Below are positions 1 to 64,000 of a DNA stretch of 64,000 nt, one piece after another. Position numbers and translations under genes: made by a program. The notes beneath the pieces are model-generated. The model was not told the origin of the DNA, searched no databases, and saw nothing but the letters and a program-made list of their open reading frames with translations. Source of the DNA: Ruegeria sp. TM1040 (lineage in GTDB: Bacteria; Pseudomonadota; Alphaproteobacteria; Rhodobacterales; Rhodobacteraceae); NCBI RefSeq assembly GCF_000014065.1, contig NC_008043.1, positions 366,001 to 430,000 of the forward strand, in the 5' to 3' direction. Position 1 is the stretch's first letter. Each line of letters opens with the position of its first letter.

Positions 1-228
1 CGCAAATTGAATGCCAGGACCGGTGCGAGGCTCTTGCGACAGGAACTGGAAAGGGATGCCCAGAAGGATCGCCATCAGCATCACTGGCGCGCCATAGTGG
101 TCCGAGATGAACTGCGCGGCCATTGCGATCATGGCGGCAAGAGCAAGCCCCGGGCCGATGTCGCGCGCCTTTAGCAGAAACGCACGCGCGACGAAGCGCC
201 CGCGTGGCGCGATGGATTGTGTTTCCAT
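1..228 (-). CDS. YeiH-family putative sulfate exporter, 5' part only
   Basis: Only the first 76 residues lie in the window; the gene continues past position 1. The visible part has a short basic N-terminus and then hydrophobic segments with the pieces PGLALA, SDHYGAP and LLGIPFQFLS, which resemble the start of the YeiH (UPF0324) family, described as putative sulfate or sulfite exporters of the inner membrane. The ATG lies 6 nt after the stop of the upstream dihaem cytochrome gene, and the AAGGA ribosome site overlaps that stop, so the two are probably co-transcribed. A role in exporting sulfite made by the desulfonation-like operon at 2.1-8.3 kb is only a guess. The family call rests on the N-terminal segment alone. 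Confidence 0.6.
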   Translation of the reverse strand, partial: METQSIAPRGRFVARAFLLKARDIGPGLALAAMIAMAAQFISDHYGAPVMLMAILLGIPFQFLSQEPRTGPGIQFA

Positions 229-234
229 TGATCC

Positions 235-1584
235 TTACCTGTCTACTGGAAGGCCGCTTGGAACGGTCTTGGGAATTTCAGATGTCTGTGCCTCGGCCCG
301 CGCACCGGTCAAACTGTGCAAAAATGCAACCAGATCAGCGACTTCCGCATCGGTGCGCGGTGGGATATCTATATCGCGCGCTGCGGCCTGTCGCGCCATT
401 TCGAGTCTATCTTGTCGGATCACAAAATCGATCTCGCGCAGCCACGTCACATCAGGCAACACCAGAAGCTCAGGCGACCAAGCCTCACGCGATCTGACGG
501 GATCCAGATGATGCCGGACCATCAACTCCAGCGTCGGAAAGGCACCGTTATGCCCGTAAGGGGCCGTCAGCGCGACATTGCGCAACATCGGCGTACGAAA
601 GCGGTAGAAATCTTCAAGAGCATCGCTCTCGCCCGCGCGCCCCACATCGCGTGCATAGGGATCAAACTTTCGCGTGCGCCCCGGCCCAAAGGCTGGGAGC
701 CCCAGTGCATGAAACCCCTGATCCGTCAGCAAGGATCCGGCGTGGCAACCGCTGCAGCCAGCGGTCCCGAAAAACAGATCTGCGCCACGCTTCTGACTTG
801 CGGACAAGGCGGTATTGTCGCCGGAAAGATAGGCATCGAACGGGCTGTCATAAGAGGTGAAATCCTGCACCATGAAATGCGCCAAAGCCTCGGCAACATG
901 TGTGATATTGACGTCCGGAGCAGTGCGGATGTCCTCAAACGCGCTGATAAAACGCTCGCTGTATTCCGGGATGACCCGCACCCGTTTGGCCAGAATGGGC
1001 CAGGCCGCATCGATCCGATCGCGGGCGGCGCCGATGACCTCGTTTTCGCCTACGTTGCCCGCCATCTCGATGCTCGAGGTCATCGGGAACAGCGCTTGGG
1101 CGGCAAGCAAGGACTGAAGACCCTGTGGCAACCACTCCTCTGCGGGCGTATTAAACCCATTTGCATAGATCGGATCCCTGCTCACGCGGCCGTCATGCAT
1201 CACATGCTCAAGCGCGTGCGCCCCGAGGTTCCAAAGCGCTGGCGCGTTCCGGGGCACACGTTTTTGCACCCGGTTTTGTCCCGTATCGCTTTGGCGTTCC
1301 GACCCCAATCCATGCCCCCCCTCGCCCAGCCCCAAAGAGAGCCCATCAGAAGTTCCGTGACGCGGATGATGACAGGTGCCGCAGCTGATATTTCTGTTCC
1401 CTGACAGTATTTTGTCATAAAATAGCAGGCGACCGAGTTCGGCTTTGGCGGGATCGGTCGCCATGAAATCATCGGGTGTCAAAGCCGGTGGGACATCAGG
1501 TGCAGCTGCGGCCCAATGAGGAGCGCTGACGGCGATAAATACCGTCAACAGGAGTGAAACAAGATGATGAAGTTTGCAACGCAC
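235..1584 (-). CDS. MauG-like / cytochrome c peroxidase dihaem protein
   Basis: Exported c-type cytochrome with two covalent haem sites: CGTCHH at residues 68-73 and CSGCH at 277-281. Further family landmarks are RNAPALWN, FRTPMLRN and APYGHNG. This is the domain plan of bacterial dihaem cytochrome c peroxidases and MauG proteins, which reduce peroxide or oxidise protein side chains in the periplasm. I chose the GTG start because it gives a signal peptide (MRCKLHH, then a hydrophobic run ending AAAAPD). No good ribosome site precedes it, and a TTG at 1548 is an alternative. With the GTG start the 5' end overlaps the divergent Sel1 gene by about 20 bp. The exporter gene follows at a 6-nt gap. 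Family is certain; substrate is unknown. Confidence 0.85.
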   Translation of the reverse strand: MRCKLHHLVSLLLTVFIAVSAPHWAAAAPDVPPALTPDDFMATDPAKAELGRLLFYDKILSGNRNISCGTCHHPRHGTSDGLSLGLGEGGHGLGSERQSDTGQNRVQKRVPRNAPALWNLGAHALEHVMHDGRVSRDPIYANGFNTPAEEWLPQGLQSLLAAQALFPMTSSIEMAGNVGENEVIGAARDRIDAAWPILAKRVRVIPEYSERFISAFEDIRTAPDVNITHVAEALAHFMVQDFTSYDSPFDAYLSGDNTALSASQKRGADLFFGTAGCSGCHAGSLLTDQGFHALGLPAFGPGRTRKFDPYARDVGRAGESDALEDFYRFRTPMLRNVALTAPYGHNGAFPTLELMVRHHLDPVRSREAWSPELLVLPDVTWLREIDFVIRQDRLEMARQAAARDIDIPPRTDAEVADLVAFLHSLTGARAEAQTSEIPKTVPSGLPVDR

Positions 1585-2055
1585 AGGATCATTGCAGCCA
1601 CGCTGGCTGGGATGATCGCAACCACCGGTTTTGCTGAAATCGAAAAGGCGCGGGACCTGATGGAGGCGGGCGACTTTGAGGACGCCAAGCAGGAACTTTG
1701 GCCAGCTGCGCGATCCGGCAATGCTGATGCCGAGGAATTGATCGGCGTCATGTATGCCATGGGTCTGGGCGTTGAACGTGACGACGCCCGCGCCTTTGAA
1801 TGGTACCTGCGCAGCGCCATGAAAGGACATCCCGGCGCGCAGTCCGGCATTGGCTGGTACTATGAGGTTGGGCGCGGCATGCCCGCCCCGGACCTGGTGC
1901 GCGCCTACATGTGGTACACCCTGTCCGCCATCGGTGGAGACCCCGACGCTGCGATCAGTCTTGAAGAAGTGGTCAAAAAGATGACCCCAGCGCAGATTGA
2001 AAAAGCGCATATCCTTGTCTCCGATTACAAGGTCTGGATGTACCCGTTCAATTAA
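1564..2055 (+). CDS. Exported Sel1-repeat protein
   Basis: A 163-residue protein with a signal peptide (about residues 1-24, ending TGFA-EIE) and tandem Sel1/TPR-like helical repeats. The repeats show as A-x-x-G-x-x-x-L-x-x-x-Y-x-x-G patterns: AEELIGVMYAMGLGV, AQSGIGWYYEVGRG and the following YMWYTLSA. Sel1 repeats act as protein-protein interaction scaffolds, and in small periplasmic proteins they are usually of unknown role. CAGGAG about 10 nt before the ATG fixes the start. It is divergent from the dihaem cytochrome with overlapping 5' ends, so the two promoters must lie inside each other's genes. Confidence 0.8.
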   Translation: MMKFATHRIIAATLAGMIATTGFAEIEKARDLMEAGDFEDAKQELWPAARSGNADAEELIGVMYAMGLGVERDDARAFEWYLRSAMKGHPGAQSGIGWYYEVGRGMPAPDLVRAYMWYTLSAIGGDPDAAISLEEVVKKMTPAQIEKAHILVSDYKVWMYPFN

Positions 2056-2083
2056 CGGGGCCACTAAAAAGACGTCCCGGGAC
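2043..2083. terminator. Hairpin region between convergent genes
   Basis: CCCGTT-CAATT-AACGGG (2043-2059) overlaps the Sel1 stop codon, and the perfect palindrome GTCCCGGGAC lies at 2074-2083. Both sit between convergent stops. There is no clear T-run, so this is only a plausible terminator. Confidence 0.3.
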
Positions 2084-2122
2084 ATTCAAAGATGAGAACT
2101 GGCACACGGCCTGTCGCGCGCG

Positions 2123-2437
2123 TCAGTCTTCAACCTCGAGATCATAGACCAGAATACTATCCGCCCCACCGACGCAAAGATCGACCAGCCGCGCGGCCAG
2201 AGCCATATGGGTCGGGTGTTTGGCGTATTCATCCAAGGCGTCTTTGTCCTTGAACTGCAAGACAAACCCATAGCTGTAGTCTTGTGTCTTCTGTTCGAAA
2301 TCCCGATTGGGCCCGAATTCCGCGCTCATGCAGCGGCGGATCGACAGGGCAAAATCGCGCAATTCTGACAACACTGCATGCTGCTCGACTGCGCGAGCTT
2401 CGTCGGAAAAATTGCAGAATACACAATGCAGGATCAT
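2123..2437 (-). CDS. Dabb-family (stress-responsive A/B barrel) protein
   Basis: A 104-residue protein with the Dabb ferredoxin-like pattern: an N-terminal MILHCVFCNF strand, a central YGFVLQFKDKDALDEYAKHPTH, and a VYDLEVED end. Dabb proteins are small dimeric barrels; some are enzymes or cyclases, most are uncharacterised. The start is the ATG preceded by GGGGAGGGG. It lies 89 nt downstream of the TRAP solute-binding gene in the same direction and may be the last gene of the monooxygenase/TRAP operon. An auxiliary role on a reactive sugar or aldehyde intermediate is possible but unproven. Confidence 0.8.
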   Translation of the reverse strand: MILHCVFCNFSDEARAVEQHAVLSELRDFALSIRRCMSAEFGPNRDFEQKTQDYSYGFVLQFKDKDALDEYAKHPTHMALAARLVDLCVGGADSILVYDLEVED

Positions 2438-2525
2438 GCGCGCCCCTCCCCTTCCCAAACGTTCTTTCCCTGAGCGTATCGGATAAGGGCCGCCGCGCAA
2501 TGAGACGGCCCCTGTGTTTACAACC

Positions 2526-3584
2526 TTATTTCAGGTCTTTAGCGCGATCCGCGTCGATCTCGGCCTCGGCAGCTGCCACGGCGTCGGTCAGCGCGGTGAA
2601 GATTTCGTCACCACGGGTCACGTTGGACTTGAACCAGTCGTAGACCGGGGAAGCGGCTTCTTTGAAGGCGGCTTTCTGGTCCGGGGTCGGTACGTAGAGG
2701 TCGCCACCACCTGCTACGAATTCTTCGTAAGCCGCGATGGATTTACGCTTCGGAGACGCGAAGGTCGCCTGCTGCAGCGCGTAGAAGCCGTCCACAACCA
2801 CGCGGCGCATGTCTTCCGGCATCGCCTGGAAGCTTTGGTTCGACATCCACCACAAGGCCCCCATGTAGGCGTGGCCATCCAGGGTGACATACTGCAAACC
2901 AGCATCGGGGAACTTCATGCCCATGATGTCGGTGATACCGTTCTTCGACCCTTCAACAACTCCGGTCTGAAAGGAGGTGAACAGTTCCGGCCACGGGATC
3001 GGGGTCGGGGATGCACCCAGGGCTTTGACCAGTTCTTGCGGCAGGTCCGCAACCACGGTGCGAATCTTCAAACCTTCCATGTCCGCAGGCTCTGCGATGC
3101 GGCGTTTGGTGTTGGCAAAGTTGCGCCAACCGCCGGTGTTGCCGATGGTCATCAGACGAATGGTGTCGCCGGAATCTTCCAGAGCCATGTCCCGCATGGT
3201 GCGGGTGAAATCACCGGACAGGACATGCTCTGCAATCCGGTCGTCCGCCATCAGATACGGAAGGTCCAGAACCTGCACATAGGGGAACAGGCCGGAGGCA
3301 CCGCCCGAGGTCGAGATATAGATGTCAATCGAACCATCCGCGACGCCCTGAAGGCATTCCGCCCCGTTCGAGCACAGCTGCGTACCGATGAACAGCTCCA
3401 CTTCGATGGCGCCATTGGATGCGGCTTCGACGTAGTTTTTGAAAACCACGAGGCCATCGTAGTCTTCGTCGTTTTCGTTCGAGTTTGCCGTTGCACGCAG
3501 TGTGTAATCGGCAGCACTTGCTGTCAGGGCGGTGCCTGCCAGAAGCACCGACAGCGCAGCTGTCTTAACCAAAGTTTTGAGCAT
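2526..3584 (-). CDS. dctP: TRAP transporter solute-binding protein, DctP family
   Basis: A 352-residue periplasmic binding protein with a clear signal peptide (residues 1-24, ending ASA before ADYTLR). The family core is visible: EVELFIGTQL, MEGLKIRTV (with the arginine that usually salt-bridges a carboxylate or other anion) and PWPELFTSFQTGVVEGSKN. It captures the ligand for the DctQ/DctM membrane pair encoded just upstream. AGGAGGAGAT lies before the ATG. TRAP systems often carry acids; an organosulfonate is plausible here because of the linked monooxygenase, but the ligand cannot be read from sequence. Confidence 0.93.
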   Translation of the reverse strand: MLKTLVKTAALSVLLAGTALTASAADYTLRATANSNENDEDYDGLVVFKNYVEAASNGAIEVELFIGTQLCSNGAECLQGVADGSIDIYISTSGGASGLFPYVQVLDLPYLMADDRIAEHVLSGDFTRTMRDMALEDSGDTIRLMTIGNTGGWRNFANTKRRIAEPADMEGLKIRTVVADLPQELVKALGASPTPIPWPELFTSFQTGVVEGSKNGITDIMGMKFPDAGLQYVTLDGHAYMGALWWMSNQSFQAMPEDMRRVVVDGFYALQQATFASPKRKSIAAYEEFVAGGGDLYVPTPDQKAAFKEAASPVYDWFKSNVTRGDEIFTALTDAVAAAEAEIDADRAKDLK

Positions 3585-3620
3585 TCATATCTCCTCCTGT
3601 TATGCTCTTCTTTTTGTCTA

Positions 3621-5096
3621 CTAGTTCAAGAACCCAGTAAGCCTTGGAACTGTAAGGGAAATCGCGGGCACGAAAGTGATCAGAAAGATCACTGCGATCT
3701 CGATCGCCAGGAAAGGCAGGATCGCCCGCGCGATCGTGGTCACCCTCTCGTGTGACACCGCTGCCGCCACAAACAACACGAGCCCCATCGGTGGCGTCGC
3801 CAGGCCAACCGTCAGATTGACGCACATGATGATTGCAAAATGCACCGACTCGACCCCGAGATCCGCAAAAACGGGGCCGAGAATGGGGCCAAGAATGATG
3901 ATCGCCGGCCCCGCATCGAGGAACATCCCTACGATGAAGAGCAAGAGGTTGATCAGGAACAACAGGATCAGCGGGTTCTCGGACAGGGTCAGAATGAAAG
4001 AGGCAAGCTGCTCCGGCGCATGGCTGAGGCTGACAACGGTTTTGAACGACATCGCCGCCCCCACCAGCAAGAGCACAACCGAAGAGGTGATGCCCGCACG
4101 AGTCAGCACATCCGGCAGATCTGCCAGCGTCATGGTCCGCAGCACGCCAAACCCGATGAAAATCGCATAAGCAACCGCTACGGCTGCGGCCTCTGTCGGG
4201 GTGAACACACCCGCTAGGATACCGCCAAGGATCAGCACAGGGGTCTGCAATGGGACAACAGCCCGTTTGCAGATCAAGCGAAACTCATGGCTGACCTGGC
4301 GTCTCAGGCCAAGCATCAGCCCATGCGCCGCAAGGAGACTCGCGAGGAAGATCAACCAATGAGTTGTTGCAGTGGCGTCTGCCCCGCTGGGTACGAACTG
4401 CGACAGGATCAGGCCGAGGTTGAGGCGCACCAGAAGAAAGGACACCACGGATTCCATCCGGCCAATTTCGACCTTTTCAAAAACAACGCGTTTTGCTTCT
4501 GGCAACTGGTACCGATTGGCCATCAGACGCACCGCGACCATCAGCCCAACCCCCACCAGAACACCCGGCACGATCCCGGCAAGGAAGAGCGCGGCGACGC
4601 TTTCCCCCATAACATAGGCGTAGATGATCATGATGCCCGAAGGGGGGATAATCGGGCCGATGACCGAACTTGCGGCAGTGATGGCAGCGGCAAACCGGCG
4701 CGAATAGCCTTCTTTTTCCATCGCGGGGATCAGCATGGACCCAAGGGCCGAAGTGTCTGCGACCGCAGAGCCAGACAGGCCAGCAAAGAGAATCGAAGAC
4801 AGGATGTTCACCTGTGCCAAGCCTCCGCGCAGATGCCCCATCAATGCCTGAGAGAACTCCACCAGTCGCTGCGTGATGCCGCCACGGTTCATCAACTCCC
4901 CTGCCAACATGAAGAAGGGGATCGCCATCAGCGGGAAGCTGTCCATACCATTGTAAAGGTTACGATAAAGAAGTGTCAGGTCGCGTTCTTGACCGTTCAA
5001 AATCAGCAACGCGCCGGGGGCCGCCAGTAGGCTGAAGAACACCGGTAGGCCGATCATCAAAAGGACCAGAAATACCGGGAGGAACCAAATCAGCAT
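3621..5096 (-). CDS. dctM: TRAP transporter large permease, DctM family
   Basis: A 491-residue, very hydrophobic protein with about 12 membrane segments. It contains the DctM landmarks PFFMLAGELMNRGGI, GLSGSAVADTSALGS and IGPIIPPSGIM. It is the Na+-driven transport subunit working with DctQ and the binding protein. The start ATG overlaps the dctQ stop by one base (TAATG), so the two are translationally coupled. dctP follows after 36 nt, in the order Q-M-P. Confidence 0.93.
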   Translation of the reverse strand: MLIWFLPVFLVLLMIGLPVFFSLLAAPGALLILNGQERDLTLLYRNLYNGMDSFPLMAIPFFMLAGELMNRGGITQRLVEFSQALMGHLRGGLAQVNILSSILFAGLSGSAVADTSALGSMLIPAMEKEGYSRRFAAAITAASSVIGPIIPPSGIMIIYAYVMGESVAALFLAGIVPGVLVGVGLMVAVRLMANRYQLPEAKRVVFEKVEIGRMESVVSFLLVRLNLGLILSQFVPSGADATATTHWLIFLASLLAAHGLMLGLRRQVSHEFRLICKRAVVPLQTPVLILGGILAGVFTPTEAAAVAVAYAIFIGFGVLRTMTLADLPDVLTRAGITSSVVLLLVGAAMSFKTVVSLSHAPEQLASFILTLSENPLILLFLINLLLFIVGMFLDAGPAIIILGPILGPVFADLGVESVHFAIIMCVNLTVGLATPPMGLVLFVAAAVSHERVTTIARAILPFLAIEIAVIFLITFVPAISLTVPRLTGFLN

Positions 5097-5686
5097 TACT
5101 CCGCACCTCCCATGGTGAACTTGTCGCGTGCGGGCAACAGGTCGCCCTGCCCGAAGATATGCACAACGCGCTCGAGCATGAGCTCGATGCACACGAGGAT
5201 CAAAAGTCCGACCCCGATCAAAAGCGACATCATCATCCAGCTGCGCGGGACGCGGTACCACTCATCAAACGCAAAGGATGTCGGGACATAGAGAGACGCG
5301 GTGGCGAAGCGGCCGCCAATCCCGCCAACTTCTTTGTATCCGATCTGAAAGGCGAGGATCAGCACGCTCATGGCGATGCCCAGAAGCACCAGTTGCAACA
5401 GGTGAACTGCCACCCCGCGCAAGAGGACTTCGAAGACATCAATGGCGACAAACCCACCGCGCCGAAACGCGGTCGGCGCCATCAGGCCAGTCATCCACAG
5501 CATGCAGAAACGCGCTGCCTCGTCCGGCCAAGGCAGCGCATTTCCAAGCACATAGCGAAAGAAAACCTGAATCAGGATCGCAATCACCATTGCGGCAACG
5601 GCGCACACCCCGATCCAGCGTCCAACCGCCAAAAGCCCGCTGTTGAGCGGGCGTAATACAGCCAGTAGAGCCAGGATTGGCTTCAT
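5096..5686 (-). CDS. dctQ: TRAP transporter small permease, DctQ family
   Basis: A 196-residue protein with four predicted membrane helices. It has the DctQ pattern QVFFRYVLGNALPWPDEAARFCMLWM near the second helix and a conserved RRGGFVAIDV loop. It partners with DctM in the inner membrane. GGGAGGA lies about 11 nt before the ATG. The gene sits between the flavin reductase (57-nt gap) and dctM (1-nt overlap), which ties the transporter to the monooxygenase genes. Confidence 0.92.
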   Translation of the reverse strand: MKPILALLAVLRPLNSGLLAVGRWIGVCAVAAMVIAILIQVFFRYVLGNALPWPDEAARFCMLWMTGLMAPTAFRRGGFVAIDVFEVLLRGVAVHLLQLVLLGIAMSVLILAFQIGYKEVGGIGGRFATASLYVPTSFAFDEWYRVPRSWMMMSLLIGVGLLILVCIELMLERVVHIFGQGDLLPARDKFTMGGAE

Positions 5687-5743
5687 TTGTTGTCATCCTC
5701 CCTTAGACCGCCCTGGCCCATGGGGCCAGAACGATACCGTGCC

Positions 5744-6265
5744 TCAACGTGCTGCGAACTGCCCCATCTGCCCTTTGAAGAACGTCAGTGCCTCGCCATC
5801 CTCCCGCATAGTGGCGCGGCGCACCTCGCCGAGCACAATCGCATGATCTCCTCCATCGTAGATCGCCGTGCGACGGCACTCAAAGCGGGCCAGGCATCCC
5901 TCCAGCACCGGCACCCCCTCGTCATTTACGGCAAGGTCCATTTCCTTCAGGCCAAATGCATCTTTTGCCACATGCCAACACAGGTCGCCTTGTTCTGCGG
6001 CGAGGACGTGAATGGCGTAGTGTTCGGCTCTCTCGAAATAGGGGAACCGGCGCGAGTTGCGATCGGGCGACCAGAGCACCAATGGGGGCGTCAGCGACAC
6101 CGAGGAAAAACTGTTTGCCGTTATGGCGACCGGTCCTTCTTCGGTGGCAGCAGTCACGATTGTCACGCCAGTTGCGAACCGGCCAAAGGCATCCCGCAAC
6201 AGGCGGGTATTGGACGGGTCCGGCTCGAAGCTTTGCGTCAGAGTAGGTCCATCAATCGACATCAT
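5744..6265 (-). CDS. Flavin reductase, probable partner of the FMN monooxygenase
   Basis: A 173-residue protein of the flavin-reductase-like FMN-binding family (HpaC/SsuE-type function). Family features are FGRFATGVTIVT, the ITANSFSSVSLTPPLVL stretch and the HAIVLGEVRRA end. It would supply reduced FMN to the LLM-class monooxygenase two genes upstream. The start ATG overlaps the stop of the aldo/keto reductase as ATGA. In the sulfo-SMO sulfoquinovose pathway an equivalent reductase (SmoA) sits beside the monooxygenase and an aldo/keto reductase, as here. Confidence 0.85.
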   Translation of the reverse strand: MMSIDGPTLTQSFEPDPSNTRLLRDAFGRFATGVTIVTAATEEGPVAITANSFSSVSLTPPLVLWSPDRNSRRFPYFERAEHYAIHVLAAEQGDLCWHVAKDAFGLKEMDLAVNDEGVPVLEGCLARFECRRTAIYDGGDHAIVLGEVRRATMREDGEALTFFKGQMGQFAAR

Positions 6266-7152
6266 GGCACCTCTTTGCCCAATGCGGCCTCATAGAGTTT
6301 GAACCAGGTTTCACGATCCAGCTCGACTTTGGTTGCGTCTGAGATCGTTTTGATACGGTCGAGGTTATTGGTCCCCAAAACTGGCAGGATCTGTGCCGGG
6401 TGGCGCAGCAGAAAGGCAACCGCGACAGCAGCGCGATCCACACCCTGCGCTGCGGCAATTGCATCCATCCGTTTGGTAAGCTCACTTGTAGCGGTCATCA
6501 GCCCGCCACCGCCCAGCGGCGACCAGGCCATAACGGGGTGATTGTGCTGCTGATGGAAAGCCAGATCGCCGTTGGTGAAGGGGGAGACCTCTCCCAAAGA
6601 GATTTCGATCTGGTTGGTCGAAAGTGGTGTCTTCATCGCCGACTGCAACAGCGACCAATCCCATGGACGGAAGTTGGACACGCCGACGGCGCGCACCTTG
6701 CCGGAGGTCACCAGTTCATCGAGCGCCGCGCCGGTCTCATTGTGATCCATCAGCGGGTCGGGACGGTGGATCAGCAAAAGGTCGATCTGCTCGATGCCCA
6801 TCTCGGACAGTGAGGTTTCAACCGAGTGCATGATGTGCGCGCGCGATGTGTCGTAGTATTTCACCGATTTGTCGGCGTATCGACCAATCGGGGCGACGAT
6901 GTCGCACTTGGTCACGATCTCCATCTGGTCGCGCAGAGAAGGGTTCGCCTTCAAGGCTCCACCCAAGATAGCCTCCGCGCCATAATCCCCATAGATGTCG
7001 GCCTGATCAAAGGTGGTGATGCCTTGCTCGAGACAGGCTGCGATCTTTGCTTCGACGTGGGCGGGGGAGGTGTCTTTTACATCTCCGATGCGCCACATCC
7101 CATAAACAAGGCGGCTGAACGACAGATCAGATGTCAGGTTTACGCGATCCAT
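6262..7152 (-). CDS. Aldo/keto reductase (YdhF/SmoB-like)
   Basis: A 296-residue TIM-barrel NAD(P)H reductase. The catalytic tetrad is visible: Asp and Tyr in TFDQADIYGDYG, Lys in VTKCDI and His in LLIHRPDPL. The C-terminal cofactor region includes VLGTNNLDRI. It overlaps the upstream monooxygenase by one base (TAATG) and the downstream flavin reductase by four. By analogy with SmoB, which reduces 6-oxo-glucose to glucose after oxidative C-S cleavage, it could clear the aldehyde made by the monooxygenase. The family is secure; the substrate is inferred from context. Confidence 0.85.
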   Translation of the reverse strand: MDRVNLTSDLSFSRLVYGMWRIGDVKDTSPAHVEAKIAACLEQGITTFDQADIYGDYGAEAILGGALKANPSLRDQMEIVTKCDIVAPIGRYADKSVKYYDTSRAHIMHSVETSLSEMGIEQIDLLLIHRPDPLMDHNETGAALDELVTSGKVRAVGVSNFRPWDWSLLQSAMKTPLSTNQIEISLGEVSPFTNGDLAFHQQHNHPVMAWSPLGGGGLMTATSELTKRMDAIAAAQGVDRAAVAVAFLLRHPAQILPVLGTNNLDRIKTISDATKVELDRETWFKLYEAALGKEVP

Positions 7153-8306
7153 TAGCGGCGTTCTCCTACGGCAAGAGGTGTCGCCGGGGCTGTGGACGGA
7201 ACTCGGCCATGCGCCTCGGGCAACGAACAGGTTTTCAAATGCGGCATGATCCGCGCACCAAAATGCTTGGCTTCTTCGAGGTGCGGGTAGCCCGAGAAGA
7301 TAAACGCGCGAATGCCCATCTTCTGGTAGTCTTCGAGCTTGCTCATGACCTGATCGGTGGAGCCGACCAGCGCGGCACCACAGCCGGAGCGGGCGCGCCC
7401 GACGCCAGTCCAGAGGTTCGGTTCGATAAAGCCATGGCTATCTGCAATTTCTCGGTTCTTCGCCTGATGGCTCACGCCGAGTGATTTGGCGTCCAGGGCA
7501 CGCTCGCGGATGGCGCTGCCCCGCTCGTCTTCCAGCTTGGAGACGATATAATCCGCATATTCACGGGCTTCAGCCTCGGTGTCGCGCACGATGGTATGAA
7601 CACGCAGCCCATAATCCAATGTGCGATTGTATTTTTCCGCCACAGCGTTGACAGCCTGCATACGCCCTTGGAGCTCTTCCATCTTCTCCGGCCACATGAG
7701 GTAAACATCGCAATGCTGACCGCAGAGTTCCAATGCCGCTGGGGAGTACCCGCCAAAGTACAGGAGAGGGCCACCGGTCTGATACGGCCGGGCCGGGTCC
7801 GTGGTGAGACCGCTGAAACTGTAGACCTCACCCTGATAGTTGATCTCATCGCGGGTCCAGGCCTGCTTCAGGATTTCGACGACCTCGCGTGAGCGCTGGT
7901 AGCGATAATCGCTATCCGCTTTTTCGCCCGGGAAGTCGGAAGAGATGATATTGACCGTCAAGCGCCCCTCGAGCATGTGATCGAGCGTTGCAATCGTGCG
8001 CGCCAACATGATCGGCTGCATTTCTCCACAGCGGACAGCGGCCAGAAGATTGATCTTGTCGGTGATCGGCGCACAGCCCGCAACAAAGCTAAGCGTGTCC
8101 TGCCCGACCTGATAGGAAGAAGGGCAAAGGATGTTCCGAAACCCCTGTTGTTCCGCCTCTTTCACAATGTTTGAACAATGTGCCCAGGACGAACGCAGGT
8201 TGCCGTCAGGCACGCCCAGAAACTGGTAATCGTCTGAGCAAAGCGCGGCGAACCAGGACACTTCCACGGCGTCTAGATCGGCGGATGTCACGGGGACAAC
8301 GGTCAT
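7152..8306 (-). CDS. LLM-class FMN monooxygenase, alkanesulfonate/sulfoquinovose type
   Basis: A 384-residue luciferase-like monooxygenase related to SsuD and SmoC. It has an R-x-H pair at 235-237 (LRVHTIVRD), matching the SsuD active-site Arg/His; a Trp at 205; EPNLWTGVGRARSGCG at 295-310; and SGYPHLEEA with Tyr340 and His342, matching SsuD Tyr331/His333 from memory. Such enzymes use FMNH2 and O2 to cleave a C-S bond, releasing sulfite and an aldehyde. I chose the ATG at 8306, with GGGAG six bases upstream, over an ATG nine codons earlier. It is the first gene of the operon with AKR, flavin reductase and TRAP genes. Sulfonated sugar is the best guess; other sulfonates or non-sulfonate substrates are possible. 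Confidence 0.85.
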   Translation of the reverse strand: MTVVPVTSADLDAVEVSWFAALCSDDYQFLGVPDGNLRSSWAHCSNIVKEAEQQGFRNILCPSSYQVGQDTLSFVAGCAPITDKINLLAAVRCGEMQPIMLARTIATLDHMLEGRLTVNIISSDFPGEKADSDYRYQRSREVVEILKQAWTRDEINYQGEVYSFSGLTTDPARPYQTGGPLLYFGGYSPAALELCGQHCDVYLMWPEKMEELQGRMQAVNAVAEKYNRTLDYGLRVHTIVRDTEAEAREYADYIVSKLEDERGSAIRERALDAKSLGVSHQAKNREIADSHGFIEPNLWTGVGRARSGCGAALVGSTDQVMSKLEDYQKMGIRAFIFSGYPHLEEAKHFGARIMPHLKTCSLPEAHGRVPSTAPATPLAVGERR

Positions 8307-8341
8307 CGATTTCTCCCAAGTCTTCGATCTCAATTTTGACT

Positions 8342-8381
8342 TGCATAGCCTGCGCGTTAATGTACATCAATGGTGTATCAA
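8342..8381 (-). promoter_or_regulatory. Predicted promoter and GntR operator-like repeats
   Basis: For the leftward operon, a -35-like TTGATG (complement of 8365-8370) is followed after 17 bp by a -10-like TATGCA (complement of 8342-8347). Two direct repeats TTGATRYACMW occur 11 bp apart (complement of 8360-8381), one overlapping the -35. They lie between the operon and the divergent GntR gene and are a plausible operator. Confidence 0.45.
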
Positions 8382-8408
8382 TTTTTTCTGCAAGGCAAGC
8401 TCCTTCCC

Positions 8409-9119
8409 ATGACAGATGCGCCTATTTCCGCCACGTCGATCCCGCTCTACCTCCAAATCAGCGAGTCCCTGATCCGGGAAATTGCAGCGGGACGGCTTGT
8501 GGACGGAGAGCGCCTGCCGCCAGAGCGGCAGCTGGCCGCCCAGTATGGCACAACGGTGCGGACGCTACGCAAAGCCTTGTTAGAACTTGAAAAACAGAGC
8601 CTTCTCGAGCGCGTCCAAGGGTCCGGAAATTACGTCAGATCAAGCCAGAGCGCACAGAGCATCTACTCGATGTTTCGCCTTGAGCTACACCAAGGCGGCG
8701 GCCTACCGCACGCGGATATTCTCAGCGTGGACTATGTCAAAAAGCCGGATGATCTGCCAGCATTTGGCACCTCTGCCCACGGCAATCGAATCCGCCGGCT
8801 TCGGTATCTGGATGGCGTCAAAATCGCGATCGAGGAAATCTGGCTGGACGGAGACTCGGGTCGCGTCGACCCCGCGCAGATGTCTGATTCTCTCTATCGC
8901 TACTACCGGCTGAACCTCGGGTTCTGGATCACCCGCGCCGAAGATCGCGTTTCAATCGCGCGGGTTCCAGAGTGGACACCAGAGAGTTTCACCAAGCCTG
9001 CGGGCGAAATAACCGGATATATCGAACGCTTTTCCTGGGCACAGACGCCCGATGCGGTCGAGTTTTCCCGAACATGGTTTGACACGGACAAGGCACTTTA
9101 TGTGCAGCGTCTGACGTAG
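8409..9119 (+). CDS. GntR-family (HutC/UTRA) transcriptional regulator
   Basis: A 236-residue regulator. An N-terminal winged helix (residues about 12-82) shows the GntR signature: PLYLQISESLIREIAAGRL, LPPERQLAAQYG and VQGSGNYV. It is followed by a UTRA ligand-binding domain ending EFSRTWFDTDKALYVQRL. HutC-type regulators commonly sense sugar phosphates or related metabolites. I start at the ATG before TDAPIS; an ATG 13 codons upstream is possible. It is divergent from the monooxygenase/TRAP operon, so it probably controls that operon and the oxidoreductase gene that follows after 8 nt. Confidence 0.88.
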   Translation: MTDAPISATSIPLYLQISESLIREIAAGRLVDGERLPPERQLAAQYGTTVRTLRKALLELEKQSLLERVQGSGNYVRSSQSAQSIYSMFRLELHQGGGLPHADILSVDYVKKPDDLPAFGTSAHGNRIRRLRYLDGVKIAIEEIWLDGDSGRVDPAQMSDSLYRYYRLNLGFWITRAEDRVSIARVPEWTPESFTKPAGEITGYIERFSWAQTPDAVEFSRTWFDTDKALYVQRLT

Positions 9120-9127
9120 GAGGAAAG

Positions 9128-10234
9128 ATGTCAAAACCCACGCAATATGGTATCATCGGCTGCGGCATGATGGGTCAGGAACACCTTCGCAATATCGCTC
9201 TGCTTCCCGACGCCAGGGTCGCCGCAATCTTTGAGCCAAACGCTCTGATGCAGGCAGAGGCGGCAAAATTCGCTCCCGACGCGCAATTCGTCGACAGTGT
9301 CGAAGCGCTTTTGGCCATTGCAGAGCTGGACTGCATTATGATTGCCAGTCCCAACTTCAGGCACGTTGAACAGCTCGAAACATTGGCCTCACAGAACCCG
9401 CTGCCGGTTCTCGTTGAAAAGCCATTGTTCACAACCCTCGACGATCTCAACCGGATTGAGGAGTTCGCTGCGCATTACCCCGCTCCGGTCTGGGTTGCGA
9501 TGGAATATCGCTACATGCCGCCGATCACAGCATTCCTGAACGAGGCCGATACCGCGACGGGCGGCATCAAGATGTTGACGGTGCGTGAACATCGGTTCCC
9601 TTTCCTTAGCAAGGTCGACGATTGGAACCGCTTCAACGCCCAATCGGGTGGCACCTTCGTGGAAAAATGCTGCCACTTCTTCGATCTGATGCGTCTGGCG
9701 CTCAAATCCGAGCCCGTGCGCATCATGGCCTCGGGCGGACAGGACGTGAATCATCTCGACGAGCGTTACGATGGGTCCGTCCCGGATATTCTCGACAATG
9801 GCTATGTGATCGTCGAATTCGAGTCAGGCGCGCGCGCCATGCTGGAGTTGTGTATGTTCGCAGAAGGATCGAAATACCAGGAAGACGTCTCTGCCGTCGG
9901 CCCCAACGGAAAAGTCGAGGCTTTTGTGCCCGGTCCCGGCCGCTTCTGGCCGTCCCATCTGGGTGACGCCCCTGTGCCCAAGCTTGTGCTTTCGCCGCGC
10001 AATCCCAAAGGGCCAGAAGAGCGCGATATTCCCGTCGATCCCACGATCCTTGATGCAGGGGATCACAATGGATCGACCTTCTACCAGCACCAGAAATTTC
10101 TCGAACTGGTGCGCGGGGAGCGTAGCACCCCCGAAGTCAGCCTGAATGACGGCAAAATGGCCGTCTTGATGGGGTTGGCCGCACAGATGTCGATTGCCGA
10201 GAACCGCACCGTGGAGATATCCGAATTGCTGTAG
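9128..10234 (+). CDS. Gfo/Idh/MocA-family NAD(P)-dependent oxidoreductase
   Basis: A 368-residue protein with an N-terminal Rossmann fold (YGIIGCGMMGQEHLRN) and the VEKPL motif whose lysine lies in the active site, followed by the typical beta-sheet domain. A histidine in EKCCHFFDLMRL fits the catalytic HxxD-like position (here H-F-F-D). Such enzymes oxidise or reduce sugars, inositols and sugar acids. AGGAGGAAAG precedes the ATG, 8 nt after the GntR stop, so it is co-transcribed with the regulator. It probably serves the same sugar or sulfosugar pathway as the divergent operon. Confidence 0.85.
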   Translation: MSKPTQYGIIGCGMMGQEHLRNIALLPDARVAAIFEPNALMQAEAAKFAPDAQFVDSVEALLAIAELDCIMIASPNFRHVEQLETLASQNPLPVLVEKPLFTTLDDLNRIEEFAAHYPAPVWVAMEYRYMPPITAFLNEADTATGGIKMLTVREHRFPFLSKVDDWNRFNAQSGGTFVEKCCHFFDLMRLALKSEPVRIMASGGQDVNHLDERYDGSVPDILDNGYVIVEFESGARAMLELCMFAEGSKYQEDVSAVGPNGKVEAFVPGPGRFWPSHLGDAPVPKLVLSPRNPKGPEERDIPVDPTILDAGDHNGSTFYQHQKFLELVRGERSTPEVSLNDGKMAVLMGLAAQMSIAENRTVEISELL

Positions 10235-10247
10235 CCGCGCATGCAAG

Positions 10248-10269
10248 GGGCGCGTGAATCTACGCGCCC
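10248..10269 (+). terminator. Hairpin after the oxidoreductase gene
   Basis: GGGCGCGT and ACGCGCCC form an 8-bp stem with a 6-nt loop, 13 nt after the stop codon. There is no T-run, so it may be a weak terminator or an RNA-stability element. Confidence 0.45.
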
Positions 10270-10335
10270 TGCCCCGCGCGCTTACGCAACGGACGCCTCC
10301 GCCTGTTGCACCCCGCTGCTAGCGCCAATCCGAGC

Positions 10336-11040
10336 CTATACGCTCACACCAAACAACCAGCCGATCACGGCTGTGACGACCATCGCGAAGACCCCCCATC
10401 CCACAACGCGGATGACCGCAGGCGCGATGGGTGCCGCACCAGCTATTGCGCCGAGCGCTCCGAGAATGGCCAACGCAAAAATGGTCACGATCAGCACCAC
10501 GGGAATGATGGCCGACGCAGGTGACAAGATCGCAGCCAACACCGGAATGGCTGCTGCAACGCTAAAGGTCGCCCCCGACGCCAAAGCAGCCTGCAGAGGA
10601 TTTGCGGTGTGGACTTCAGACAAGCCCAACTCATCCCGAATATGAGCCCCCAAGGCATCCTTTTCGGTCAACTCCTTTGCAACCGCCTCGGCGGTCGGTC
10701 TGCTCAGCCCGCGCCCCTCATAGATCTCGATGAGCTCTTCCAGCTCAGCCTCGGGCGTCTCGCTCAGCGCGCGGCGCTCGCGTTCGATGTCAGCCTGTTC
10801 CACATCCGATTGCGACGACACCGAAACGTATTCACCAGCCGCCATCGACATCGCGCCCGCCACCAGACCGGCGATACCTGCGATCAAGACCGGGCGAGGG
10901 CCGGGATCTGCCGCCGCAACGCCGACAACCAGCGAAGAGACTGAGACGATCCCATCGTTGGCCCCAAGAACCGCCGCGCGGAGCCAACCGCTCCTGTTTA
11001 CATAATGCGGGTCGTCTGGATGCGCGCTGGCGTCGTTCAT
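10336..11040 (-). CDS. VIT1/CCC1-type metal transporter
   Basis: A 234-residue membrane protein of the vacuolar iron transporter family. The N-terminal signature is LRAAVLGANDGIVSVSSLVVGVAAA, followed by MAAGEYVSVSSQSD. A soluble acidic helical segment (about residues 80-150, rich in Glu, likely metal-binding) and three C-terminal membrane helices come next. VIT/CCC1 proteins move Fe2+ or Mn2+ out of the cytosol. It is a single-gene unit, convergent with the oxidoreductase gene. Family is confident; the metal is not determinable. Confidence 0.9.
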   Translation of the reverse strand: MNDASAHPDDPHYVNRSGWLRAAVLGANDGIVSVSSLVVGVAAADPGPRPVLIAGIAGLVAGAMSMAAGEYVSVSSQSDVEQADIERERRALSETPEAELEELIEIYEGRGLSRPTAEAVAKELTEKDALGAHIRDELGLSEVHTANPLQAALASGATFSVAAAIPVLAAILSPASAIIPVVLIVTIFALAILGALGAIAGAAPIAPAVIRVVGWGVFAMVVTAVIGWLFGVSV

Positions 11041-11230
11041 GTGGATCCTCCGAGGTAAATGTGGCGGGCCGAAGCTGCTGCTCGTCAGATATATAGTCCG
11101 CAGCCGCCTTCAGATCTTTGATCTAGAATAAAGACCCATTGGCCCGTCGCCTATCCTTGCAGACCCGCTCTTCGACACCGCATTGGGTCCCCTTTGCTTA
11201 GATGGAGACGCAACAACTGCCCCCAGCGTT

Positions 11231-12076
11231 TCAGATCGTGTCGCGGCGCGCTGTTTTTGTGAAGTGTTGGAGGCTGAGCTTAAGGTCCGCGTGTTTGCGG
11301 CGGCTGACAGGAATCTCCGTTCCGTCCAGCATGGAGCAGAGATAGCTGCTCCCGTTGGTGCGCACATGCGACACATGCGCGAGGTGGACCCAATGTGAAC
11401 GGTGCACCTGCACCCCGTCAAACGCGGACAATTGCTCGACACAATCCGAAAATCGCCGACTGAGCATGGCGCTGCCCTCAGTCGTTCGCAGATGGACGTA
11501 GTGATCATTCGCGCTTGCGCTGACCAGATCCTCGCCCAGCGCGGCGGGAAGTTCTGGAAACAGAGTCCGGAGCGAGGGCTTCTTTGCAAAACGCGACAGG
11601 ATCTCCGATTGGCGCGCAAAGGCCATCTCCACCGCCTTGAAAACCGCAAGAAGCGCGACAGAGGTCAAACTTATAGCGGGCAAGGCAACATGTTGCAGCT
11701 CTTCCCAATAGCCATCCGCTCGAAACTGCGGCTCCCCGATTGCGGCGGCAATGAGTGTCTCGATCCCCACTGAAAGAAATGCCACCCCAAAAGGTAGAGC
11801 TGCAACCGCCAACGCGACCCGCCAGCGATCCGATAACCCCGCACGCTGAGCGGTTAGGTAGACTGCAATCAGGACCCCCAGCCCTCCGGCAAGATGTGCG
11901 GCCCAGTGAAATAGGGCCCATAAAAACGGCAGATCCCGACTCGCACGAGGCTCAAAAAGCGCCAACAGAACTGCACAGACCAGAGTACCAGCCAGGCAGA
12001 TCACTAGCGTTTTTCTTGGTGTGGCATCTCTGAATACATAGGAGAAAACCTGTCGGGTGGTGAGTTCTGTCTTCAT
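11231..12076 (-). CDS. Membrane-anchored LytTR-family regulator
   Basis: A 281-residue protein with four hydrophobic segments in residues about 25-150 and a C-terminal LytTR DNA-binding domain. Landmarks of that domain are DLVSASANDHYVHLRT, FDGVQVHRSHWVHLAHV and DGTEIPVSRR. The plan (membrane part plus LytTR) is common in alphaproteobacteria, where the membrane region may sense a signal directly. It is divergent from the mipA-like gene at 12322 and may regulate it. The next 190 bases (11041-11230) show no gene or obvious RNA. Confidence 0.88.
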   Translation of the reverse strand: MKTELTTRQVFSYVFRDATPRKTLVICLAGTLVCAVLLALFEPRASRDLPFLWALFHWAAHLAGGLGVLIAVYLTAQRAGLSDRWRVALAVAALPFGVAFLSVGIETLIAAAIGEPQFRADGYWEELQHVALPAISLTSVALLAVFKAVEMAFARQSEILSRFAKKPSLRTLFPELPAALGEDLVSASANDHYVHLRTTEGSAMLSRRFSDCVEQLSAFDGVQVHRSHWVHLAHVSHVRTNGSSYLCSMLDGTEIPVSRRKHADLKLSLQHFTKTARRDTI

Positions 12077-12263
12077 CGAATGCGCCTGTCCAAATCCGCG
12101 ATCAAATCGCCGCCACTCTAGACCGGTGCTCGGTCCATGGACACCGGTTTTACGCCAGTGGTCGATATCGACCGTTCGCGTACTGACCTGAACCGCCCGC
12201 GAAAAATCCTCGTTGTTTCAAGTGCTTTCGCTGTCCTGCCCCAACGTCTCGGACAAGTTTTTG

Positions 12264-12294
12264 CCCACCGCGCCGATGTGTTCGCCGCGGTGGG
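12264..12294 (+). promoter_or_regulatory. Strong hairpin in the mipA-like leader
   Basis: CCCACCGCG pairs perfectly with CGCGGTGGG (9-bp stem, 13-nt loop), followed by AATTTT, ending 27 nt before the ATG of the MipA/OmpV gene. It could be a leader attenuator or a terminator of an upstream short transcript. No family match was recognised. Confidence 0.45.
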
Positions 12295-12321
12295 AATTTT
12301 GGCTTTGAAAGGTCTCAAAAA

Positions 12322-13098
12322 ATGCAAAGCAAATCGAACCTGGCAGCACTCGGAGCAGCCCTCTGTGTTCTCCTGTCTACCCCGGCCCATGCCGAGAATA
12401 AGCTAGTCAGTGGCGCTGTTGGCCTGGGGTTTGGCACTGGACCGACGTTTCCCGGAGCGGACGAGAATGACAGCGGCCTCTTCCCCGTCGTTGATCTCAA
12501 GATCGGCCAGTATGTCGTGGTGAACCAGCGCGGGCTGGGGCTCGAGCACAGCCGCTCACTGGGGCACGGTGAACTCAGCTATGGCCTTGGGGTGGGATAT
12601 GACTTCACCTCTCGCAGCGTTGAAGATGATCTGCGACTCGCAGGGCTGTCGGACGTGGACGCGGGGGCAATGGCGACACTGTTCCTCGAGTATCAGACTG
12701 GGCCATTCAGCTACGGGCTCGAAGTGATGCGCGGATTGAATAGCGATGGTCACGAAGGAACCCGCGCCAAACTCTCTGGCGGATATGACATTCAGCTTAG
12801 CGAACGCGCGGGGCTCTCGGTGTCGCCCTACCTGATCTGGGCCGATGACAACTGGATGGATTCCTTCTTCTCGGTTTCCAACGCGCAGTCGGTCGCTTCG
12901 GGGCTGGCGGCCTATGACGCCAACGCGGGGATGTCTCAGGCCGGTTTGAATCTCACTGCAAGCTACGCACTGCGCGAGCAGGTGATCGTTTTTGCAAGCG
13001 TGGATTACGCCACCCTCTTGGGAGACGCCGCAGACAGTAGTGTCAGCTTTGACGACAACGCAGCAAGCCTGTCTGCCGGCGTAATGTTCCGGTTTTGA
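12322..13098 (+). CDS. MipA/OmpV-family outer membrane protein
   Basis: A 258-residue protein with a signal peptide (cleavage after STPAHA) and beta-barrel alternation ending in aromatic MFRF, as outer membrane barrels do. The opening VSGAVGLGFGTGPTFPGADENDSGLFPVVDLKIG matches the MipA/OmpV pattern. Family members are linked to murein assembly scaffolding or osmotic and antibiotic response; the real role varies. GAAAGG lies about 9 nt before the ATG. The exported FAH-fold gene follows 10 nt after the stop. Confidence 0.85.
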   Translation: MQSKSNLAALGAALCVLLSTPAHAENKLVSGAVGLGFGTGPTFPGADENDSGLFPVVDLKIGQYVVVNQRGLGLEHSRSLGHGELSYGLGVGYDFTSRSVEDDLRLAGLSDVDAGAMATLFLEYQTGPFSYGLEVMRGLNSDGHEGTRAKLSGGYDIQLSERAGLSVSPYLIWADDNWMDSFFSVSNAQSVASGLAAYDANAGMSQAGLNLTASYALREQVIVFASVDYATLLGDAADSSVSFDDNAASLSAGVMFRF

Positions 13099-13108
13099 GG
13101 GGGATCTG

Positions 13109-14320
13109 ATGCGATATTCCGTTCTGCTTCTCTGTGCCGGCCTGTCATTGGCGGCCACGATCTGGCTCACGCTTGACGAGGATCCCAAACGCCGGAACCA
13201 CTTCAACGCCGAAAGCACGCCCCTCAAGATGGGCGTGCTCACTCCGGAGGATGGCATCACGCTGGCGCTGACCCGGACCGCCTCAGGGGACACGCCTCAT
13301 ATACTCCTCATAACCGAGGCAAACAGAGAGGGCGTTGCTGCGATAGACTTGACGGCGGGGAACTGGACCGGCGCAACAGACTTCTTTGAGGTTCTCGACG
13401 AAATCGGCGCTGGGAACCTTGCCAAGATAGCGCTGCGTGCAAACAGAGGTGAGCTGTCAATCGAGAGATTTGAATATGACCGTCTGCTTCCGGCCGCTGG
13501 CTCTGCGACACGTCACGTCGCCAGCGGGACAAATTTCCCCGAGCACCAAGAAGAAGCCAATGCGCAAGGAGTATTCAATTTCCCCAAGTTTGGCGCAGCG
13601 ACACCTCCCGTGACCTCGGTTGAAACCAGCCCCCAGACACTTTTGGACTATGAAGTTGAAATCTGCGCGCGGTTCGACCGCGACATCAAAACCGTTGAGG
13701 ATTTTGACGCCGCACGCAAAGGCTTTTTCCTCTGTGGCGACTTTACCGATCGGGCAGTACTCTCGCGTCTGGTGGATCCCGATAACCTGGACTCAGGAAC
13801 GGGCTTTAGCGACGCCAAGAGCGGACCAGGTCAGTTTCCATCCGGCGGACTTTTTGTCGTACCAAACACCTGGCAGGACTTTGTCGCAGAAGAACGCCTG
13901 GTAACTTGGGTCAACGAGGAGCTAAGGCAGGATACCCGCGCAGGCGATATGATCTTGTCCTTTCGCGATTTGATCGAAAACGTGTTGGCGGATACGCAGC
14001 GGCAAAGGTTCCTCTATCGCAATCGCTACTGGCACCTGGTCAACGATGGCACGATCGGACGGGGCCAAGTACTGATGTCTGGCACTGCAGAGGGCGTTAT
14101 CTTTATGCCGCCCACGCTGCGACAAATTCTGCGCGGTGCTCTGAAATATGTGACCGAAGGCGATGTGTTCAAAGGGACCTCTCCCTACACATCGGTGGTG
14201 GCATCATTTATCAAAGAAGAGCTCGCCTCCGGGCGCTATCTCCAGCCAGATGACCGGGTGACCCATTTGTCCTCCCATATGGGACTGATTTCTACGCAGA
14301 TCGTCGAAGGCGAACGCTGA
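13109..14320 (+). CDS. Membrane-anchored or exported FAH-fold protein
   Basis: A 403-residue protein with an N-terminal hydrophobic segment (residues 4-22), so it is exported or membrane-tethered. The rest resembles the fumarylacetoacetate hydrolase fold: HVASGTNFPEH near residue 135; D180-Y-E182-V-E184, matching the E-x-E metal ligands; LCGDFTDRA with Asp211 and Asp214 near the third ligand; and GPGQFPSGGLFVVP. FAH enzymes are normally cytoplasmic hydrolases or decarboxylases of 2-oxo acids and beta-diketones, so an envelope location is unusual. It lies 10 nt after the outer-membrane gene, suggesting an envelope function. Fold call moderate; activity unknown. Confidence 0.65.
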   Translation: MRYSVLLLCAGLSLAATIWLTLDEDPKRRNHFNAESTPLKMGVLTPEDGITLALTRTASGDTPHILLITEANREGVAAIDLTAGNWTGATDFFEVLDEIGAGNLAKIALRANRGELSIERFEYDRLLPAAGSATRHVASGTNFPEHQEEANAQGVFNFPKFGAATPPVTSVETSPQTLLDYEVEICARFDRDIKTVEDFDAARKGFFLCGDFTDRAVLSRLVDPDNLDSGTGFSDAKSGPGQFPSGGLFVVPNTWQDFVAEERLVTWVNEELRQDTRAGDMILSFRDLIENVLADTQRQRFLYRNRYWHLVNDGTIGRGQVLMSGTAEGVIFMPPTLRQILRGALKYVTEGDVFKGTSPYTSVVASFIKEELASGRYLQPDDRVTHLSSHMGLISTQIVEGER

Positions 14321-14362
14321 CAAGGCTTGCGCATTTCGTCCGCAACAGACTCAAACTGAAGA

Positions 14363-14400
14363 GAGCACGCGCGAGACCTTCTATGGTCTTGCGCGCGCTC
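14363..14400. terminator. Long hairpin between convergent genes
   Basis: A near-perfect 16-bp stem (GAGCACGCGCGAGACC with GGTCTTGCGCGCGCTC; one A-C mismatch and one G-T wobble) with a 6-nt loop lies between convergent stops. It is likely to act as a bidirectional terminator. Confidence 0.7.
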
Positions 14401-14406
14401 ACAGGG

Positions 14407-15780
14407 CTAGAGGTAAGGATCAATAATATCCCGCAGGCAAAGCTTGGTACGAAGCCGATTGCCAAGCAGAAAAAGGCCGCCAAATTTGCGCTGCAGATAG
14501 AGAACATCCATGGGCAAAGAGGGCGGGTGGTAGCCGCTTTGAGCCAAGGCCATGCCCTCTTCGTTCAGCGCACGGATCAAGGTCTGGTCGGCAAAATCAA
14601 ACTCTTGCGCTCTCAGCACCTCAAACACACCCGCAATCAATGCAAGTAGGCGCGCTTCGGACGAGCCAATGTCTGGCCCATCGGAAATGAGACCCAAGGC
14701 GCGCGCCGCGTCCCAGATCCCGTGATCGTCACCGACAAGGCCAGATCGGAGCATGTCAGCATAAGATTTTGTCACCAGCGGGTGGAGATCACGCGCGGCC
14801 CCAAAGTCGAGCAACACGATACGTCCACTCTGCGGCACGTAGCGATAATTGGCAAAGTTGGGATCGCTCTGCATGGCACCGAAGTGAAAGACTTCGCGCA
14901 GGCTGAGATCAACAAGTGCAGTCATTACACGGTTGCGCGTTGCCGCATCCGCGTCGGCCAAGGTTTCAATCGGCTGACCGGCGACATACGACATGGCAAG
15001 GATCTGCGCCGTGCTGAGATCCGCATGATACTGTGGCACGACAAACGTGTCGGAGTCCGTGAGCCACTCTGCGAAACGTTTGAGCTGCGCGCCCTCGCGC
15101 GCGTAATCCGTCTCCTCATGCAGCTGTCGGCGTGCCTCAGCAAGGTAGGGCGATATATCAAACCCCTTTGGAAGCAGGCCCGAAAGACGCAATAAGGCCC
15201 CGACGTTGCTCACATCGCTGTCGATGCTGCGTGCGACTCCGGGATATTGAACTTTGATCGCCAGATCTCGACCGTCCCGCGTCCGTGCGCGGTGGACCTG
15301 TCCAATGCTTGCCGCCGCAATCGGGCGGACGTCGAACCGTTTGAACTGGCGGCGCCACCCTGCCCCCCATTCGCGTTCCAACACTTGGCCAAGCTGGGAA
15401 GGTGGCATGATATGTGCCCGATCCCGCAACCGAGCCAGAATTTGTGCAAGCTCCGGAGGCAGGACCTCCCCAGCATCCATCGACAGAAGCTGGCCGATTT
15501 TCATCGCCGCCCCGCGCATGCGAGCCAGTTCATCCGCAACGCGCCGAACATTCGCAGGTGAGGCCAAAAGGCTGCGTGCGTCAGGTCTGGTGCCACGCGC
15601 GATGCCGGCAATGGCCTGAAGCGTAGCACCCCCTGCGATCCCGGCCGCCAATCCGCCCAGCCGCATAAGTCGGTTGACGCGGCCAGCAGGCACCTTGATG
15701 GCGTCTGTGGACACCGTGTCTCCGTTCGGGAGCAAGGCCCCGGCGTCTGCGACCATGTTCCCTTCATCGCGGCGGCTCAT
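14407..15780 (-). CDS. ABC1/AarF (UbiB-type) atypical kinase
   Basis: A 457-residue ABC1-family kinase-like protein. Signatures are GAAMKIGQLLSMD (KxGQ motif, residues about 92-104), AAASIGQVHRA, LAIKVQYPGV (ATP-site lysine), MQSDPNFANYRY (catalytic-loop-like) and LLDFGAARDL (DFG-like). ABC1 proteins have ATPase or kinase activity and are tied to ubiquinone and lipid metabolism. The start overlaps the stop of the FAD protein as ATGA, so the two proteins are probably used together. This may be a paralogue rather than the chromosomal UbiB, since it is shorter and lacks the C-terminal membrane helices. Confidence 0.85.
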   Translation of the reverse strand: MSRRDEGNMVADAGALLPNGDTVSTDAIKVPAGRVNRLMRLGGLAAGIAGGATLQAIAGIARGTRPDARSLLASPANVRRVADELARMRGAAMKIGQLLSMDAGEVLPPELAQILARLRDRAHIMPPSQLGQVLEREWGAGWRRQFKRFDVRPIAAASIGQVHRARTRDGRDLAIKVQYPGVARSIDSDVSNVGALLRLSGLLPKGFDISPYLAEARRQLHEETDYAREGAQLKRFAEWLTDSDTFVVPQYHADLSTAQILAMSYVAGQPIETLADADAATRNRVMTALVDLSLREVFHFGAMQSDPNFANYRYVPQSGRIVLLDFGAARDLHPLVTKSYADMLRSGLVGDDHGIWDAARALGLISDGPDIGSSEARLLALIAGVFEVLRAQEFDFADQTLIRALNEEGMALAQSGYHPPSLPMDVLYLQRKFGGLFLLGNRLRTKLCLRDIIDPYL

Positions 15781-17009
15781 GTCAGCCCGGCCTTGGTCAG
15801 GATGTCAGGCAAGCGCTTTTTGACCTTGAAAAACCCGGCCGTTGCATGTGGCCACACCAGCCCGTCCCAATCCCGTTGCCATTCCGCTACCGCGACCCCC
15901 CGAGCCCGCAACAAAGGCAGCGCCCGCGCAATCCAGTCTCCCAGCGGGCCGACCGTTGCATAGGGCATGAAGATCTGCTGCGCCCCAATCGACTGCACCC
16001 AATCAGCCAGCGCCTCTGGCTCCGACGCCGCCCAGGGCTGTGCATCCAGACCTATGCGCGCAACGGTATCTGCCAGAGCATCCTCCTCGAATGTTGACAC
16101 GGCGGCGGCCACCCTGCGTGGCGAGCGCAGGTGACTGCAATATAGGCGTGCCGCCCCCCGAATATCCAGTGACGCAAGATCCGCTGACGCAGGCATACAG
16201 TCTTCTTCGGTCAAAAGAACCGCAGTCGGCTTTGCTTCTTCAGGGGAGAGGACAGATCGCAAGGGGTTCACGTGCGGAAGCCCCTCTGGTTCTTCGTCCA
16301 TCAGGCCAGTCACTTCTGTTGCGAGCTCACTCTCCTGGGGCGCAAATCGCCCACCACTGAACCGCGCGATATTCGAGGCTTGCGCCACGTAGGGCTTGCC
16401 CCGCGTATGAAGTCCTGCCACCCAGCGCCACGAACAAGTGTTCGACGCGGGGTCGCCGTCCAGCAAGTGTCGAAGGAAGAAATCTGCTCCCAACCGCCAC
16501 GGCAGCTTGAGCGTGAAGATCCAAAGCGACGCAAACCACATCCGCGCGTGATTGTGCAGATACCCTGTGCGCACCAGCTCCTTGGCCCAGGTATCGAAAT
16601 AGGCAAGACCGGTCTCACCCGTTTCTGCAGCATTCACGCGTATCGCCAACCCCGGATCCTCTTCAAGGGCGACGAAGTCCGCATCGCGCCCGGTGATATA
16701 GTTTGCCCAGACCTCCGGTCGCCGCTCCATCCATCCCTTGAAATAGCCGCGCCACAGGACTTCTTGGACGAATTTGTCTGCCTCCTGAGGTCCGTGTGCC
16801 GCCAAGGCTGCCGCAATCACTTCCGGCTCGGTCAGGAGGCGACGGCGAAGATAGGGCGATAACATCGACACAGCGCTTTGACGTTGAGGCCCATAGTCAT
16901 GGTTGCGAAATGTCGCGTAGTTGAGCCCCATGCGCGGCGTGAATGCCTCCATTCGCAGCAGAGCTTCGGCGCGTGTCGCGGGGCCTATTTGCGGTTCTTG
17001 TGTTGCCAT
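15777..17009 (-). CDS. Photolyase-like FAD-binding protein with permuted layout
   Basis: A 410-residue protein. Residues about 20-240 resemble the FAD-binding half of DNA photolyases and cryptochromes: the LSPYLRRRLLTEPEV helix, FVQEVLWRGYFKGWMERRPEVW, RTGYLHNHARMWFASLW, and TCSWRWVAGLHTRGKPY. Residues about 255-400 look like an alpha/beta domain (TAVLLTEEDC, WVQSIGAQQIFMPYATVGPL). In normal photolyases the alpha/beta antenna domain comes first; here it follows the FAD half, so the order is permuted or the C-terminal domain is different. The gene overlaps the ABC1 kinase gene by 4 nt. DNA repair, photoreception or flavin redox work are all possible. Confidence 0.75.
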   Translation of the reverse strand: MATQEPQIGPATRAEALLRMEAFTPRMGLNYATFRNHDYGPQRQSAVSMLSPYLRRRLLTEPEVIAAALAAHGPQEADKFVQEVLWRGYFKGWMERRPEVWANYITGRDADFVALEEDPGLAIRVNAAETGETGLAYFDTWAKELVRTGYLHNHARMWFASLWIFTLKLPWRLGADFFLRHLLDGDPASNTCSWRWVAGLHTRGKPYVAQASNIARFSGGRFAPQESELATEVTGLMDEEPEGLPHVNPLRSVLSPEEAKPTAVLLTEEDCMPASADLASLDIRGAARLYCSHLRSPRRVAAAVSTFEEDALADTVARIGLDAQPWAASEPEALADWVQSIGAQQIFMPYATVGPLGDWIARALPLLRARGVAVAEWQRDWDGLVWPHATAGFFKVKKRLPDILTKAGLT

Positions 17010-17221
17010 ATCCGAGAAATGTTCTGCGCAGCGGCGCAGTCAATGGCGCGTCACATTTTGACATGCGGGCGCAGCGGTCGCGGCATCAGGTGGTCTTGAT
17101 TTCGTGCGCTCCGCCAGCGGTGCCTGACACAATTGATACAGAACATGGGGATGATCTGAAAACCAAAGTCGTTAAGAGTAGGAGAAGTCCGACAAAAACG
17201 CCTTATGCCGAGGATACTGCC

Positions 17222-19885
17222 ATGCACGCCCACAGGACGAGCAAGGAAACCCCAGACGTGAGTGTCACCCGGGAGAGACCGGGCCCCGTTTTATGCAACG
17301 CCCTCGACATCCTCGATGAAGGCTTTGTGCTCTTTGATCGCGACCGCAAGCTGGTGTTTGCCAACAAGAGCTACGCCGCGATGCTCGGCCCGCATGCACA
17401 TCTTCTGGAACCAGGCCGCGCCATGCAGGAAATCATCAGCCAGGCAGTCGCAAGTGGCCATATCAGGATCCTGCGCGGCGCAGAGCAGGGCATGCCAGCA
17501 TTCTTGGCCGCGCTCGGCACACTAGATAGCGCCACGATCGAGATTTCGGTCAAAGACGGCACCCAGCGCGAGATCAACCTGACCTGTCTGGAAGATGGCC
17601 ACCTTGTCGCCAAGGTCAAAGACGTGACCGAGCAGCGCACGGCAGAGGCGCGCGCACGCACGCTTCTGAACAAGGCGATCGACGCGGTTGATTTTGGGAT
17701 CGCACTCACCGACGAAAACGACAGGCTTGTCTTTGCCAACCAGAAGTATCGCGAAGTCGCAGATCCCGATGGCGCCCTCCTTGAACCTGGTAGGCACATC
17801 GTCGAGGCCTATTCACAGGCCATCGAGACCGGCGTTTTCCAACTGCCCGAAGGTAGCACTGCGGCTGAGATCCTGTCAGAGCTGCAAGACCTGATTGGAA
17901 GTGCGGCGAAGGGATTTTCACTCACCAGTTCTACCGGACGCGAGATCGTCGGCAACATCTACGAGACTGACCTCGGAGGTAAGCTGCTGACGTTGGAAGA
18001 TGTGACCGATCAGTTGCGGGCCGAACGGCTATACACGGATGCGGTTGGGCGGCTGCCGGTTGGCGTCGCCATTGAGGAAGCATCGGGGACGCTGTCCCAC
18101 TGCAACAACGCCTTTGCCGAACCTTTCGGACATTCCGCAGAAGACTTGATGAAACTCAGCGATACCGAGCGTTTCTTGTCCCTTGCGCCTATGATCCAAT
18201 CCATCGCGGGACAGGATGTTGGCACGCGCGGAGTCGAAATCTTTAGCGCCGCGATTAAAAAGCAGAGAGACACCCTGCAGCCGATGGAGGTCTGTTTTAG
18301 AAACGGGCGCCATTTCCTCGTGGAGCGCGCGATAACCGAGGGCGACGGTCGCGTGGTCGTAGTCACGGAAACCACGGCATTGAAAGAAGCAGAACGACGG
18401 AGTCTCGAGACCCTGACCGATACGATCCAGTCCTTGGAGGAGGGGCTTGTCGTCTTTGACAGCGATGCGGGGTTCTTGCTCGGCAACCGGCGCTGGCGGG
18501 ATCTGTTCTTCGGCGATACTTCCGAGCCCGCCCCCGGCGAGCGGGTCTCGATGCTCTGGCAGCGCCTGGTATGCGCCGGTGCGATCTGCACACCCGCAGG
18601 CACCACGCCCGAGGCCTACGCCCAGCAACTCGACCAGTTCACTCAATCACTGGGGCAGAACGAAACTCTGTTTCTGCGCGACGGGAAAACTCTTCTTGTT
18701 TCAGCACATAGGACCGAGCAGCAGGGCTTTTTGCTCACCTTCGTGGATGTCACCGAACAAAGACGCGCCGAAGCGGAGCAGCGCGAAGCGGACCTATTGC
18801 TGCGCAAGATCGTCGATGCATGCCCTGCCAACTTTCTTGTCTCGCGGGTCGACGATGGCAAGATCATCTATTGCCCTCCGCCGTCGCGCGAACGCTTTGG
18901 CAACATCACCTCGACCCTCAGCTTTTTCCTGAACGCAGAAGACCGCCAGACATATCTTGATGCTTTGTTGCCCACTGGCGCGCTTGATGATTACCGCGTC
19001 CAGTTTCGCCGCGCCGATGGCTCGATCATGCAGGGCATCACGGCTGCGCGGGTCACCGAATACAAGGGCGAGCAAGTGATCGTCTCCTCTACGCGGGACA
19101 TCTCTGATCTGCTTGCGATGCAGGAAGAGCTGCAGCAACAGCGTGATGCCGCGCATCAAGCCGAAAAGCTATCAGCGCTGGGGGAGCTGCTCGCTGGGGT
19201 TGCCCATGAGCTGAACAATCCACTGTCCATTATTGTGGGATATGCACAAATGCTAGAGGGCCGCCTTCAGGACAAGGTGCTCTCCAAACGCGTGGACCGG
19301 ATCGCCGAAGCGGCGGACCGCAGTGCGCGGATCGTGCGCGCGTTCCTTGCCATGGCGCGGCAACGCCCAACCAAGATCGAACCGTGCTCGCTCAACGACA
19401 TCGTACTCGCCGCACTCGATGTTGCTGGATACGGAATGCGCAGCAGCGGGACCGAGATCCTTTCTGAACTTGATGACGACCTGCCCTTGGTTTCGGGGGA
19501 CGCCGACCAGCTTGTGCAGGTGTTCTCCAACCTCATCATCAACGCTGAACAAGCGCTGGCGCCCCTTGGACAGGCCGGCCGCCTGACGATCCGGTCGTCC
19601 TTTGACCCGGCGCAGAACCAATCGGTCGTGGAAATTCGTGACAATGGCCCCGGCATACCCGCCGCGATCAGGGCGCGGATATTCGAGCCCTTCTTCACAA
19701 CCAAGGATGTCGGAAAAGGCACCGGGATCGGCCTCGCCTTCAGCCACCGGATCGTCGATGCCCATGGCGGCCAGCTGGATCTTGAGACGACCGAGGGGGA
19801 AGGCACGCGCTTCTTTGTGCGCCTTGGTGTTCATGACACAGGCAGACCGCTGAAAAATGATCCCGAAGACGACACAACCCCATAA
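17222..19885 (+). CDS. Multi-PAS sensor histidine kinase (hybrid kinase cut by TAA)
   Basis: An 887-residue cytoplasmic kinase: about five PAS-like domains (roughly 25-130, 150-260, 270-390, 395-515, 520-640), a HisKA domain with H662 in GVAHELNNPLSI, and a HATPase domain with NLIINAEQAL, RDNGPGIP and GTGIGLAFSH. No membrane segment is visible. The start is the ATG with GAGG nine bases upstream; the frame is open further upstream without a better start. The kinase ends at a TAA (19883-19885), but the same frame continues directly into a complete receiver domain, so the ancestor was probably one hybrid kinase. It is followed by an OmpR-type response regulator. Confidence 0.9.
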   Translation: MHAHRTSKETPDVSVTRERPGPVLCNALDILDEGFVLFDRDRKLVFANKSYAAMLGPHAHLLEPGRAMQEIISQAVASGHIRILRGAEQGMPAFLAALGTLDSATIEISVKDGTQREINLTCLEDGHLVAKVKDVTEQRTAEARARTLLNKAIDAVDFGIALTDENDRLVFANQKYREVADPDGALLEPGRHIVEAYSQAIETGVFQLPEGSTAAEILSELQDLIGSAAKGFSLTSSTGREIVGNIYETDLGGKLLTLEDVTDQLRAERLYTDAVGRLPVGVAIEEASGTLSHCNNAFAEPFGHSAEDLMKLSDTERFLSLAPMIQSIAGQDVGTRGVEIFSAAIKKQRDTLQPMEVCFRNGRHFLVERAITEGDGRVVVVTETTALKEAERRSLETLTDTIQSLEEGLVVFDSDAGFLLGNRRWRDLFFGDTSEPAPGERVSMLWQRLVCAGAICTPAGTTPEAYAQQLDQFTQSLGQNETLFLRDGKTLLVSAHRTEQQGFLLTFVDVTEQRRAEAEQREADLLLRKIVDACPANFLVSRVDDGKIIYCPPPSRERFGNITSTLSFFLNAEDRQTYLDALLPTGALDDYRVQFRRADGSIMQGITAARVTEYKGEQVIVSSTRDISDLLAMQEELQQQRDAAHQAEKLSALGELLAGVAHELNNPLSIIVGYAQMLEGRLQDKVLSKRVDRIAEAADRSARIVRAFLAMARQRPTKIEPCSLNDIVLAALDVAGYGMRSSGTEILSELDDDLPLVSGDADQLVQVFSNLIINAEQALAPLGQAGRLTIRSSFDPAQNQSVVEIRDNGPGIPAAIRARIFEPFFTTKDVGKGTGIGLAFSHRIVDAHGGQLDLETTEGEGTRFFVRLGVHDTGRPLKNDPEDDTTP

Positions 19886-20266
19886 GCGCTCAGACGCGTA
19901 CTGGTTGTCGATGACGAAGAAACCGTCGGAGAGCTGATCTGCGAAATGCTCGAAGACCTGCGATGTGTGCCTACGCTCGCGACCGACGCCCGTGCCGCAC
20001 TCGGGGTGTTGGAGCAGGACGGGTTTGATATGATCGTGAGTGATTTCAAGATGCCCGGCATGAATGGTGCGGAGTTCTACGATGCCCTTCTCAACCGACA
20101 TCCACAGTATGCGGACAGGGTCGGATTCGTGACCGGCGATGCACTCAGCGAGGACATCTTTCGTTTTCTATCCAAAGTCGGACGACCCCACATCGAAAAG
20201 CCAATCCTGCGCGATGACCTCTCCGCGCTCCTTGAGCGCCTGACGTGCAAAGGAGTGAACGGATGA
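19886..20266 (+). pseudogene. Receiver domain separated from its kinase by an in-frame stop
   Basis: This is a complete receiver domain in the same frame as the kinase: acidic pair in VLVVDDEE (19910-19915), phospho-acceptor Asp in IVSDFKMPGMNG (codon 20042-20044), and the lysine in EKPI. It begins right after the kinase TAA with no ATG, GTG or TTG before the acidic pair; the first ATG (19946) would delete that pair. A functional domain would need stop readthrough, initiation at CTG (19901) or a sequencing error in the TAA (CAA would restore fusion). Its stop overlaps the next ATG as ATGA, which suggests the fused frame was translated until recently. Confidence 0.75.
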
Positions 20267-20979
20267 CGCACGCAGCCGAAGCAAAGAGAATTCTGGTCTG
20301 TGACGATGAACATCACCTGCGAGAGATGTTGTCGGAGTACCTCTGCGAAAGAGGTTACGAGGTGATGGAAGCGGAAAACGCCGATGCCATGCTTGCTGTC
20401 TTCAACGACGACACCCCCGATGTGGTGGTTCTGGACATCAATATGCCCGGAACGGATGGGCTGACGGCGCTGCGTACGTTGAGGGTCAACTCGACGATCC
20501 CGGTGATCATGCTCTCCGCCGCAGGAGAGGTGGTTGATCGGATCGTCGGGTTGGAAATGGGCGCGGATGATTATCTGGCAAAGCCGGTTGACCTGCGCGA
20601 GCTTGAGGCGCGCATCAAGGCGGCGTTGCGGCGCCAGGGTTTTGCCGGGGAGGAAAGCGCGCAAAGGGATCGAATGACGGGCACCGTTCCCTTTGGCATG
20701 TGTCGTCTAGACCTCGACGGCGCCAAGCTTTTTGGAGAGAGCGGCGAAGAGATCGCTATAACATCCATGGAGTTCAGCCTACTTCGCGTTTTTGCTCAGA
20801 ACCGGGGACGTGTGCTGAATAGGGATCAATTGCTTGAACAGGCGCATGACCGCGGGTGGGAACATTTTGACCGCTCGATCGATCTGCGGATCTCACGCCT
20901 GAGGCGCAAGATCGAGCAAAACCCCACGAAGCCCGAAACCATCCGAACCGTCCGCGGGATCGGCTATATCTTTGACTGA
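20263..20979 (+). CDS. OmpR/PhoB-family response regulator
   Basis: A 238-residue regulator: receiver domain (ILVCDDEHHLREML acidic pocket, phospho-acceptor in VVLDINMPGTDG, Lys in AKPVD) and a C-terminal winged helix (MEFSLLRVFAQNRGRVLNRDQLLEQAHD, RSIDLRISRLRRKIE, IRTVRGIGYIFD). The start ATG overlaps the preceding receiver frame by 4 nt, so it depends on translation reaching that point. It is the likely output partner of the PAS kinase, originally a kinase-REC to regulator relay. Confidence 0.92.
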   Translation: MTHAAEAKRILVCDDEHHLREMLSEYLCERGYEVMEAENADAMLAVFNDDTPDVVVLDINMPGTDGLTALRTLRVNSTIPVIMLSAAGEVVDRIVGLEMGADDYLAKPVDLRELEARIKAALRRQGFAGEESAQRDRMTGTVPFGMCRLDLDGAKLFGESGEEIAITSMEFSLLRVFAQNRGRVLNRDQLLEQAHDRGWEHFDRSIDLRISRLRRKIEQNPTKPETIRTVRGIGYIFD

Positions 20980-21000
20980 CACGGTCAGCTCGAAAAGCGG

Positions 21001-21035
21001 CGGCGCGCAGAAGGACCCTGCACGCCGTTTTTTTT
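21001..21035 (+). terminator. Rho-independent terminator after the regulator
   Basis: CGGCG-C-GCAG and CTGC-A-CGCCG form a stem with one internal mismatch, followed by eight T residues (21028-21035). It lies 21 nt after the response-regulator stop. Confidence 0.85.
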
Positions 21036-21082
21036 GATGCCAGGGGCGGCCCAAAGAACCGCCCCATCTTTCGAGTGATCGT

Positions 21083-22558
21083 TTAGGCGATCACAAAGAC
21101 GTCGCTCTCGGTGAGATCAATGTAACCCAGCAAGGTCAGTGAAAGATCTGCCTCATGTCCGATGTCGTCTCGCAGGTAAACATGCGTGACCGCACCGAAC
21201 TCGTCGCTCACCGTCTGCTCGAAGTAGGCTTCGGCTCCAACTCCACCCGAGAAACCATCGCCTCCACGCCAGGTCGTCGCGCCAAACCCTTGAAAGACCA
21301 TGAGATCCCCGCCACCAGCCGAAAAGTCCTGAATTACATCGCGAGGACCACCGTTGGCACCACTGTCCCCGAAGTCGAAGTAGAACAGATCATACCCCTC
21401 GCCGCCGAACAGATAGTCGCCGATGTCACCGGCAGAGTTGGTCCCACCATAAATATGGTCATTGCCACCACCGCCCTGAATGTAGTCGTTGCCACCGTCA
21501 CCGTAGATGAAATCGCTGCCTTCGCCACCGCGCATGATGTCGTTGCCGGCGCCACCCTCCATAGTGTCATTGCCGGTCCCGCCATTCAGCTCGTCATTGC
21601 CAAGGTCGCCAGTCATCATGTCGTTGCCGCTGCCGCCGTTGATGAGGTCGTTCCCCTGATCGCCAACCAGCACATCGGCTCCACCACCGCCTTCCATATG
21701 ATCGTTGCCAAGCCCACCTTGCAGCAGGTCATTGCCTATGCCGCCAAAAACTTGGTCATCCCCATCGCCGCCCAACATGGTGTCGCGGCCCTCATCGCCC
21801 CACATAAGGTCATTGTCGTCACCGCCCTCGATGAAATCGTCACCGTCTCCGGCACGCACGACGTCGCGACCTTCTTCTCCGAGGATCCGGTCATTGCCGT
21901 CGCCGCCGTTGATCATGTCATTGCCACGGCCACCTTGAAGCCTGTCATTTCCACTGCCACCGTCGATGGTGTCACTACCGACATCGCCGATGATGAAGTC
22001 ATTGCCAATCCCGCCATAGAGCGCATCATTGCCGCGGCCACCATGAAGCAGGTCATTCCCCGCACCTCCATAGGCGACATCGTTGCCATCGTAGAGGTAG
22101 ATGTCATCGTCACCCCAAAGGCCCCAGGCCTTGTCGACCCCATGCGTGCCTTCGAATGCGTTCTCGCCATTCCAATCGATCCAGATGTTGCCGGGCGTTA
22201 TGTTCAAACCATTGGCCAGGCCGGGCGTTAGAAAGCCGGGCTCAGCCAGGTTGGTATCAAAGCGCGTAAAAATATTGGCGCTGACCGACATCGACGGAGG
22301 CCCATCATTGCCGCCACGATCTGGGTCCCGATCGTCCCCGCGATCCGGCGTGTCAGACCCGCCTGTGTCGCGCCCATCATTTGTCTCGGTATCGGGCTGG
22401 GTGTCACCACGCGAAATAGGATCGGTCTCTTCAACCGGATCGCGCTGCGTTTCGGCGTCCCCGCGCGAGGGGTCGCTGGAGTCGCTCGGCTCCACGAGGC
22501 CCTTCTTGGCATTCCACCCCAATACATTCGAAAATGGTTTCAACAGTTTAATCGTCAT
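21083..22558 (-). CDS. RTX (haemolysin-type calcium-binding) repeat protein
   Basis: A 491-residue secreted-type protein without an N-terminal signal peptide. After a short basic start, residues 24-88 form an Asp/Glu/Ser/Pro-rich linker (repeated DPD, RGD and GDT pieces). Residues about 158-390 hold some two dozen GGxGxDxhx nonapeptides that bind Ca2+ in a beta-roll. The C-terminus (residues 400-491: VIQDFSAGGGDLMVF, then TESDVFVIA) fits a type I secretion signal region. No catalytic domain is recognisable. AAAGGA is 9 nt before the ATG. No ABC/MFP/TolC genes lie in the window, so export relies on a distant secretion system. Confidence 0.9.
   Translation of the reverse strand: MTIKLLKPFSNVLGWNAKKGLVEPSDSSDPSRGDAETQRDPVEETDPISRGDTQPDTETNDGRDTGGSDTPDRGDDRDPDRGGNDGPPSMSVSANIFTRFDTNLAEPGFLTPGLANGLNITPGNIWIDWNGENAFEGTHGVDKAWGLWGDDDIYLYDGNDVAYGGAGNDLLHGGRGNDALYGGIGNDFIIGDVGSDTIDGGSGNDRLQGGRGNDMINGGDGNDRILGEEGRDVVRAGDGDDFIEGGDDNDLMWGDEGRDTMLGGDGDDQVFGGIGNDLLQGGLGNDHMEGGGGADVLVGDQGNDLINGGSGNDMMTGDLGNDELNGGTGNDTMEGGAGNDIMRGGEGSDFIYGDGGNDYIQGGGGNDHIYGGTNSAGDIGDYLFGGEGYDLFYFDFGDSGANGGPRDVIQDFSAGGGDLMVFQGFGATTWRGGDGFSGGVGAEAYFEQTVSDEFGAVTHVYLRDDIGHEADLSLTLLGYIDLTESDVFVIA
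21383..22090 (-). repeat. RTX nonapeptide-encoding tandem repeat
   Basis: Degenerate 27-bp units encoding GGxGNDxhx occur back to back over about 700 bp of the RTX gene. The low complexity leaves long open frames on the opposite strand with no coding sense of their own. Such repeats can change copy number by slippage or recombination. Confidence 0.85.
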
Positions 22559-23008
22559 CTGGTTCGTCCTTTCACCCAAATACGGACCCGGCGGAGACAG
22601 CGACTCTTCGACAAGATGTGCCACCGGACATGACCGGCATTCTGCTGTTTTTGTGTATCGGCAGACGTTCACCAGCGCAGAGATTTGTAAGTGTTGTGTC
22701 AGCAATCCCGCCAAGAGACGGCGTTCTGATACAATTGACATGTTCCAAATCGCGCGTGGAACAGAAGGACGTGATCGCTGATCTGCCATGGCCTGCTCAG
22801 GCGTGAATCGCCTGTACCAAGACGGAGCTTTCGAGAGCTCGGTGCGCGCTTGATCGGCCCTCGCCTGCCTCGTGGCGCCCGCTACGCTGAGCGGCCATAA
22901 CGCTGCTGAGCGCGCCAGATGTCGAATCTGAAATCAATCTTGTCCAAAACCGAACGGGTATTTGAGACCAGATCTCCTGTTAATGCGAGCATGCACACAG
23001 GAGCCCGC
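22559..23008. other. Divergent non-coding region between RTX and soxB
   Basis: About 450 bp with no convincing gene. It must hold the promoters of the leftward RTX gene and the rightward sox operon. Small hairpins are visible: CAGGCG-TGAAT-CGCCTG (22798-22814), and GAGCT with AGCTC near 22830. The inverted repeat at 22741-22763 is listed separately. Confidence 0.6.
22735..22763. promoter_or_regulatory. Operator-like inverted repeat next to TTGACA
   Basis: TGTTCCA (22741-22747) and TGGAACA (22757-22763) form a perfect 7-bp inverted repeat with a 9-nt spacer. It directly follows TTGACA (22735-22740), a consensus -35. The size fits a dimeric helix-turn-helix regulator site. Which gene it controls is unclear. 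Confidence 0.4.
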
Positions 23009-24259
23009 ATGCGTTACTCTGCTTTGAGACTGATCAAGGAAAGCCTGACCGGACACAGGGGCTGGGGGCCTCAATGGCGCGACCCTGACCCACAAGCGTC
23101 CTATGATTACGTCATCATCGGGGGCGGGGGACACGGATTGGCCACCGCTTACTATCTGGCCAAAGAGTTTCAGGGCCGCCGGATTGCGGTTCTGGAAAAG
23201 GGCTGGATTGGCGGTGGCAACGTCGGGCGCAACACGACGATCATTCGCTCCAACTACCTTCTGGACGGCAACGAGCCGTTCTACGAGTTCTCGCTGAAGC
23301 TTTGGGAAGGGTTGGAGCAGGACCTGAACTATAATGCCATGGTAAGCCAGCGTGGCATTCTCAACCTTGTGCACACCGATGCCCAGCGCGATGCCGCGCG
23401 GCGGCGCGGGAATGCGATGATCCTGAACGGATCGGATGCGGAACTCCTCGACACTGATGGCGTCCGCGCGCTCTATCCGTTCCTGAATTTCGAAAATGCC
23501 CGCTTCCCGATCAAGGGTGGCCTCCTGCACCGGCGCGGTGGGACCGTGCGGCATGACGCTGTTGCCTGGGGCTACGCCCGCGGCGCAGATCAGCTGGGCG
23601 TGGACATCATCCAGAACTGCGAAGTCACCGGCTTCAGGGTGGAAAACGGCCGCGTAACAGGCGTTGAAACATCACGCGGACTGATTCGCGCTGCAAAAGT
23701 CGGCGTATCCGTCGCGGGCAGCTCGAGCCGCGTGATGGCGATGGCCGGAATGCGCTTGCCAATCGAAAGCCACGTGCTGCAGGCCTTTGTGTCCGAGGGA
23801 CTCAAACCCTTCATTCGGGGGGTCATCACTTATGGCGCGGGACATTTCTATTGCAGCCAATCCGACAAGGGCGGGCTGGTGTTTGGCGGCGATATAGACG
23901 GCTACAATTCATATGCACAACGCGGCAACCTTCCGGTGGTCGAAGATGTCGTCGAAAGCGGCATGTCACTGATCCCCGGTCTGGGGCGCGCACGGCTGCT
24001 GCGCAGTTGGGGCGGCATCATGGATATGTCCATGGACGGCTCCCCCTTCATCGACAAGACCCATATCGAAGGCCTCTATTTCAACGGTGGCTGGTGCTAT
24101 GGCGGCTTCAAGGCAACACCCGCCGCAGGCTTTTGTTTTGCGCATCTCCTGAAGACCGACCGCCCACATGAAACCGCCAAAGCCTATCGGCTCGACCGGT
24201 TCATGACGGGGCACATGATCGACGAAAAGGGCCAAGGCGCCCAGCCCAACCTTCACTAA
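23009..24259 (+). CDS. soxB: Sarcosine oxidase beta subunit
   Basis: A 416-residue FAD enzyme subunit. It starts MRYSALRLIKESLTGHRGW, as heterotetrameric SoxB proteins do, then shows the FAD-binding dinucleotide motif VIIGGGGHGLATAYYLAKE and GNVGRNTTIIRSNYL, around the covalent FMN/FAD site. It oxidatively demethylates sarcosine to glycine, passing the methyl group to tetrahydrofolate. ACAGGAGCCCGC precedes the chosen ATG; upstream in-frame ATGs (22919) lack such a site. First gene of soxB-D-A-G. Confidence 0.93.
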   Translation: MRYSALRLIKESLTGHRGWGPQWRDPDPQASYDYVIIGGGGHGLATAYYLAKEFQGRRIAVLEKGWIGGGNVGRNTTIIRSNYLLDGNEPFYEFSLKLWEGLEQDLNYNAMVSQRGILNLVHTDAQRDAARRRGNAMILNGSDAELLDTDGVRALYPFLNFENARFPIKGGLLHRRGGTVRHDAVAWGYARGADQLGVDIIQNCEVTGFRVENGRVTGVETSRGLIRAAKVGVSVAGSSSRVMAMAGMRLPIESHVLQAFVSEGLKPFIRGVITYGAGHFYCSQSDKGGLVFGGDIDGYNSYAQRGNLPVVEDVVESGMSLIPGLGRARLLRSWGGIMDMSMDGSPFIDKTHIEGLYFNGGWCYGGFKATPAAGFCFAHLLKTDRPHETAKAYRLDRFMTGHMIDEKGQGAQPNLH

Positions 24260-24287
24260 TGCACCTGCCACGCAAGGAACTGACCCG

Positions 24288-24584
24288 ATGATCATCAACC
24301 ATCCGCTTCTGGGGCCACGAGACGCGCAGGAGTTTACCTATCTGGGCGACGCGGGTCTGATCAACCGTCCCTACTGGCTGTCGGAGAACGCCATGCGCGC
24401 ATTTCATGACTATCTGCATCTGCGCGAGAACCCGGCAGGGCTGCATCGCGAACTCTGGTTCCACGAGCAGGGTGACCGCTCCTGGCTCGTGGTGACCCGG
24501 GACACAACCACACATGAAATCACGAAGGTCGAGCTGGCCCGCGACGTGGCCCGCGCAAGCCGTTCAGCAGAGGTCAGCCAATGA
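24288..24584 (+). CDS. soxD: Sarcosine oxidase delta subunit
   Basis: A 98-residue subunit with the SoxD start MIINHPLLGPRDAQEFTYLGD and FHEQGDRSWLVVTRDT. It is the small, zinc-carrying subunit of the heterotetramer in known structures. Here the usual Cys-rich zinc pattern (CPYCG-like) is not visible: the protein has no cysteine at all, so the zinc site appears lost or replaced, as in some family members. It overlaps soxA by 4 nt. Confidence 0.9.
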   Translation: MIINHPLLGPRDAQEFTYLGDAGLINRPYWLSENAMRAFHDYLHLRENPAGLHRELWFHEQGDRSWLVVTRDTTTHEITKVELARDVARASRSAEVSQ

Positions 24585-27535
24585 CACAGGTGAACCGTAT
24601 ATCCGGTGGGCTGATCGACCGATCTACCGAGTTGAACTTCACCTTTGATGGTAAGAACTATCAGGGATACGCGGGCGACACGCTGGCCTCGGCACTGCTC
24701 GCCAATGGGGTGCGCCTCATGGGACGGTCGTTCAAATATCACCGCCCGCGAGGCGTACTGGCCGCCGGATCAGAAGAACCCAATGCGCTGGTCGAGTTGC
24801 GCTCCGGGGGGCGCCAGGAACCCAATACCCGCGCCACTGTGGCAGAAATCTATGAGGGCCTCAGCGCCAATTCACAGAACCGCTGGCCCTCGCTCAAGCA
24901 TGACGTCATGGCGATCAATGATCGCTTCTCGGCATTCCTGAGTGCTGGTTTCTATTACAAGACTTTCATGTGGCCACGCGCATTCTGGGAGAAACTTTAC
25001 GAGCCGGTAATCCGCAAGGCTGCCGGGTTGGGGAGCCTTTCAGGCGAAGGCGATCCAGATGCCTATGACAAGGGTTACCTGCATTGCGACCTGCTGGTGA
25101 TCGGCGCAGGGCCAGCCGGCCTGTCCGCCGCCCTGACCGCAGGACGCGGCGGGGCGCAGGTGATCCTCGCCGATGAGGATTTTCAACTTGGCGGGCGCCT
25201 GCTGTCCGATGCCCAGTCTCTTTGTAATCAATCGAATGCGGAATGGGTGGCAGCAACTCAGGCCGAATTGATTGCACTCCCGAATGTCCGCGTCATGCCA
25301 CGCACCACCGTGTTTGGCGCCTATGATCACGGTGTCTATGGCGCAGTGGAGCGGAATGCGGATCACTTGGTTGCCCCTGAAGAGAATAAGCCGCGTCAGA
25401 CGCTCTGGCGGATTTACTCCAGACGCGCGGTGGTTGCCATCGGCGCAATCGAACGCCCCATCGCGTTTGAAAACAACGACCGTCCGGGCGTGATGCTGGC
25501 CGGGGCCACCCGCGCCTATGCGAACCGCTGGGCTGTGACGCCTGCGCGCTCTGTCGTGGTTTTCGCCAACAATGATGACGCGCATCAAACAGCTAAGGAC
25601 CTGATCGCCAAGGGGATCGAGGTGCATGCCGTTGTGGATACCCGCTCCGATGCCCCAGGGATCGAGGGCACCGAGCTTTTGGCCGGCGCGCAGATCATCG
25701 GCACCAAAGGGCGACTGGGCCTGACATCGGTTACGGTGCGACTCTTGGATGGTCGGACGCGCGATATTACCTGTGGCGCCCTCGCCATGTCGGGTGGCTG
25801 GAATCCAAATCTGGGCCTCACCTGTCATCAGCGCGGGCGCCCGGTGTGGCGCGAAGACATTCACGCCTTTGTTCCGGGTTCAGATTTGCCCGCAGGCCAA
25901 TCTGTTGTTGGCGCTGCAATGGGCGAGATGTCGACACACGCCGCACTCCGGACTGGCGCAGAGACCGCGCGCGAGGCGCTCTCTGATCTGGGCTTTACTG
26001 CGCCCGGCGTTGAGACACCCAAGGCAGAGGACGCGCCCATTTCTCTGACCCCCTTCTGGCATGTCGCAGATGCAAAACGCGCCTGGCTCGACTTTCAGAA
26101 CGACGTGACCGTCAAGGATGTGAAGCTGGCGCATCAGGAGAACTTCACATCCGTCGAGCATTTGAAGCGCTACACCACGCTGGGCATGGCGACCGATCAG
26201 GGCAAAACTTCAAATGTCGGAGCCTTGGCTGTGATGGCAGAGCTGACCGGCAAGCCGATCCCGGAAACCGGCACAACCATCTTTCGGCCGCCCTATACGC
26301 CCGTCTCGATGGGGGCTCTTGCGGGTCGGGCCGTCGGCAAGGATTTCCACCCAACCCGTCTGACTCCCAGCCACAAATGGGCCGAGGAACAGGGCGCCGT
26401 ATTTGTCGAGGTCGGCAACTGGCTGCGCGCGCAATGGTTCCCAAAAGCGGGTGAAACCCATTGGCGTCAGTCCGTGGATCGCGAGGTACTCGCCACCCGT
26501 AATTCCGTCGGCATCTGCGACGTGACAACGCTGGGTAAGATTGACGTACAGGGTACGGATGCAGCGGAGTTCCTCAACAAGATCTACGCAAATGGATTTG
26601 CCAAGCTGCCGGTGGGCAAGGTCCGCTATGGCCTGATGTTGCGCGAGGATGGAGTGGCCTATGATGATGGCACCGCCGCCCGACTGGCCGAGGATCACTT
26701 CGTTGTCACGACGACGACCGCCAATGCCGTTCTTGTCTATCGAAACATGGAATTCGCGCGCCAATGCCTGTGGCCTGATCTCGACGTGCAGCTGATCTCC
26801 ACCACCGAGGCATGGGCACAATATGCGGTGGCTGGTCCAAACTCTCGCAAGCTGCTGCAAAAAATTGTCGACCCGGAGTTCGACATCTCCAACGCCGCCT
26901 TTCCGTTTATGGGCTGTCGCGAGATCACGGTCTGCGGTGGTCTGCGGGCGCGGCTGTTTCGGATCTCGTTCTCGGGAGAGCTTGCCTATGAAATCGCGGT
27001 TCCAACCCGCTACGGAGATGCGCTGATGCGCGAAATGATGACTGCAGGCGCAGAGTTTGATGTCACGCCCTACGGCACAGAAGCGCTCGGCGTGATGCGG
27101 ATCGAGAAAGGCCATGCAGCTGGCAATGAACTGAACGGCACCACCACCGCGTTGAATCTCGGTCTGGACCGTATGGTGTCCACCAAGAAGGACTTCATCG
27201 GCAATGTGTTGTCCCGTCGCGAAGGCATGAACGCCAAGGACGCACTGAACCTTGTGGGGGTGCGCCCGGTCGACCCATCTCATTCCCTGCCCGCAGGCGG
27301 CCATCTCATGCGCAGGTCCGGTCCAGTCGATGCAACGCAGGATCAGGGCTATGTCACATCTGCCGCCTATTCTCCTACTCTCAAGAGTGCGATTGGGCTG
27401 GGCTTTGTGAAATCGGGGTTTGAGCGAATGGGGGAACAGCTCCGGCTCGTGAACCCGCTCGAAGGTCAAGAAATCCTTGTTGAAATCGTCAGCCCCCATT
27501 TTGTCGACCCAGAAGGAGAAAAGCTCCGTGCATAG
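24581..27535 (+). CDS. soxA: Sarcosine oxidase alpha subunit
   Basis: A 984-residue protein. The N-terminal 2Fe2S-like Fer2 domain (residues 1-90, NFTFDGKNYQGYAGDTLASALLANGV) is followed by an NAD-binding FAD-like part (VIGAGPAGLSAALTAGRGGAQVILADED) and a C-terminal aminomethyltransferase domain (SVGICDVTTLGKIDVQG, then FSGELAYEIAVPTRYG) that transfers the one-carbon unit to tetrahydrofolate. Length matches SoxA. The start overlaps soxD as ATGA, and the soxG start overlaps its end. Confidence 0.95.
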   Translation: MTQVNRISGGLIDRSTELNFTFDGKNYQGYAGDTLASALLANGVRLMGRSFKYHRPRGVLAAGSEEPNALVELRSGGRQEPNTRATVAEIYEGLSANSQNRWPSLKHDVMAINDRFSAFLSAGFYYKTFMWPRAFWEKLYEPVIRKAAGLGSLSGEGDPDAYDKGYLHCDLLVIGAGPAGLSAALTAGRGGAQVILADEDFQLGGRLLSDAQSLCNQSNAEWVAATQAELIALPNVRVMPRTTVFGAYDHGVYGAVERNADHLVAPEENKPRQTLWRIYSRRAVVAIGAIERPIAFENNDRPGVMLAGATRAYANRWAVTPARSVVVFANNDDAHQTAKDLIAKGIEVHAVVDTRSDAPGIEGTELLAGAQIIGTKGRLGLTSVTVRLLDGRTRDITCGALAMSGGWNPNLGLTCHQRGRPVWREDIHAFVPGSDLPAGQSVVGAAMGEMSTHAALRTGAETAREALSDLGFTAPGVETPKAEDAPISLTPFWHVADAKRAWLDFQNDVTVKDVKLAHQENFTSVEHLKRYTTLGMATDQGKTSNVGALAVMAELTGKPIPETGTTIFRPPYTPVSMGALAGRAVGKDFHPTRLTPSHKWAEEQGAVFVEVGNWLRAQWFPKAGETHWRQSVDREVLATRNSVGICDVTTLGKIDVQGTDAAEFLNKIYANGFAKLPVGKVRYGLMLREDGVAYDDGTAARLAEDHFVVTTTTANAVLVYRNMEFARQCLWPDLDVQLISTTEAWAQYAVAGPNSRKLLQKIVDPEFDISNAAFPFMGCREITVCGGLRARLFRISFSGELAYEIAVPTRYGDALMREMMTAGAEFDVTPYGTEALGVMRIEKGHAAGNELNGTTTALNLGLDRMVSTKKDFIGNVLSRREGMNAKDALNLVGVRPVDPSHSLPAGGHLMRRSGPVDATQDQGYVTSAAYSPTLKSAIGLGFVKSGFERMGEQLRLVNPLEGQEILVEIVSPHFVDPEGEKLRA

Positions 27536-28079
27536 ATTGAAGCCTCTCACACCCATGGGTGCGGTGACACCGCGTGTGGATACGATCGGAACGCTGACAA
27601 TCACTGAAATCGTGCACCAGGCACTGGCCTCCATTGCTGCGCGCGAGGGACAGATGGAGGCGCTGCAACAGAAGCTCCCACTTCCCTTGCCCGATGTGGG
27701 CAAGACCAGAACCCAAGGCGCATTCAGCGCTTTCTGGACCGGTCCTGCGCAGTGGATGATCGTAGCCAACCACGACCAGCACGAGGCACTTGCATACGAG
27801 ATCAAGCAGATGGTCGGGCAGACGGCTTCGGTCGTGGAACAGACCGATGGGTGGTGCCGCTTTGATGTCTCGGGTGCAGCGCTTTACGATCTCTTTGAAC
27901 GTCTCTCAAGCGCGCCAGTGCGGCGTATGACCAAGGGCGATGTGATCCGCGGCACGGTCGAACGTCTGGGGGCATTCCTTTGGCGACTCGATCAGGATCA
28001 TATGGCCGTGATCGCCCCGCGTTCCTCTGCGGCGTCACTACATCACGCTCTGATTGCCGCAGCCCGATCGATCGCCTGA
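27528..28079 (+). CDS. soxG: Sarcosine oxidase gamma subunit
   Basis: A 183-residue SoxG subunit with the family pieces AFWTGPAQWMIVA, VEQTDGWCRFDVSG and MTKGDVIRGTVERL. I chose the GTG start (VHRLKPLTPMG) with AAGGAGAAAA upstream, overlapping the soxA end by 8 nt. It completes the heterotetramer. Confidence 0.9.
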   Translation: MHRLKPLTPMGAVTPRVDTIGTLTITEIVHQALASIAAREGQMEALQQKLPLPLPDVGKTRTQGAFSAFWTGPAQWMIVANHDQHEALAYEIKQMVGQTASVVEQTDGWCRFDVSGAALYDLFERLSSAPVRRMTKGDVIRGTVERLGAFLWRLDQDHMAVIAPRSSAASLHHALIAAARSIA

Positions 28080-28090
28080 TCCTTACACTC

Positions 28091-29104
28091 TCACGAGGGC
28101 AGCGCGTCGCTGCCCTTGACCCGCATTGAGTTCTTCGCCCGCCGATCCGCGATTGGTGTCATCCCGAAACTCTCTCGATAATGGCGCAAGAATGCACCTG
28201 GCGTGGCATATCCAACCATAAAGGCGATCTCAGTCACCGGTGTGTTGGAATAGAGCACCAGTTGACGCGCCTGTTTCATCCGCATCTTGCGGTAATACTT
28301 GAGCGGGCCCTGGCCTGTTGCCTGCTTGAAGCTGCGCTCCAAAGAGCGGGTCGAGACACCAACGGCCTCGGCAACCTTGCTGATCTGGATCGGGCTCTCG
28401 ATGTGCTCGGCAAAATGCTCAATCGCGCGCGCAACCTGTTTCGGCAGCAGGTTCTGGCTTTTTGCCGTGTCATGGACCGGCGTTTTTTGTGCAGCGGCAG
28501 CACTGCGGATGTAGGGATGCTGAAACCAGCAGGCCACCTCGGCCATGATGTCCCCACCCAGGTGCGTCTCAATCAAGGTGAGCATATGATCAAAAGCCGC
28601 TGAGGCCCCTGAAATGGTAGTGTAGTCGCCCTGTTCACAAATAACCGTGCTTTGCGCAGGTATCTCGGGAAACTCTGCGTGAAACGCGGCCTCATAGCAC
28701 CAGTGGACCGACAACGGGTTTTCGCGCGTAAGTCCCGTTCGCGCCAGCGCGAATACCCCGCCGCTGATCGCTCCGAGGCGGGCCTTGCGGCGCTGCAAGC
28801 GTTGCAGGGCAGCGTTCGCGCGTGAAGGTTCGGCAAATCGGGCACTCGGGCTCGCCGTGAACAACAGCAAATCAAGCTCTGTGGTGTCCGAGAGCGTACA
28901 GTCGGGTGCGAAACTCACGCCAGCTGACGAAACGACCGGCCCGGCGTCTTCAGCAACCACCTTCCACTGAAAGGCCTCCCGTCCTGAAATCTCATTGGCG
29001 GCGCGAAGGGGTTCGATACAAGACGTCAGGCATGCCATTGGAAAACCCGGAAAGACCAGGATACCCAAGGTCAGAGGCGGCGGGGTGGTCTTTGCGTCGA
29101 TCAT
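28091..29104 (-). CDS. GlxA-family AraC regulator (GbdR/CdhR-like)
   Basis: A 337-residue regulator: an N-terminal DJ-1/PfpI-like domain (LGILVFPGFPMACLTSCIEPLRAAN, ISGGVFALARTGL) and a C-terminal AraC domain with two helix-turn-helix motifs (ISKVAEAVGVSTRSLERSFKQATG and VTEIAFMVGYATPGAFLRHYRESFG). Relatives (GbdR, CdhR, SouR) sense glycine betaine, carnitine or sarcosine and switch on sox and betaine genes. Its place between soxBDAG and the aldehyde dehydrogenase/BCCT cluster fits that. The ATG overlaps the LysR stop as TGATG. Confidence 0.88.
   Translation of the reverse strand: MIDAKTTPPPLTLGILVFPGFPMACLTSCIEPLRAANEISGREAFQWKVVAEDAGPVVSSAGVSFAPDCTLSDTTELDLLLFTASPSARFAEPSRANAALQRLQRRKARLGAISGGVFALARTGLTRENPLSVHWCYEAAFHAEFPEIPAQSTVICEQGDYTTISGASAAFDHMLTLIETHLGGDIMAEVACWFQHPYIRSAAAAQKTPVHDTAKSQNLLPKQVARAIEHFAEHIESPIQISKVAEAVGVSTRSLERSFKQATGQGPLKYYRKMRMKQARQLVLYSNTPVTEIAFMVGYATPGAFLRHYRESFGMTPIADRRAKNSMRVKGSDALPS
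28096..28116. terminator. Hairpin between soxG and the GlxA-type gene
   Basis: AGGGCAGCG-CGT-CGCTGCCCT is a perfect 9-bp stem with a 3-nt loop, 17 nt after the soxG stop. It lies inside the last codons of the convergent regulator gene and probably terminates the sox operon. Confidence 0.6.
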
Positions 29105-30012
29105 CAGGAGTGCCTCATCACCGTGTCCCGCGAAATCTCTTTCGCGATTTGCAGAATGTGCCGCTCTAGCAAGCGCGCCGCAGGAGATTGATTCGAATCC
29201 GCTCGCCGCAACATGTGAATTTCCCGTTTTGCATGCGGCTCCGTGAGTGGACGGAACACGAGCCCTGCCGAATTTGAGGCTCGAACCGCCATTTCAGGCA
29301 GAATCGTGATCCCGATGTTGGCCTGCACCATCCCAAGGATCGAAGTGAGGTTGTGGGCCGAAAGCATCGCCCGATCGTGTAACGCGACCGAAGCCGCGGC
29401 ACTTATCCCAGCCGAAAGAGAATTCGCAATGAGCCGTTCATCGGCTAGTGCCTCCCATGTGACGGGACCGGTGCTGTCCGCCAGTTCATGCGAAGGTGCG
29501 CAGATCACCCCAAAGGTGTCAGACAGAAGATGCTGGCTGCTTAGTCCGGCGCCTTGCTGTCCCAGAGTCGCGATACCGATGTCGATCCGATCACGGGACA
29601 GCTCATGGAGAATGGAATGAGAATCCATATCGCGCAGCTCAATGTCGACATTCACGTAGTCGTTGATATGGCGTGAAAAAACCTGGGGGATGATCGTACC
29701 GGCCACAGAGGGCACAGTGGCTATGCGCACATGGCCATGCGTGGCCTTGGCGAAGCCCTCGATCGCTCGGACCATATTGTCAAACTGCTGCAACTCGCGC
29801 TCGGCCTGCTCCAGCACAAACGCACCCAGTGCGGTCAACTTGCTTTTGCGGTCGGTTTCAAACAGCGGCTCACCCAAATGCGTCTCCAACTGCTTCAGCA
29901 TCATGGAGACAGCTGAGGGCGTACGTCCCAACACCTGAGCCGCATCACTCAGGTTTCCACTTCGGGCAACGGTGGCAAAACCACGGAGCATTTCGATTTT
30001 GAGCGCCATCAC
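29104..30012 (-). CDS. LysR-family transcriptional regulator
   Basis: A 302-residue LysR regulator: N-terminal winged helix (EMLRGFATVARSGNLSDAAQVLGRTPSAVSMMLKQLE) and a substrate-binding domain. It is divergent from the aldehyde dehydrogenase gene, so it most likely controls the 30.1-37.7 kb operon, and it is coupled to the GlxA-type regulator. The operon therefore has two candidate regulators. Confidence 0.9.
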   Translation of the reverse strand: MMALKIEMLRGFATVARSGNLSDAAQVLGRTPSAVSMMLKQLETHLGEPLFETDRKSKLTALGAFVLEQAERELQQFDNMVRAIEGFAKATHGHVRIATVPSVAGTIIPQVFSRHINDYVNVDIELRDMDSHSILHELSRDRIDIGIATLGQQGAGLSSQHLLSDTFGVICAPSHELADSTGPVTWEALADERLIANSLSAGISAAASVALHDRAMLSAHNLTSILGMVQANIGITILPEMAVRASNSAGLVFRPLTEPHAKREIHMLRRADSNQSPAARLLERHILQIAKEISRDTVMRHS

Positions 30013-30020
30013 ATGACTAC

Positions 30021-30048
30021 TTCAGTTTTGCTGTAATTAGGTTCAGTT
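30021..30048. promoter_or_regulatory. TTCAGTT direct repeats, candidate LysR site
   Basis: TTCAGTT occurs at 30021-30027 and 30042-30048, 21 bp apart (two helical turns), in the AT-rich gap between the LysR gene and the aldehyde dehydrogenase. It fits cooperative binding by the LysR regulator. Confidence 0.35.
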
Positions 30049-30120
30049 GTTTGAGTTTGATTGAAGCATCGCAAAGAGTCCATACCCGAGAAAACTGACT
30101 TCTGTGTGAGGCGACACATC

Positions 30121-31569
30121 ATGACCGATATTCAAAAGAACCTGATCGCTGGCGAATGGCTGACCGGCGAAGGCGAAATCGAAAATCGCAACCCTTCGGA
30201 CCTTTCGGATCTGGTCGGGATCTTCGCTCAGGCCAGCAGCGACCAGCTTGAGGCCACCCTAGATCAAGCAAAGGTCGCACAACGCGAGTGGGCTGCCTAT
30301 GGTCTCGAACGCAAGCAGGCGGTCTTGATGGCCATCGGCAATGAGTTGATCGCCCGTTCTGAGGAGCTTGGCACGCTGTTGTCGCGCGAAGAGGGCAAAC
30401 CTTTCGCTGAGGGCAAGGGCGAAGTCTACCGTGCCGGTCAGTTCTTCACCTATTACGCCGCCGAATGCCTGCGCCAGATTGGCGAGAACGCTGACTCGGT
30501 GCGTCCTGACATCGAAATCGACGTGCGCCGCGAGGCCGTGGGCACGGTCGCCATCATCAGCCCTTGGAATTTTCCGACCGCCACCGCCTCGTGGAAAATT
30601 GCGCCCGCTCTGTGCTACGGCAACGCAGTCGTGTGGAAACCTGCCAATGTGACGCCTGCCTCGGCGGTTGCGCTGGCAGAAATCATCAACCGCCAAGACA
30701 TCCCCAAAGGGCTGTTCAGCCTTGTGATGGGTGCGGGTCGCACCGTAGGTCAGCGCCTGGTCGAGAGCCCGAAAGTCAATGCGATTTCCTTTACTGGTTC
30801 AGTGCCAGTCGGCAAAGGCATTGCCGCAGCGGCAATCCAGAATCTGACTAAAGTACAGATGGAGATGGGCTCGAAGAATGCGTTGGCCGTGATGGACGAC
30901 GCGGATCTGAACCTCGCGGTGAGCCTTGCTCTGGGTGGCGCTTTTGGCGGCACGGGTCAGAAATGCACCGCGTCCTCTCGGCTTGTCGTCCACGCTGCAG
31001 TGCATGATGCCTTTGTTGAAAAGCTGGTCGCCGGCGCACAAGCGATGAAGGTGGGCCACGCGTTGCATGACGGCACACAGATGGGACCAGTGGTGAGCGC
31101 ACAGCAGCTCGAGGAAAACCTCGCCTATGTGGATCTGGGCCGTTCAGAAGGGGCAGAACTGGCCTGTGGAGGAACGCGATTGGAGATGCCGCACGACGGT
31201 TTTTACATGTCGCCAGGCGTATTTCTGAACACCAGCAACGATATGCGCATCAACCGCGAGGAGATGTTTGCGCCGCTGACCTCTGTAATCAAGGTCGACA
31301 GCTATGATGAAGCGCTGGCAACGGTGAACGACACCAACTTTGGCCTGACCTCAGGCATTGTGACCAAATCGCTCGCCCGCGCCACGCATTTCCGTCGCAA
31401 CGCACAGACTGGCGTTGTCACCGTGAATCTGCCGACCGCGGGCACCGATTACCACGTTCCCTTTGGTGGGCGCGGCGACAGCTCTTACGGCCCACGCGAG
31501 CAAGGCAAGGCCGCGGCAGAATTCTACACAACGGTCAAGACGGCCTACATCAGCGCAGGCCCCGTCTGA
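30121..31569 (+). CDS. NAD(P)-dependent aldehyde dehydrogenase
   Basis: A 482-residue aldehyde dehydrogenase. It shows IISPWNFPTAT, SFTGSVPVGKGI, the general-base Glu in QMEMGSKNA, and the catalytic Cys in GGTGQKCTASSR. The GQKCTA variant and overall layout resemble 2,5-dioxovalerate (alpha-ketoglutaric semialdehyde) and related dehydrogenases. The start ATG follows a long leader; an in-frame TTG 20 codons upstream is less likely. It is first in an operon with the M19-like gene (1-nt overlap), the BCCT carrier, the 567-residue protein, the DUF3726-like protein and Ldh. In context it would oxidise a semialdehyde from an N-methylated or cyclic amine. Confidence 0.88.
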   Translation: MTDIQKNLIAGEWLTGEGEIENRNPSDLSDLVGIFAQASSDQLEATLDQAKVAQREWAAYGLERKQAVLMAIGNELIARSEELGTLLSREEGKPFAEGKGEVYRAGQFFTYYAAECLRQIGENADSVRPDIEIDVRREAVGTVAIISPWNFPTATASWKIAPALCYGNAVVWKPANVTPASAVALAEIINRQDIPKGLFSLVMGAGRTVGQRLVESPKVNAISFTGSVPVGKGIAAAAIQNLTKVQMEMGSKNALAVMDDADLNLAVSLALGGAFGGTGQKCTASSRLVVHAAVHDAFVEKLVAGAQAMKVGHALHDGTQMGPVVSAQQLEENLAYVDLGRSEGAELACGGTRLEMPHDGFYMSPGVFLNTSNDMRINREEMFAPLTSVIKVDSYDEALATVNDTNFGLTSGIVTKSLARATHFRRNAQTGVVTVNLPTAGTDYHVPFGGRGDSSYGPREQGKAAAEFYTTVKTAYISAGPV

Positions 31570-32549
31570 TGCGCATCGATGGTCTGCAATACGCAAACTG
31601 GTCGGAGAAGATCTTTCGCCAGCTTCGCGAAGGGGGCGTGGACGCGATCCACGTCACCATCGCCTATCACGAGAACTTTCGTGAAACGGTTCTGAACTTT
31701 GAAAAATGGAATCGATGGTTTGAGCAATACCCGGACCTGATCATGAAGGGCCAGTGGGCGCAGGACATCGACATCGCACGCGAGACGGGCAGAACGGCCG
31801 TGTTTTTTGGGTTCCAGAATCCCTCGCCGATCGAGGATGACATCGGCCTGGTCGAGATCCTTCATAGTCTCGGCGCCCGCTTCATGCAGCTGACCTATAA
31901 CAACCAGTCGCTACTGGCGACGGGCTGTTACGAGGCCGAAGACATGGGCCTGACCCGGATGGGCAAACAGGTTGTAAAGGAAATGAACCGCGTCGGCCTC
32001 GTGATCGACATGAGCCATTCGTCGGATCGCTCCACCATTGAGGCGGCGGAATATTCCACACGCCCCATCGCGATCACCCATGCCAATCCGCACGCATGGT
32101 CTCCTGCCCTGCGCAACAAGAAAGACGCGGTGATCCGCGCGGTTACCGAAAACGGCGGCATGTTCGGTTTTTCGGTCTATCCGCACCACCTGAGGGACAA
32201 ATCCGACTGCACGCTGGAGAGTTTCTGCGAAATGATCGCGCGCACTGCTGACACCTATGGGGTGGAGCATCTCGGAATCGGCACTGACCTTTGCCAGGAC
32301 CAGCCCGACAGTGTCGTGGAATGGATGCGCGTCGGGCGTTGGACGAAAGAAATCGACTACGGCGAAGGGTCCAAGTCCGCGCCCGGTTTCCCACGGATGC
32401 CCAGCTGGTTCGAGGACAACAGAGACTTTGAGAACATCGAGCAGGGGCTTCGGTCCGTTGGCATGACGACCGGTGAAGTCGCCGCCATCATGGGCGGCAA
32501 CTGGTACCGCTTTTTTGCAGAAAGCTTTGGGCCCAAGGCGGGAGGCTAA
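31569..32549 (+). CDS. M19 (membrane dipeptidase)-like protein with altered metal site
   Basis: A 326-residue TIM-barrel protein of the renal dipeptidase family: MQLTYNNQSLLATGCYE, VIDMSHSSDRST, ITHANPHAWSP, and LGIGTDL. Two histidines (SHSS, THANP) at the usual zinc positions are kept. The N-terminal H-x-D pair is replaced (start reads MRIDGLQYANW instead of IDGHND), and the bridging Glu region reads FFGFQNPS. The normal dinuclear zinc centre is therefore probably absent or changed, and the reaction may differ from dipeptide hydrolysis. Similar proteins sit near betaine-demethylation genes in pseudomonads (from memory). TGATG overlap with the dehydrogenase. Confidence 0.8.
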   Translation: MRIDGLQYANWSEKIFRQLREGGVDAIHVTIAYHENFRETVLNFEKWNRWFEQYPDLIMKGQWAQDIDIARETGRTAVFFGFQNPSPIEDDIGLVEILHSLGARFMQLTYNNQSLLATGCYEAEDMGLTRMGKQVVKEMNRVGLVIDMSHSSDRSTIEAAEYSTRPIAITHANPHAWSPALRNKKDAVIRAVTENGGMFGFSVYPHHLRDKSDCTLESFCEMIARTADTYGVEHLGIGTDLCQDQPDSVVEWMRVGRWTKEIDYGEGSKSAPGFPRMPSWFEDNRDFENIEQGLRSVGMTTGEVAAIMGGNWYRFFAESFGPKAGG

Positions 32550-32617
32550 CGGGGCCGGGACAGGTGAAATTTGGCCATGGGCGCTCAGGCGGGGCCGCAC
32601 AATAAAGGGAGGACAAG

Positions 32618-34162
32618 ATGTCAGACACATCTTTGGAAACACATCTCAAGAAGAGCCGGCTCAACACGCCGCTTTTCCTGATTTCGGGGGGCTTTATCGC
32701 GCTCTTTTGTATCGCCGCATTGATCGACCTTGAGGGGTTGTCGGCGGCTGTGGATTGGGGCTTCAACGTCTCGGCCACCTATTTCGGCCTCTACTGGCAG
32801 GTTCTCCTTCTGGCGACCTTCCTGATCGGCCTCGTGCTCTGCGTTCTACCAGGTGGCAAGGCAATCATGGGCAATCTGGCCGCGCCGGAATTCACCCTGT
32901 TTCAGTGGGGCTCCATGATCATGTGTACCCTGCTTGCCGGCGGGGGTGTATTCTGGGCTGCGGGGGAGCCAATCGCACATTTCCTTTATTCACCACCGCT
33001 CTATGGAGCTGAAGGTGGGACCGAGGCGGCCGTCAATCCCGCAATTGCGCAGAGCTTCATGCATTGGGGCTTTCTTGCTTGGGCCATTCTTGGTTCGCTC
33101 TCGACCGTGATGTTGATGCATTATCACTACGAAAAGGGCCTGCCGCTTGCTCCGCGCACGCTGCTCTACCCGCTGTTTGGTGACAAGGCGATCAACGGGC
33201 CAATCGGTCTGATCGCAGATGCGTCCTCGATCATTGCCGTTGTTGCTGGAACCGTGGGGCCAATCGGTTTTCTGGGCCTTCAGGTCAGCTATGGCCTGTC
33301 TGACCTCTTTGGTCTCCCGGACGTCTTTGCCACGCAGTTCATGGTGATCGGTGGGCTTGTCGCGATCTATACGATCTCGGCGATGACTGGTTTGTCGCGC
33401 GGGATTCAGCTTCTGTCCAAGATCAATGTGATCCTGGCGGCGGCGCTCTTGATTTTCGTGCTGGTAGCTGGACCGACGGGATTCATCTTTGGCTCCTTCT
33501 TCTCTGGCTTTGGCACATATCTTGGCAACTTTTTCCAAATGGCCCTGTTCCGCGGTGACGCAGGCGTCTTTGGCGAACCGGGCTGGCTGGGCTGGTGGAC
33601 CGTGTTCTTTTGGGGATGGTTCATGGGCTATGGCCCGCTGATGGCGATGTTCATTGCCCGTGTCTCGCGGGGCCGCTCGATCCGTTCGATCATCATCATG
33701 CTATCGATCATCGCCCCGATCGTCACCAACTTCTGGTTTACCATCATCGGTGGCACCGGCATCTCGATGGAGCTGGCCGCGCCGGGGACCATTTCCACCG
33801 CGTTCGAAGGGTTCAACCTGCCCGCAGCACTATTGGCGATCACCTCCAACCTGCCGATGGGCTTTTTGATCTCGCTTCTGTTCCTGATCCTGACAACGAT
33901 CTTTGTGGCCACAACCGGCGACAGCATGAGCTACGTGATCTCAGCCACGATGAGCGACGGGGAAAATCCGCCCACAATGGTGCGCATTTTCTGGGGCGTT
34001 GCGATGGGTATCATGGCTATCATCCTGATCTCGGTCGGCTCCGGGGGCGTGTCCAAGCTGCAGAGTTTCATAGTCGTGACCGCCGTGCCAGTCTCGCTGA
34101 TTCTGCTTCCATCGCTCTGGGACGCATTGCGCATCACAATTGCCAAAGGCCGCGAGCAATAA
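32618..34162 (+). CDS. BCCT-family betaine/carnitine/choline transporter
   Basis: A 514-residue carrier with about 12 membrane helices. The BCCT core is clear: GGGVFWAAGEPIAHF, SFMHWGFLAWAI, TVFFWGWFMGYGPLMAMFIARVSRGRSIR (the conserved tryptophan-rich signature). These sodium- or proton-coupled carriers take up quaternary or tertiary ammonium zwitterions such as glycine betaine, carnitine and similar compounds. There are no long regulatory tails, so it looks catabolic rather than osmosensory. It is in the middle of the operon, which points to an N-methylated zwitterion as substrate. Confidence 0.93.
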   Translation: MSDTSLETHLKKSRLNTPLFLISGGFIALFCIAALIDLEGLSAAVDWGFNVSATYFGLYWQVLLLATFLIGLVLCVLPGGKAIMGNLAAPEFTLFQWGSMIMCTLLAGGGVFWAAGEPIAHFLYSPPLYGAEGGTEAAVNPAIAQSFMHWGFLAWAILGSLSTVMLMHYHYEKGLPLAPRTLLYPLFGDKAINGPIGLIADASSIIAVVAGTVGPIGFLGLQVSYGLSDLFGLPDVFATQFMVIGGLVAIYTISAMTGLSRGIQLLSKINVILAAALLIFVLVAGPTGFIFGSFFSGFGTYLGNFFQMALFRGDAGVFGEPGWLGWWTVFFWGWFMGYGPLMAMFIARVSRGRSIRSIIIMLSIIAPIVTNFWFTIIGGTGISMELAAPGTISTAFEGFNLPAALLAITSNLPMGFLISLLFLILTTIFVATTGDSMSYVISATMSDGENPPTMVRIFWGVAMGIMAIILISVGSGGVSKLQSFIVVTAVPVSLILLPSLWDALRITIAKGREQ

Positions 34163-34274
34163 GACACTGGGCGCTCTCGAGCGCCCAGCCAACTTTGCGT
34201 GTTTTGGGCCCTGTTCGCGCAACTCGCTTTGCGGCCCGAAATACGCTACCTTTTCGAGTGTAAAGGCCAAGAGT

Positions 34275-35978
34275 ATGACCACGATACCACGCCGTGACCC
34301 CAACTTGGTGATGCGCCTCGCCCGTTTGGGGTCCATTCACCAATCACGCCTGTCTTTCATGCGTGTCCTGACGCGACGACTGGCCCGCGAAGGATGGCAG
34401 TTTGAGAGGACGGCCTTTGATGTAAACAGCGCCGGCGAAGGGCATGCCGTCTACACCGCCTATGGACCAGAACGCGCCTATTCTCTGATCGCCTTTGCCC
34501 ATGATCTCCCGCCAGAAAAACGCTCGGACCGGGTGATTGCGGATGCGTGGGATACCACCTTTACCCTCTTTGACGGCGTGCCCAGCGCGGAGGACATCAA
34601 ACGCCTCTCGCAGAACATACCGCTGCAGGAGGCTGGTCGTGTGACCGGCTCCGAACTCTCGGTCTCGCGGGCCAACCGTTCGGTACGTCTCTGGGAGCAT
34701 GTAGTGTCCAGCCTTGCGCAAGGACGCCAGCCGGATCCCAATCGCATCAACGCAGTGGGCTACCTCATGCGAACCACAGCGGTTTACGGGTCGGGCAAGC
34801 TGGGGGCCGCAGATCGCGAGATGATCGCCGACCGTCCCGAATTCAGTGCGCCATTTCAGGTCGAAATGCTGTCAGTCTATCTCACCCGTTGGTTCGTGCT
34901 CGATCTGGTACAGCATATGGCCAACCAACGGGCCGCCGCCATGGGGCAGGACGCTGCCCAGCTCTGCCCCGCAATTGCCCGCAGCACGGGGATCGGGAAC
35001 TCAACCGGTCTTGGCATGGCGCCATTCCTGCTCAATCATCCGGTCTTGTTCAATAACTGGATTGCCGCGCGCGAGGCCGCCATTCAGACCGTCCGCCAGA
35101 TCGAAACCGCCAGCGCCAGCGCGATCGCCTTGTTCCGGTCGCTCATCGCACGCGGCAGAGTCACAATCGACACCTGGCAGTCTGAGCATCCGATCCAGAT
35201 CACAAAGATCAACGCCCTGCGTGCAGACCTCCTGAAACTGGAGGAGTACCTGTCCGAGACGGATCTATCTGCTCGTTTCCCTTGGGACGCGCTCTATCGC
35301 TGGGCCGAGGGGACCCTTTCACTCGAAGGGCAAGAGTGGATCGCTTCTCTGATCCTTGAACCTTATGGAGCACGCGTCGACAAATTTGCGGATGAGATGT
35401 CAGCCGACAATACCGCCACCTTCCGCATCGCTGGCGCGATGAGCGTGAAGGATCTACGCGCCCTTCTAACCGACATCTACGCCTGGGCCATCGAGACTGA
35501 CTGGCAAGCACCGGAAAACCGGGCCCGTGCTTGGTATGTGTCGGAGGAAAAGCTTGAACCGCGCCTCGGCGAACGCTTTGAAGAGCCGATCGAAGCATTT
35601 GAGCAGCCCCTTGCCCCCGGTCGTGACGCAGCGCAATTGTTCAACGCTCTGGCGCATTGGCCAGACGAAGCTCAGGTCGCCGACTTCCTGTTACGCCACC
35701 CCGAACACCGCCATGTATTGCGCCGGGCGCAGATTGTCGGGCGTGCGCCCTATGCCGAAATTCGCGACAATACGATTTCGGCTCAGGTGCTTCCGATTGA
35801 CATGCTGCGTTGCAAGCTCGCCTTTTTCGGCGCCACACAGTTCGACCCACGCTCGGATCGCTGGGTGCGGATCTGCATGTATGGCGGTGCGCCGCTCCCC
35901 ACTGAATTGACGCCGGAGAACGCAGATTTTTGGGTCTTCCCAGAGACGGATCCGGTGCTTGAGGAGGGCGCAGCATGA
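34275..35978 (+). CDS. Unrecognised 567-residue soluble protein
   Basis: I do not recognise a domain. The protein is soluble, rich in Ala, Arg, Leu and Trp, with no signal peptide or membrane helix and mostly helical by composition. Blocks that look conserved are SIHQSRLSFMRVLTRR, GNSTGLGMAPFLLNHP, INAVGYLMRTTAVYGSGK, SVYLTRWFVLDLVQHM and DRWVRICMYGGAPLP. The GIGNSTGLGMAPFL block looks like a glycine-rich ligand or nucleotide loop but is not a standard P-loop. The ATG at 34275 follows AAGGCC. The last bases overlap the DUF3726-like gene as ATGA, so the two products probably act together. The operon suggests a step in catabolism of the compound imported by the BCCT carrier. Confidence 0.8.
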   Translation: MTTIPRRDPNLVMRLARLGSIHQSRLSFMRVLTRRLAREGWQFERTAFDVNSAGEGHAVYTAYGPERAYSLIAFAHDLPPEKRSDRVIADAWDTTFTLFDGVPSAEDIKRLSQNIPLQEAGRVTGSELSVSRANRSVRLWEHVVSSLAQGRQPDPNRINAVGYLMRTTAVYGSGKLGAADREMIADRPEFSAPFQVEMLSVYLTRWFVLDLVQHMANQRAAAMGQDAAQLCPAIARSTGIGNSTGLGMAPFLLNHPVLFNNWIAAREAAIQTVRQIETASASAIALFRSLIARGRVTIDTWQSEHPIQITKINALRADLLKLEEYLSETDLSARFPWDALYRWAEGTLSLEGQEWIASLILEPYGARVDKFADEMSADNTATFRIAGAMSVKDLRALLTDIYAWAIETDWQAPENRARAWYVSEEKLEPRLGERFEEPIEAFEQPLAPGRDAAQLFNALAHWPDEAQVADFLLRHPEHRHVLRRAQIVGRAPYAEIRDNTISAQVLPIDMLRCKLAFFGATQFDPRSDRWVRICMYGGAPLPTELTPENADFWVFPETDPVLEEGAA

Positions 35979-36625
35979 GCCACTCATTGAATGAAATCGA
36001 GGCGATGGCCAAACGTGCCGGGCGTGGCGCGGGTCTGTCTTGGGGATTGGCGGAAGAAGCAGCAAAAGGAACGCGCTGGCTCTCCTCTTTTGGCTTTCCC
36101 GGCACTGAGATGTTGGCCGAACTCTTAGAGCTGAACGACCAGATCCCGCCAATTGATGTATCTCCGGTATCACTGAGCGCCGCCCTCTGGCACGCGCCAG
36201 CACGCCGGATGAGCCCCTTGATCGCGGGTGCGTCCCTCTCGGACTGTGCCGTTCGCCTGTTGGATCGCGGCACAATCACCATGCAGGACGTCAGCCTCCC
36301 GCTGCTGGCCGTCCCGTTCATGGGCGGCGCCGCATTGCGCCTCGGTGTGCCTGTTGCGGCAGAATGGGAGGGCGCGCGGCTTGCCACCGATGGCAAACAG
36401 CTGTGCGTTCAGGGCGAACCGGACGCTCTGCGTGCCGGGCATGCAGGCCTGCTGGTGTTCTCGGCCCCGGCGGACATGACCGGAAAGCGCGAGCCGGTGA
36501 TGCGGGCTGATGTCTCGGAACAGAGTTGGGAGACGCTCGGCGAATTTGCCCACCGCACCTTTGCGCCCGCCACCGAAGAAAGCCGCCTGCGCGGGGCAGG
36601 TGCAGGGACCAACGACAACAGCTGA
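35975..36625 (+). CDS. DUF3726-like protein
   Basis: A 216-residue soluble protein starting MSHSLNEIEAMAKRAGRGAGLSWGLAEEA; from memory this matches DUF3726 proteins of proteobacteria, which have no known function. Other visible blocks are ARRMSPLIAGASLSDCA and VPFMGGAALRLGVPV. It overlaps the preceding 567-residue gene by 4 nt and is followed by the Ldh-family gene 60 nt later. The gene trio is likely a functional unit. The family name needs a profile search. Confidence 0.65.
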   Translation: MSHSLNEIEAMAKRAGRGAGLSWGLAEEAAKGTRWLSSFGFPGTEMLAELLELNDQIPPIDVSPVSLSAALWHAPARRMSPLIAGASLSDCAVRLLDRGTITMQDVSLPLLAVPFMGGAALRLGVPVAAEWEGARLATDGKQLCVQGEPDALRAGHAGLLVFSAPADMTGKREPVMRADVSEQSWETLGEFAHRTFAPATEESRLRGAGAGTNDNS

Positions 36626-36685
36626 GACCACAGCGACAGGCGCGCCCTTCCCCGACATATGAGTGACAGACAAGAAAGAACAGAG

Positions 36686-37693
36686 ATGACCGCCACCGAA
36701 ACACTCACGCTCTCGGAAATCGAAAGCCTTGCCTTTGATGCACTGGTTGCAGCGGGCACCTCACCCGCAAACGCCCGCCCTCTGGCAGTTGCAACCGCGA
36801 TGACCGAAGCCGATGGGGTCGCCTCGCACGGGCTGGCCTATATCCCGATCTATGCCCAGCATGTTGAATGCGGCAAAGTCGACGGACAGGCCAACCCCAA
36901 GGTCGCACACCCTCGACCCGCAGTGATCACCGTGGACGCAGCCACCGGATTTGCACATCGTGCGATCGACCTCGGCTTTGAGCAGTTGATCCCTCTGGCC
37001 AAGGAAATGGGTGTCGCGGTGCTGGCCGTGAACAACTCCTACAACTGTGGTGTTCTGGGGGTTCACACGCAAAGGCTGGCGCAGGCTGGGCTGATGGGGT
37101 TTGGCTTTACCAATGCCCCTGCCTCGATTGCGCCCTCGGGTGGCGCAAAGCCTGTGGTGGGCACCAATCCATTTTCAATCTCGGCGCCGGGTTCAGATGG
37201 CACTGCGGCTCTGCTCATTGATCAATCCGCCAGCACGATTGCAAAGAGCGAAGTGATGAAACACGCCCGTGAAGGCAAGCCGGTCCCACAAGGCTGGGTG
37301 CTGGACGCCGATGGCCAGCCCACCATCGATCCCGATGCAGGCCTCAAAGGGTCAATGGTGCCGTCCGGCGGATACAAAGGCGTGGGCATTGCCCTGACCG
37401 TCGAGCTTCTGGCAGCGGCCATGACCGGCGCAACCCTGGGCGCGGTGGCGAGCCCGTTTTCCGGCACAGCGGGCGGTCCGCCCAAAACCGGCCAGTTCTT
37501 TATCGCCATAGACCCGGACGCTACATCCGGGGGGCTCTTTCAGGAAAAGCTCGCGGATTTGATTTCGGCATTTCGTGATCAAGATGGCGCACGTCTGCCA
37601 GGAGATGGTCGCCAATCCGCCCGTCTCCGGGCCGCCACCGAGGGCGTGAGGGTGAACGCCGCCCTACTGGAGCGCGTGCGCGCCCTCATCTAA
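36686..37693 (+). CDS. Ldh-family (DpkA/malate dehydrogenase-like) NAD(P)H oxidoreductase
   Basis: A 335-residue enzyme of the malate/L-lactate/L-sulfolactate dehydrogenase family: active-site His in GVASHGLAYIP, VAVLAVNNSYNCGVLG, PIVGTNPF-like VVGTNPFSISAPG, and YKGVGIALTVELLAAAMTGA. Relatives include Delta1-piperideine-2-carboxylate and Delta1-pyrroline-2-carboxylate reductases and sulfolactate dehydrogenase. In this operon an imine or 2-oxo acid derived from an N-methylated or cyclic amino acid is plausible. Start uncertain: ATG 36686 chosen, ATG 36659 is nine codons longer. Confidence 0.88.
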   Translation: MTATETLTLSEIESLAFDALVAAGTSPANARPLAVATAMTEADGVASHGLAYIPIYAQHVECGKVDGQANPKVAHPRPAVITVDAATGFAHRAIDLGFEQLIPLAKEMGVAVLAVNNSYNCGVLGVHTQRLAQAGLMGFGFTNAPASIAPSGGAKPVVGTNPFSISAPGSDGTAALLIDQSASTIAKSEVMKHAREGKPVPQGWVLDADGQPTIDPDAGLKGSMVPSGGYKGVGIALTVELLAAAMTGATLGAVASPFSGTAGGPPKTGQFFIAIDPDATSGGLFQEKLADLISAFRDQDGARLPGDGRQSARLRAATEGVRVNAALLERVRALI

Positions 37694-37723
37694 GCCTTCG
37701 AACTCAACGGGGACGCAATCTGT

Positions 37724-37745
37724 GGGCGGGGTCCAGTGCCCGCCC
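37724..37745 (+). terminator. GC-rich hairpin after the Ldh gene
   Basis: GGGCGGG and CCCGCCC form a 7-bp stem with an 8-nt loop, 30 nt after the stop. A second hairpin (GGGTTC-GGTAGG-GAACCC) lies just downstream. There is no T-run; together they may end the 30.1-37.7 kb operon. Confidence 0.5.
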
Positions 37746-37922
37746 GCGTGGAGGGTTCGGTAGGGAACCCCAACGCCGACCTTTGTTGACTGGGTTGTGT
37801 CAAACAACCGTATCGCCGAACTCCGGGAGCAGAGCGCGACTCCTAAACCAAGTACCGAGGCCCTAAGGAGGTGACGGATACATGATCTCCACATCTGATC
37901 GGTTTGACATTTGTAGATGAGA

Positions 37923-37998
37923 TGGTGGAGCCTAGCGGGATCGAACCGCTGACCTCCTGCATGCCATGCAGGCGCTCTCCCAGCTGAGCTAAGGCCCC
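37923..37998 (-). tRNA. tRNA-Ala (anticodon GGC)
   Basis: 76 nt on the minus strand fold as a cloverleaf: acceptor GGGGCCT/AGGCTCC with one G-U pair, D-arm TAGCTCAGCTGGGAGAGC, anticodon stem CCTGC/GCAGG with loop ATGGCAT (anticodon GGC), T-arm with GGTTCGATCC, and an encoded CCA end. GGC reads GCC and GCU alanine codons. A complete, normal tRNA gene beside a plasmid replication module 20 kb away is notable. Confidence 0.95.
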
Positions 37999-38373
37999 AT
38001 CGAGCAGTTTGCAGTGCTTTGCACGCTGCTTGGACTGCGATTTACGGGAGGAGCGAAGGGGCTGCAAGAGCAAAATGAACCTCGCGGAAAATTTTTTACT
38101 CCCGCGCCGCTGTCGATCACCGCAATACCCGAACTCCTGCACGTATGCATGTCGCCTCACGCCGGGTTCCTCTCCAGATATGGCGAAATCACCCACTCGG
38201 GCCTGGCGAAAGTCGGCGACGCCAGGGACAGGACACGCCGCGCAATCTGCGCGATACCGAGTTGTAAAAGCTACACTTGTGGCGACGCTTACTTGCTTTT
38301 GGATACTGGATATAGAACAAGAGAAGCGGCGATGGCTTTCGCCCCATTTCAAAAAGGGTTTTGGGAGGATCAC
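37999..38373. other. Leader region between tRNA-Ala and the fusion gene
   Basis: About 375 bp with no convincing gene. It carries the tRNA promoter on the minus strand and the promoter of the fusion gene on the plus strand. A small perfect hairpin CGCGCA-ATC-TGCGCG lies at 38239-38253. The reading frame of the fusion protein stays open through it, but the strong ribosome site at 38361-38366 marks the true start. Confidence 0.5.
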
Positions 38374-41300
38374 ATGGATCATTGGGCATCCGCTATGGAG
38401 CAGCACTGGGGCATTCAAGCGGAGCTGAGGCAGCTTGATGGCGAATATGACCTCAACTTCCTCGCCGAAACCCCGGAGGGCACGGGATATGTTGTCAAAG
38501 CCATGCGCCCTGATTGTGAAGACTGGCTCGTGGATATGCAAATCCGCACCCTGGATCATATCTCAGCAGCAGATGCCGATCTTCCCTGCCCCCGTGTCAT
38601 CCCTGCGCGCTCTGGCCAGAAAATGCTGCGCCTCGAAGATGCGCATGGCAACGCGCGTCTGGTTTGGGTGATCGAGCGCCTTGCTGGCAAATGTTATGCA
38701 GAGGCCGCCCCCAAAACCGACGCCTTGATTGCGCAGGTTGGGCAGATTTTGGCTCGCACAACGGTTTCGCTCCAAGACTTTGACCATCCTCATCTTGCGC
38801 GGGATTTCAAATGGGATCTGATGCAGGCCGATTGGGTGAATGGCGCGCTCGATTGCCTTGAAGATGGCGCGCGCAGAGCTTTGATCGCGGACATTGGTGA
38901 TCAGTTTACGGCGCTCAAGCCAGCACTTGCAAAGCTGCCGCAGCAGGCGATCCACAATGATGCCAACGACTACAATATCCTCGTGAACGGCGGCGCGGGG
39001 ACCGGTATTGAGCCCAAGATCTCGGGACTCATTGATTTTGGCGACATGTGTCGCGCGCCGCGCATCTGTGATCTTGCGATTGCAGCGGCGTATGTGGTGC
39101 TCGACCACCCCAAGCCCGAAGCGGCGCTGACAGCCCTGGTGTCGGGCTATCACGCCGAAAACCCGCTGAGCGCGCCTGAGCTCGATCTTCTCTGGCCGCT
39201 CCTCAGAATGCGCCTCGCCGTTAGCGTGGTGAACTCCACCCTGATGGCAACAGAGAACCCGCATGATCCCTATGTGACGATCTCGCAGGCCCCCGCATGG
39301 CGGTTTCTTGAAGGGCACGACCTGAACGGCGATCTGATGGCGGCGCGGCTGCGCGCGGCCTGTGGCCTTCCCGTGGTTGAAGGCGCAGATCGGGTCATGG
39401 CCTGGCTTGATGAGGCGCGAGGCAGTTTCGCTCCGCTCATGGGGCAGGACCTTACCGATGTACCGATGGGATCGCTCTCGGTTGAAAAGAGCCTCTGGCC
39501 GCAAAACCCTTTTGACATGCCACTGGCCGAGGCTGCGCGCGTGGGAGAGGAATTTAACACCGAAGATCAGATCTGGCTTGGCTATTACCACGAGCCGCGT
39601 CTGATCTACACCGCGCCTGCATTCCGCAATGGTCCATGGAAAGCCAGCGACCGCCGCACGGTGCATCTGGCTGTCGACGGGTTTGCGCCTGCTGGCACCA
39701 CGCTCCATGCCCCCCTCGAGGGAGAAGTCTGGGTCGTCGAGAACCGTGACAGCCATCTCGATTACGGGGGCGTGATCATCCTGCGTCACAAGACCCCGGA
39801 GGGAGACCCGTTCTACACCCTTTATGGGCATCTCGACCCCGAGGTTGTCACCCGACTGCAGCCCGGCGACCCCATCACAAAGGGGGAGGCGTTCTGTCGA
39901 CTTGGAACAGCTGAGGAGAACGGGGGCTGGGCACCACATGTGCATTTCCAACTGGCGCTGAGCTGCGACGGCATCGAGACCGATTGGCCTGGCGTGGGAT
40001 CGCCAGATGACATGTATCTGTGGCGTGCGCTCTGCCCCAATCCAGCCGCGCTTCTGAATCTGCCTGATGACAAGACCTGCTATCGTCCCACGGACAAATC
40101 CACAGTTCTTGAAAAAAGACGCGCGCATTTTGGCGGCAATCTCAGTCTTACATATTCCGACCCGGTGATGCTTGTGCGGGGGTGGAAACACCATCTGTTC
40201 GACGAATGGGGTCGACCCTATCTAGACGCCTACAACAATGTGCCGCATGTGGGCCACGCGCACCCTCGCATTCAAGCGGTTGCGGCCGATCAGCTGCGCC
40301 GTATGAATTCCAACACCCGTTACTTGCACCCGGCGCAGACTGCCTTTGCCGACAAAGTCCTGTCAAAATTGCCCGATCACTTCGAAGTCTGTTTCTTCGT
40401 GAACTCCGGCACCGAAGCCAATGAGCTGGCGCTGCGCCTAGCGCGAGCACACACGGGTGCAAAGGGCATGGTCACGCCGGATCACGGCTATCATGGCAAC
40501 ACAACCGGTGCGATCGACCTTTCAGCTTACAAATTCAACAAGCCGGGTGGCGTCGGGCAGGCGGATTGGGTGGAGCTGGTCGAGGTCGCGGACGACTATC
40601 GCGGCAGCTTTCGTCGCGACGATCCGGACCGCGCTCAGAAATTTGCGGATCTTGTCGACCCGGCGATTGCAACTCTGAACTCGAAGGGGCACGGCATTGC
40701 GGGCTTTATCGCGGAAACATTCCCGTCGGTTGGGGGCCAGATTATCCCGCCCAAGGGCTACTTGCCTGCAGTATATGAAAAAATCCGCGCAGCGGGTGGT
40801 GTTTGCATCGCAGATGAGGTTCAGACCGGCCTCGGACGACTGGGCGAGTATTACTTTGGCTTTGAGCACCAAGGCGCCCTGCCCGACATCGTGGTAATGG
40901 GCAAGCCCATCGGCAATGGCCATCCGCTCGGGGTGCTGGTCACAACCAAGGCGATTGCCGAGAGTTTCGACAACGGGATCGAGTTCTTCTCGACCTTTGG
41001 GGGCTCCACCCTGTCCTGTCGGATCGGCAAGGAAGTGCTCGACATCGTGGATGACGAAGGGTTGCAGGAAAATGCCCGCGCCCGTGGGGCGGAGCTGATC
41101 TCAGGGCTCAGAGCCCTCGAGCGCAAATATGCCTGCGTCGGAGATGTGCGTGGGGTGGGGCTGTTTCTGGGGTTGGAACTGATCCATGCCGACGGCTCCG
41201 AGGCGACAGAGATCTGTTCCTACGTCAAAAACCGGATGCGCGATCACCGTATCCTGATTGGCAGCGAAGGCCCCAAGGACAACATCCTGAAAATCCGCCC

Positions 41301-41385
41301 CCCCCTCACCATCGAAGCCGAAGACGTGGAGATGCTGGTGAGCGTGCTAGATGAGGTGCTGGCTGAGATCAATCCGGCTGAGTAA
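38374..41385 (+). CDS. Kinase (APH) - M23 peptidase - class III aminotransferase fusion
   Basis: A 1003-residue three-domain protein. Residues 1-340: APH/hydroxylysine-kinase-like domain with H194-N-D196 and LIDFGDMCRAP. Residues about 400-560: M23/LytM-like domain with all zinc ligands (H431-LAV-D435 and H522-V-H524). Residues about 600-1003: class III PLP aminotransferase with NSGTEANELALRLARAHTG, ADEVQTGLGR and Schiff-base K844 in MGKPIGNGHPLG. The outer domains resemble hydroxylysine kinase and AGXT2L phospho-lyases, which phosphorylate an amino alcohol and then eliminate phosphate and ammonia. Start ATG 38374 has GGGAGG six bases upstream; ATG 38332 is weaker. No signal peptide, so the M23 domain is cytoplasmic. 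Confidence 0.85.
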   Translation: MDHWASAMEQHWGIQAELRQLDGEYDLNFLAETPEGTGYVVKAMRPDCEDWLVDMQIRTLDHISAADADLPCPRVIPARSGQKMLRLEDAHGNARLVWVIERLAGKCYAEAAPKTDALIAQVGQILARTTVSLQDFDHPHLARDFKWDLMQADWVNGALDCLEDGARRALIADIGDQFTALKPALAKLPQQAIHNDANDYNILVNGGAGTGIEPKISGLIDFGDMCRAPRICDLAIAAAYVVLDHPKPEAALTALVSGYHAENPLSAPELDLLWPLLRMRLAVSVVNSTLMATENPHDPYVTISQAPAWRFLEGHDLNGDLMAARLRAACGLPVVEGADRVMAWLDEARGSFAPLMGQDLTDVPMGSLSVEKSLWPQNPFDMPLAEAARVGEEFNTEDQIWLGYYHEPRLIYTAPAFRNGPWKASDRRTVHLAVDGFAPAGTTLHAPLEGEVWVVENRDSHLDYGGVIILRHKTPEGDPFYTLYGHLDPEVVTRLQPGDPITKGEAFCRLGTAEENGGWAPHVHFQLALSCDGIETDWPGVGSPDDMYLWRALCPNPAALLNLPDDKTCYRPTDKSTVLEKRRAHFGGNLSLTYSDPVMLVRGWKHHLFDEWGRPYLDAYNNVPHVGHAHPRIQAVAADQLRRMNSNTRYLHPAQTAFADKVLSKLPDHFEVCFFVNSGTEANELALRLARAHTGAKGMVTPDHGYHGNTTGAIDLSAYKFNKPGGVGQADWVELVEVADDYRGSFRRDDPDRAQKFADLVDPAIATLNSKGHGIAGFIAETFPSVGGQIIPPKGYLPAVYEKIRAAGGVCIADEVQTGLGRLGEYYFGFEHQGALPDIVVMGKPIGNGHPLGVLVTTKAIAESFDNGIEFFSTFGGSTLSCRIGKEVLDIVDDEGLQENARARGAELISGLRALERKYACVGDVRGVGLFLGLELIHADGSEATEICSYVKNRMRDHRILIGSEGPKDNILKIRPPLTIEAEDVEMLVSVLDEVLAEINPAE

Positions 41386-41398
41386 ACCAGTCGCGAAC

Positions 41399-41419
41399 GC
41401 GCCCTCTCCCTGAGGGCGC
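41399..41419. terminator. Hairpin between convergent genes
   Basis: GCGCCCTC-TCCCT-GAGGGCGC is a perfect 8-bp stem with a 5-nt loop, 13 nt after the fusion-gene stop and before the convergent LysR stop. There is no T-run; terminator likely. Confidence 0.55.
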
Positions 41420-41475
41420 CATTACGCCTTCAGCATCCGGTCCGGGGTCGAACCAGGGTACAAGAGTCCCTCGCC

Positions 41476-42393
41476 TCAGCTGATGGGCGACCAGACCGCG
41501 CTCAACTGATCAAAGAATGCTGCAATCAGCGGGTCTTCCAGTCGGTCTTTCAGCGTCAGGACACCGAGCGAGGCTGGAACGCTGAGCGTCTCGCAGATCA
41601 CGACCCCGTTAGATTGCCTTTGGTGCAGAGCGATTGACTCGCGGCACAGGCTCAGCCCGACGCCTGAGCGCACCATCTCCAGCATCGAAGCCTCATGGTC
41701 GACCTGGGCGACGGTGTTTTGCTGGCAATCGTGTTCCGCAAATATGCGGCTCAACAGGCGGTTGTGAACCGATACCTCGGGCGTGCCGATCCAAGGCAGC
41801 CGGGCCAGCTCGGCCCAGCCCGCGCCGGCGACCCGTGCGTCCCAACCGGGCGGCGCGATAATCCGATAGGCAAAATCCGCAAGCTTCTGCGCGTGGAGCT
41901 CGGTCTCGGAGGGTAGTGCCTCCAGCTGATCCGGCGCCGCAAGGTAATAGCCTGCATCCACCTGCCTGCGCAGAATCCTCTCCAGAATCTCCCCACTCAC
42001 CCCGTGCACAAGTTCGGTTGTGATTCTCGGATTTGAAGCTCCCAACTGGCTCAGAAGCCGCCCTAACCGAATGAACTCCGGGTCGATAATGGTTCCAAGC
42101 CGCAGCGTCCCAGAGATATGATCGCTATGCTGGCTTGCCGCACGGCGAAACTCTGCCATTACGCGCAACACCTCTTCGGCCTTGGGCAGAAGATGCTGCG
42201 CATCTGGCGTAAGGTCCAGACCACGCGGCGTGCGGGTGAACAGGGTTACACCAATATCCTCACTTAATCGCCGGATCTGATGGCTCACCGCGGGTTGGGT
42301 CAGGTTCAAGACGTCCGCAGCCCGCGACACAGACCCCTCACGGGCCACGATCACAAAAGCCAAAATACTGTTGGGGTTCGAAAATCTCTCCAT
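41476..42393 (-). CDS. LysR-family transcriptional regulator
   Basis: A 305-residue LysR protein: winged helix ILAFVIVAREGSVSRAADVLNLTQPAVSHQIRRLSEDIG and a periplasmic-binding-like effector domain. It is divergent from the GMC oxidoreductase (146-bp gap), which it probably controls, and convergent with the fusion gene, so it could also relate to that. The effector is unknown. Confidence 0.9.
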   Translation of the reverse strand: MERFSNPNSILAFVIVAREGSVSRAADVLNLTQPAVSHQIRRLSEDIGVTLFTRTPRGLDLTPDAQHLLPKAEEVLRVMAEFRRAASQHSDHISGTLRLGTIIDPEFIRLGRLLSQLGASNPRITTELVHGVSGEILERILRRQVDAGYYLAAPDQLEALPSETELHAQKLADFAYRIIAPPGWDARVAGAGWAELARLPWIGTPEVSVHNRLLSRIFAEHDCQQNTVAQVDHEASMLEMVRSGVGLSLCRESIALHQRQSNGVVICETLSVPASLGVLTLKDRLEDPLIAAFFDQLSAVWSPIS

Positions 42394-42539
42394 ATTACCA
42401 TCTTTAATATCGGAACGAAAAATTTGTCATTGGAAATGCGCCACGCTGCTTTCTAATCTCCGAGGCACTGCCCGTGCCCACCTCGTCCAAAGCGATGAGC
42501 GGGGAGCTGGTGGGACAAAAGATCAAGGGAGACAGCATC

Positions 42540-44201
42540 GTGTCAGACATGGAGACGCATTTTGATTTCATCGTCATCGGGGGTGGATCAGCCGGCTGTC
42601 TTCTTGCCAATCGCCTCAGCGCGGATCCGAGCCATCGCGTCCTGCTGTTGGAAGCCGGCAAGGCCGATACCTACCCGTGGATTCATGTTCCGGTTGGCTA
42701 TCTCTACTGCATCGGAAACCCGCGCACCGATTGGCTCTATAATACCGAAGCCGATAAAGGGCTGAACGGGCGCGTGCTCAAGTACCCGCGGGGCAAGACC
42801 CTGGGGGGCTGCTCTTCGATCAACGGCATGATCTACATGCGTGGACAAGCACGGGACTATGACAACTGGGCCCGTCTTACCAATGAGCCGGATTGGACCT
42901 GGGAGCGCTCGCTCGAGGATTTCAAGGCGCATGAAGACCACCACAAGCTCGATGATGGCGCAGACCCTGTCACCGGCGACAACAGCCGGTTCTCGGACAT
43001 GCATGGTCACGGAGGTGAGTGGCGTGTCGAAAAGCAACGGTTGCGCTGGGATGTACTCGACAGTTTTGCCGAGGCCGCAACCCAGACCGGGATCGAGCGG
43101 ACCGAAGATTTCAACAGCGGTGACAACGCGGGCGTCGCCTATTTCGACGTCAATCAACGCTCTGGCTGGCGCTGGAACACCTCTAAGGCGTTCCTGAAAC
43201 CCGCCAAGTCGCGCCGCAACCTGACGGTCTGGACCGAGGCGCAGGTGGAAAAGCTCACATTTGAAACAACTGACGGCGCGCTTCGATGCACCGGCGCACT
43301 ACTGCACCACAAGGGGCAGGCACGCCAAGTCACTGCGCGGCGTGAAACCATCCTGTCGGCGGGGGCTGTGAACTCTCCGCAAATCCTGCAGCTCTCGGGG
43401 ATCGGTCCCGCTGCCCTGCTGAAGAAACATGGAATTGACGTCCTGAAAGACGCCGCCGTAGGTGAGAACCTGCAAGATCACCTGCAAATTCGCGCGGTGT
43501 TCAAGGTCAACGGCACACGAACGCTCAACACGCTTGCCAACTCCCTGTTTGGCAAGGCCATGATCGGCGCGGAGTATCTTTTGAAACGCACGGGTCCGAT
43601 GAGCATGGCGCCAAGTCAGCTCGGGGCGTTTACCCGCTCCGATCCAAGCCGCAGCCATGCCAATCTTGAATACCACGTCCAGCCGCTAAGCCTCGACGCC
43701 TTTGGCGAACCGCTTCATGATTTCCCGGCCATGACCGTCAGCGTGTGCAATCTCAACCCAACCAGCCGGGGAACAATCAAAATCCGCTCTGGTGATTTTC
43801 GTGATGCCCCCCTGATTTCGCCGAACTACCTCGCCACCGACGAGGACCGAAAGGTCGCCGCCGACAGTTTGCGTCAGGTGCGCGAGATCATGTCACAACC
43901 TGCAATGCAGCCCTATGCTCCCACAGAGTTCAAACCGGGTACGCAGTATCAAAGCGACGAAGAACTTGCCAAACTCGCGGGCGACATTGCCTCTACGATT
44001 TTCCATCCCGTAGGCACCGTAAAAATGGGTAAGGACGAGGACCCTACAGCCGTGCTCGATCCGCATCTGCGCCTGAAGGGAGTTGCGAGTCTGCGTGTGG
44101 TCGATGCCAGCATCATGCCGGAAATCACCAGCGGCAACACCAATGCGCCGACGCTGATGATCGCGGAAAAAGCGGCGCGCTGGATTTTGGCCGAGGCCTG
44201 A
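42540..44201 (+). CDS. GMC-family flavoprotein oxidoreductase (choline dehydrogenase-like)
   Basis: A 553-residue GMC oxidoreductase: FAD motif [21 protein letters not shown] signature [21 protein letters not shown], second signature [16 protein letters not shown], and C-terminal [10 protein letters not shown] with the catalytic His, then [16 protein letters not shown]. Such enzymes oxidise alcohols such as choline, polyethylene glycol or sugars. I chose the GTG at 42540 because AAGGGAGA is 7-8 nt upstream; ATG 42549 gives nearly the same protein. Substrate unknown. Confidence 0.9.
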
Positions 44202-44233
44202 GCGCCCGCTTGCAAACCCGGTTCAAAAACCGT

Positions 44234-45202
44234 CTAACGATCAAACGCCGCCAGCATGTCTTGCGGTGCCTCTTGCGCCATCAGGTCCAAGTTGCGCTGC
44301 AATTGCTGCGCCTTGGCAGTCCCAAGCAAGAGCGAAGCCGACGCAGGGTGATCGCGCCCAAAATGCAAGGCTGCCGCTGGCAGGCTGAGGCCAAGTTCGG
44401 CCGCGCGTCTCTGCAGAGCCTCAACACGGGCAAGGACCTCTGGCTCGGCGGGCACATAGTCGAAGGTCGCGCCTTCTATAGGACCGGTTGCCAAAATCCC
44501 TGAGTTAAAGATCCCCCCCAGCACAAGGCTGGTGCCCGCACGAGCGCAGGTCGCGACCAGTTCTTCCTCACCGGATCTGTCCAGCAACGTCAGGCGCCCT
44601 GCAAGCAGGATCACGTCCAGCTTCCCCTGCGCCAGCACATCAAGGCAGATCTGATTTTCATTCACGCCAAGACCAAAGGCCCCGATCTTGCCACGCTCTT
44701 TCAGCGTCACCAGTCGCTCATAGCCTGAGCCCCAAAAGTCTTCCATATGACCAACATTGGCCGCACCATGCGTGAGCGTCCCGATATCATGAACATAGAC
44801 GATATCCACATAATCGGTCCCGAGACGACTGCGGCTGCTGTCCAAAGAGGCTTCGATACCATCGCCCGAGTAATCATACCGCACAGCGTTGGGAAGCGGG
44901 TTGATAAACCCATCCGCCTCGTCGAGCGGCGACCCCGGGGACAGCACCCGTCCAACCTTGGTCGAGATCACATAGGTGTCGCGCGGCTTGTTGTACAGGA
45001 ACTGTCCAAGGCGCATTTCGGACAGTCCACGCCCATAGTGTGGCGCGGTGTCGAAATAGCGAATACCCGCCTCCCACGCCGTCTGCAGAACCTCCTGAGC
45101 CTGGGCATCGGAAATCTCACGATAGAGATTGCCGATACTGGCGCAGCCAAAGGAGACGTCACTGACCCAGACATCCGTGGTCCCGATGCGATTGCGCTTC
45201 AT
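44234..45202 (-). CDS. Aldo/keto reductase, probable L-fucose 1-dehydrogenase
   Basis: A 322-residue AKR of the aldose 1-dehydrogenase type: GCASIGNLYREISDAQA, Asp and Tyr in RYFDTAPHYGRGLSE, Lys in ISTKVGRVL, His in VYVHDIG. Such enzymes oxidise L-fucose, L-galactose or D-arabinose to the 1,5-lactone with NAD(P)+. It is the distal gene of the leftward fucose operon, 16 nt after the fuconate dehydratase gene. The cluster also holds a lactonase, dehydratase, dehydrogenase and hydrolase, giving step one of the pathway. Confidence 0.85.
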   Translation of the reverse strand: MKRNRIGTTDVWVSDVSFGCASIGNLYREISDAQAQEVLQTAWEAGIRYFDTAPHYGRGLSEMRLGQFLYNKPRDTYVISTKVGRVLSPGSPLDEADGFINPLPNAVRYDYSGDGIEASLDSSRSRLGTDYVDIVYVHDIGTLTHGAANVGHMEDFWGSGYERLVTLKERGKIGAFGLGVNENQICLDVLAQGKLDVILLAGRLTLLDRSGEEELVATCARAGTSLVLGGIFNSGILATGPIEGATFDYVPAEPEVLARVEALQRRAAELGLSLPAAALHFGRDHPASASLLLGTAKAQQLQRNLDLMAQEAPQDMLAAFDR

Positions 45203-45218
45203 GATGTGAACTCCCCCG

Positions 45219-46496
45219 TCAGCCGTCCGAAAACAAGAACGCGTCTAGCGTATCTTCTTTCATTTCTATCGAAAATCCGGGCGCATGCGGCGCCTGATAC
45301 GCTCCGCCAGTGACAATGCAGGGGTGTTTGAAATGCTCATGCAGGTGGTCGACATATTCAATGCGTTTGCTGTCTTTTTCCCCGCAGATCGCGACATAGT
45401 CGATCATGGACATGTGCTGCACATATTCGCAAAGCCCAACGCCCCCAGCATGCGGCCAGACAGGAAGATCATATTTCGCGGCCACCAGCATGACGGCTAG
45501 AACCTCGTTCAGTCCCCCCATGCGGCAACTGTCGATCTGCACGATGTCGAGCGCGCCGCTGGCGATGAACTGCTTGAACATGATCCGGTTCTGACACATC
45601 TCACCGGTGGCAACCTTGATCGGCGCCACGCCCTCGCGGATGGCCTTGTGTCCCAACACATCGTCGGGGCTTGTGGGTTCCTCGATAAACAATGGACGGG
45701 CGAAGGCGAGGCGGTTCACCCAGTCGATAGCCTCGTCAACTTCCCAGACCTGATTGGCATCGATCATGATATTCATGTCCTCGCCGAGTTCCTCACGCGC
45801 GATGGTGAGGCGGCGGATATCGTCCGACAGATCCCGGCCCACTTTGAATTTGGTGTGGGTAAAGCCCGCCGCGCGCGCCTCGCGGCACAGGCGGCGCAGC
45901 TTCTCATCAGAATAGCCGAGCCATCCTGCTGAGGTCGTATAGCAGGGGTACCCCTCCTCTATAAGACGCGCGATGCGCTCTTCCTTGCCGGGTTCTGCAG
46001 CCTTGAGGAGGTCCAAGGCCTCTTCGGGCGCCAGCACATCGGTCAAATAGCGAAAGTCGATCAATCGCAGAATCTCGGCAGGCGACATATCCGCCACAAG
46101 ACGCCAAACGGGTTTTCCTGTATCCTTGGCCCAGAGGTCCCAGACCGCATTTACGACCGCGCCCGCCGCCAGATGAATGGCCCCCTTGTCCGGCCCGATC
46201 CAGCGCAGCTGACTGTCGCCCGTCACATGGCGCCAAAACCGGCCCATGTCTTCTCGGATCCAATCCAGATCGAGCCCGACCACCAAGGCGCCAAGCGCCT
46301 TGATCGCCGCGATGCAGATCTCGTTGCCGCGCCCGATGGTGAAGGTCAGACCGTGGCCTTCATGCGTACCTTCTGTTTCCAAGATCACATAAGCGGCGGA
46401 ATAATCAGGATCGGGGTTCATCGCATCGGAACCATCAAGCCCCTCTGACGTGGGGAAGCGCAGATCATAGGTGCGCAAGCCTGTGATCTTGGTCAT
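45219..46496 (-). CDS. L-fuconate dehydratase (enolase superfamily)
   Basis: A 425-residue enolase-superfamily enzyme of the fuconate dehydratase group. It shows FPTSEGLDGSDAMNPDPDYSA, KxK in HTKFKVGRDL, metal ligands in MIDANQVWE, IEEPTSPDD and VATGEMCQN, and the base His in WPHAGGVGLCEYVQH. It removes water from L-fuconate to give 2-keto-3-deoxy-L-fuconate. Length and start sequence match the family. It overlaps the hydrolase gene by 4 nt. Confidence 0.93.
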   Translation of the reverse strand: MTKITGLRTYDLRFPTSEGLDGSDAMNPDPDYSAAYVILETEGTHEGHGLTFTIGRGNEICIAAIKALGALVVGLDLDWIREDMGRFWRHVTGDSQLRWIGPDKGAIHLAAGAVVNAVWDLWAKDTGKPVWRLVADMSPAEILRLIDFRYLTDVLAPEEALDLLKAAEPGKEERIARLIEEGYPCYTTSAGWLGYSDEKLRRLCREARAAGFTHTKFKVGRDLSDDIRRLTIAREELGEDMNIMIDANQVWEVDEAIDWVNRLAFARPLFIEEPTSPDDVLGHKAIREGVAPIKVATGEMCQNRIMFKQFIASGALDIVQIDSCRMGGLNEVLAVMLVAAKYDLPVWPHAGGVGLCEYVQHMSMIDYVAICGEKDSKRIEYVDHLHEHFKHPCIVTGGAYQAPHAPGFSIEMKEDTLDAFLFSDG

Positions 46497-47338
46497 TCTG
46501 CTGCCTCTGTCACCTGTCGCTGCACACCGAGCCCCGCGATCCCCAGCTCCATCACGTCACCGGGTTTCAGGTAGGTCTCGGGCGTTTGCCCCATGCCAAC
46601 GCCCGGCGGCGTACCGGTTGAAATTACGTCACCCGGTTGCAAGCTCATGAATTGCGACAGATGCGAGATCACCGTGGCCACATCAAAATGCATCGTCCGG
46701 GTGGACCCGTCCTGGTAGCGATGCCCATTGACCTCGAGCCACATCGCCAGGTTCTGCGGATCTGGGACCTCGTCGCGGGTCACCAACCAGGGGCCGATAG
46801 GACCAAATGTATCAGCGGATTTGCCCTTTACCCATTGGCCGGAGCGATGCAGTTGAAAGTCACGCTCCGAGAGATCATTCACCACGCAGTAGCCCGCAAC
46901 GTGATCCAGCGCCTCATCTCGGCCAATGTATTTCGCCGTCTTTCCGATCACCACGCCCAGTTCCACTTCCCAGTCGGTCTTGACCGAGGTTCGCGGAATT
47001 TCGACAGCATCGTTGGGCCCGCAGATAGCAGAGGTCGCCTTGAAGAAGATCACCGGCTCCTCAGGCAGGCTCATGCCGCTTTCGGCGGCATGGTCTGCGT
47101 AGTTCAAACCGATGCAGATGAATTTTCCAACCTGTCCGACACAAGCGCCGATCCGAGGCGTGCCCTCGACCAGAGGCAAGCTCTGGGGATCAAGAGCGCG
47201 CAGGGCATCGAGACCCGCATCACCGAGCGTCGCAGCGCCAATATCTGCAACCTGCCCGGAGAGGTCGCGGATATTGCCGTCCTGATCAAGGAGTCCGGGT
47301 TTTTCCTGACCCAAAGGGCCATATCGCAGCAATTTCAT
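46493..47338 (-). CDS. FAH-family 2,4-diketo-3-deoxy-L-fuconate hydrolase
   Basis: A 281-residue FAH-fold hydrolase: FICIGLNYADHAAESG, VKTDWEVELGVVIG (E-x-E metal ligands), VNDLSERDFQLHR and STGTPPGVGMGQTP. In fucose clusters this enzyme cleaves 2,4-diketo-3-deoxy-L-fuconate to pyruvate and L-lactate. Overlap with the dehydratase gene and proximity to the SDR gene support that role. Confidence 0.88.
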   Translation of the reverse strand: MKLLRYGPLGQEKPGLLDQDGNIRDLSGQVADIGAATLGDAGLDALRALDPQSLPLVEGTPRIGACVGQVGKFICIGLNYADHAAESGMSLPEEPVIFFKATSAICGPNDAVEIPRTSVKTDWEVELGVVIGKTAKYIGRDEALDHVAGYCVVNDLSERDFQLHRSGQWVKGKSADTFGPIGPWLVTRDEVPDPQNLAMWLEVNGHRYQDGSTRTMHFDVATVISHLSQFMSLQPGDVISTGTPPGVGMGQTPETYLKPGDVMELGIAGLGVQRQVTEAAE

Positions 47339-47356
47339 GTGAAGTAACTCCTGTCG

Positions 47357-48106
47357 TCAAATCGCCCAGCCGCCGTCGATGGCGTGGGTCTGTCCAGTGG
47401 TAAAGCCGCTCTCATCGCTGGCGAGATAGAGCGCGAGCGCCGCAATCTCTTCAGCCTTGCCAATGCGCCCCATGGGCTGACGTGCGATGAAATCCTTGCG
47501 GGCCTGCTCATAATCGCCCGTAGCGCGCAGCCGATCATGCAGGCTGGGACTGTCCACCGTGCCGGGGCAAATCGCGTTGCAACGGATACCTTGGGTCACA
47601 AAATCTGCGGCAATGGATTTGGTCATGCCGATCACCGCCGCCTTTGACGCGCAATAGGCAAAGCGATTTGGCACCCCTTTCAGGGAGGAGGCCACCGACG
47701 ACATGTTGATGATAGAGCCACCGCCGTTTTCCAGCATGCCGGGCAAAACCAGTTTCGTGAGGCGATACATGGCTTTGACGTTGAGGTCGAAACTGAAGTC
47801 CCAGTCGTTCTCATCGCAGTCCAAAATGCTGCCACTTGCGACATATCCCGCGCAGTTGAACAACACATTCAATGGCCCTGCATCTTGGATTGCGCGCGCA
47901 ACTGCGGATGCATCCGTGACATCAAGCGCAAGGGCCGTGATCCCATCGACCTCCGCGAGTTCTGCCAATGACTCTGCATTGATGTCGCAGGCGATCACCT
48001 TGGCGCCCTCAGCCGCAAAGAGTTCCGCGCTGGCGCGACCGATCCCCTGCCCCGCAGCAGTAATCAAAGCTGTTTTTTCGGCCAGCCGGCCTGTGTTCTG
48101 TGTCAT
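47357..48106 (-). CDS. SDR, probable 2-keto-3-deoxy-L-fuconate 4-dehydrogenase
   Basis: A 249-residue short-chain dehydrogenase: cofactor motif LITAAGQGIGRA, NCAGYV, catalytic Ser in NMSSVAS, YCASK with Tyr and Lys, and ICPGTVDSPS. It would oxidise 2-keto-3-deoxy-L-fuconate to the 2,4-diketo acid with NAD+. The ATG at 48106 begins the conserved part; an open frame upstream has no SDR character. Confidence 0.88.
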   Translation of the reverse strand: MTQNTGRLAEKTALITAAGQGIGRASAELFAAEGAKVIACDINAESLAELAEVDGITALALDVTDASAVARAIQDAGPLNVLFNCAGYVASGSILDCDENDWDFSFDLNVKAMYRLTKLVLPGMLENGGGSIINMSSVASSLKGVPNRFAYCASKAAVIGMTKSIAADFVTQGIRCNAICPGTVDSPSLHDRLRATGDYEQARKDFIARQPMGRIGKAEEIAALALYLASDESGFTTGQTHAIDGGWAI

Positions 48107-48111
48107 CGTGT

Positions 48112-48441
48112 TCAATCCGTGTGAAAAACTTCTTCCATCATCGCCCATTGCTCTCCGGCGTTGCGCGACGGCAGCGGAGACTGACAGGGGTCGGTGAATG
48201 CCCACCATTCCTGCGTACGCGGGTCTTGGGCCATCCGCGCCATATCGGCGGCAAAATCGCTGCCGTGGTATTCCCAGTACCCAAACAGCAGATTCTCCGG
48301 CTCGCGCAGAAAGATCGTGTAGTTGCGAATATTGCTCTGCCGGATCTGCGCCAGGACATCCGGCCAAACCGCCGCATGCAGGCGTTTGTACTCATCGAGC
48401 CTCTCGGGCTTGATCCCGATCACCATTCCCATTCTCTGCAT
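48112..48441 (-). CDS. L-rhamnose/L-fucose mutarotase-type protein
   Basis: A 109-residue RhaM-type (DUF718) protein: GMVIGIKPERLDEYKRLHAAVWPDVLAQI, NYTIFLREPENLLFGYWEYHG and WWAFTDPCQSPLP. It interconverts sugar anomers so that the dehydrogenase gets its preferred form. Two adjacent ATGs (48444, 48441) occur; the second is better spaced from GGAGG. It overlaps the enolase-superfamily gene stop. Confidence 0.88.
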   Translation of the reverse strand: MQRMGMVIGIKPERLDEYKRLHAAVWPDVLAQIRQSNIRNYTIFLREPENLLFGYWEYHGSDFAADMARMAQDPRTQEWWAFTDPCQSPLPSRNAGEQWAMMEEVFHTD

Positions 48442-49550
48442 CATGCACCTCCAATGGAGCGCGCGCCGATTTCTTGCGCTGTGATGGCGTCCCAATCCCA
48501 GTCGATGCCCAGACCGGGCTCATCCGAAGGCACGGCATCGCCATTACTGATCTGCATGTTCTGGCGGGTAACTCCATCGAGCTGCGGGATGTATTCGAGC
48601 CACTTTGCATTGGGCACCGCGCAGACAAGCGGCAGGTGCAATTCCATCAGGAAATGCGGGCACACCATAACACTATGCGCCTCGGCCAGATGCGCGACCT
48701 TGAGCCAGGGTGTGATGCCGCCAATCCGGGCGACATCCACCTGCACGATCTGCGCCGCCCCCACCTGCAGATAGTCCTTGAACTGGCTCAGCGAATACAT
48801 GCTCTCGCCCACGGCAATCGGCACATGCGTGCGCCGCGAGAGCTCTTGATGCGAGAGCACATCATCTGCAGGAAGTGGCTCTTCGAACCAGCCGATGCCG
48901 AACTCCTCCAGCACTTTGGCACGGCGGATCGCCTCGGAAAGCGTGAAGCCCTGATTGGCGTCCGTCATGATCTCGTAGCTGTCGCCCACTGCTGCGCGTA
49001 TCGCCCCAAGACGGGCACGGTCCTCACTCAGATGCGCGCGGCCAATCTTGATCTTGGAGCCGCGAAATCCCTGCTCTTTCATCGCCAAGGCGTCTTCGAC
49101 CAACGCGGCGGTCTCGAGATGCAGCCAGCCACCCTCGGTCGAATAGAGCGGAATACGGTCGCGGCTCCCGCCCGCGGCCTTCCAGAGTGGCAGCCCCATC
49201 TTTTTGCAGCGCAGATCCCAGAGCGCGATGTCGATGGCTGCCAGCGCCAGCGAAGTGATCGGACCAACTGCGGTGGCATGGGTCAGGAACAACAGATCCC
49301 GCCAGATGCCATCGATCCGATCCGCATCTTTCCCGATCAGAGCAGGCACGAGCGTCTGCTCCAACAGCGCCATGACAGAGGGGCCACCGGTCCCGATGGT
49401 GTAGCTGTAGCCCGTCCCCGATGCCCCGTCGCTGTCATGAATCGTGACAATCGGGGTCTCCTGACTGACAAAGCTCTGGATGGCGTCGACCCGCTCCACC
49501 TTGGGCTTGAGGTCGATCATGCGCAATTCAACGCGAGTGATCCTGGCCAT
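48441..49550 (-). CDS. Mandelate racemase/muconate lactonising family enzyme
   Basis: A 369-residue enolase-superfamily enzyme distinct from the fuconate dehydratase: KxK in GSKIKIGRAHL, metal ligands in IMTDANQGF, GWFEEPLP and AVGESM, and a His in VCPHFLMELH. It is likely a sugar-acid dehydratase or epimerase. A second dehydratase in a fucose operon may serve a related sugar (for example L-galactonate, D-arabinonate or L-rhamnonate). It lies between the mutarotase and ABC ATPase genes (4-nt gap). Confidence 0.85.
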   Translation of the reverse strand: MARITRVELRMIDLKPKVERVDAIQSFVSQETPIVTIHDSDGASGTGYSYTIGTGGPSVMALLEQTLVPALIGKDADRIDGIWRDLLFLTHATAVGPITSLALAAIDIALWDLRCKKMGLPLWKAAGGSRDRIPLYSTEGGWLHLETAALVEDALAMKEQGFRGSKIKIGRAHLSEDRARLGAIRAAVGDSYEIMTDANQGFTLSEAIRRAKVLEEFGIGWFEEPLPADDVLSHQELSRRTHVPIAVGESMYSLSQFKDYLQVGAAQIVQVDVARIGGITPWLKVAHLAEAHSVMVCPHFLMELHLPLVCAVPNAKWLEYIPQLDGVTRQNMQISNGDAVPSDEPGLGIDWDWDAITAQEIGARSIGGA

Positions 49551-49554
49551 GCCG

Positions 49555-50649
49555 CTACCCTCTCAGCGCCTTGCCGCTTTTGCGGTCAAAGACGTGACAT
49601 TTGTCGAGCATCAGATGAAACGGCAGCCGTTCGCCCGGCTGCACGGGACGCGGGTTGAGCATCTTGGCCTGCACCTCACGGCCCGCAAACTCGGCAAAGA
49701 GAAGTGTTTCCGTGCCCAGAGGCTCCGTCAGGGCGACCTCCAGTTCCAGCGGGGCCATCTGCCCGCTTTCCTCGACCGAGTGGCCGTCGGGCATCAGATT
49801 GTCGGCCCGGAAACCAAAGCTGATTTCCTGACCTGGCCGCACAGCACCGCGGGCTTCGCTCGGCATCGGCAACGTGATGTGATCACCAAGTCGGAGCGCA
49901 CCGGTTTCGGTGACTATCCCATCAACGAGGTTCATCGGCGGTGAGCCAATAAAGGTGGCGACAAAGGTATCAACTGGCGCATTGAACAGGTCGAGCGGTG
50001 TGCCAGTCTGCACGATATGACCATCGCGCATCAACACGATCCGATCCGCCAGCGTCATTGCTTCGACCTGATCGTGAGTCACATAGATCACTGTATTCCC
50101 GACTTTCTGGTGCAGCTTCTTGATCTCGACCCGCATCTGAGTACGCAGTTTCGCATCAAGGTTTGAGAGCGGCTCGTCGAACAGGAACACATCCGGCTGA
50201 CGCACGATCGCGCGCCCCATGGCAACCCGCTGGCGTTGCCCCCCAGAAAGCGCGGCAGGTTTGCGCTCCATCAACTCGTCCAGGCCGAGAATTTGCGCGG
50301 CTTCTGTGACGGCGCGTTCGATCTCAGCCTCAGGGCGCTTGGCAATCTTCAGTGAAAAGCCGAGGTTCTCGCGCACGGTCATGTGCGGATAAAGCGCGTA
50401 ATTCTGAAACACCATGGAGATGTTGCGCTCGCGCGGGGGGAGATCATTCACCACCCGTCCACCGATCTTGACCTCTCCACCAGAGATATCCTCAAGCCCG
50501 GCAATCATGCGCAGGGTCGTGGACTTTCCGCATCCCGAGGGGCCAACCAGGACGACGAACTCACCGTCCTGAATATCGAGATTGATGCCATGCACAGCCT
50601 GATGCTGGCCATAGCGTTTGATCACGTCTGTCAGAGTAACTTCGGTCAT
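49555..50649 (-). CDS. Sugar ABC transporter ATPase (UgpC/MsmK type)
   Basis: A 364-residue ATPase: Walker [10 protein letters not shown], signature [15 protein letters not shown], Walker [18 protein letters not shown]-loop [10 protein letters not shown], and a C-terminal TOBE/OB region. It energises the two permeases encoded immediately upstream (3-nt gap). Part of the putative L-fucose importer. Confidence 0.95.
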
Positions 50650-50652
50650 CTC

Positions 50653-51516
50653 TTATCCTTTGACGCCGCCGAAAGTGAGACCGGCGATCAGGTGTTTTTG
50701 TACGATGAAGGTCAGGATGAGGGCGGGCACGATCATGAGCACCGCAAGCGCGCACATGCCGCCCCAGTTGATTGTAAATTCGGCGGTGAAGTCCAAAAGC
50801 CCAACCGGCATGGTCTTGGAGCCGACCGAACGGGTAAGCTGAGAGGCAAGTGCAAACTCATTCCAGGAGGTGAGGAACGCAAAGATCGCGGCAGAGGCCA
50901 CGCCCGAGCGCGCGACGGGAAACTCGACCCGCCAGAAGGCTTGCCAGCGGGTGCAGCCGTCGATTTCGGCCGCCTCATGCAGCTCTTTGGGGATCTGGCG
51001 GAAAAAGCCGTCCGTAAGCCAGATGGTGAAGGGCACATTCATCGCCACATAGGCGAGGATCAGGCCAAAATGCGTATCGATGATACCGACGCGGGCAAAA
51101 ACGATGAACAGTGGCAGCGACAGCGCCACGCCCGGCACCGCGCGAAACAGCATCAGCCCGACAAAATACCCGCTTTTGCCTTTGAAACGGTAGCGCGCAA
51201 AGGCATAGCCACCGGCCATCCCGATCAGGATCGCGATCAGGGTTGAGGTGACAGACACGATCAGGGAATTGCGGAAGTATTGAAAAACGGGCACCCCACC
51301 TTCGCCCGCACCGCCAAACATGGCACGATAATGCTCGAGCGTGAAAGACGGCGTCCAGACCGGCGGTTTTGCCATGATCTCCACCGTGGGGCGGAAAGAG
51401 TTGAGGACGATCCACAAACCCGGGATGCAGATTACGGCCATGGTCAGGAACAGACCGGTAAAATGCAGCGCCTTCAGCATACGTCGACGGTTGCGGTGAT
51501 TGAGATTGCGGTCCAT
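50653..51516 (-). CDS. Sugar ABC transporter permease (MalG-like)
   Basis: A 287-residue permease with six membrane helices and the EAA loop ELHEAAEIDGCTRWQAFWRVEFPVA. Start chosen at ATG 51516 (MDRNLNHRN), which gives normal MalG-type length; the open frame upstream overlaps the other permease and has no membrane character. The stop is 3 nt before the ATPase start. Confidence 0.92.
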   Translation of the reverse strand: MDRNLNHRNRRRMLKALHFTGLFLTMAVICIPGLWIVLNSFRPTVEIMAKPPVWTPSFTLEHYRAMFGGAGEGGVPVFQYFRNSLIVSVTSTLIAILIGMAGGYAFARYRFKGKSGYFVGLMLFRAVPGVALSLPLFIVFARVGIIDTHFGLILAYVAMNVPFTIWLTDGFFRQIPKELHEAAEIDGCTRWQAFWRVEFPVARSGVASAAIFAFLTSWNEFALASQLTRSVGSKTMPVGLLDFTAEFTINWGGMCALAVLMIVPALILTFIVQKHLIAGLTFGGVKG

Positions 51517-51521
51517 ATCCG

Positions 51522-52418
51522 TTACCCCGCCATGCCCAGCTCGGCGCGTGCCGCGCTGAGTTTCCGGAAGAAATAAATGGTGAAGACAATCGAGAGCAGG
51601 ATCGAGACATAGCCCATGGCATTGGCAAGCCCCATGCGCGCATCGACGTAGCCGGTACGGCTCATGAGGGTCCACAACAGCTCTGTGCGCCGGGCTGGAC
51701 CGCCTCCGGTCATGATCTGAACGATGTCGTAGGCGCGTGCCACATCCAGCGAACGGATGGTCATCGCGATGTAGATAAACGGCATCAAGAACGGCAGCGT
51801 GATATGGCGAAAGGTCTGCCACGCGGTGCAGCCGTCGACCTTTGCGGCCTCCAGCGGGTCGCGCGGCATCGCAAAGAGCCCCGCAAGGATAAGGATTGCA
51901 AAGACGGATGTGCTCATCCAGATCTCGGCAAAGATGATCGAGAACATCGCCAGTTTGCCATCCACGAGCCACGGCAGGGCGGCATCACTGATCCCAAGCG
52001 ATTGCAGCGCGTTGTTCACAAGCCCGATGTTGTCGTTGAAGATGAACTTGAACTGAAACCCGACCAGGATCGGTGAGAACATCATTGGAAACATCAGGAC
52101 CGTGCGCAGGGTGCGCTGCCCCCATGTCACCTTGTTCATCATCAGCGCGATGCCCAAGCCGAGCAGCAACTCGAGATTGAGAACAATCGTGAGGAAGAGC
52201 ACCGTGCGCCCAAAGGCCGACCAGAACTTCCAGTCGCTCAGGATCTTTTCATAATTGTAGGTTCCAACCCATCGCCACAACGTCGACGGACGTGTGAGCT
52301 TGTAAGGTGTGAAGCTCGAATAAAGTGAGAAGAGAAGCGGTATCAGCACCACTGCAGCCATTACGATGAAGGCGGGCAGAAGCAGCACGAACCACTCTGG
52401 CAGGCGTTTGGGTCGCAT
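51522..52418 (-). CDS. Sugar ABC transporter permease (MalF-like)
   Basis: A 298-residue permease with six predicted helices and the EAA loop DPLEAAKVDGCTAWQTFRHITLP. N-terminus LPEWFVLLLPAFIVMAAVVLIPLL is typical of this family. It pairs with the MalG-like permease 5 nt downstream; the binding-protein gene is 78 nt upstream. Confidence 0.92.
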   Translation of the reverse strand: MRPKRLPEWFVLLLPAFIVMAAVVLIPLLFSLYSSFTPYKLTRPSTLWRWVGTYNYEKILSDWKFWSAFGRTVLFLTIVLNLELLLGLGIALMMNKVTWGQRTLRTVLMFPMMFSPILVGFQFKFIFNDNIGLVNNALQSLGISDAALPWLVDGKLAMFSIIFAEIWMSTSVFAILILAGLFAMPRDPLEAAKVDGCTAWQTFRHITLPFLMPFIYIAMTIRSLDVARAYDIVQIMTGGGPARRTELLWTLMSRTGYVDARMGLANAMGYVSILLSIVFTIYFFRKLSAARAELGMAG

Positions 52419-52496
52419 GACAGTCCGATCGCGTCAGAAATGAGTGAGGAAAGAGAGCCCCGGCCAAGTCAGGCGCTGGCCGGGGGTGGCATATGA

Positions 52497-53819
52497 TTAG
52501 TAGTAGCCGGACTCGCGCATCAGCTCATCCACCGCCTCAGCCGCATCATCCAGCGCTTCCTCGACGGTTTTATCGCCAACGATAGCGGCCTGAAGTTCCG
52601 GGAAAACCAGATTGGTGGACTCGCCCCACTCCGGGATGGGCGGCACTGCAAAGGCATATTTCGCCCCTTCAGCAAAGGCTTCCAGCGCCTCGGTCCGGAA
52701 CGGATCATCCCCGGCGCGCGCCTTGGCGATGTTGGCCTCCCAAACCGCCGTGCGGGTGGGCAACGAGCCGCCCGCAGATTCTGCCAGCTGGCTCTCTTCG
52801 CTCGTCAGAAAGGCCACAAGAGAGGCAGCAGCTTCTTTGTTGGCGCAGTCATCCGTCACCGAGAACCCATGATGGCCAGACCAGCCGGTGCGGGTCACCG
52901 ATCCCATCGGCTGCACGGCAACACCCACGTTTCCAGCCGCCTTGGACGAGTCAGGATTATTGAAGAAGCCAGCCCAGCCGGGCCAATCGAGGTTCAGCGC
53001 TACGGTGCCACTTGCAAACCCTTGGCCAAGGTCGTCCCAGACATAAGACGTGGTACCCGCAGGCACCGCTTTGGCCTCGTAGAGATCGACAAACCACTGC
53101 AGCGCGCGCTGACCTGCGTCCGAATTGAAAATCGGTCGGTTGTCCTCATCAAGGAAATTGCCACCTTCCGCGACCACCATTTCATAGAAGCGACCGACGA
53201 TAGCTTCGTCCTTGCCCGCATATTGCGTGCCATAAAAATTCGGCGGATCCGCAAAGAATATCGCCTGATCCTTCACCTGCTCCCAAGTCTGCGGCACGGC
53301 CAATGGATAGCCGAATTGGGCCTCGAATGCCTCGGCTTTCTGCGCATCCTCATAGTTGGACTTGAGGTAATACAGCACCGAAACATCAAACTGCGCCCGT
53401 GGCAGCATCAACAGATCCCCGCCAACAGTAGAGGCCGTAATGGTGCCTGGCACGAACCCCTCAATTACGCTTGCGTCGACATAGTCGTTCAGATCGACAT
53501 AGAGGCCCTCGTATTGAGGCGCAAAGGACGAATGATTGGAGCCAATGCACCAATCAGTTGTGCCCGCGGCCATATCCGATTTGATCTCACGGTCGATTTC
53601 AAAGTGGCTCTTCTTCGAGATAATTTCGACCTTGGCACCGGTTGCAGCCTCCCAGTCTGCAATGCGGCCATAGAGCCCTTCATACTGCTGACCACCGATC
53701 AGCTTGGCTTCGATTGTCACGCCCTCGAATGAGCCCCAATCGCTCGACAGCGCCGATTCTGCTGATGCAAGGACCGCGCAACTTGCCAACAAGCCTTTGG
53801 TAAATTTGGATTTCTTCAT
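52497..53819 (-). CDS. Sugar ABC transporter substrate-binding protein
   Basis: A 440-residue extracellular binding protein with a signal peptide (MKKSKFTKGLLASCAVLASAESALS). It has the family-1 sugar-binding layout: IADWEAATGAKVEII, DLNDYVDASVIEGFVPG, and NLDWPGWAGFFNNPDSSKAAGNVGV. GGGAGGAAAAC precedes the ATG. It probably binds L-fucose or oligomers, by context. First gene of the leftward operon and usually its most expressed. Confidence 0.9.
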   Translation of the reverse strand: MKKSKFTKGLLASCAVLASAESALSSDWGSFEGVTIEAKLIGGQQYEGLYGRIADWEAATGAKVEIISKKSHFEIDREIKSDMAAGTTDWCIGSNHSSFAPQYEGLYVDLNDYVDASVIEGFVPGTITASTVGGDLLMLPRAQFDVSVLYYLKSNYEDAQKAEAFEAQFGYPLAVPQTWEQVKDQAIFFADPPNFYGTQYAGKDEAIVGRFYEMVVAEGGNFLDEDNRPIFNSDAGQRALQWFVDLYEAKAVPAGTTSYVWDDLGQGFASGTVALNLDWPGWAGFFNNPDSSKAAGNVGVAVQPMGSVTRTGWSGHHGFSVTDDCANKEAAASLVAFLTSEESQLAESAGGSLPTRTAVWEANIAKARAGDDPFRTEALEAFAEGAKYAFAVPPIPEWGESTNLVFPELQAAIVGDKTVEEALDDAAEAVDELMRESGYY

Positions 53820-53876
53820 GTTTTCCTCCCTTGCGAGGGACGGTAGAAGACTTGCCTCGCCGCTCGCACATTCAGA

Positions 53877-53905
53877 TATAAAACATAAATTCATCTATCA
53901 ATCAA
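53877..53905 (-). promoter_or_regulatory. Predicted promoter of the fucose operon
   Basis: Reading leftwards, -35-like TTGATT (complement of 53900-53905), 17-bp spacer, -10-like TTTATA (complement of 53877-53882), about 55 nt before the binding-protein ATG. The IclR gene diverges from this region, so its operator should lie close by. Confidence 0.5.
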
Positions 53906-53963
53906 GCTTGACAATTTTCCCGCCTGACAGCACTTTTCAATGAACACGAAGGACCATTAATCA

Positions 53964-54770
53964 ATGACCCAAACCGCCGACAAATACCGCGCCCCGGCCC
54001 TTGAAAAAGGGCTCGATATCATTGAGTTGCTTGCAGATTACGGCGACGGGCTGGCCCAGGGCGACATCGCGCGGGCGCTGGATAGATCGCAAAGCGAGAT
54101 CTACCGCATGCTCACAACTTTGGTGCGCCGCGGATATGTCGTGCGCTCTCCCGGCGATGATCTCTATACGCTCAGCCTCAAGATGTTTGCCCTCTCACAG
54201 CGCCACCCGCCGATCGGTCGGCTCTTGGAAACTGCAGCGCCGCAAATGCGTATGCTCACGCGCAAGGCCTGGCAGTCCTGCCACCTCGGCATGGAAAGCA
54301 ACGGCGATGTCGTGATCGTCGCCTCGGCTGAATCGCCCGGGAACTGGGGATTGGCCCTGCGTGTTGGGACCGTCATTGGCCTCGGCAACACTGGCACCGG
54401 CCGGGTTCTGGCAGCATTTCGTCCAGAAGACGAATTGTCCGATCTCGTCGCGCAGCATCGTCTCGCCGTGGGCGAACCGCCGATCGACGCCTTCGAACTC
54501 AGGGATCACATCGCCAGAATTCGCGAGCTGGGCTATGAACGGATGCCCTCTGCCACCGCTGTAGGCGTCACCAACCTGTCCTACCCAGTGTTGAACCAGG
54601 ACGGCCGCGCGATTGCCGTGCTCACCTGCCCGTTCCTCGAGCGCATTGACGACATGAAACCTCCGTCTCAGGACGAGGTACATCGTATGTGCAAAGCACT
54701 GGCCGAGGATTTGACCGCGTTCTATTGTGGCACCGGCGACCGCACGCTCTTTGAAGGTCTCGAGCCGTGA
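53964..54770 (+). CDS. IclR-family transcriptional regulator
   Basis: A 268-residue IclR regulator: winged helix (ALEKGLDIIELLADYGDGLAQGDIARALDRSQSEIYRMLTTLVRRGYV) and an effector domain (GTVIGLGNTGTGRVLAAF, TNLSYPVLNQDGRAIAVLTCPF). It is divergent from the ABC operon, and its stop overlaps the lactonase start (GTGA), so it probably governs L-fucose uptake and breakdown and autoregulates. Confidence 0.92.
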   Translation: MTQTADKYRAPALEKGLDIIELLADYGDGLAQGDIARALDRSQSEIYRMLTTLVRRGYVVRSPGDDLYTLSLKMFALSQRHPPIGRLLETAAPQMRMLTRKAWQSCHLGMESNGDVVIVASAESPGNWGLALRVGTVIGLGNTGTGRVLAAFRPEDELSDLVAQHRLAVGEPPIDAFELRDHIARIRELGYERMPSATAVGVTNLSYPVLNQDGRAIAVLTCPFLERIDDMKPPSQDEVHRMCKALAEDLTAFYCGTGDRTLFEGLEP

Positions 54771-55627
54771 TAGACACACATCAACACTTCTGGCGCCTGT
54801 CCCGGGGCGGTTACGCCTGGATGCCAGAGGACCTGCCCGCGCTCAATCGCGACTATGAACCCAAAGATCTACGTGACATTCTGAATGACACTGGGATCAC
54901 AGGGACAATCGCGGTGCAAGCGGATGACTCCGTCGCGGAAACGGAATTCCTGCTCTCCCTTTCAGACGCTCACCCCTGGATTCTGGGAGTCGTTGGTTGG
55001 GTTGATCTTGAGCACGCGGACGCTACCCGTATTCTGACGGCTCTGGCGGAGCACCCAAAGTTTCTGGGTATTCGTCCGATGATTCAGGACATTTCTGACC
55101 CAGAATGGATGCTGCGCCCTACGCTGGCGGCCGGTCTCAACAGGTTGGTCGAGCTTGACCTTACCTTCGATGCACTTGTTCTGCCACATCATCTCAAGAC
55201 GCTTGCGCGGTTCATGGAGCGATATCCTGAACTGCGCGTGGTGGTGGATCACTGCGCGAAACCCAATTTGCGCTCAGGTGCGCTCGATGAATGGCGCGAC
55301 GGGCTTGCGGCAGTCGCGGCGCATCCAAACAGCTTCTGCAAGCTTTCCGGCCTCCTGACCGAAGCCCCTCCGGGCGCGGGGCTTGCTGAGCTGCGCGACT
55401 GCTTGGATCATGTGTCGCAGCTTTTTGGCCCAAATCGCCTGCTATTTGGGAGCGATTGGCCCGTCCTGAACCTCGCCACTGACTACGCGAAGTGGCAGCG
55501 CATCATTTGCCAATATATTGACGAGACCCCGGGCCTCGCGCAGGACACCATCGGGCAGTTGAATCCACACTTTGCCTACACGCGACTTTCACAACACTGT
55601 ACAAATCCAAACGGCGCCGGTGCGTGA
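54767..55627 (+). CDS. Amidohydrolase-family L-fuconolactonase
   Basis: A 286-residue TIM-barrel metal hydrolase: N-terminal HQHFWRLSRGGYAWM, VDLEHAD, GIRPMIQD, VVDHCAKPNL, and FGSDWPVLNL. These are marks of the L-fuconolactone/2-pyrone-4,6-dicarboxylate lactonase group. It would open L-fuconolactone to L-fuconate. GTG start with 4-nt overlap to the IclR stop; no intervening start is better. It completes the pathway encoded by the divergent operon. Confidence 0.9.
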   Translation: MIDTHQHFWRLSRGGYAWMPEDLPALNRDYEPKDLRDILNDTGITGTIAVQADDSVAETEFLLSLSDAHPWILGVVGWVDLEHADATRILTALAEHPKFLGIRPMIQDISDPEWMLRPTLAAGLNRLVELDLTFDALVLPHHLKTLARFMERYPELRVVVDHCAKPNLRSGALDEWRDGLAAVAAHPNSFCKLSGLLTEAPPGAGLAELRDCLDHVSQLFGPNRLLFGSDWPVLNLATDYAKWQRIICQYIDETPGLAQDTIGQLNPHFAYTRLSQHCTNPNGAGA

Positions 55628-55629
55628 CA

Positions 55630-56220
55630 TTAGCCCCGCGCCAATCCTGCATCCTCCAGCCGTTCACGATCCGGAAGATCCTGTAGGGTTTCTAGATCGA
55701 ACGCGAGCAGAAACTGATCGGTAGTGACAAAGGTATAGGGCGCGCCCCGCCGCGGCGCGCGCGGCCCGTTTCCAATCAGTCCGCGATCGTGCAGACGTCC
55801 GATCAAATCACGGCTGATGTCCTTGCCAAAGATGTCTTTCAACCCTTCTCGCGTGATCGGCTGGTGGTAGGCGATGGCCGCCAGAACAGCGACATCAAAG
55901 GCGTTTAGATCCATCACCTGATGGCCCGCGCTTTGTGCGTCGCGAATGGCGGAGGCGTAGGCACTGCGGGTACGCAGAAACCAACCATCCTTAACATGGG
56001 CGACCTGAAACGACCGGCTTTCGAGTTCAGCCGATAAATCGTCAATCAGAAGTTCGACAGAGACCCCCTGCCCCACTACGCGCGCCAGAGCCTCTCGGGA
56101 CACCGGTGTGGCACTGGCAAACAATACCGCTTCAATTCGGCGCAACCATTCATACCAGCGCTGGTCCGGGGGCAACGCCTTCAACTCTCGGTCCAGTTGG
56201 GGCTCTGGTGTTTTGCGCAT
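55630..56220 (-). CDS. scpB: ScpB-like segregation and condensation protein
   Basis: A 196-residue protein with two winged-helix domains: LRRIEAVLFASATPVSREALARVVG at the start and LNAFDVAVLAAIAYHQPITREGLKDIFGKDISRDLIGRLHDRGLIG further on, as in ScpB of the SMC-ScpAB complex. ScpB binds the kleisin ScpA. No scpA lies nearby; a DUF1403 gene ends 2 bp before its ATG (TAG-AC-ATG), so the two are co-translated. With parAB close by, a role in plasmid organisation is likely. It ends 3 nt from the convergent lactonase stop. Confidence 0.88.
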   Translation of the reverse strand: MRKTPEPQLDRELKALPPDQRWYEWLRRIEAVLFASATPVSREALARVVGQGVSVELLIDDLSAELESRSFQVAHVKDGWFLRTRSAYASAIRDAQSAGHQVMDLNAFDVAVLAAIAYHQPITREGLKDIFGKDISRDLIGRLHDRGLIGNGPRAPRRGAPYTFVTTDQFLLAFDLETLQDLPDRERLEDAGLARG

Positions 56221-56222
56221 GT

Positions 56223-57107
56223 CTACACCCCATAAAGCCGAAAACTGTCGCGCCCACTCAGTTCACGCAAAACACCGAGCGAGGTTAGTCGGTCGCATAG
56301 CCTGCGCGCGGCACGGTCCGGCAAGGGCAATGCAGAGGCCGCCGCCGCATCCTGCGTGAGAAACACCTCCACCGCCCCCGCAGCTCCCTTCGCCCGCAGT
56401 TTCGGCACCACGGCGGCCAGATTACGCACACCTCGTGTACACTCGGAAATGTGGCGTAATATTTCAATAATCGCGACCTGCAAAGCCTGATGACAGGCCA
56501 GGCGCAAACTCTGATCGCGTTTTCTGAGGTCCGCGGTTGTCAACCCGAGCGCAAACACCGGAAGGATGCGCGCCCACCCTAAAGATCGGGCGAGTGCCGC
56601 GTCCGCAAGTATCAACGCTGCAACCACCGGTATCGAGTCGTCAGACACGCATTCCTCCAATACCGAAACAGCATGCTCGACCGGCGCGCGCCCTTTAGGG
56701 GCCAGACTCTGCGCAATCAGCTGTGACGAAACTGAACCAAGACCCTTGTGGAGCGCATTTGCTTGCACTGGACGCCTCACGGCCCGCTGCCAAGAAAGGT
56801 AGATCTCGCCAGCGGGCCCTGGCAGATCGCCGGGTTCCAGAAAATGTACGGCGTCTCTAAGCTCTGCTGCTGTTTCGTGACGTCCTGCAAAAGCAACCGT
56901 TACCTCTGCTGCGCGCAGCGCCAGTCGATCTCTCACCAAGTTCATTGGAACCTCATCCAGAGAAATCGCGTGATGTAGGTGCGATAGGGCTGCGCCTGAC
57001 AAGAACGACACATATTCAGGGGCTTCCGCGCGCGCCGAAGTGACCCACGAGGGTAGAAAAGGTATTCTGTTCTGGTCTGTCAGAGATTCTCTGTCTGGCG
57101 CGTACAT
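56223..57107 (-). CDS. DUF1403-family protein
   Basis: A 294-residue protein matching (from memory) DUF1403: LPSWVTSARAEAPEYVSFLSGAALSHLHH, NLVRDRLALRAAEVTVAFAGRHETAAELRDAVH, and GPAGEIYLSWQRAV. The last 40 residues (LPDRAARRLCDRLTSLGVLREL and FRLYGV) look like a winged helix. DUF1403 and ScpB genes often travel together on alphaproteobacterial plasmids (recollection). The winged-helix end and adjacency to an orphan ScpB raise the possibility that it replaces ScpA. Function unproven. Confidence 0.75.
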   Translation of the reverse strand: MYAPDRESLTDQNRIPFLPSWVTSARAEAPEYVSFLSGAALSHLHHAISLDEVPMNLVRDRLALRAAEVTVAFAGRHETAAELRDAVHFLEPGDLPGPAGEIYLSWQRAVRRPVQANALHKGLGSVSSQLIAQSLAPKGRAPVEHAVSVLEECVSDDSIPVVAALILADAALARSLGWARILPVFALGLTTADLRKRDQSLRLACHQALQVAIIEILRHISECTRGVRNLAAVVPKLRAKGAAGAVEVFLTQDAAAASALPLPDRAARRLCDRLTSLGVLRELSGRDSFRLYGV

Positions 57108-57185
57108 ATTGCAAGCCTAGGCGCGCGCGGCGCTTTTGTCCACAAATGGGCACCCTAACCGCCGCTTGCTTGTGGATCTTATTAT

Positions 57186-57210
57186 GTCCAATAACATTGA
57201 ATTATTAGAC
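57186..57210. repeat. Imperfect inverted repeat, recombination-core-like
   Basis: GTCCAATAA (57186-57194), a 7-nt spacer, then TTATTAGAC (57202-57210): nine-base arms with one mismatch (ten bases if the flanking T/A is counted), in an AT-rich stretch 87 bp before the tyrosine recombinase ATG. Arm length and spacer fit a tyrosine recombinase crossover site; an operator for the divergent genes is equally possible. Confidence 0.4.
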
Positions 57211-57296
57211 ACACTTCACCATGATTATGTCATAGCGGGCTGACACGCGTTTGAGACAGCCCATTCACCGCCCAAACAAGAGGTTTGAACCAAGGC

Positions 57297-58160
57297 ATGG
57301 GACCGACAGAAAGCACGATTTCTGAACACACCCGCAAAGCCTATGCGACGGATTGGGCGCATTACACACGCTGGTGCCGCTTGAACGGACATCCCACGCT
57401 ACCACCCTCAGTCGCACACATTGAGAACTATCTGACAGATCTGTCACGTTCGTCTCAACTTGCCTCGAGCAGTCTCAGGCGGCGGCGCGCCGGGATCGTG
57501 TGGAACTACAGGCAACGCGGCTTCGATCTCGAAATTCAGTCTACCCCTCTCCCGGACACGGTGACCGCGCTGCCGACACATCAAGTGCAGCGCCCAGCCA
57601 CAAAAGAGGCGATTACACCGCAGGAGATGCGAGCGATGCTGGCGACTCTCCCCTATGATCTCCGAGGTCTGCGCGACCGCGCAATGTTGTTGGTCGGGTA
57701 TATAGGTGGCCTGCGGCGGAGCGAAATCATCGGTCTGGACGCATCTCCAGATCGGAGTGACGATAGCATGGGCGGGCTGGAGTTTCGTGACAATTTCCTA
57801 CGCGTAACAATCGAAGCCAGAACCGAGGTGCGAACCGTAACGCTCCATCGCGGGACTAGCGCGCAGACTTGCCCAGTACATAGCGTGCAGCAATGGCTTC
57901 ACTTCGCAAAGATCGAGGCTGGCCCGGTTTTTGTCCGAACTTCGCGCGACGGCAAACGTGCATTGAGCGCACGCCTAAACGATCGCCACATTCCAAGGCT
58001 CATCAAGAGCACTGTGCTCAGATCCGGCATTCGCGCCGACTTGCCGGAGAATGAACGCCTGGCGTTGTTCTCCGGCCAATCTCTCAGGGTCGCATCAGCG
58101 AAGCTTGCAACAGCAGACAACCGCGTTGACCTCAATTTGACACGAGCATTGGGATTTTGA
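57297..58160 (+). pseudogene. Tyrosine recombinase relic without nucleophile tyrosine
   Basis: 287 residues. The N-terminal core-binding SAM-like domain (SEHTRKAYATDWAHYTRWCRLNGHPTLPPS, IENYLTDLS) and the start of the catalytic domain (RGLRDRAMLLVGYIGGLRRSEIIGLD with the first catalytic Arg) are present. The HxxR box reads GQSLR (His replaced by Gln). The protein stops at NLTRALGF: there is no tyrosine after residue about 140, so the nucleophile is missing. The stop lies 5 nt from the parB end. It may be a decayed integrase or a DNA-binding remnant. ATG 57297 chosen; TTG 57285 possible. Confidence 0.75.
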
Positions 58161-58165
58161 CGAGC

Positions 58166-59248
58166 TCAGCCCTCTGCCAAAAGATGCTTCTCAATCGCCT
58201 CAAGCAGTCGTTCAACATCATCGACATCTAGGTTAGCGCGTTTGAGGTCGATCCGAACACCTTTGGGTGAAACTTCGGCGCCAAGCTCCCCACCTGAGGC
58301 GAGCGAACGGGTTTGCAATTGCGTGACCTGTCGCGGTCGCCCCCCTCGGGCCTTGTCCTTTGGGGTCGCTTCCAGCTCCGCCAGTGCGGCCTCGATCACT
58401 CGCCACTCGTCGCGTTCATTATCCGGATCCGCTGTGCCCAATGCTCTTCGGAGAACGGCCTGCCCTCCTGCACGCAACGCCGCCGCGATTTTCAGACCTG
58501 CTTTCTCAGACATTGCATTTGGGTGGCGCAACAAATCACCCAGCCCCTCGTGAACCGCTGCAAAACTGCGGACCTTGGATCGTTTCGCTTTGGATGCGGC
58601 GGCAAACAATGTGTCGACCGCCTCTTCGACGGAGGCAAATACGCCCTGCCCTGCAACCAGCACTGCGATGCGTCCGCGTTCATACGGCGTGAGGTTTGCA
58701 CGCAACTCATTCTCTTCGATCATCGACACATAGGCCGTAGCACTATCCGTCCCTTGCCGAAGAAAAGCAGGAATCTCGCTAAATCCGTCGCGATTGAGGT
58801 TTAGTCGCGCAAACGCCTCAAGACGACGAAACCCTGAAACAAGCCCGTATCTTCCATCTTCAAGAGCAACAACTTCGACCGGGCTACGCAGTCCATGGCT
58901 CTGGATCGAGGCGATGAGTTCCTGCAATTCTTCTTCATCGACCTGCATCCGGTCCCGACGCAGGTAATCCCGGTCGATCTCTGCCAAGGGGATCTGGCGA
59001 ACGGCCTGCCCTGCATTTTCTGCGTCGCGCCATTTGTTCGCATCAGCTTTGTCACGCGCCAGCTCGACCCGGTCGGTCACTGCGGCCATCCCGCGCAGCT
59101 TGGCGGTTTCGGCAGAAACTTTGGCGATGGGCGGCGCGCTCTTCTGCCCTGTCTCAAACGGATTTACACTTGGTTTCGCAGCGAAACCCTCATCCAGAGC
59201 TTCTATTTCGGACGCATCAGGTGCGATCAACCGTCTCCGCTTTGCCAT
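58166..59248 (-). CDS. parB: ParB-family plasmid partition protein
   Basis: A 360-residue ParB/RepB-type protein. The ParB N-terminal domain spans about residues 85-190 (IPLAEIDRDYLRRDRMQVDEEELQELIASIQSHG, LVSGFRRLEAFARL; the GFRR box stands where chromosomal ParB has GERR). A helix-turn-helix region (ELRANLTPYERGRIAVLVAGQGVF) and a C-terminal dimerisation part follow. It binds parS and bridges DNA for segregation. It is 1 nt after the parA stop. One candidate parS lies inside the gene. Confidence 0.9.
   Translation of the reverse strand: MAKRRRLIAPDASEIEALDEGFAAKPSVNPFETGQKSAPPIAKVSAETAKLRGMAAVTDRVELARDKADANKWRDAENAGQAVRQIPLAEIDRDYLRRDRMQVDEEELQELIASIQSHGLRSPVEVVALEDGRYGLVSGFRRLEAFARLNLNRDGFSEIPAFLRQGTDSATAYVSMIEENELRANLTPYERGRIAVLVAGQGVFASVEEAVDTLFAAASKAKRSKVRSFAAVHEGLGDLLRHPNAMSEKAGLKIAAALRAGGQAVLRRALGTADPDNERDEWRVIEAALAELEATPKDKARGGRPRQVTQLQTRSLASGGELGAEVSPKGVRIDLKRANLDVDDVERLLEAIEKHLLAEG
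59172..59188. promoter_or_regulatory. parS: Candidate parS site 1 (inside parB)
   Basis: GGTTTCGCAGCGAAACC is a perfect palindrome with eight-base arms and a central A, inside the parB coding sequence. One of four copies of GTTTCGCNGCGAAAC between 59.1 and 62.5 kb. Confidence 0.7.
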
Positions 59249-59249
59249 G

Positions 59250-60620
59250 TCATTCCGCCTCTTTCATTTGGGTGTCACGCCACCAGCTACCGATCAGAAG
59301 TTCCTTGAACTCTGCATATGTCCGGTCGAATGTTTCCCGACCACGCACATAGGTGTCTCGATTGAAGTCGCGATAATCGGCCTCATAAATCCCGTTCACC
59401 TGCTCTCCAGCCTGACCAACAAGCGCTGTGACATCCTGCCGGTAGGCATTCATGAAATCACCAAAGTATGCCTGAATGACATTCGCCATGTCCGTTTGTT
59501 GACTTGCATCAAAGCGAGTGATCAGCGCGCGCACCACATCCCACTCGAACTTGATCTCGGGCAATCCCGCTGCGCGTTGCGCCACGTTTTCACCTTCCTC
59601 GATCGACGCAAAGGTCGAATAAAGCATATCAAAGAAACGGCCTGTGGAATCAAACTCGAGAAACGATGCCCCAAGAGGCACCAGAAGAATATCCGCCGCC
59701 GCAAGCGCGTTAATGGTGAGGTAGCCAAGCGCAGGCGGCGTATCGAGAAAGACGATATCGTATTCGTCCAGAATGCCCTCGTCCTGCAGGAAGTTGCTCA
59801 ACGCATCCCAAAGCGGCCAGCTCCGCAGCCCCATACGCCAGACAGGGATCTGGAACTCTGCCCAATAAAGGTTCAGCTGAGCGCCGATCAAGTCGATATT
59901 GGGCCAATGGGTTTTTTGAATGACGTTTCGCGGCGAAACCCGCAAGGCTTCGTTCAGGGTTTCATCGAGTGGCAACTCGGGCTCACCGGCAGCGGCACGC
60001 ACAGCGTTTTCCTCCACCATCGCCTTTGCATAGTCTTTGGCAATGAGCGGAAACACCGTTGACCATTCATCTTCGATCTGCCCACCCAGGATAGACGTCA
60101 TTGATCCCTGGCTGTCGAGGTCAATCACCAGAACCTTGTACCCATCAAGCGCCGCAGACATGGCCAAATGGGCTGCTGTTGATGTCTTGCCAACTCCGCC
60201 TTTGAAATTCGCAACAGCCGTTACTTTTGCGGGCAACCCTTCAGGCCGATAGGGGAGGTATTCCTTGGTCGATATGCCTTCGCTTGCAAAATGCTGGCGC
60301 AGGATAAGCACCTCTTCAAGCGTGAACCACTTGGAACCGCCATCACCATCGCCTTGAGGGAGTTCAGGGTTCGCCTTCAGCACCCGACGAAGATGTTGAG
60401 GCGCGACCGGGATAAGATAACGCGTGATTTCCCAAGTCGAAAACTTTCTGAGACGCTTCTCGCCATCTGGCGCATAGCCACGCCGAGCAAGATCCTCTCT
60501 ACCTTTGGTGCAAAGCGCCGCCGCCTTGGCAAAGCGCGTAGTTTGAATAGGATCTGGTAGCTTGCTTGCCGCTTTCTCTGGGTCGAGATTGAAATACGGA
60601 GGGAGTGGAGGTGTACTCAT
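59250..60620 (-). CDS. parA: ParA-family plasmid partition ATPase
   Basis: A 456-residue ParA of the long (type Ia) class: an N-terminal 120-residue DNA-binding region (FSTWEITRYLIPVAPQHLRRVL, SKWFTLEEVLILRQHF), deviant Walker A KGGVGKT at 140-146, LVIDLDSQGSMTSIL and VFLDTPPALGYLTINAL. It moves ParB-parS complexes over the nucleoid, and in this class the N-terminus usually autoregulates the operon. Start at ATG 60620, since the open frame further upstream runs into the origin. parB follows at a 1-nt gap. Confidence 0.92.
   Translation of the reverse strand: MSTPPLPPYFNLDPEKAASKLPDPIQTTRFAKAAALCTKGREDLARRGYAPDGEKRLRKFSTWEITRYLIPVAPQHLRRVLKANPELPQGDGDGGSKWFTLEEVLILRQHFASEGISTKEYLPYRPEGLPAKVTAVANFKGGVGKTSTAAHLAMSAALDGYKVLVIDLDSQGSMTSILGGQIEDEWSTVFPLIAKDYAKAMVEENAVRAAAGEPELPLDETLNEALRVSPRNVIQKTHWPNIDLIGAQLNLYWAEFQIPVWRMGLRSWPLWDALSNFLQDEGILDEYDIVFLDTPPALGYLTINALAAADILLVPLGASFLEFDSTGRFFDMLYSTFASIEEGENVAQRAAGLPEIKFEWDVVRALITRFDASQQTDMANVIQAYFGDFMNAYRQDVTALVGQAGEQVNGIYEADYRDFNRDTYVRGRETFDRTYAEFKELLIGSWWRDTQMKEAE
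59925..59939. promoter_or_regulatory. parS: Candidate parS site 2 (inside parA)
   Basis: GTTTCGCGGCGAAAC, a perfect palindrome with seven-base arms and a central G, inside parA. Same core as sites 1, 3 and 4. Confidence 0.65.
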
Positions 60621-60728
60621 GAGGTTGCTCGATCTCGATGAATGTATGTGGATTGTTGTTATATACGGGAGAATAGAGAACATCTTTGGCGATGCATAGC
60701 CCATGAGGGGCATGAGCGACAAATTTTG

Positions 60729-60742
60729 TGGGTACCTTTCAG
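60729..60742 (+). repeat. 14-bp direct repeat, left copy
   Basis: TGGGTACCTTTCAG, identical to 61172-61185. It shares GGTACC with the iterons but has a shorter spacing to the CAGG part. It directly adjoins parS site 3 in the parA upstream region, so it may be an initiator-binding or autoregulatory site. Confidence 0.6.
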
Positions 60743-60759
60743 GGTTTCGCAGCGAAACC
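60743..60759. promoter_or_regulatory. parS: Candidate parS site 3 (upstream of parA)
   Basis: GGTTTCGCAGCGAAACC, identical in sequence to site 1, 123 bp upstream of the parA ATG and next to the AT-rich part of the origin. This is the most usual location for a plasmid centromere. Confidence 0.75.
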
Positions 60760-60986
60760 TCTGTTTTTCTAACAAAATATTGAAAGAACGAACCCAACAA
60801 AGCGTTTAGATGTTTAAGGTATTTAGAATCTTTGGATCAGATTATACCTTTAATAACAAAGCGATATCTGGTTTTGGGGACCAAAGATCAGGATGTTAGG
60901 TACCCTTTCTCGGGATCATAGGTACCCGAACACAGGATAAAGGGGTCCTGAATCCGGGTGGAAAGGTTCCGATTCTCAGGAGCAGT
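60760..60986. other. Replication origin: AT-rich stretch plus iterons
   Basis: 60760-60876 is visibly AT-rich for this GC-rich DNA (runs such as AACAAAATATTG and TTATACCTTTAATAAC) and fits a DNA unwinding element. It leads directly into five 22-bp iterons at 60877-60986. The initiator gene repA is 316 bp further on. This is the classic layout of a Rep_3-type theta origin. No perfect DnaA box was seen. The remaining bases to 61301 hold repeats and the repA promoter. Confidence 0.75.
60877..60986 (+). repeat. Five 22-bp iterons
   Basis: Five units start at 60877, 60899, 60921, 60943 and 60965, exactly 22 bp apart. Each reads GG(T/G)(A/T)CC, six variable bases, then C(A/G)GG; four of five continue with A. 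Period equals two helical turns, as expected for Rep_3 initiator binding. Confidence 0.85.
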
Positions 60987-61171
60987 ATCTCAAACAGTGA
61001 TGTGCGCACTGATGCGAGTGTAGGCTCTATAGGCCCTAACGTGGGCTTGTTTAGACCCTAAAGGGCCGAATTAGAGTCGTTGTTCTGCGGGCGCCTGCGC
61101 GGCTCTCAGAGAGGCGCTGGGGGCAGGGCGATTCGCATTATTGATTCAATGCGCGAATCTCATCCTGTTGA

Positions 61172-61185
61172 TGGGTACCTTTCAG
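61172..61185 (+). repeat. 14-bp direct repeat, right copy
   Basis: TGGGTACCTTTCAG, identical to 60729-60742, lying between the iterons and the repA operator-like repeat. The two copies flank the iteron array. Confidence 0.6.
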
Positions 61186-61228
61186 AACTACCAGGTGACG
61201 ACAAGTCGGAATTCTGCTGACCCTTCTT

Positions 61229-61261
61229 AGGAACCCATCACCCATTGTCGGCTGGGTTCCT
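61229..61261. promoter_or_regulatory. Inverted repeat at the repA 5' end, likely operator
   Basis: AGGAACCCA (61229-61237) and TGGGTTCCT (61253-61261) form perfect nine-base arms with a 15-nt spacer, 41 bp before the repA ATG. The arms resemble the iteron head (GGTTCC). In Rep_3 plasmids such inverted half-iterons bind initiator dimers and repress rep. Confidence 0.6.
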
Positions 61262-61301
61262 TTTGTGGCACATTGCTTCGAAAAAAGAGGCAGATGATTC
61301 C

Positions 61302-62594
61302 ATGGCTGACCAAAGCTTTGATGGAGACCGGCTGAGTGGCGCCTTAAGCCGAGAGACGGTGAAAAAGAACGTAGCGGCGATCCATATCAGCGGCAAACTC
61401 ACCCTGCTTCAACGCAAGTTGTCAAATGTATTGTTGCTCAACGCCTATGACTCTCTGACGTCTGCCCGCAGTCATACGATCGATGCGCGCACACTTGCGA
61501 TGATGGTCGGCTACAACTCCAACGACGTAGACAGCCTGCGCGCAAGTCTCAGGGCCTTGGCCGAAACCGTCGCGGAATGGGATATGCTGGATGAGCAGGG
61601 GCATCAGGAATGGGGTGTGTCGGCGCTCTTGAGTTTTGCGAAGCTCAAGAACGGCGTTTGCGAGTACGCATATTCTCCTGCGCTTGCCCAGAAGCTACAT
61701 GACCCGAAGATCTACGCACTGATCAATGTGAAGATCCAACGGAACTTTACATCTGGCCACGGTCTCGCGCTCTATGAGAATTGCTATCGGTTTGTCAGGA
61801 CGGGCTCCACGGGGTGGTGGAGCCTGGATATCTTTCGCAAACTCATGGGGGTCGATGGCTCCTCATATTACGAGAGTTACAAGCACCTAAACGCGAAGAT
61901 CATCAAACCCGCTGTCGCGGAGGTGAACAAGAGCTCTGATATCATCATCGAACCGCAGACCCGCAAAAAGGGGCGGTCGGTGAGCGACATTCGCTTCATC
62001 ATCAAGGAAAATCCCCAGATGGCGATGTTCCAGATTGATGACAGTGAAGGGCTGCGCAATCTGGCGGTCTACAAGGCGTTGCGCGGGCAGGGGGTGTCTG
62101 ACCGTTTGGCGCGGCAGTGGATCACAGAACATGGGCAGGACTATGTGCAGGAGAAACTCGACTATGTTGCGGGGCAGGGCGAGGTGAAATCGAGTGTCGG
62201 CTATCTCAGAGCCGCGATCCTTGGCGACTATAGTGCGCCAGAGACCACAAAGGGGACGGTTCAGAAAAAGGTCGATCCCGAAACACAGGCGAAACTCGAT
62301 GAACTTCAGCGTGCCCGAGAGGCAGAAAAAGCGGCGGAGGACGCTGCGTTCAAGGCCCGCGCCGCGGAGCGTCGTGAACGCGCGAAACACTTGGACATCG
62401 TTGAGACACTGGTTTCGCGGCGAAACCCTACACAGAAAGATGCGGACAAACGGCTGTTTGTCTCTCGGTTGGAAAGCGATCTGGACCGGGAGCATTTTCG
62501 CCAACACGGCTGGCGCTCCGCTCTGAATGCGGCGGCGATCATTTCTTTCTGGCAGGAGTTGGAGCCTGATGCCTTTGCCGAGGACGTGGAATAG
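61302..62594 (+). CDS. repA: Rep_3-type plasmid replication initiator
   Basis: A 430-residue initiator: two winged-helix-like regions (ISGKLTLLQRKLSNVLLLNAYDSL, LALYENCYRFVRTGSTGWWSLDIFRKLMG, SDIRFIIKE) match the Rep_3/RepB initiator plan, with a C-terminal charged coiled coil (QRAREAEKAAEDAAFKARAAERR). It binds the upstream iterons and starts replication. I prefer ATG 61302 (AAGAGG upstream, conserved-looking MADQSFDG start) to a TTG 19 codons earlier, which would lie inside the operator repeat. parS site 4 lies in its 3' part. Confidence 0.9.
   Translation: MADQSFDGDRLSGALSRETVKKNVAAIHISGKLTLLQRKLSNVLLLNAYDSLTSARSHTIDARTLAMMVGYNSNDVDSLRASLRALAETVAEWDMLDEQGHQEWGVSALLSFAKLKNGVCEYAYSPALAQKLHDPKIYALINVKIQRNFTSGHGLALYENCYRFVRTGSTGWWSLDIFRKLMGVDGSSYYESYKHLNAKIIKPAVAEVNKSSDIIIEPQTRKKGRSVSDIRFIIKENPQMAMFQIDDSEGLRNLAVYKALRGQGVSDRLARQWITEHGQDYVQEKLDYVAGQGEVKSSVGYLRAAILGDYSAPETTKGTVQKKVDPETQAKLDELQRAREAEKAAEDAAFKARAAERRERAKHLDIVETLVSRRNPTQKDADKRLFVSRLESDLDREHFRQHGWRSALNAAAIISFWQELEPDAFAEDVE
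62411..62427. promoter_or_regulatory. parS: Candidate parS site 4 (inside repA)
   Basis: GGTTTCGCGGCGAAACC, eight-base arms with a central G, inside repA where it encodes part of LVSRRNP. It is placed about 3.2 kb from site 1. Confidence 0.65.
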
Positions 62595-62608
62595 GGCAGG
62601 GGACACAA

Positions 62609-62628
62609 AAAACGGGTGATCCCGTTTT
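62609..62628. terminator. Bidirectional terminator between repA and matB-like gene
   Basis: AAAACGGG-TGAT-CCCGTTTT: a perfect 8-bp stem with A/T ends on both sides, 14 nt after the repA stop and 39 nt after the convergent stop on the other strand. Confidence 0.8.
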
Positions 62629-62667
62629 GGAACCACCCGCATGTCCAAAACGCATGATACGACGATG

Positions 62668-64000
62668 TCAGTCGCTAAACATGTCTTTGTAGCTGTCTCG
62701 AAGGATGTTCTTTTGAACTTTCCCCATCGTGTTTCGCGGCAATTCGTCGACAACCATCAATTTGCGAGGATGTTTGAACCGAGCAAGCTGGCCTTGAACT
62801 GACGTCATGATCGACTCGAGGTCCGGTGAGGTACCCGTTTCCGGGACGATGATTCCCAGCACGGTTTCGCCAAAATCCGGGTGCGGAACGCCGATAACCG
62901 CGCTTTCCAACACGCCAGACTGTTCATCCAGCACCAGTTCGATCTCCTTCGGATAGATATTGTACCCACCCGAAATGATCAGATCCTTGTTGCGGCCCAC
63001 AATGTGCACATAGCCATCTTCGTCGATCATACCGAGATCGCCGGTAATGAAAAAACCGTCCTCTCGCAGTTCTGCGGCAGTTTTTTCAGGCATCTGCCAA
63101 TATCCTTGAAAGACGTTTGGCCCGCGCACTTCGATCTGTCCAATGTCGCCTCGTGGCAGTGAGGTACCCGTTTCCGGGTTGGTGATCTTTAACTCCACAC
63201 CGGGCAGTGGGAAGCCAACAGTGCCCGCACGCCGTTCTCCGTCGTAGGGGTTTGAGGTGTTCATGTTGGTTTCCGTCATGCCGTAGCGTTCGAGAATCCG
63301 ATGCCCAGTGCGCTCTTCGAATTGGATATGGGTTTCCGCCAACAAGGGTGCGGAACCTGAAATGAACAGGCGCATGTGTTGGGTCAGCTCTTTGGTAAAG
63401 CGCGGATCGCTCAACAGGCGGGTATAGAAGGTAGGCACGCCCATCATACTGGTCGCTTTGGGCAGTTGCGCGATGACGCGGTCCAGATCGAACTTGGGCA
63501 AAAAGATCATCGCGCCTCCGGCCAGAAGCGTCACATTGCTCGCCACAAAAAGCCCATGCGTGTGAAAAATCGGCAAGGCGTGCAGCAACACGTCTTTATC
63601 TGTGAACCGCCATTCCTTTACCAAGGTCTCAGCGTTCGACAGTAAATTGTCCTGCGTCAGCATCGCCCCTTTGGAGCGTCCCGTCGTCCCGGACGTATAA
63701 AGGAACGCGGCAAGATCATCGCCGCTGCGGTCTACGGTCTCAAAGTCCGTTGCCATTGCCGCTGCGCGCTCAATCAAAGAGCCGCTTCCATCTGCGTTCA
63801 GCGTCTCCACACTTGCGTTCAGACCTTCAGCAATCGTGGCCAGCGTGCTTTGGTTCTGGCCGTCGCAGATAACAAGCGATGCACCACTGTTTTCGATGAA
63901 ATACGAGAGTTCATCGGCGGTATAGGCGGTATTGAGCGGCAAGAAGATCAGACCGGCCTGTACGCAGGCGCCATAAAGCGCAAGCGCTTCGGGGGATTTT
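62668..64000 (-). CDS. Malonyl-CoA synthetase-like acyl-CoA ligase, N-terminus outside window
   Basis: The last 444 codons of an AMP-forming ligase; the frame runs past 64000. Visible signatures: ALALYGACVQAGLIFLPLNTAY, LYTSGTTGRSKGAM (ATP loop), ERYGMTETNMNTSNPY, ITGDLGMIDEDGY, IISGGYNIYPKEIE and PRNTMGKVQKN with the catalytic Lys. ERYGMTETNMNTSNPY and the N-terminal half match malonyl-CoA synthetase MatB, which activates malonate. Two iteron-like sequences lie inside. A related acyl-CoA ligase is possible. Confidence 0.85.
   Translation of the reverse strand, partial: KSPEALALYGACVQAGLIFLPLNTAYTADELSYFIENSGASLVICDGQNQSTLATIAEGLNASVETLNADGSGSLIERAAAMATDFETVDRSGDDLAAFLYTSGTTGRSKGAMLTQDNLLSNAETLVKEWRFTDKDVLLHALPIFHTHGLFVASNVTLLAGGAMIFLPKFDLDRVIAQLPKATSMMGVPTFYTRLLSDPRFTKELTQHMRLFISGSAPLLAETHIQFEERTGHRILERYGMTETNMNTSNPYDGERRAGTVGFPLPGVELKITNPETGTSLPRGDIGQIEVRGPNVFQGYWQMPEKTAAELREDGFFITGDLGMIDEDGYVHIVGRNKDLIISGGYNIYPKEIELVLDEQSGVLESAVIGVPHPDFGETVLGIIVPETGTSPDLESIMTSVQGQLARFKHPRKLMVVDELPRNTMGKVQKNILRDSYKDMFSD
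62830..62845 (+). repeat. Iteron-like element 1 in the ligase gene
   Basis: GGTACCCGTTTCCGGG fits the iteron pattern GG(T/G)(A/T)CC-N6-C(A/G)GG, but lies about 1.9 kb from the array, within coding sequence. Identical to 63163-63178. Confidence 0.45.
63163..63178 (+). repeat. Iteron-like element 2 in the ligase gene
   Basis: GGTACCCGTTTCCGGG, identical to 62830-62845; the identity extends 4 bases to the left. Both encode the peptide PETGTS on the minus strand in the same frame. Confidence 0.45.

Follow-up and report, generated by a model that had tools for sequence, protein, structure and literature searches.

An in-frame stop codon between the kinase and receiver of a hybrid-type histidine kinase gene in Ruegeria sp. 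TM1040

The described systems closest to the locus presented here are VirA/VirG of Agrobacterium and RsbK of Bacillus cereus. In the excerpted text of PMC4705274 the receiver of VirA is reported to be dispensable for output, and its removal to alter the response; an excerpt of PMC4574943 reports that removing the C-terminal receiver of the hybrid kinase RsbK results in constitutive signalling. Among the literature matches listed (titles and the beginnings of abstracts) there was no case of a naturally occurring hybrid kinase separated from its receiver by a single stop codon.

The window analysed is a stretch of 64,000 nucleotides from Ruegeria sp. TM1040 (NC_008043.1, positions 366,001 to 430,000), and all coordinates are given within it. 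A PAS-rich sensor histidine kinase (17222..19885, + strand) begins at ATG 17222, runs for 887 codons (887 aa) and ends at a TAA (19883–19885); the open frame extends upstream of this ATG, with its first start at 16943. Pfam matches upstream of the TAA comprise PAS_7 (three stretches), other PAS models, HisKA (1.5e-13) and HATPase_c (1.7e-24). The same frame resumes at 19886 and continues for 126 codons to a TGA (20264–20266). This segment (19886..20266, +), which is probably untranslated, matches Response_reg (3.3e-17) and has the acidic pair, phospho-Asp, Thr and Lys of a receiver domain all in place. A preliminary description of this DNA had reported the kinase stop, the resumption of its frame as an intact receiver, and the absence of ATG, GTG or TTG ahead of the acidic pair; the first two points were borne out by the frame and by Pfam, and the third by the position of the first such codon, ATG 19946, behind the pair. 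The protein thus has the HisKA and HATPase_c domains of a hybrid histidine kinase, but as sequenced the receiver is not part of the same polypeptide, the TAA at 19883–19885 lying in between. Judged by its sequence, the TM1040 kinase is derived from the hybrid histidine kinase family, yet as it stands is not a member of it. Nor does the locus have the make-up of a split system with a separate single-domain receiver gene, since the TM1040 receiver frame has no start of its own ahead of the acidic pair.

Downstream lies an OmpR/PhoB-type response regulator (20263..20979, +; Pfam Response_reg and Trans_reg_C), the partner of the kinase by position. As previously claimed, the receiver frame overlaps this regulator as ATGA, the regulator ATG being at 20263 and the receiver TGA at 20264–20266. 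The regulator can be translated, since it possesses its own ribosome-binding site (AAAGGAG, 7 nt ahead of the ATG).

The position of the kinase end relative to the receiver match was compared across loci from three homologue searches. A single stop-free frame spans kinase and receiver in all 18 distinct same-family relatives in which the junction was read (16 distinct among 17 loci, L007 and L095 being the same contig, together with L112 and L113; L111 repeats L086), and an automatic rule based on kinase end and receiver match agrees that the same-family relatives are fused. Comparison of this codon in relatives had been set beforehand as a test, and a stop is present there in none of the 18. 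The TAA (19883..19885, +) is codon 20 of the kinase-receiver linker; the stretch from FFVRL to RRVLVV is exactly 22 codons long in TM1040 and in its three closest orthologues, where it consists of sense codons throughout. Because the linker has the same length in all of them, no rearrangement is needed. Together with the fused relatives, this means that one substitution in a fast-changing linker suffices, with no insertion or deletion, and that the ancestor was fused. The earlier proposal that one base change would restore a single protein is in accord with this linker. The locus shows what characterizes a nonsense truncation, namely relatives intact across the site, the absence of an indel and a homologous frame downstream. 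The same-family orthologues in G251, G438 and G451, whose kinases are 70–73% identical to that of TM1040, share with it the domain order, the 22-codon linker, a receiver overlapping the regulator start and a convergent RTX-repeat neighbour; they differ in that kinase and receiver are one protein with no stop.

Altogether, 37 loci are fused (36 distinct, counting L007 and L095 as one contig), of which 18 distinct ones belong to the bacterial family of TM1040. TM1040 aside, the receiver is separated from the kinase by a stop or a change of frame in L015, L019, L020, L023, L024, L036, L046, L049 and L082. These nine are distant kinases of other groups, only 32–39% identical to the query, and in 9/9 a start codon precedes the receiver match by 1–7 codons. 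The preliminary description had named homologues with a separate, well-started receiver gene as the case that would speak against it; such genes occur in distant kinases only, and in none of the same-family relatives read. For TM1040 a separate receiver gene was rejected, there being no start before the acidic pair and the same-family relatives read being fused. In L080 the fused receiver is followed by another one in a different frame. A further 60 entries (both strands and overlapping loci counted) had no receiver match within 350 bases, and L102 had no kinase end within the stretch compared.

The coding signal across the stop was assessed with a codon-use scan of the 318 adjacent in-frame pairs of open segments in the window, each segment being at least 40 codons long. 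The pairs were ordered by their weaker side and the best 15 of the 318 listed; the scan sees in-frame stops only and not indels. The kinase/receiver pair ranks first of 318, scoring 0.32 bits per codon over the 60 codons that lead up to the stop and 0.37 over the 60 that follow it, and has no start codon until codon 21 after the stop. By this measure codon use remains coding-like past the TAA. The second pair (0.31/0.33) looks like two ordinary genes because a start is present at its second codon. The third and fourth pairs (29545–29913 and 46622–47644, both +) reach 0.21–0.23 on both sides, have their first starts at codons 19 and 13, and are accompanied by longer open frames on the opposite strand; they are probably antisense shadows rather than further split genes.

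No decay of the receiver was found in its conserved columns or in tree distances to outgroups. Of the 26 columns that at least 15 of 17 relatives conserve, the TM1040 receiver retains 25 and has Val in place of Leu in the other. Of the 18 sequences aligned, 15 went into the LG+G4 trees; L091, L094 and L099 were left out on account of one badly extracted part. The mean tree distance of the TM1040 receiver to 11 outgroups is 2.39, compared with 2.57, 2.54 and 2.61 for its sisters; the corresponding values are 1.77 and 1.88–1.94 for the kinase part, and 1.23 and 1.23–1.42 for the regulator. Receiver and kinase branch lengths are 0.311/0.090 in TM1040 and 0.497/0.206, 0.465/0.237 and 0.535/0.256 in the sisters, the ratio being highest in TM1040 (ca. 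3.5 against 2.0–2.4). TM1040 and L111 are 60% identical in the receiver, 80% in the kinase part and 82% in the regulator; by comparison, the values for L111 and L112 are 75%, 85% and 79%. The high branch ratio and the lower receiver identity could reflect some older relaxation of the receiver. The ratio dN/dS was mostly unusable for this domain because synonymous sites are saturated. On these data, the simplest reading of the undecayed receiver would be that the stop is too young for decay or is not real; an undecayed receiver is equally expected from continued expression and from a sequence error.

We consider it probable that a recent nonsense mutation turned a linker codon of a hybrid histidine kinase into TAA, which would give a receiver-less kinase and leave the receiver untranslated; that it is recent is suggested by the undecayed state of the receiver. 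One substitution in the linker of the ancestral fused kinase would have produced the TAA. The product would most likely be the receiver-less kinase of 887 aa, and the receiver codons downstream would most likely no longer be translated. The short kinase may remain able to phosphorylate the OmpR-type regulator next to it, possibly under altered control, and we infer that in its truncated form it is able to signal to this regulator. Translational coupling to the regulator through the ATGA overlap may be weakened. Three options had been offered at the outset: nonsense mutation, programmed readthrough and assembly error. The nonsense mutation is favoured by what is observed, that is the stop as sequenced, the fused state and equal linker of the relatives and the undecayed receiver, and programmed readthrough gained no positive support.

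The main rival to a recent nonsense mutation is a one-base error in sequencing or assembly, in which case the gene would in reality encode an intact hybrid kinase. The surroundings of the stop are all intact, the same-family relatives are fused, and an undecayed receiver is exactly what such an error would give; we nevertheless regard it as unlikely, since the genome is in three contigs with 100% completeness, and no equally strong start-less continuation is present in the window among the best 15 of the 318 pairs, which cover in-frame stops only. In finished assemblies, lone substitution errors occur less often than indels, which also counts against this explanation. Programmed or otherwise biologically used readthrough of the UAA would yield two kinase forms, with and without the receiver, and would fit the intact, coding-like frame downstream of the stop. 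It appears most improbable given that the stop is not conserved in position (0/18 distinct same-family relatives have it) and that the RNA around it folds like its shuffles (three stretches of 80–81 nt; z 0.00, 0.57 and -0.43). UAA followed by G is not known to be a leaky context, and we count this against readthrough as well. No UAA anticodon was seen among 51 tRNA matches of the genome (48 loci and the window were decoded), an inventory that is incomplete, as it lacks the Tyr, Ile and Ala-UGC tRNAs.

Alternatively, ribosomes might re-initiate at a non-standard codon downstream of the stop and so produce the receiver as a small protein of its own. The receiver domain is intact, and separate, well-started receiver genes do exist in distant kinases, but none of the same-family relatives read has a separate receiver. 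No ATG, GTG or TTG precedes the acidic pair in TM1040, and the sole conceivable non-standard start ahead of it, CTG 19901, has no visible ribosome-binding site upstream and would presumably cut the first strand of the receiver domain. This makes re-initiation very doubtful. We likewise give hardly any credence to a combined version, in which low-level UAA readthrough or rare re-initiation would supply a little full-length kinase or free receiver next to an abundant receiver-less kinase and so set the gain of the regulator; if it were true, a leaky stop would here serve as a natural means of controlling a hybrid kinase.

At E <= 1e-100 the kinase was found only in TM1040 itself among 61 genomes (its own and 60 others, up to 15 candidates being scored in each), and at E <= 1e-70 the regulator was found only in TM1040 itself among 18 genomes of the genus, with all candidates scored. 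At these cut-offs neither occurs in any of the 17 other genomes of the genus. Since both are absent from the other genomes searched, the operon counts, within that set, as accessory to this species. A family draw of 394 genomes gave the kinase at E <= 1e-60 in at least 18 (2 candidates scored per genome) and the regulator at E <= 1e-72 in at least 15 (7 candidates scored), the own genome being included in both counts. In the genus of the best match the kinase is present in 3/25 genomes. A scan of genome contigs produced at least 80 loci, mostly distant kinases. Plasmid records yielded 7 matches, and since all are at 38% identity and none covers 80% of the query, there is no second copy of the kinase gene on these records. 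A second TM1040 kinase that had been flagged with one TGA inside its match was discarded, the match overrunning that gene's own terminator. In L104, L105 and L106 (G077:C42, G192:C33 and G258:C13) a second, shorter related kinase lies 8–11 kb from the hybrid kinase on the opposite strand, with an open frame of ca. 500–565 codons and no receiver match.

Convergent with the operon is a gene for an RTX calcium-binding repeat protein (21083..22789, - strand), and a convergent RTX gene is found in the three closest relatives too. At the cut-off applied, their outer flanks match none of the other genes in the window, save for one weak ABC-type match in L111. Four genomes (TM1040, L111, L112 and L113) carry kinase, regulator and convergent RTX-repeat gene as one block, whose outer flanks differ. 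With its differing flanks, and with kinase and regulator not found in the 17 other genomes of the genus, the block looks like a horizontally moved module. In a simple motif scan, RTX-like repeats were seen near the operon in 6/21 distinct relatives (G251, G438, G451, G166:C12, G395 and G232), most of the others being covered with only ca. 1.5 kb of flank. The RTX-repeat protein is a candidate target of the kinase/regulator system.

In two relatives, G166:C12 and G232, the kinase lies directly beside the regulator with no receiver. The kinase gene of the former (L115) ends in a TAG which overlaps the regulator start, and an RTX-repeat gene is located on the upstream side of the kinase; on sequence grounds this is the same type of module with the receiver missing. 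The kinase gene of G232 (L182, G232:C58:135500-141500; also L100) contains three in-frame TAG codons, each within CTAG, and no frameshift, and lies beside an intact OmpR-type regulator. Because of these stops G232 is a weak precedent for the short TM1040 kinase, and only G166:C12 is a clean one. With 23/23 HATPase matches in the G232 genome free of stops inside the matched domain, nothing points to recoding across that genome; the TAG codons of the kinase gene may stem from decay or from systematic errors in base calling.

If the mutation is real, TM1040 would be a strain in which a hybrid kinase has naturally lost the receiver that its relatives keep, and as such could help in asking what role these receivers play when the partner is an OmpR-type regulator. 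Apart from this, the locus would simply be a commonplace disrupted gene or an error in the sequence; it does not look like a new mechanism. It also serves as a caution, in that one stop codon can be all it takes for a stretch to appear in an annotation as if it were a truncated receiver gene of its own.

Set beside the described systems, TM1040 differs from RsbK, where removal of the receiver was experimental and the output pathway is a different one. It differs from VirA in that the receiver of the latter is still fused; this receiver helps to recruit VirG, a role that for the TM1040 receiver is only hypothetical. The likeness to VirA/VirG, as far as the excerpted text of PMC4705274 describes that system, lies in the pairing of a kinase with a C-terminal receiver and an OmpR-class regulator, with no HPt required.
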